Below are positions 1-14,179 of a stretch of DNA of 14,179 nt, in pieces. The notes under the pieces are model-generated. The model saw only the letters and a list, made by a program, of their open reading frames with translations, searched no databases and was not told where the DNA came from. Location of the stretch: the NCBI GenBank assembly GCA_030618495.1, contig JAUXDE010000040.1:1-14179 (forward strand), given 5' to 3'. The stretch is from Clostridia bacterium (GTDB taxonomy: Bacteria; UBA6262; WVXT01; JAUXBS01). Positions within the stretch are counted from its first letter, which is position 1. The number at the start of each line of letters is the position of its first letter. The translations under genes and the position numbers were made by a program.

Positions 1-2536
1 ACTTTCCTGTCTTTGGCATTTTATCTATTTCTTTTTTTATCAGTTCCGCGTCTCCGGCCCCAGGATTGAGTTCCAGGTACTTCCGCCAATAACCTGCCGC
101 CTTGCCGTAATCCTCCCTGCCGAAACACAGGATGCCCGCGTTCTTGTACGCCGACGCGTACGCGGGATTTGCATCCATCTCCCTTTTGTACGCCTCTATT
201 GCCTTCTCCGTTTGTCCCGTCTTATCATAGGCAATACCCAGGTTGTAGTTAAGTTCCCTGTAATCCGGTTTTAACTCCAGCGCTTTCTCAAGCTCGCTTA
301 TCATGGCGTTCCAGTCACTGCCGCTGTACCTCATGGCGAGATTGAAATGCGCGTCGAAGTACTGCGGGTTTACCCGGGTTGCCTTCCTGAACATGCCGAT
401 TGCCTTTTCATTCATGCCCATTTTACTGTAAACCGCGCCGAGGTTATTGTACGCTTCGGTATAATCGGGTTTTTTCCTTATGGCAATTTTATAATTTTTT
501 ATCGACTCCCCGTTTTTTCCAATCGCATCATACAATGCCGCAAGGTTGAAATACGCCGACGCGTAGGAGCGCTTGAGGCTGATTGCTTTCCTGTATTTTG
601 TTATCGCCCGGTCGTGATAACCCCTGCGAAAAAGCATGTTGGCGTAATTGACGTAACCCTCGGCATAGTCCGGTTTGAGCCTGAGCGCCTCTTTAAAGGC
701 GTTCTCGGAATCATCCCACTTCAATTTCTTCTGATAAAGCACCCCCAGGCTGCTTTGCGCCTCGTAAAACCCGGGATATATGTCCAGCGCTTTTCTGTAT
801 TCGTATTCCGCGGCATCATCCATCCCTATCAACTCCAGGAAATTCTTCGCCGTGTTATGGCGCAGGTACGCCTGCCTGAACTTCCATGCCCCCCTGCCGT
901 TACTCGCAGTCTCTATTCTTCTTTCTATCCCTGCATGGTCATTAAAATCAGTACGGTATTTCCTTATCATATCCTCATTTTCCACAACGCGCTTTACAAA
1001 TACGGACGCGATGCCGTCGAGGTACACGAGCGCCCAGTCACGAGACGCGTACAACTCCGGGATGAACCTCCGGGATTCGGATGAACCGTGGGTGAAGAGA
1101 GTGTAATCAATACCGTACTTTGCGGCAATGACCTCCCATGATGAAGACCGGTTTATCATCTTCCAGTAATCAATCAGGAATTCATCCCCGAACACCTCCC
1201 ACCTGCCGTCGATGAAAACCTTCCTTTCGGGCCAGCACCTCCAGGTGAAGTATCCACCGACACTGCCGTTGTTGAAAATATTTCCGCTGATATTGTTTTC
1301 CCTGATAAAATCAACCGCCCTTGACGGGTATTCCGTTTCCGACTCCCCCAGCCCGAACCACGAGAGACTTCTCTTTTTATAATAATAACCGCCTGTAATT
1401 ATTCCCGCAATACCCACGACTATTAATATCCCCGTCACGAGCCGGAAAACATGTTTCATAACGGGAACTGTTTTCGCAATAAGCTCCCGGTGGTTCTTTT
1501 TGGGGATAATTCCCGGGAATGCCGGTAAATCACCTTTAATATTATCGAATATCAAGGGCATCGCGACAAATCCGAGTAAAGGCATATTCCTTCTTGCAAG
1601 CAGCGACACGTACAGGACGCCTGCAAAAATTATCACATTGCTTACGTTTAACTTCCTGATATTTATAAGAATACTTGCCAGGGACATCAGTATCGTAAGC
1701 TTGAACAGGACCACCGCAAGTTCGTCACCCGCGCTGTACAGGGACGGTTTTAGCTCAGCCACCAGCTGCATCCATTCGCTTGCCCCGCTGCCGATCTCGG
1801 TGAATATTAGGAAAGGATAAAGCGCTCCCGAAAATCCCTGCGGGTTGATAAAAGACACGGCAACCGTGGCAAAAGCGACAATAAGAAGATTCCTGTATTT
1901 CCTGCCCTCTATTATATGAGCATCCGGCGGGCTGAACGGAAGCCTGAGGTTCTTTAACTTCCGGGATATTTGTTCGCCCGCAAGGTACGCCAGCACCATT
2001 ACTATACCTATCACGTGCAGCCCGTGCATGTTAGACCACACGATATGCGCCGGCGGCAGGAGCCAGATAAGATTTTTATTCTTGTATTTGTAGGCGTTAA
2101 GGATGTACATGTAAAACGCCATGAAAAGAAACGTGAACATCTCGGGCCTTACAAGCAGCCTCTCGTTTGTCATTAAGACCGTGATAAGAAGTAAAATCAG
2201 CGAAACCATGAACCTGCGCCTGCTGTAACCGGTTTTAAACAAAAGGAAAAACGCCAGGGCAAATACCAATAACCTCAACAAGGGAAGACCGTTGATTCCA
2301 AATAGAGCGTAGAAACCGTAAAGAACCAGCTGGAAGAGCCAGTGGGAATCAATCCACCTGCGCCCTTCGGCTGTAAAGGAGTAGGCGTCCTGTTTCGGGA
2401 CGGAGTGGGTTTTAAATATTACCTCCCCCGTCTTCAGGTGGAACCACACGTCAGAGCATGTCACGGGCCGAATCAAAAAAACAACCGTAAAAAGGAACAA
2501 AAGAATTATAAGCGTATATCTTACTGTCTTTTCCAT
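1..2536 (-). CDS. Polytopic membrane protein with C-terminal TPR domain (3' end cut by window edge)
   Basis: My hand translation of the minus strand stays open from the ATG at 2536 to the window edge: 845 complete codons and no stop. The start is fixed by an in-frame TAA four codons upstream and an AGGGA ribosome site just before the ATG. The N-terminal half is strongly hydrophobic, with many membrane segments between about residues 5 and 400. An early DVWFH motif (residues 29-33) is followed by SHW (64-66), RPEMFTF (130-136) and WSNMHG (167-172), a pattern I associate with GT-C-like bacterial membrane proteins. A probably extracytoplasmic region has NNGSVGGYFTW and FIDGRWEVFG. From about residue 560 to the edge there are about eight TPR units. 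Only the extreme C-terminus is probably missing, because the tail aligns to the end of the neighbouring TPR protein. It lies 23 bp downstream of that gene and is probably cotranscribed. A role in surface glycan or protein glycosylation is inference; the substrate is unknown. Confidence 0.88.
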   Translation of the reverse strand, partial: MEKTVRYTLIILLFLFTVVFLIRPVTCSDVWFHLKTGEVIFKTHSVPKQDAYSFTAEGRRWIDSHWLFQLVLYGFYALFGINGLPLLRLLVFALAFFLLFKTGYSRRRFMVSLILLLITVLMTNERLLVRPEMFTFLFMAFYMYILNAYKYKNKNLIWLLPPAHIVWSNMHGLHVIGIVMVLAYLAGEQISRKLKNLRLPFSPPDAHIIEGRKYRNLLIVAFATVAVSFINPQGFSGALYPFLIFTEIGSGASEWMQLVAELKPSLYSAGDELAVVLFKLTILMSLASILINIRKLNVSNVIIFAGVLYVSLLARRNMPLLGFVAMPLIFDNIKGDLPAFPGIIPKKNHRELIAKTVPVMKHVFRLVTGILIVVGIAGIITGGYYYKKRSLSWFGLGESETEYPSRAVDFIRENNISGNIFNNGSVGGYFTWRCWPERKVFIDGRWEVFGDEFLIDYWKMINRSSSWEVIAAKYGIDYTLFTHGSSESRRFIPELYASRDWALVYLDGIASVFVKRVVENEDMIRKYRTDFNDHAGIERRIETASNGRGAWKFRQAYLRHNTAKNFLELIGMDDAAEYEYRKALDIYPGFYEAQSSLGVLYQKKLKWDDSENAFKEALRLKPDYAEGYVNYANMLFRRGYHDRAITKYRKAISLKRSYASAYFNLAALYDAIGKNGESIKNYKIAIRKKPDYTEAYNNLGAVYSKMGMNEKAIGMFRKATRVNPQYFDAHFNLAMRYSGSDWNAMISELEKALELKPDYRELNYNLGIAYDKTGQTEKAIEAYKREMDANPAYASAYKNAGILCFGREDYGKAAGYWRKYLELNPGAGDAELIKKEIDKMPKTGK

Positions 2537-2559
2537 GTTTCCCTGTTATTTTTCCGTTG

Positions 2560-4695
2560 TCATTCAACTTTCAGCGATTTTAACCTCTTGATTTCCTTTG
2601 CCACGACAGCCCCGTCAACAGCGTCCGAACATAATTCCAGGTACTTCTCCCAGTTTTTAACAGCTTGTTCGTTTTTTCCCGAGTTATAGTACAGGATGCC
2701 CGCGTTTTTGTATGAAGAGGCATACTCGGGATTGATATCGATTTCACTGTTGTATTCGTTTATTGCTTCTTCTATCATTTGCTTCTTCTCATACGCGACT
2801 CCAAGATTATAATGCGCTTCCTTGAATTCGCCGTCAAGTTCTATTGTCTTCCGCAGCCACTCAATCATCTCGTCAATCCGGTTGATACTGTACGTTATAG
2901 CAAGGTTAAAGTGCGCATCCGTATATTCTGGGTCCTTCTTCACGGCGGTCATGAAGATTTTTATTGCCCTGTCAGTCAACCCCTTTTCCCTGTATATAAC
3001 AGCCATGTTGTTGTACGCCTCTGCATGGCCAGGGTCATACTCAACCACCTTCTTGTATATCTCCAATGCCTCATCGCTCCTGCCGGTATCGGCGTAGGTG
3101 ACCCCGAGGTTGAACCGCGCGTCCACGTACGATTCTTTAATCGAAAGGGACTTCCTGTAGTTGGCTATCGCCAAATCGTATTTCTCCATCCTCTTGTAGG
3201 CGTTGCCCATGTTGGCGTACGCTTCATAATAGTTTTTATTCATCCTGATTGCGGTTTCATATTCCCTTATGGCATCATCGTAGCGTTCCAGCTTCTGGTA
3301 AGTGTTTGCGAGGTTATTGTAAGTTATAATGAATCTCGGATTTATTTCAAGTGACTCCTTGTAGTACCGTATAGCCTTATCATATTCCTCCTTGTCGGAA
3401 TAATGAATTCCAAGGCTTGTAAGGGCCCTGAAACTCTTATCCCTGCTCTCAAGCGTTTTTGACCACAGCGTAAAATCGCTCCGCCAGTCGGCGTTGCGGA
3501 ACACGGTTAATACGGAATAAAGGACAACCATCACGGCCACAAGAATATACACGGCTTTTTCCGTCTTTGCGAACCTTGCCGATTTTGAAACAATAACCGC
3601 GCAGAGCATGCAGAAGCCAACCGACGGCATGTAAAGGAATCTTTCGGCTATCAATGCCTGCAGGGGCACGATGTTTGATACCGGCAGAAGGGCGATGATG
3701 AACCAGAATATACCGAAAGTCGCCAGCTTCGAATACCTGTGCGCCTTAAACGAAAGCAGCAACAACCCTGCCGCAAACAGGAACGAGAAAATAACAAACG
3801 GCTCAAGGATTGTCATTGAAACCGGTATATCGTAATCCACGCAGAGATTTACGGGTAACACCAATAGCCTGGCGTAGTGGACGAACACCTTCGACATGGT
3901 AAGAATGGTGGGTACTATGCCCCCTCCCCAGTATGACTGCTGGCTGACCCTGCCGATAGCGGCATAGCGCAAAACAAGGTACCCGGCGCTCAGCAGGAAA
4001 AAGGGGATGTACTCTTTCAGCAGGCTGAAATCCCATTTCTTCCTGTAGATGAGTTTCGACCAGTTTCCTGGATACATCACGTAATCATACGCTATGATGA
4101 TAAGGGGGAAACATATTGCCATTTCCTTTGTCAGCAGCGCCACCGCGTACAGGATAACGGATAGCCTGTAATCCCCGGACTGTTTAACGTTGAGCCTGTC
4201 CCTGTACCTGATGTAATAATAAAAGGACAGCAGGCAAAGGAATAAACATATCGTGTTCCCCCTGCCGGCAATCCAGGAAACCGCCTCCGTCTGTACGGGG
4301 TGCGCGATGAATACCAGGCCTCCAACCAGGGCGGGCAGGTCTTTCTTTATTAACAACCTTAAAACGAAAAACACCATTACGCCCGCGAGTATATGGAAAA
4401 GTGTATTGAGTATATGATAACCCGCGGGATTCATCTTCCATAATTTGTAGTCCAGGGCAAACGTAAGAGTAACTATGGGCCTGTAGATATAAAACTCACC
4501 CTTTGCTGAAAAGTACTGGGCGGAAACAAAATACCCCGGGATATTCTTAAGGCTCCTGATAGCCTTGTTATCAACGATGAACTCCTTGTCATCGTACACA
4601 AAATCATTTCTGAAGGTATTGGAAAAAACGATTAATCCAACCACCGTTATCAGTATTACCGCCTTGTTTTTCTTAATAAAATCCATAACTTTCAT
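2560..4695 (-). CDS. GT-C-like (TMTC/PMT-type) membrane glycosyltransferase with TPR tail
   Basis: This is a 711-residue protein. Residues 1-400 form a multi-spanning membrane domain with features of TMTC/PMT-like GT-C proteins: an acidic YDD in the first external loop (34-36), YRPI plus LDYKLW (71-86), GYHILNTLFH (92-101), HPVQTEAVSWIAGR (132-145), and ERFLYMPS (351-358). GT-C enzymes transfer sugars from lipid-linked donors on the outer face of the membrane, often to proteins, and the first-loop acidic residues are usually catalytic. Residues 420-690 hold eight TPR units, expected to bind a partner or acceptor protein. The start could be the ATG at 4695 or at 4686 (M4); the ribosome site is weak for both. 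The gene follows a low-GC TA pair after 105 bp and precedes a second TPR membrane gene by 23 bp. The architecture resembles eukaryotic TMTC O-mannosyltransferases. Family-level assignment is fairly sure; sugar and acceptor are unknown. Confidence 0.85.
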   Translation of the reverse strand: MKVMDFIKKNKAVILITVVGLIVFSNTFRNDFVYDDKEFIVDNKAIRSLKNIPGYFVSAQYFSAKGEFYIYRPIVTLTFALDYKLWKMNPAGYHILNTLFHILAGVMVFFVLRLLIKKDLPALVGGLVFIAHPVQTEAVSWIAGRGNTICLFLCLLSFYYYIRYRDRLNVKQSGDYRLSVILYAVALLTKEMAICFPLIIIAYDYVMYPGNWSKLIYRKKWDFSLLKEYIPFFLLSAGYLVLRYAAIGRVSQQSYWGGGIVPTILTMSKVFVHYARLLVLPVNLCVDYDIPVSMTILEPFVIFSFLFAAGLLLLSFKAHRYSKLATFGIFWFIIALLPVSNIVPLQALIAERFLYMPSVGFCMLCAVIVSKSARFAKTEKAVYILVAVMVVLYSVLTVFRNADWRSDFTLWSKTLESRDKSFRALTSLGIHYSDKEEYDKAIRYYKESLEINPRFIITYNNLANTYQKLERYDDAIREYETAIRMNKNYYEAYANMGNAYKRMEKYDLAIANYRKSLSIKESYVDARFNLGVTYADTGRSDEALEIYKKVVEYDPGHAEAYNNMAVIYREKGLTDRAIKIFMTAVKKDPEYTDAHFNLAITYSINRIDEMIEWLRKTIELDGEFKEAHYNLGVAYEKKQMIEEAINEYNSEIDINPEYASSYKNAGILYYNSGKNEQAVKNWEKYLELCSDAVDGAVVAKEIKRLKSLKVE

Positions 4696-4716
4696 TTATA
4701 AATCCAATCCTTTCCT

Positions 4717-4736
4717 CCCGCCCCCCAGTGGGCGGG
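4717..4736. repeat. GC-rich hairpin in the leader of the glycosyltransferase operon
   Basis: CCCGCCC (4717-4723) and GGGCGGG (4730-4736) form a perfect 7-bp stem with a 6-nt loop. In the leftward transcript it lies about 20 nt before the ATG at 4695, just upstream of AGGAAAGGA. No T-tract follows on either strand, so it is not a simple terminator. It may be a dispersed intergenic palindrome or a 5' stabilising hairpin. Confidence 0.5.
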
Positions 4737-4739
4737 TGG

Positions 4740-4754
4740 TGTAACATTGTTACA
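4740..4754. promoter_or_regulatory. 15-bp perfect palindrome, candidate operator
   Basis: TGTAACA-T-TGTTACA is a perfect odd-length palindrome between the toxin stop and the glycosyltransferase start. Its centre ACATTGT is identical to the centre of the palindrome in front of the antitoxin gene (5463-5469). It could be a second site for the ribbon-helix-helix antitoxin or a site for another dimeric regulator. Binding is inferred only. Confidence 0.4.
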
Positions 4755-4775
4755 TTTTTAATGAAAGTGGTACAA
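4747..4775 (-). promoter_or_regulatory. Weak candidate promoter for the two TPR membrane genes
   Basis: On the minus strand TTGTAC (4775-4770) and TAACAA (4752-4747) are separated by 17 bp. Each box matches the sigma70 consensus at only three positions. The -10 box would sit inside the palindrome at 4740-4754, the same geometry as at the antitoxin promoter. That resemblance is the main reason to list it; readthrough from the TA operon is an equally good explanation for transcription. Confidence 0.22.
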
Positions 4776-4800
4776 CTTTATTGAAAAGATGGGGCATTTA

Positions 4801-5217
4801 TTAAATATCACCCGTACTGTTTTTCTTCAATTTATTCCATAATTCTCGAGGAGATATTATCAACACATATTTGTATTTTTTAATTTCCAGCAGATCTTTA
4901 TCCCCGGTTACAATAACATCAGCCTTCCCCGAGACAGCAGTCTCAATTATGGGAATATCATTTTTGTCTCTACATTTTATTCCTGACAGTTTTACGGGTT
5001 TTACTATTAAAGCTTCTTTTCTCAAGTATTCCTTTATTTCCCTGGTAACAGTTCCGGGTAATTTCAATGTCCCGGCTAAATGGTTTTCCACTTCTTTTAT
5101 TATATAATCGCTCAGAATGAATTCATGTTGTTTAAGACAACATTCAAATACATCATTGCATATCCCCCTTCCTGCGAATGCGGAAATAATCACGTTTGTG
5201 TCCAACACAATTTTCAA
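4801..5217 (-). CDS. PIN-domain toxin of a toxin-antitoxin pair (COG1569-type)
   Basis: This 138-residue PIN-domain protein is a probable Mg2+-dependent RNase that would cleave RNA when freed from its antitoxin. Visible acidic residues fit the PIN active site: D6 in the opening MKIVLDTNVI, E42/E44 in the helix after SDYIIKEV, D84 and D87 in RDKND, and D106/D108 in VTGDKDLL. The start codon is TTG, overlapping the antitoxin stop as TTGA (5217-5214); the family consensus begins exactly here, so translation is probably coupled to the antitoxin and weak by itself. Length is normal for the family, close to the 'putative toxin-antitoxin system toxin component, PIN family'. The gene is clearly more AT-rich than rsmA or the glycosyltransferase gene. 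The RNA target is unknown. Confidence 0.85.
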   Translation of the reverse strand: MKIVLDTNVIISAFAGRGICNDVFECCLKQHEFILSDYIIKEVENHLAGTLKLPGTVTREIKEYLRKEALIVKPVKLSGIKCRDKNDIPIIETAVSGKADVIVTGDKDLLEIKKYKYVLIISPRELWNKLKKNSTGDI

Positions 5218-5432
5218 GATATTTCCTTCATTATATCCTCATCCGTCAATAAACCCCGGGCTTCCGCAAACGGAAGGACCTTGTTTCTTAATCGACGATA
5301 TTTTTTAATTGCGATATATTTTACTATCGCTTCTCTTAATATTTCACTTTTGGAAACATGTTCTTTTTTTGCAGCTTCATCAATATCTTTTTTAAGTTGC
5401 TTGGATACTCTTATCGTTATTGCATCAGCCAT
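5214..5432 (-). CDS. Ribbon-helix-helix (CopG/MetJ-type) antitoxin
   Basis: This 72-residue protein begins with a beta-strand (AITIRVS, residues 4-10) and two helices (LKKDIDEAAKKEHVSKSEILREAIVKYI region, about 13-40), the ribbon-helix-helix DNA-binding fold that works as a dimer. The basic, then acidic, C-terminal part (about 44-72, with PFAEARG and TDEDIMKEIS) is the expected toxin-neutralising tail. AGGAGG at 5445-5440 is an ideal ribosome site seven bases from the ATG. A strong promoter and palindromic operator lie directly upstream, so autorepression with the toxin as co-repressor is the expected control. The antitoxin is therefore translated efficiently, while the toxin uses a TTG overlap, which would favour antitoxin excess. 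Low GC like its partner. Confidence 0.85.
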   Translation of the reverse strand: MADAITIRVSKQLKKDIDEAAKKEHVSKSEILREAIVKYIAIKKYRRLRNKVLPFAEARGLLTDEDIMKEIS

Positions 5433-5453
5433 TTTCCTGCCTCCTTTTTAATG

Positions 5454-5478
5454 ATATGTCTTACATTGTAATACATAT
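5454..5478. promoter_or_regulatory. 25-bp palindromic operator of the TA operon
   Basis: The outer arms ATATGT (5454-5459) and ACATAT (5473-5478) enclose TTACA-T-TGTAA (5461-5471). Apart from the central base, only one pair (5460/5472) is mismatched. Beyond it AATGA (5450-5454) and TCATT (5479-5483) also pair, shifted by one base, and the latter overlaps the rsmA stop codon. The site covers the -10 box of the TA promoter. Ribbon-helix-helix repressors bind such short symmetric repeats, so repression of this operon is a well-grounded inference. Confidence 0.7.
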
Positions 5479-5493
5479 TCATTGTTTCGTCAA
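5465..5493 (-). promoter_or_regulatory. Sigma70-type promoter of the TA operon
   Basis: TTGACG (5493-5488) and TACAAT (5470-5465) are separated by exactly 17 bp, matching consensus at five of six positions in each box. The -35 box consists of codons for Leu-Thr near the end of rsmA; the -10 box lies within the palindromic operator. Transcription would start near 5458, giving a leader of about 25 nt with the AGGAGG site. Confidence 0.7.
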
Positions 5494-6297
5494 GTGTTTT
5501 TTTATCAAATCCGAAATGGCCGCAAACTGGCTGATGGACAGTTTTTCCGGTCGGATATCGCGCTCTACCCCCGCCCCTTCCATCGCTTCCCACAGAACGC
5601 TTTTCTCCACGCCAAGCATGCCGCTTACGGAATTATACATCTTCTTTCTCCTCTGGGAAAACGCTGCCCTTGCCATTTTGAAAAAGAATTCCTCATCCTT
5701 AACGCTCACCTCCGGCTGTTTCCGGACGCACAACTTTATAACGGTAGAGTCAACCTTCGGGATTGGAAGAAAAACATTTCTTGAAACCCTGAAAACCTTC
5801 CTGACATCACAGCGGTACTGGATCGCCACAGACAGCATTCCGTAGTCCTTCCCCCCGGGGGAAGCCGTTATTCTGTCCGCGACTTCCTTCTGGACCATCA
5901 GCACGCACTCCACCGGCCTGAACTCATGGGGAATTGACAGAATTCTCATTATTAGAGGAGTAGTTATATTGTACGGCAGGTTACTGATAATCTTAACCGG
6001 AAACCCCGGGATTGAAACACGCTTCAACAGTTCTGCCAGGTCAATTTTCATGAAATCATCGCTGACGATTTCAAGGTTCTTATAAGATTCCAGTTTCTCC
6101 TTCAATCTTTCCGATAACACCCTGTCAATTTCAACCGCCACAACCCTGCCGGCTTTATCTGCAATACCGCCGGTCAATATGCCTTTACCCGGGCCTATCT
6201 CTAATACGGCATCATGCGGCTGGATTTCAGCCTCTTTTATTATCTTCCTGGCAATGTTGTGGTCAATAAGAAAATTTTGTCCCCAGCGTTTTTTCAT
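5479..6297 (-). CDS. rsmA: 16S rRNA (adenine1518-N6/adenine1519-N6)-dimethyltransferase RsmA (KsgA)
   Basis: This SAM-dependent enzyme dimethylates two adjacent adenines in the 3' terminal hairpin of 16S rRNA during late 30S assembly; loss gives kasugamycin resistance. The 272-residue length is normal. The family start MKKRWGQNFL is present. The SAM-binding motif is EIGPGKG (33-39) with acidic VEID (55-58). The catalytic motif IV is NLPYN (106-110). The conserved FLPIPKVDS follows (176-184), then AAFSQRRKK (211-219). Its start lies 35 bp inside pdxA, so the two are translationally linked; a weak AAGG lies in pdxA. The final codons also hold the -35 box of the downstream TA promoter. Confidence 0.97.
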   Translation of the reverse strand: MKKRWGQNFLIDHNIARKIIKEAEIQPHDAVLEIGPGKGILTGGIADKAGRVVAVEIDRVLSERLKEKLESYKNLEIVSDDFMKIDLAELLKRVSIPGFPVKIISNLPYNITTPLIMRILSIPHEFRPVECVLMVQKEVADRITASPGGKDYGMLSVAIQYRCDVRKVFRVSRNVFLPIPKVDSTVIKLCVRKQPEVSVKDEEFFFKMARAAFSQRRKKMYNSVSGMLGVEKSVLWEAMEGAGVERDIRPEKLSISQFAAISDLIKKHLTKQ

Positions 6298-7288
6298 GTT
6301 TTACCGCAAACCTTATTGCTTCAACCATGCTCCGCGAATCAGCCTTGTTCCTGCCGGCAATATCAAAAGCAGTCCCGTGGCAGGGAGAAGTCCTGATAAA
6401 AGGCAGCCCCAGTGTAATATTTATGCTCCTGCCGAATGCGATAATCTTAACGGGAATGAGCACCTGGTCATGATACATTGCCACTACAATATCATACCTT
6501 GAACCCGCCGTGTCGTACATTACCTTGTCCGCGGGCAAGGGCCCTTTAACGTCCGCCCCTTCCCCCCTTGCCTTTTCAACCGCAGGCAGAATGATTTCCT
6601 TCTCCTCCGTACCGATAATACCGTTGTCCCCCGCATGGGGGTTTAAAGCCGCAACCGCAATCCTGGGGGATTCCATCCCGAATTTCTTGAGCGCCTCATT
6701 GGCCAGCAGAATAGCGCGGTATATTTTTTCCTCCGTAAGCTCATGCGCCACTTCACTGACGGGAATATGCCTTGTTACCGGGATAGCCCTCAGGCTCCCG
6801 CCGGCAATCATCATTGCGTAATCATCAACTCCCGCAAGCTCCGCGATGAACTCCGTATGGCCCGCGTGCTTAAACCCCGCCATGCGGACGGATTCCTTGC
6901 ACCAGGGAGCCGTTACCACCGCGCTTACCTCACCCCGCATAACCATTTCAACGGCTTTCCTGACATATTCCACCGCCGCCCTGCCGCATGCTTCATGGGC
7001 TTTACCGGGGCTGATATTAGTTAAATCCATGTCTGCCGGGTCAATTACATAAATGGCGTTTCCGGAGCCGCCCGCTTCTTTTAATTCGCTTATTTTTTTC
7101 ACTGCAACCGACGGCATGCCCATGGAACAGGCATCCATCCCGTTAAACTGCTTCTCCATAACGCCGGCATTCCCTATAACAACCGCCCGGCACATGTCCC
7201 GGACTTCCTCCGTTAAAAGGGCCTTCACCGTAACTTCAGGCCCTATTCCCGCCGCGTCACCCATTGTCACAGCTATCAAGGGTTTCAT
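6263..7288 (-). CDS. pdxA: 4-hydroxythreonine-4-phosphate dehydrogenase PdxA
   Basis: PdxA oxidises 4-phosphohydroxy-L-threonine with NAD(P)+; the product loses CO2 to give 3-amino-2-oxopropyl phosphate, used in the DXP-dependent route to pyridoxal phosphate. The 341-residue protein has the N-terminal GDAAGIGPE (10-18, usually GDPAGIGPE), the metal-site histidines H144 (HAGHTEF), H218 (LNPHAGDNG) and H273 (YHDQ), and the C-terminal TSPCHGTAFDIAG (300-312). The start at 7288 has AGGGGAGAG as ribosome site. The gene sits only 19 nt after an intrinsic terminator and overlaps rsmA by 35 bp. The pdxA-rsmA pairing downstream of a surA-type gene is also seen in E. coli. A PdxA2-type paralogue acting on another phosphorylated acid cannot be excluded, but the gene order supports B6 synthesis. 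Confidence 0.95.
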   Translation of the reverse strand: MKPLIAVTMGDAAGIGPEVTVKALLTEEVRDMCRAVVIGNAGVMEKQFNGMDACSMGMPSVAVKKISELKEAGGSGNAIYVIDPADMDLTNISPGKAHEACGRAAVEYVRKAVEMVMRGEVSAVVTAPWCKESVRMAGFKHAGHTEFIAELAGVDDYAMMIAGGSLRAIPVTRHIPVSEVAHELTEEKIYRAILLANEALKKFGMESPRIAVAALNPHAGDNGIIGTEEKEIILPAVEKARGEGADVKGPLPADKVMYDTAGSRYDIVVAMYHDQVLIPVKIIAFGRSINITLGLPFIRTSPCHGTAFDIAGRNKADSRSMVEAIRFAVKHEKTLGTKFSY

Positions 7289-7307
7289 TGTATCTCTCCC
7301 CTAAATC

Positions 7308-7329
7308 AAAAACGCCCGTTCCCGGGCGT
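7308..7329 (-). terminator. Intrinsic terminator / possible attenuator just before pdxA
   Basis: Read leftward, the stem ACGCCCG / CGGGCGT (7329-7323 with 7318-7312, 4-nt loop) is followed by a run of five T's (7312-7308). It lies after the surA-like stop (7422) but only 19 nt before the pdxA ATG. There is no room for a promoter between it and pdxA, so pdxA-rsmA must depend on readthrough or regulated antitermination. Confidence 0.7.
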
Positions 7330-7421
7330 AAAAACATCGTGTTTTTTCCAAAACTCGTAATTCAGCGGTATATCACCCGTCTTCAGGTGAACCTATTGAT
7401 GTATGAATAAATAGTATTTAC
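7330..7421 (-). other. Structured intergenic leader between surA-like gene and pdxA
   Basis: These 92 bases hold no plausible gene. In the leftward direction they contain a small hairpin TCACC/GGTGA (7390-7386 with 7377-7373) and an A/T hairpin AAAAACA-CGA-TGTTTTT (7346-7330) directly abutting the terminator stem. I recognise no known riboswitch consensus here. The arrangement of two hairpins then a terminator next to a start codon fits an attenuator leader, but no alternative antiterminator pairing is obvious by eye. Confidence 0.35.
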
Positions 7422-8057
7422 TTAATCGATTTTATTCTTTATGATACTTGCTTTGTCCCGCAGGTCCTGGAGCCACTTCTCCTTGTGCTTCTCCACCTTA
7501 TTCCTGTATATCTGCTCTCCCAGAAGCTTATGGACCTCTTCCTTGTTTTCCTTGTAAAACTTCTCTATTTCCTTCTCGGTCGGTTGAACAACCTCACTCA
7601 TGACCACCTGTTCATACAGCTTATTGGCAACCAGCTGTTTCTTCACATCCGCCCTGAGTTCATCTACTTTCATGCCTTTACTTATCACTTCTTTTTCAAA
7701 TTCCTCTTTCGACGGGAACCCTGCCATAAGCCTTTCCATGCCGCCTTCAATTTGTTTGTTGGTAACATGTATCTTTTTATTCTCCGCTTCCTGAAGTATC
7801 AGTTTTTCATTTATCATCTCGTCAAGAACCTGGTCCTTCAGTTCTTCCATCTCGGAGTCGTCCAGTTCCTTCGGGATTTCCTTCAACAGCCTGTTAAGTT
7901 TATCCTCGTACTCGCTTTTCAGGATAATCTCCCCGTTAATAGTTGCCACTGTCTTATTGAATATCTTCGCAGAAAGGTCCTTCCCGGCCGATAAAACCAG
8001 CGCAATGCTGAAAACAAGTACCAGGGACAAAATGGTCAGTTTATTGCTTTTTTTCAT
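7422..8057 (-). CDS. SurA-like periplasmic chaperone lacking parvulin domains
   Basis: This 211-residue protein has an N-terminal signal peptide (hydrophobic stretch about 7-24, possible cleavage near LSA at 28-30). KTVATINGEIILKSEYEDKL (35-54) is the usual beginning of the SurA N-terminal domain, followed by helices through about residue 172 with DQVLDEMINEKLILQEA (75-91). After EIEKFYKENKEE (163-174) the sequence passes directly to a C-terminal helix (about 175-211, KHKEKWLQDLRDKASI) that resembles the final segment of SurA. The one or two PPIase (parvulin) domains that normally lie between these parts are missing. The chaperone module of SurA holds unfolded outer-membrane proteins, so a holdase role is likely and prolyl isomerase activity is not expected. 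It overlaps the parvulin gene by 17 bp; GGAGAGGG precedes the ATG. No frameshift signs were seen. Confidence 0.8.
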   Translation of the reverse strand: MKKSNKLTILSLVLVFSIALVLSAGKDLSAKIFNKTVATINGEIILKSEYEDKLNRLLKEIPKELDDSEMEELKDQVLDEMINEKLILQEAENKKIHVTNKQIEGGMERLMAGFPSKEEFEKEVISKGMKVDELRADVKKQLVANKLYEQVVMSEVVQPTEKEIEKFYKENKEEVHKLLGEQIYRNKVEKHKEKWLQDLRDKASIIKNKID

Positions 8058-8946
8058 TTCCCTCTCCTTTTTGTTTTTTTTCTTCCTTCACGATCGCTTC
8101 CGTATCAATAACAACCATACTTTCAAGCAGTTCTTCATCAACGTCAACCCTTAATTCGCGTTTATACTGTTCCATTAGCTTGTTGTACTTACTCCTCTGA
8201 ATCAATTTGCTTATTTCATCCTTCGCTTCAGTTACGCTCTTTCCCCCGGTCTTCTTCCTGCCGGTTAACTTCACTATATGATAACCAAACTGCGTTTTGA
8301 TTATGTCAGTTATATCACCTATATCCTCTAAATTAAATACTGCCTGTTCAAATTCAGGAACCATGTCTCCCCTGCTGAAAAAACCCAGGTCACCGTCCCT
8401 GGCGGCCGTCATTGAATCTATGGAATACTTTTTGGCAAGGTCTCTGAACTTTTCCCCGCCCTTTAATTTTTTCATAACCTCCTCAGCATCCTGCCTGGTT
8501 GACAGCAGGATGTGACTCGTCTTCACCTGTTCCGGGTTAAGGAATTCCTCCTTCTGGTCCTCATAGTAGTCATTAATCTCTTTTTCGGTGACAGAAATGT
8601 GTTTCTGCCTTAACTCTTCCATCATGAAGCTTATAAGCACCTGGTCTTTCATTTCCCTGATTCTCTGGTTGTATTCCTTTCTCTTATGTAACTCCTCTTT
8701 TCTTGCCTGAATAACAAGAACCTTCTCCTCTATTAGCCCTTCCAGGTACTGCCTTTTTCCCCCAGAAGTTGACAGGAACCCCTGGTAATACGGATTCTGG
8801 GAAACCTTCAATAGCTCCTCCTGGAAACTTTTCAGGGTAATCCTTCCCCCCTTTATCCGGACAAGCGCTTCTTCCCTTTTACCGCAACCGGCGGTAAACA
8901 CAACAATCAAAACAGCGATTAACGGTAGTTTACTTGTTTTTTTCAC
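8041..8946 (-). CDS. Parvulin-type peptidyl-prolyl isomerase lipoprotein (PpiC/PrsA/SurA-like)
   Basis: This 301-residue protein has a signal sequence ending in lipobox FTAGC (17-21), so Cys21 is probably lipidated and the protein membrane-anchored, facing the periplasm. Residues 25-130 form a SurA-N-like helical chaperone domain. Residues about 140-232 form one parvulin domain, with VKTSHILLS (141-149), DGDLGFFSRGDMVPEFE (184-200) and FGYHIVKL (220-227). The C-terminal tail is highly charged (287-301). The start codon is GTG at 8946 with AAGGAG seven bases upstream. A clear promoter lies just upstream in the end of mfd. It is translationally coupled to the downstream parvulin-less SurA-like gene, so the two may divide the isomerase and holdase tasks of SurA. 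Confidence 0.92.
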   Translation of the reverse strand: MKKTSKLPLIAVLIVVFTAGCGKREEALVRIKGGRITLKSFQEELLKVSQNPYYQGFLSTSGGKRQYLEGLIEEKVLVIQARKEELHKRKEYNQRIREMKDQVLISFMMEELRQKHISVTEKEINDYYEDQKEEFLNPEQVKTSHILLSTRQDAEEVMKKLKGGEKFRDLAKKYSIDSMTAARDGDLGFFSRGDMVPEFEQAVFNLEDIGDITDIIKTQFGYHIVKLTGRKKTGGKSVTEAKDEISKLIQRSKYNKLMEQYKRELRVDVDEELLESMVVIDTEAIVKEEKKQKGEGNEKKQ

Positions 8947-8991
8947 TTATAACTCCTTAATCTTCGTATTTATCAAATATATAATATTATA

Positions 8992-9003
8992 AATCAGCTG
9001 ATT
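8992..9003. promoter_or_regulatory. 12-bp palindrome at the expected transcription start
   Basis: AATCAGCTGATT is a perfect palindrome starting near the predicted +1 of the parvulin promoter. A second perfect 12-bp A/T palindrome (8980-8991) abuts it. Either could be an operator for an envelope-stress or other regulator, or could simply form a 5' hairpin in the mRNA. No regulator is recognised from the sequence. Confidence 0.3.
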
Positions 9004-9011
9004 CAGGGATA

Positions 9012-9040
9012 ATTATAACAAATCATGTCAGTACTTGCAA
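9012..9040 (-). promoter_or_regulatory. Sigma70-type promoter of the parvulin / SurA-like operon
   Basis: TTGCAA (9040-9035) and a perfect TATAAT (9017-9012) are 17 bp apart on the minus strand. The -35 box is made of the Leu-Gln codons four to five residues before the mfd stop. The start of transcription should fall near 9005, giving a leader of about 60 nt before the GTG. Confidence 0.65.
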
Positions 9041-12000
9041 TATATTTTTTATTTCCTTGATTCTGCTCTCATCAATAACTCCCATGCCTTTTATGACAAT
9101 ACTGAACTCATTTCCGGCGCCAAGTTTTATCAGGCAATCATCTTCCTTGCTTATCCTTGAAAACTTTTTCGGCTTTATTTTTTTATAATCAGAAAATTTT
9201 ATCACAACGGCATCGCTTTTCTGTTCAATGGTTTTAATCTCCAACAGTCTTGCCGCCTGCCTTATTTCCACGATTTCAAAAAGCATATGGCATTCCGGGG
9301 GTATTTCTCCATACCTGTCGGTAAGCTCTTCGGCAATTTCATCTATAGCTTTTCTGCCTGAAGCCAAAGACAGCCTCCTGTATATGTTTATACGCTGTAT
9401 GGACGAAGAAACATATGACATTGGGATAAAGGCGTCAACAGGCAGGTCTATTTCAACAGGACTGCGGATTCCCTCTTCCGGAACTTCCCTGCCCGTTTTC
9501 TTCTCTTCAACCGCCTGCCCCAGCAACTTGCAGTAAAGGTCAAATCCAACGTCCATTATGTGCCCGTGCTGCCTGGACCCAAGCAGGTTCCCCGCCCCGC
9601 GTATCTGCAGGTCTTTCAGGGCAATTTTGAAACCCGCGCCCAGTTCCGTATGCTGGGCGATTACCATAAGTCTCTTCCTTGCAATTTCGGATAACGGTTC
9701 CTTCCTCGGATAAAGCAGGTAACAGAAAGCCTGGTACTTGTCCCTTCCTATCCTCCCACGCAGTTGATGAAGCTGGGCCAGTCCCATTTTCTGCGCATTT
9801 GAAATGATTATGGTGTTCACGTTCGGAATATCAAGGCCTGACTCAACAATGGTCGTGGATATCAGAAGGTCGTACGACTTGCCAACAAAATCCTTCATAA
9901 TCTTTTCAAGCTCGCGGGACGGCATCTGCCCGTGGGCATGGCATATCCTGACCCCGGGAAGCATTGATTTCAGGTACTCAGCGACACTCCGGATAGTGTC
10001 CACCCGGTCATGTATATAAAAAACCTGCCCCCCCCTGTTCACTTCGTTGTTAATTGCCACCTTTACGGTATCATCATCATACTCCCCGACATAAGTTTCA
10101 ACGGGAATACGTTCAGGCGGCGGCGTATTAATCACAGAAAGGTCTTTTACCTTGCCCATTGCCATTGAAAGCGTGCGGGGTATCGGCGTTGCCGTCAGCA
10201 TCAAAATGTCAACGAGCTTTCTTAGCTGTTTCAGTTCCTCCTTGTGCCTTACGCCAAAACGGTGTTCTTCATCAATAATGACAAGCCCCAGGTCGGAAAA
10301 CTCTATATCCTTCTGCAGTATCCTGTGAGTACCTATCAGGATATCAACCTGTCCTTCCTTCAGGCTTCCGACAATATCATCCTGCTGCTTCCTGCTCCTG
10401 AACCGGGACATCATTTCAATCTTAACCGGGTAGTCCGCAAACCTCTCCACGAAGGTATTGTAATGCTGCTCGGCAAGAATGGTGGTCGGGACCAGCACGG
10501 CAACCTGCTTGCCGTCAAGCACTGCCTTCAGCGACGCCCGCATTGCCACCTCGGTCTTACCGTAACCCACATCCCCGCAGATGATACGGTCCATGGGTTT
10601 CCTGCCGGCCATGTCTCCTCCCACTTCCTTTATCGCCTTCTCCTGGGCCGGAGTCAGTTCATAAATGAACGCATCCGCAAACTCCTTTTCATAGTCAGAA
10701 TCAAGGGGGAAAGCATGTCCCGCCAACGCCTGCCTTGCAGCATGGACATCCAGCAATTGACCTGCAATGTCCATTACGGATTTCCTGGCCCTCCTCTTAG
10801 CCTGTGACCATGAAGTGCTGTCAAGCGAACTCAGTTTAGGCATGTGGCCTTCCGCGCCTATGTACTTCTGAACCAGCCTGAAATCCTCAATGGGAACATA
10901 AAGCTTGTCTGAGCCGGCATACTCCAGGACTATGTAATCCGCAAGCCTGTCCTCTATCCTCATCTGGTTTAACCCGAGGTACATTCCTATCCCGTAGCGC
11001 TCGTGCACCATGAAATCATTCATGTTGAGTTCGGACAGTTCTGTAAAATCGGCAGGCGTCTGCCTTAACTTCGGCCAGTGATGTTTTATCTTATACCTGT
11101 TGAATATCTCCGCGTCGGTCACCACAACCAGTTTCAATTGCGCCCAGACAAAACCCGTATTGAGAGAACCCGTTCTGAAATCCACTTCCGGCGCCCTTCC
11201 TCCCCCTTCACCGGCGGTTTCGTTCAGAAGTTCTATCAGCCGGGATTTCTCGGCGCTGTTGTTGCAGAAAACATGAATCCCCATTCCTTCATTTTTCCAT
11301 TCCACGAGCCGGTTAAAAAAACCGTTTATATCCGCGTTGAATGACGGCACCTGTTGTGTCCCGTAGTTTACGGAACCTTTTTGCGTCAGTACGGACAGCT
11401 CGATAAAACTGACCGAAGTTTTTGTCTTTTCCCTGATATCATCCGTTATATTCATGCCGCCGACAACCGAATGGCTGCTGATATTGTCCAGGATAACAAC
11501 CGTGTTCTCCGCAAGCCAGTCCAGTATAACGGTACCCTCTTCCCTGGAGTCGAGCCAGGGTTTTGCGGGGATAATATGCAGAGCATCCTCCGGGCCGGTT
11601 GACCTCTGGGACATTATGTCAAACCGTTTTATTTCCTCAATTTTGTCCCGCGCTAAAACCACCCTCGCGGGATTCTCAAAACCGGCGGACCAGACATCGA
11701 TTATTTGCCCCCTTACGCTGAATTCCCCCGGCCGGCTTACCATATCAACCCTCTCATACCCGGCTGAAGAAAAATCACCCATTAACCCGTCATAGTCAAC
11801 CACCTGTCCCGTATTCAGGTCAAACGAATTCCCGATGAAATTATCCATGGAACTGATTCTTGTCTGCATTGATGATATCGTGGTAAAAAGAATTGAATGA
11901 GCGGGAAACTGCGAACATAAACCGGACAGGGCTATCAACGATTGTTCCTGCAGGTCATGGGAAAACACGTAAGACCGTATTTGCTCCCCGGAACCTGCCA

Positions 12001-12289
12001 GCGCCCCGAGGTCATCCCTGAACGCTTCGGAAGCATCTTCCCTTTCAGAAACAACCATTATGGGATTTGTAATTCTCTTCCTCAGGGCAAGGACGAAAAG
12101 AGCCCTGGAGGCGCCCCATAATCCGCAAACGCGGACGTTCCTCTTCCCCTCGGATATTGAATTACAGATTTCATTGATATTGGCGTCGTCTTTCGGTAGG
12201 GAAATCATTTTACTTGTATATCCAATTCTCTTCCCCCTCTCCCCTCGGGGGAGAGGGCAGGGTGAGGGGGTAATAATATTTTGTTTCAT
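9023..12289 (-). CDS. mfd: Transcription-repair coupling factor Mfd
   Basis: Mfd is a DNA translocase that removes RNA polymerase stalled at lesions and recruits UvrA. The frame gives 1088 residues from the ATG at 12289. The degenerate UvrB-like N-terminal part covers about 40-350 (with PGEFSVRGQIIDVW, 187-200). The RNA-polymerase interaction domain covers about 420-480 (MVHERYGIGMYLG). The RecG-like motor follows: Walker A GDVGYGKTE (572-580), DEEH (673-676), TATPIPRT (699-706), HQLRGRIGRD (841-850). The TRCF C-terminal domain covers about 943-1040. The first start overlaps the response-regulator stop as ATGA, but residues 6-20 are encoded by a dispersed palindromic repeat and are not Mfd sequence. 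The ATG at 12208 (M28) fits the usual Mfd beginning better; neither has a strong ribosome site. Confidence 0.96.
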   Translation of the reverse strand: MKQNIITPSPCPLPRGERGKRIGYTSKMISLPKDDANINEICNSISEGKRNVRVCGLWGASRALFVLALRKRITNPIMVVSEREDASEAFRDDLGALAGSGEQIRSYVFSHDLQEQSLIALSGLCSQFPAHSILFTTISSMQTRISSMDNFIGNSFDLNTGQVVDYDGLMGDFSSAGYERVDMVSRPGEFSVRGQIIDVWSAGFENPARVVLARDKIEEIKRFDIMSQRSTGPEDALHIIPAKPWLDSREEGTVILDWLAENTVVILDNISSHSVVGGMNITDDIREKTKTSVSFIELSVLTQKGSVNYGTQQVPSFNADINGFFNRLVEWKNEGMGIHVFCNNSAEKSRLIELLNETAGEGGGRAPEVDFRTGSLNTGFVWAQLKLVVVTDAEIFNRYKIKHHWPKLRQTPADFTELSELNMNDFMVHERYGIGMYLGLNQMRIEDRLADYIVLEYAGSDKLYVPIEDFRLVQKYIGAEGHMPKLSSLDSTSWSQAKRRARKSVMDIAGQLLDVHAARQALAGHAFPLDSDYEKEFADAFIYELTPAQEKAIKEVGGDMAGRKPMDRIICGDVGYGKTEVAMRASLKAVLDGKQVAVLVPTTILAEQHYNTFVERFADYPVKIEMMSRFRSRKQQDDIVGSLKEGQVDILIGTHRILQKDIEFSDLGLVIIDEEHRFGVRHKEELKQLRKLVDILMLTATPIPRTLSMAMGKVKDLSVINTPPPERIPVETYVGEYDDDTVKVAINNEVNRGGQVFYIHDRVDTIRSVAEYLKSMLPGVRICHAHGQMPSRELEKIMKDFVGKSYDLLISTTIVESGLDIPNVNTIIISNAQKMGLAQLHQLRGRIGRDKYQAFCYLLYPRKEPLSEIARKRLMVIAQHTELGAGFKIALKDLQIRGAGNLLGSRQHGHIMDVGFDLYCKLLGQAVEEKKTGREVPEEGIRSPVEIDLPVDAFIPMSYVSSSIQRINIYRRLSLASGRKAIDEIAEELTDRYGEIPPECHMLFEIVEIRQAARLLEIKTIEQKSDAVVIKFSDYKKIKPKKFSRISKEDDCLIKLGAGNEFSIVIKGMGVIDESRIKEIKNILQVLT
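12231..12270. repeat. Dispersed C/G-rich palindromic repeat ('CPLPRGERG' type)
   Basis: A 10-bp perfect stem, CCCTCTCCCC (12235-12244) and GGGGAGAGGG (12248-12257) with a TCG loop, is followed by CAGGGTGAGGGGG (12258-12270). Read leftward in the mfd frame it encodes TPSPCPLPRGERGK. I recall this peptide from many small or N-terminally extended ORFs in unrelated genomes, where it marks a mobile intergenic repeat. It lacks a T-tract and is not a terminator. Outer boundaries are approximate. Confidence 0.7.
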
Positions 12290-12678
12290 TTTTTTGTGTC
12301 ATCGGCCCTTCGGGGGTCAAGCAGTATTTTTACCCTGGCTATCAGTTCCCACACGCTAAAGGGTTTTATCATGTACTCGTTTATCCCCAGTTCATACCCC
12401 TTCAACTGCGTCTCCTTGTTGTCCACGCAGGTCAGCATCAGTATAGGAAGTTTCTCATTGAGCGGATTCTCCCTTACCTTCTTGCACACCTTGAGCCCGT
12501 TCATCCCGGGCATCATCAAATCAAGGATAATTAAATCCGGTGAAGAACTTTTCAATTCATCAAGCGCTGCCATACCGTTTGATACAGCGCATACCTCGTA
12601 TCCTTCGGAGGCCAGGGCAAGCCTTATTGATTCGCAAAGCTCCTTTTCGTCATCCACCACAAGTATACGTTTTGCCAT
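12286..12678 (-). CDS. Single-domain response regulator (receiver only)
   Basis: This 130-residue CheY/Spo0F-like receiver domain has no output domain. The acidic pair is D9-D10 (VVDDE), the phosphoacceptor is D53 (ILDLMMPG), the switch residue is T83 (MLTC), and the conserved lysine is K105 (YMIKPF). AAAGGAG lies upstream of the ATG and a TATAAT promoter upstream of that. Its stop overlaps the first mfd start by four bases. No histidine kinase is in view, so its partner is encoded elsewhere. It would act through protein contacts or phosphorelay. PAS/GGDEF or other outputs are excluded by its length. Confidence 0.93.
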   Translation of the reverse strand: MAKRILVVDDEKELCESIRLALASEGYEVCAVSNGMAALDELKSSSPDLIILDLMMPGMNGLKVCKKVRENPLNEKLPILMLTCVDNKETQLKGYELGINEYMIKPFSVWELIARVKILLDPRRADDTKK

Positions 12679-12725
12679 GTCCGGCTCCTTTCATGTCCTT
12701 TTTTTGTCCGCGCCGCAATTTACTA

Positions 12726-12754
12726 ATTATAGTTGACTTTTTGCCATATTTCAA
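12726..12754 (-). promoter_or_regulatory. Leftward sigma70-type promoter for response regulator - mfd
   Basis: TTGAAA (12754-12749) and a perfect TATAAT (12731-12726) are 17 bp apart on the minus strand. Transcription would start near 12719 and give a leader of about 40 nt with the AAAGGAG site. It overlaps completely with the rightward promoter. Confidence 0.65.
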
Positions 12755-12761
12755 ATAAAAT
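12733..12761 (+). promoter_or_regulatory. Rightward sigma70-type promoter for the lipid kinase
   Basis: TTGACT (12733-12738) and TAAAAT (12756-12761) are 17 bp apart on the plus strand, each one base from consensus. Transcription would start near 12768, leaving about 35 nt before the kinase ATG, with no recognisable ribosome site in them. Confidence 0.65.
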
Positions 12762-12802
12762 GTTCATAGTAGTGTAATATTAACTGCATAAAACCAATAA
12801 AT

Positions 12803-13696
12803 ATGAATATCCTGTTATTTATAAACCCCGTGTCAAGAACCAACAAATCCTCGCTGGTAAGGGAAATCCTTGGCAGGGAAAACGATATCACCCTGTGCGA
12901 AACCGCCAAACCAAACGATCTATCCTCAATATCACAGCGCATCCGTGACGGGAAACACGACATCATCGTTTCCGTGGGCGGAGACGGTTTTCTTAACGAA
13001 GTGATTAACGGCATGCTGTTATCAGGCAACCATCTGCCCATAGGGATAATCCCCGCAGGTTCAATGAACATTTTCGCGTTAACTGCCGGCATCCCGAATG
13101 ATACCGATGAAGCATGCAGAATTATTCTTGATAAGAACACTAAAAAGGTTGACCTCGGCAGAATTGACAATGGCTCCGAATCACGCCACTTCCTGTGCTG
13201 GGCAGGCATCGGGTTTGACACTCACGTAATCCGGCTTGTCAACAGGTACAACTTTATAAAGAAGAAATTCGGCGGCATGACAGCGCATTTGATCATGGGC
13301 ATCTACGGGTTCCTCACCTATTCCGGCACAAAATGCACCGTTCAGTCGGGCGATACCGAATGCAGCGGCTGTAACCTGATAGTATCAAACATAGAATTGT
13401 ACGGAATGAATAACCTCCGGCTGGCAAAAAACGCCCAAATGGATGACGGGTACCTTCATGCCCGCTTCTTCAGGGGGGGAAAAAGAATAGACGTAATCCG
13501 TTACCTGGCGGGGCTTGCCATGGGAAAACACGAAGACCTCGGGGACGTAACCTGCATGAAGTCCCGGGAAATAAGGATAACATCGCCTGACAAACTCCCG
13601 GTCCACGCCGACGCCGAGGAACTTGAAATGGAACTGCCCGGAAAAATCGACATCCTGCCCAAAGCAATTGAAATAATAGTCCCCCGCGCCGTTTAA
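12803..13696 (+). CDS. Diacylglycerol kinase-like lipid kinase (DagK/YegS/LCB5 family)
   Basis: This 297-residue protein has a diacylglycerol kinase catalytic domain and would phosphorylate a lipid alcohol with ATP at the inner membrane face. Motifs are FINPVS (6-11), SVGGDGFLNEVINGM (57-71), IIPAGSMNIFA (82-92), KVDLGR (115-120), AGIGFDTHV (134-142) and DDGYLHARFF. In most relatives the glycine motif is GGDGT and the next is P-x-GT-x-N; here Thr is Phe (residue 63) and Ser. The GS-M-N-x-F-A form keeps the Asn. The start is the first ATG giving the family beginning MNILLFINP, but no Shine-Dalgarno sequence precedes it. Divergent from the response regulator gene. Whether the substrate is diacylglycerol, a sphingoid base or another lipid cannot be told. 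Confidence 0.92.
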   Translation: MNILLFINPVSRTNKSSLVREILGRENDITLCETAKPNDLSSISQRIRDGKHDIIVSVGGDGFLNEVINGMLLSGNHLPIGIIPAGSMNIFALTAGIPNDTDEACRIILDKNTKKVDLGRIDNGSESRHFLCWAGIGFDTHVIRLVNRYNFIKKKFGGMTAHLIMGIYGFLTYSGTKCTVQSGDTECSGCNLIVSNIELYGMNNLRLAKNAQMDDGYLHARFFRGGKRIDVIRYLAGLAMGKHEDLGDVTCMKSREIRITSPDKLPVHADAEELEMELPGKIDILPKAIEIIVPRAV

Positions 13697-13748
13697 CCCG
13701 CTCAATCAAAACGTTACCTGATAGATTAAAAACAAATGTGCGAAAAAT

Positions 13749-13815
13749 TCTTGACACTACCCAGGAAAAAACTTTAACTTCCCTCAAAAGATGTCACATG
13801 TCAAGACCTGACCCC
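13749..13815. repeat. Intergenic inverted repeat, possible relic of a REP/IS200-type element
   Basis: TCTTGACA (13749-13756) and TGTCAAGA (13799-13806) are perfect 8-bp inverted repeats 42 nt apart, and the second runs on into CCTGACCCC (to 13815). The string GTCAAGACCTGACCCC is one I associate from memory with the flanks of REP-associated or IS200-like transposase genes. No transposase is present here. The remainder of the 13697-13882 gap holds no gene, and I see no good terminator for the kinase. Confidence 0.33.
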
Positions 13816-13882
13816 ATAATTTCGTCAATACTTGTTTGGTTTTATAAATCATTCATCTCATTCATCTAATTTAATATCTATA

Positions 13883-14179
13883 TCATTGAATTCTATTACT
13901 ATAATACTCCCTCAACAAGACCAACATTAAAACATTTGGGATAAGAGAACTGTTAATTCTTAATGTCTTAAATATCAATTTCCAAAATAACACTCTATAT
14001 CTTGAAAATATGCTTGATTTTACTAGAGTTTTTATTACTATGATGATCTGAGAGAATGAAATGTAGTGTAAATAATTTATTATTTTCATTTTCGTGGGAG
14101 CAGGTTTGTAAAGTTGAATATATTTTTCAATCCTGCCATAATAATTATCTGTAATAAAAAGTCTATTTAACAACTTCCT
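13883..14179 (-). CDS. C-terminal part of a probable B12-binding radical SAM protein (5' end outside window)
   Basis: The minus-strand frame is open from the window edge to a TGA at 13885-13883, 98 codons. A TTG at 14173 could be called a start, but the frame continues to the edge, so a longer gene is likely. The sequence LLNRLFITDNYYGRIEKY, then RYRVLFWKLIFKTL and a final amphipathic helix, resembles the C-terminal DUF4070-type tail of B12-binding/radical SAM proteins (pattern L-x-x-L-x-x-x-x-Y-Y-x-R, later R-x-x-x-W-K). The catalytic CxxxCxxC part would lie outside. Composition is much more AT-rich than the rest of the window, and no ribosome site can be judged. Alternative: a decayed remnant. 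It converges with the lipid kinase gene. Confidence 0.45.
   Translation of the reverse strand, partial: RKLLNRLFITDNYYGRIEKYIQLYKPAPTKMKIINYLHYISFSQIIIVIKTLVKSSIFSRYRVLFWKLIFKTLRINSSLIPNVLMLVLLREYYSNRIQ

Follow-up and report, generated by a model that had tools for sequence, protein, structure and literature searches.

The C-terminal TPR tails of two adjacent genes, A and B, contain one module that is homologous and colinear in four proteins (A, B, X, and T) in both genomes of the genus, and the shared tail is real rather than a product of chance. Three head types (STT3-fold, TMTC-like, and TMEM260-like) bear the module, on four or more genes in all. Its spread by tail duplication and recombination, or equivalently by head swapping, ahead of the divergence of the two genomes is well supported. 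The best explanation of the whole, held with moderate confidence, is that A and B belong with other polytopic GT-C glycosyltransferase-like proteins in a tandem set bearing one copied C-terminal TPR module, with a common acceptor bound through the groove of the tail.

Gene content of the window

The window is the whole stretch of DNA analysed, an entire contig (G000:C117) of 14,179 bases from a 1.7-Mb draft genome that is 98% complete. The features considered are listed by window coordinates.

2..2536, minus strand: gene A, STT3-fold ("DVWFH") GT-C head and TPR tail (predicted fold); 845 aa in the window, stop codon past the contig end
887..2536, minus strand: gene A head, residues 1-550; predicted multi-spanning GT-C fold and C-terminal alpha/beta domain
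2..562, minus strand: shared module, gene A copy, residues 659-845; units -5 to -1 and cap
260..358, minus strand: short TPR unit of A, 33 residues (727-759, FDAHFNLAMRYSGSDWNAM...), from TPR-profile segmentation
2560..4695, minus strand: gene B, TMTC-like GT-C head and TPR tail (predicted fold); 711 aa, complete
3445..4695, minus strand: gene B head, residues 1-417; TMTC motifs YDD 34-36, YRP 71-73, R145, KE 190-191, P338..P344, and ERxxY 351-355
2563..3126, minus strand: shared module, gene B copy, residues 524-711; colinear with the A copy
2824..2922, minus strand: short TPR unit of B, 33 residues (592-624, TDAHFNLAITYSINRIDEM...), from TPR-profile segmentation
5479..6297, minus strand: KsgA/RsmA-like gene upstream of gene B, named from sequence by eye

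Genes B and A are on the same strand with 23 bases between them. In the congener (Clostridia bacterium CSMAG_2805, G001), which is the other genome of the genus examined, the KsgA-like gene directly abuts or overlaps gene B, so that B and A close a conserved gene string. In the window, a PIN-domain gene (PF13470, 4e-15; 4801-5217, minus strand) separates gene B from the KsgA-like gene; the congener is without it, and KsgA and B overlap there. Two other features were seen by eye: a short, G+C-rich inverted repeat (cccgccccccagtgggcggg) at 4715-4742, just upstream of gene B, and the opening stretch of an Mfd-like reading frame (12206-12289, minus strand), ITPSPCPLPRGERGKR, which resembles a dispersed repeat in translation. 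The Mfd-like frame probably has its true start further in.

The shared TPR module

A TPR profile was used to cut the tails of 31 proteins into units, giving eight units each in A and B. The first-pass annotation had described colinear tails in these two proteins, with a 33-residue unit at the same place, a YNLG-x-AY unit next to it, and shared endings, and all of this is present as described. The 33-residue unit is third from the end in both proteins, the next unit has YNLG(I/V)AY, and both end with NP(A/E)YAS(A/S)YKNAGIL and then W(R/E)KYLEL. In equal register, the units of A and B have a mean BLOSUM62 score of 61.9 per unit, with 38% identity over all eight, compared to 41.2 for the best shifted register; control pairs (e.g., A/C129, A/A84, B/B108, and B/B53) have no register preference or a much weaker one. 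Shuffling of unit order gave p = 0.0003 for the eight units, and the natural order of the last four is the best of all 24 orders. When ranked against about 180 other units, equivalent A/B units -1 to -4 are at or near the top; the match weakens at -5 and -6 and is lost at -7 and -8. The shared module, about 185 residues long, therefore comprises the C-terminal cap and the four to five units that precede it. The earlier argument for common descent of the tail had been staked on this comparison of equivalent units with unrelated TPRs; equivalent units are the closer, and the register tests, the tail clade, and the profiles described below all bear the argument out.

Module specificity was assessed by leaving out one family at a time, so that profiles built from three families scored the fourth, which avoids training bias. 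Held-out complete tails scored 193-261 bits and the truncated congener copy of A scored 172 bits, while the best other TPR protein, with the strongest TPR matches of a 386-genome search included, reached 147 bits. A search for the pairing of these heads with this tail in other genomes, as the first-pass annotation had suggested, succeeded in the congener, but no comparable module match was found in the 384 genomes searched outside the genus. Among the genomes searched the module is thus confined to this genus, in a phylum of six genomes.

Additional carriers of the module

In the window's genome, a search detected about 20 proteins with heads of the B type and four with heads of the A type. 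A small contig of this genome (C59) adds two further tail copies, those of X, with its head cut off, and T. The head of gene T (L009:641-3055) is TMEM260-like, matching PF11028 at 7e-32 (111.1 bits, against a gathering score of 24.2). The congener carries A, B, X, and T: contig C257 has B and A downstream of the KsgA-like gene, while contig C28 has X, here with a TMTC-type head, and T, along with the TMTC-type genes Y and Z. The ends of these two contigs overlap by exactly 117 bases. The record name gives this length as the k-mer size, and the contigs are thus adjacent in the assembly graph. In the congener, the order inferred across this overlap is KsgA, B, A, a pilin-like gene, X, T, Y, and Z on one strand. 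The window contig has no direct overlap with C59, and the full gene string is therefore assembled for the congener only. Colinear register with the 33-residue unit third from the end was found in A, B, X, and T, so the module is not limited to the two genes on which it was originally noticed. Elsewhere in the window's genome (contigs C53 and C90; L010 and L014), TMEM260-type genes directly adjoin TMTC-type genes, and these two head types thus also travel together without this tail.

The membrane heads

The residues conserved in the head of gene A are D29xWxH33, R130-P-E132, E261, GGY427-429, and D443-G-R445. The AlphaFold model of gene A has a mean pLDDT of 90.4. When whole models were submitted to Foldseek, TPR matches filled the list, and the heads were resolved with VIA-align. 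Residues 1-516 of the gene A model align with residues 12-683 of STT3 (8age_A) with a Z-score of 22.3 (446 aligned, 4.1 A), in a superposition that takes in both the membrane part and the C-terminal domain; the model also matches PglB (5ogl, 18.2) and AglB (7e9s, 18.7). A Pfam search of the head returned no family, and a profile search of solved structures (PDB) returned no chain related to it by sequence. The WWD of the acceptor-recognition motif WWDxG is absent from six DVWFH-headed proteins of the genus, and on this basis gene A, whose likeness to STT3 is that of a predicted model, is called STT3-like and is not filed under GT66 oligosaccharyltransferases.

Records named Elusimicrobia, Omnitrophota, Nitrospirae, Deltaproteobacteria, and Acidobacteria contain relatives of the gene A head, and some of these relatives (L105, L106, L108, and L110; about 505 aa) consist of the head only, with no TPR tail. 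The DVWFH heads thus point to an STT3-fold enzyme family in several phyla that has no Pfam entry. A TMTC-type gene adjoins an A-type gene in five lineages. On one Elusimicrobia contig (L122:249-6313), two TMTC-type genes are followed on the same strand by an A-type gene that is interrupted by masked bases. The adjacent TMTC-type and A-type tails at L122 are not colinear, and a general rule that such neighbours share tails was rejected for this reason; the pairs at L069, L121, and L123 have too few TPR units for this comparison.

The head of gene B was compared with the motifs of human TMTC proteins (PMC7801869). YDD lies in the first extracytoplasmic loop and is accompanied by YRP, and D35, D36, and P73 are invariant in 17 relatives. 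The counterpart of KE(T/Q)xxT is KEM (190-192), in which K190 and E191 are invariant but the T is not conserved; the counterpart of PxxP is PVSNIVP (338-344), with wider proline spacing; and that of ERxxY is ERFLY. For the DW motif of loop 4, DYD (287-289) is plausibly placed, but it lacks the W, and its D is not shared by the relatives in general. PF08409 scores 16.1 bits on gene B (E 0.011), compared to a cut-off of 27, and reaches an E-value of 0.1 or better in eight of the 17 relatives. Since the score is below the cut-off, gene B is called TMTC-like. The model of gene B, with its C-terminal array of eight TPR units, has a mean pLDDT of 86 and matches the membrane part of STT3 with a Z-score of 21.4 over 334 residues. 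Both heads of the window are therefore predicted to have the GT-C fold. The earlier statement that the heads share no motifs is correct for the sequences, but does not extend to this predicted fold. Judging from fold and motifs, the heads would be catalytically competent.

Conflict between tail and head relationships

In the tail tree, a single clade unites A, B, X, and T with support of 97/97 (23 rows) or 95/94 (20 rows); A is paired with X (96/91), and each orthologue is placed with its counterpart. When the DVWFH-headed proteins (A, A154, and A268) were constrained to have their tails in one clade, the AU test rejected the arrangement (p = 0.006); the corresponding constraint on the TMTC-headed B and X was weakly rejected (p = 0.043). 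The head of A is nearest to that of a paralogue with a different tail, whereas the tail of A is nearest to that of X. Pairwise identities follow the same division: A and A154 are 45% identical in their heads and 31% in their tails, whereas A and X are 26% identical in their heads and 54-59% in their tails. A154 and A268 also have a short unit, but their tails are shorter and end differently. The tail tree requires the head type to have changed three times or more, indicating that this tail joined with heads more than once. Because the tail clade conflicts with the relationships of the heads, either the tail was copied or the heads were swapped, which are the two routes that the first-pass annotation had suggested.

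Possible role of the shared tail

TPR positions 2, 5, 9, 12, 13, 33, and 34 line the concave face, determine specificity, and are the most variable (PMC1261162). Consistent with this, groove positions in control TPR units of this genome are less alike than those of the exposed helix B (0.12 vs 0.20). In the shared tails the order is the reverse, with groove and helix-B conservation of 0.42 and 0.28 between families (p = 0.064) and 0.63 and 0.46 between orthologues (p = 0.004). Most of the signal comes from positions 5 and 2, for which the excess over non-colinear pairs is 0.68 and 0.45, respectively. Such conservation would fit selection for one ligand, but is no proof of it.

The TPRs of TMTC and TMEM260 proteins have been proposed to recruit protein substrates (PMC11292533). 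If the bacterial proteins are arranged like human TMTC and TMEM260, their TPR tails would be on the outer side of the membrane beside the catalytic loops. The concave groove of the tails may then recruit a common acceptor protein or scaffold, allowing enzymes of different chemistry to act on one target. The best present candidate for this acceptor is a type IV pilin-like protein. Each genome of the genus has a locus (L158 in G000:C15 and L159 in G001:C87) at which a TMTC-type gene stands downstream of type IV pilus genes and a pilin, in the same orientation; PilB, PilT, and PilC were named by eye in both. Family f2, which belongs to the same taxonomic order, has the pilus genes without the TMTC-type gene, and other genes follow the pilin in the related genomes G002, G003, and G005. 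The congener also has a second pilin-like gene, between A and X (L063:7962-8375, contig C28), which encodes a protein of 137 aa. This protein lacks the usual GFTLIE prepilin start and had no match in a Pfam search, but it is related to the type IV pilin of the genus (E 1e-11). In the genome to which the window belongs, no pilin-like gene was found next to A, where one may fall in an assembly gap, and the link to pilin rests on these two genomes.

Docking of the tails to one acceptor is plausible because the groove residues are conserved and a pilin-like gene is present in the operon of the congener. The first-pass annotation had gone further in proposing one docking partner for both enzymes, which groove conservation, the recruitment proposal (PMC11292533), and the pilin neighbours make plausible, with the common partner itself being inferred. 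The more specific proposal, that STT3-, TMTC-, and TMEM260-like enzymes share a substrate-recruiting TPR module aimed at one surface protein, probably pilin-like, is put forward only tentatively. If it is true, nature would have provided evidence that substrate choice in this enzyme class lies with the TPR tail and not with the catalytic head.

TPR arrays are prone to recombination, and the tails could be alike by descent only, the module having been copied within a repeat-rich array and kept for structure or stability while the proteins act on different acceptors. In favour of this, the TPR tails of most of the roughly 20 TMTC-type genes in the genome are unrelated, and neighbours elsewhere (L122) do not share a tail. 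Against it, the normally variable groove positions 2 and 5 are conserved in a unit-specific manner, and four copies have stayed in register in both genomes. Descent alone is thus rather unlikely, though it is the strongest competitor to recruitment of a common acceptor.

GT-C enzymes also modify glycolipids, as in the case of ArnT, and the set could build a surface polysaccharide, with the tail binding a sugar polymer or lipid-linked glycan and holding the growing chain. A polysaccharide-binding bacterial TPR domain is known, that of PgaA with PNAG (PMC9384988). The heads of B, X, and T belong instead to protein O-mannosyltransferase families (TMTC-like and TMEM260-like), pilin genes adjoin relatives, and no polysaccharide synthesis genes are evident within the window, making a glycan ligand improbable.

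A tandem arrangement and repeats favour gene conversion, but the tails are closer to their orthologues (60-68%) than to their neighbours (38-59%) and the similarity of A and X within genomes (58, 57) does not exceed that between genomes (54, 59), so recent conversion that keeps neighbouring tails alike was rejected as very improbable. Convergence on the TPR consensus was rejected as the least probable of all: consensus residues do account for much of the raw similarity, and YLxLxPDAPDA-like endings recur in several TPR proteins of the genome, but equivalent units are closer than non-equivalent ones, the short unit is shared, the tails form one clade, and the leave-one-out profiles leave a gap to all other TPR proteins.

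Comparison with known systems

The gene set described here belongs to a known kind, that of TPR-tailed GT-C enzymes; a literature search of partial coverage found no title or abstract on such a bacterial gene set. For the TPRs of human TMTC1-4 and TMEM260, the bacterial set is a natural domain-swap experiment bearing on the recruitment proposal (PMC11292533).

The top structural matches of the tail include O-GlcNAc transferase (OGT), designed TPRs, and MamA. OGT likewise has a TPR superhelix joined to a glycosyltransferase; however, it is a soluble GT-B enzyme, unlike the predicted GT-C membrane heads here. Gene A resembles STT3, PglB, and AglB (GT66) in its predicted GT-C fold, its C-terminal soluble domain, the DxWFH of the first loop, and the invariant E261 inside a VAELxP stretch, but differs in having no WWD, no structure match at the level of sequence, and a TPR tail. 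B and X resemble TMTC1-4 (GT-C, with a PF08409 region and TPRs) in having YDD in loop 1, R in loop 2, KE in loop 3, PVSNIVP, ERxxY, and a C-terminal TPR array, with YRP in B. They differ in being bacterial, in the sub-threshold PF08409 match, and in that their tail is also found on non-TMTC heads. Gene T, like the protein O-mannosyltransferase TMEM260, has a PF11028 head and C-terminal TPRs, but it is bacterial, and its TPR tail is the module that is also carried by A, B, and X.
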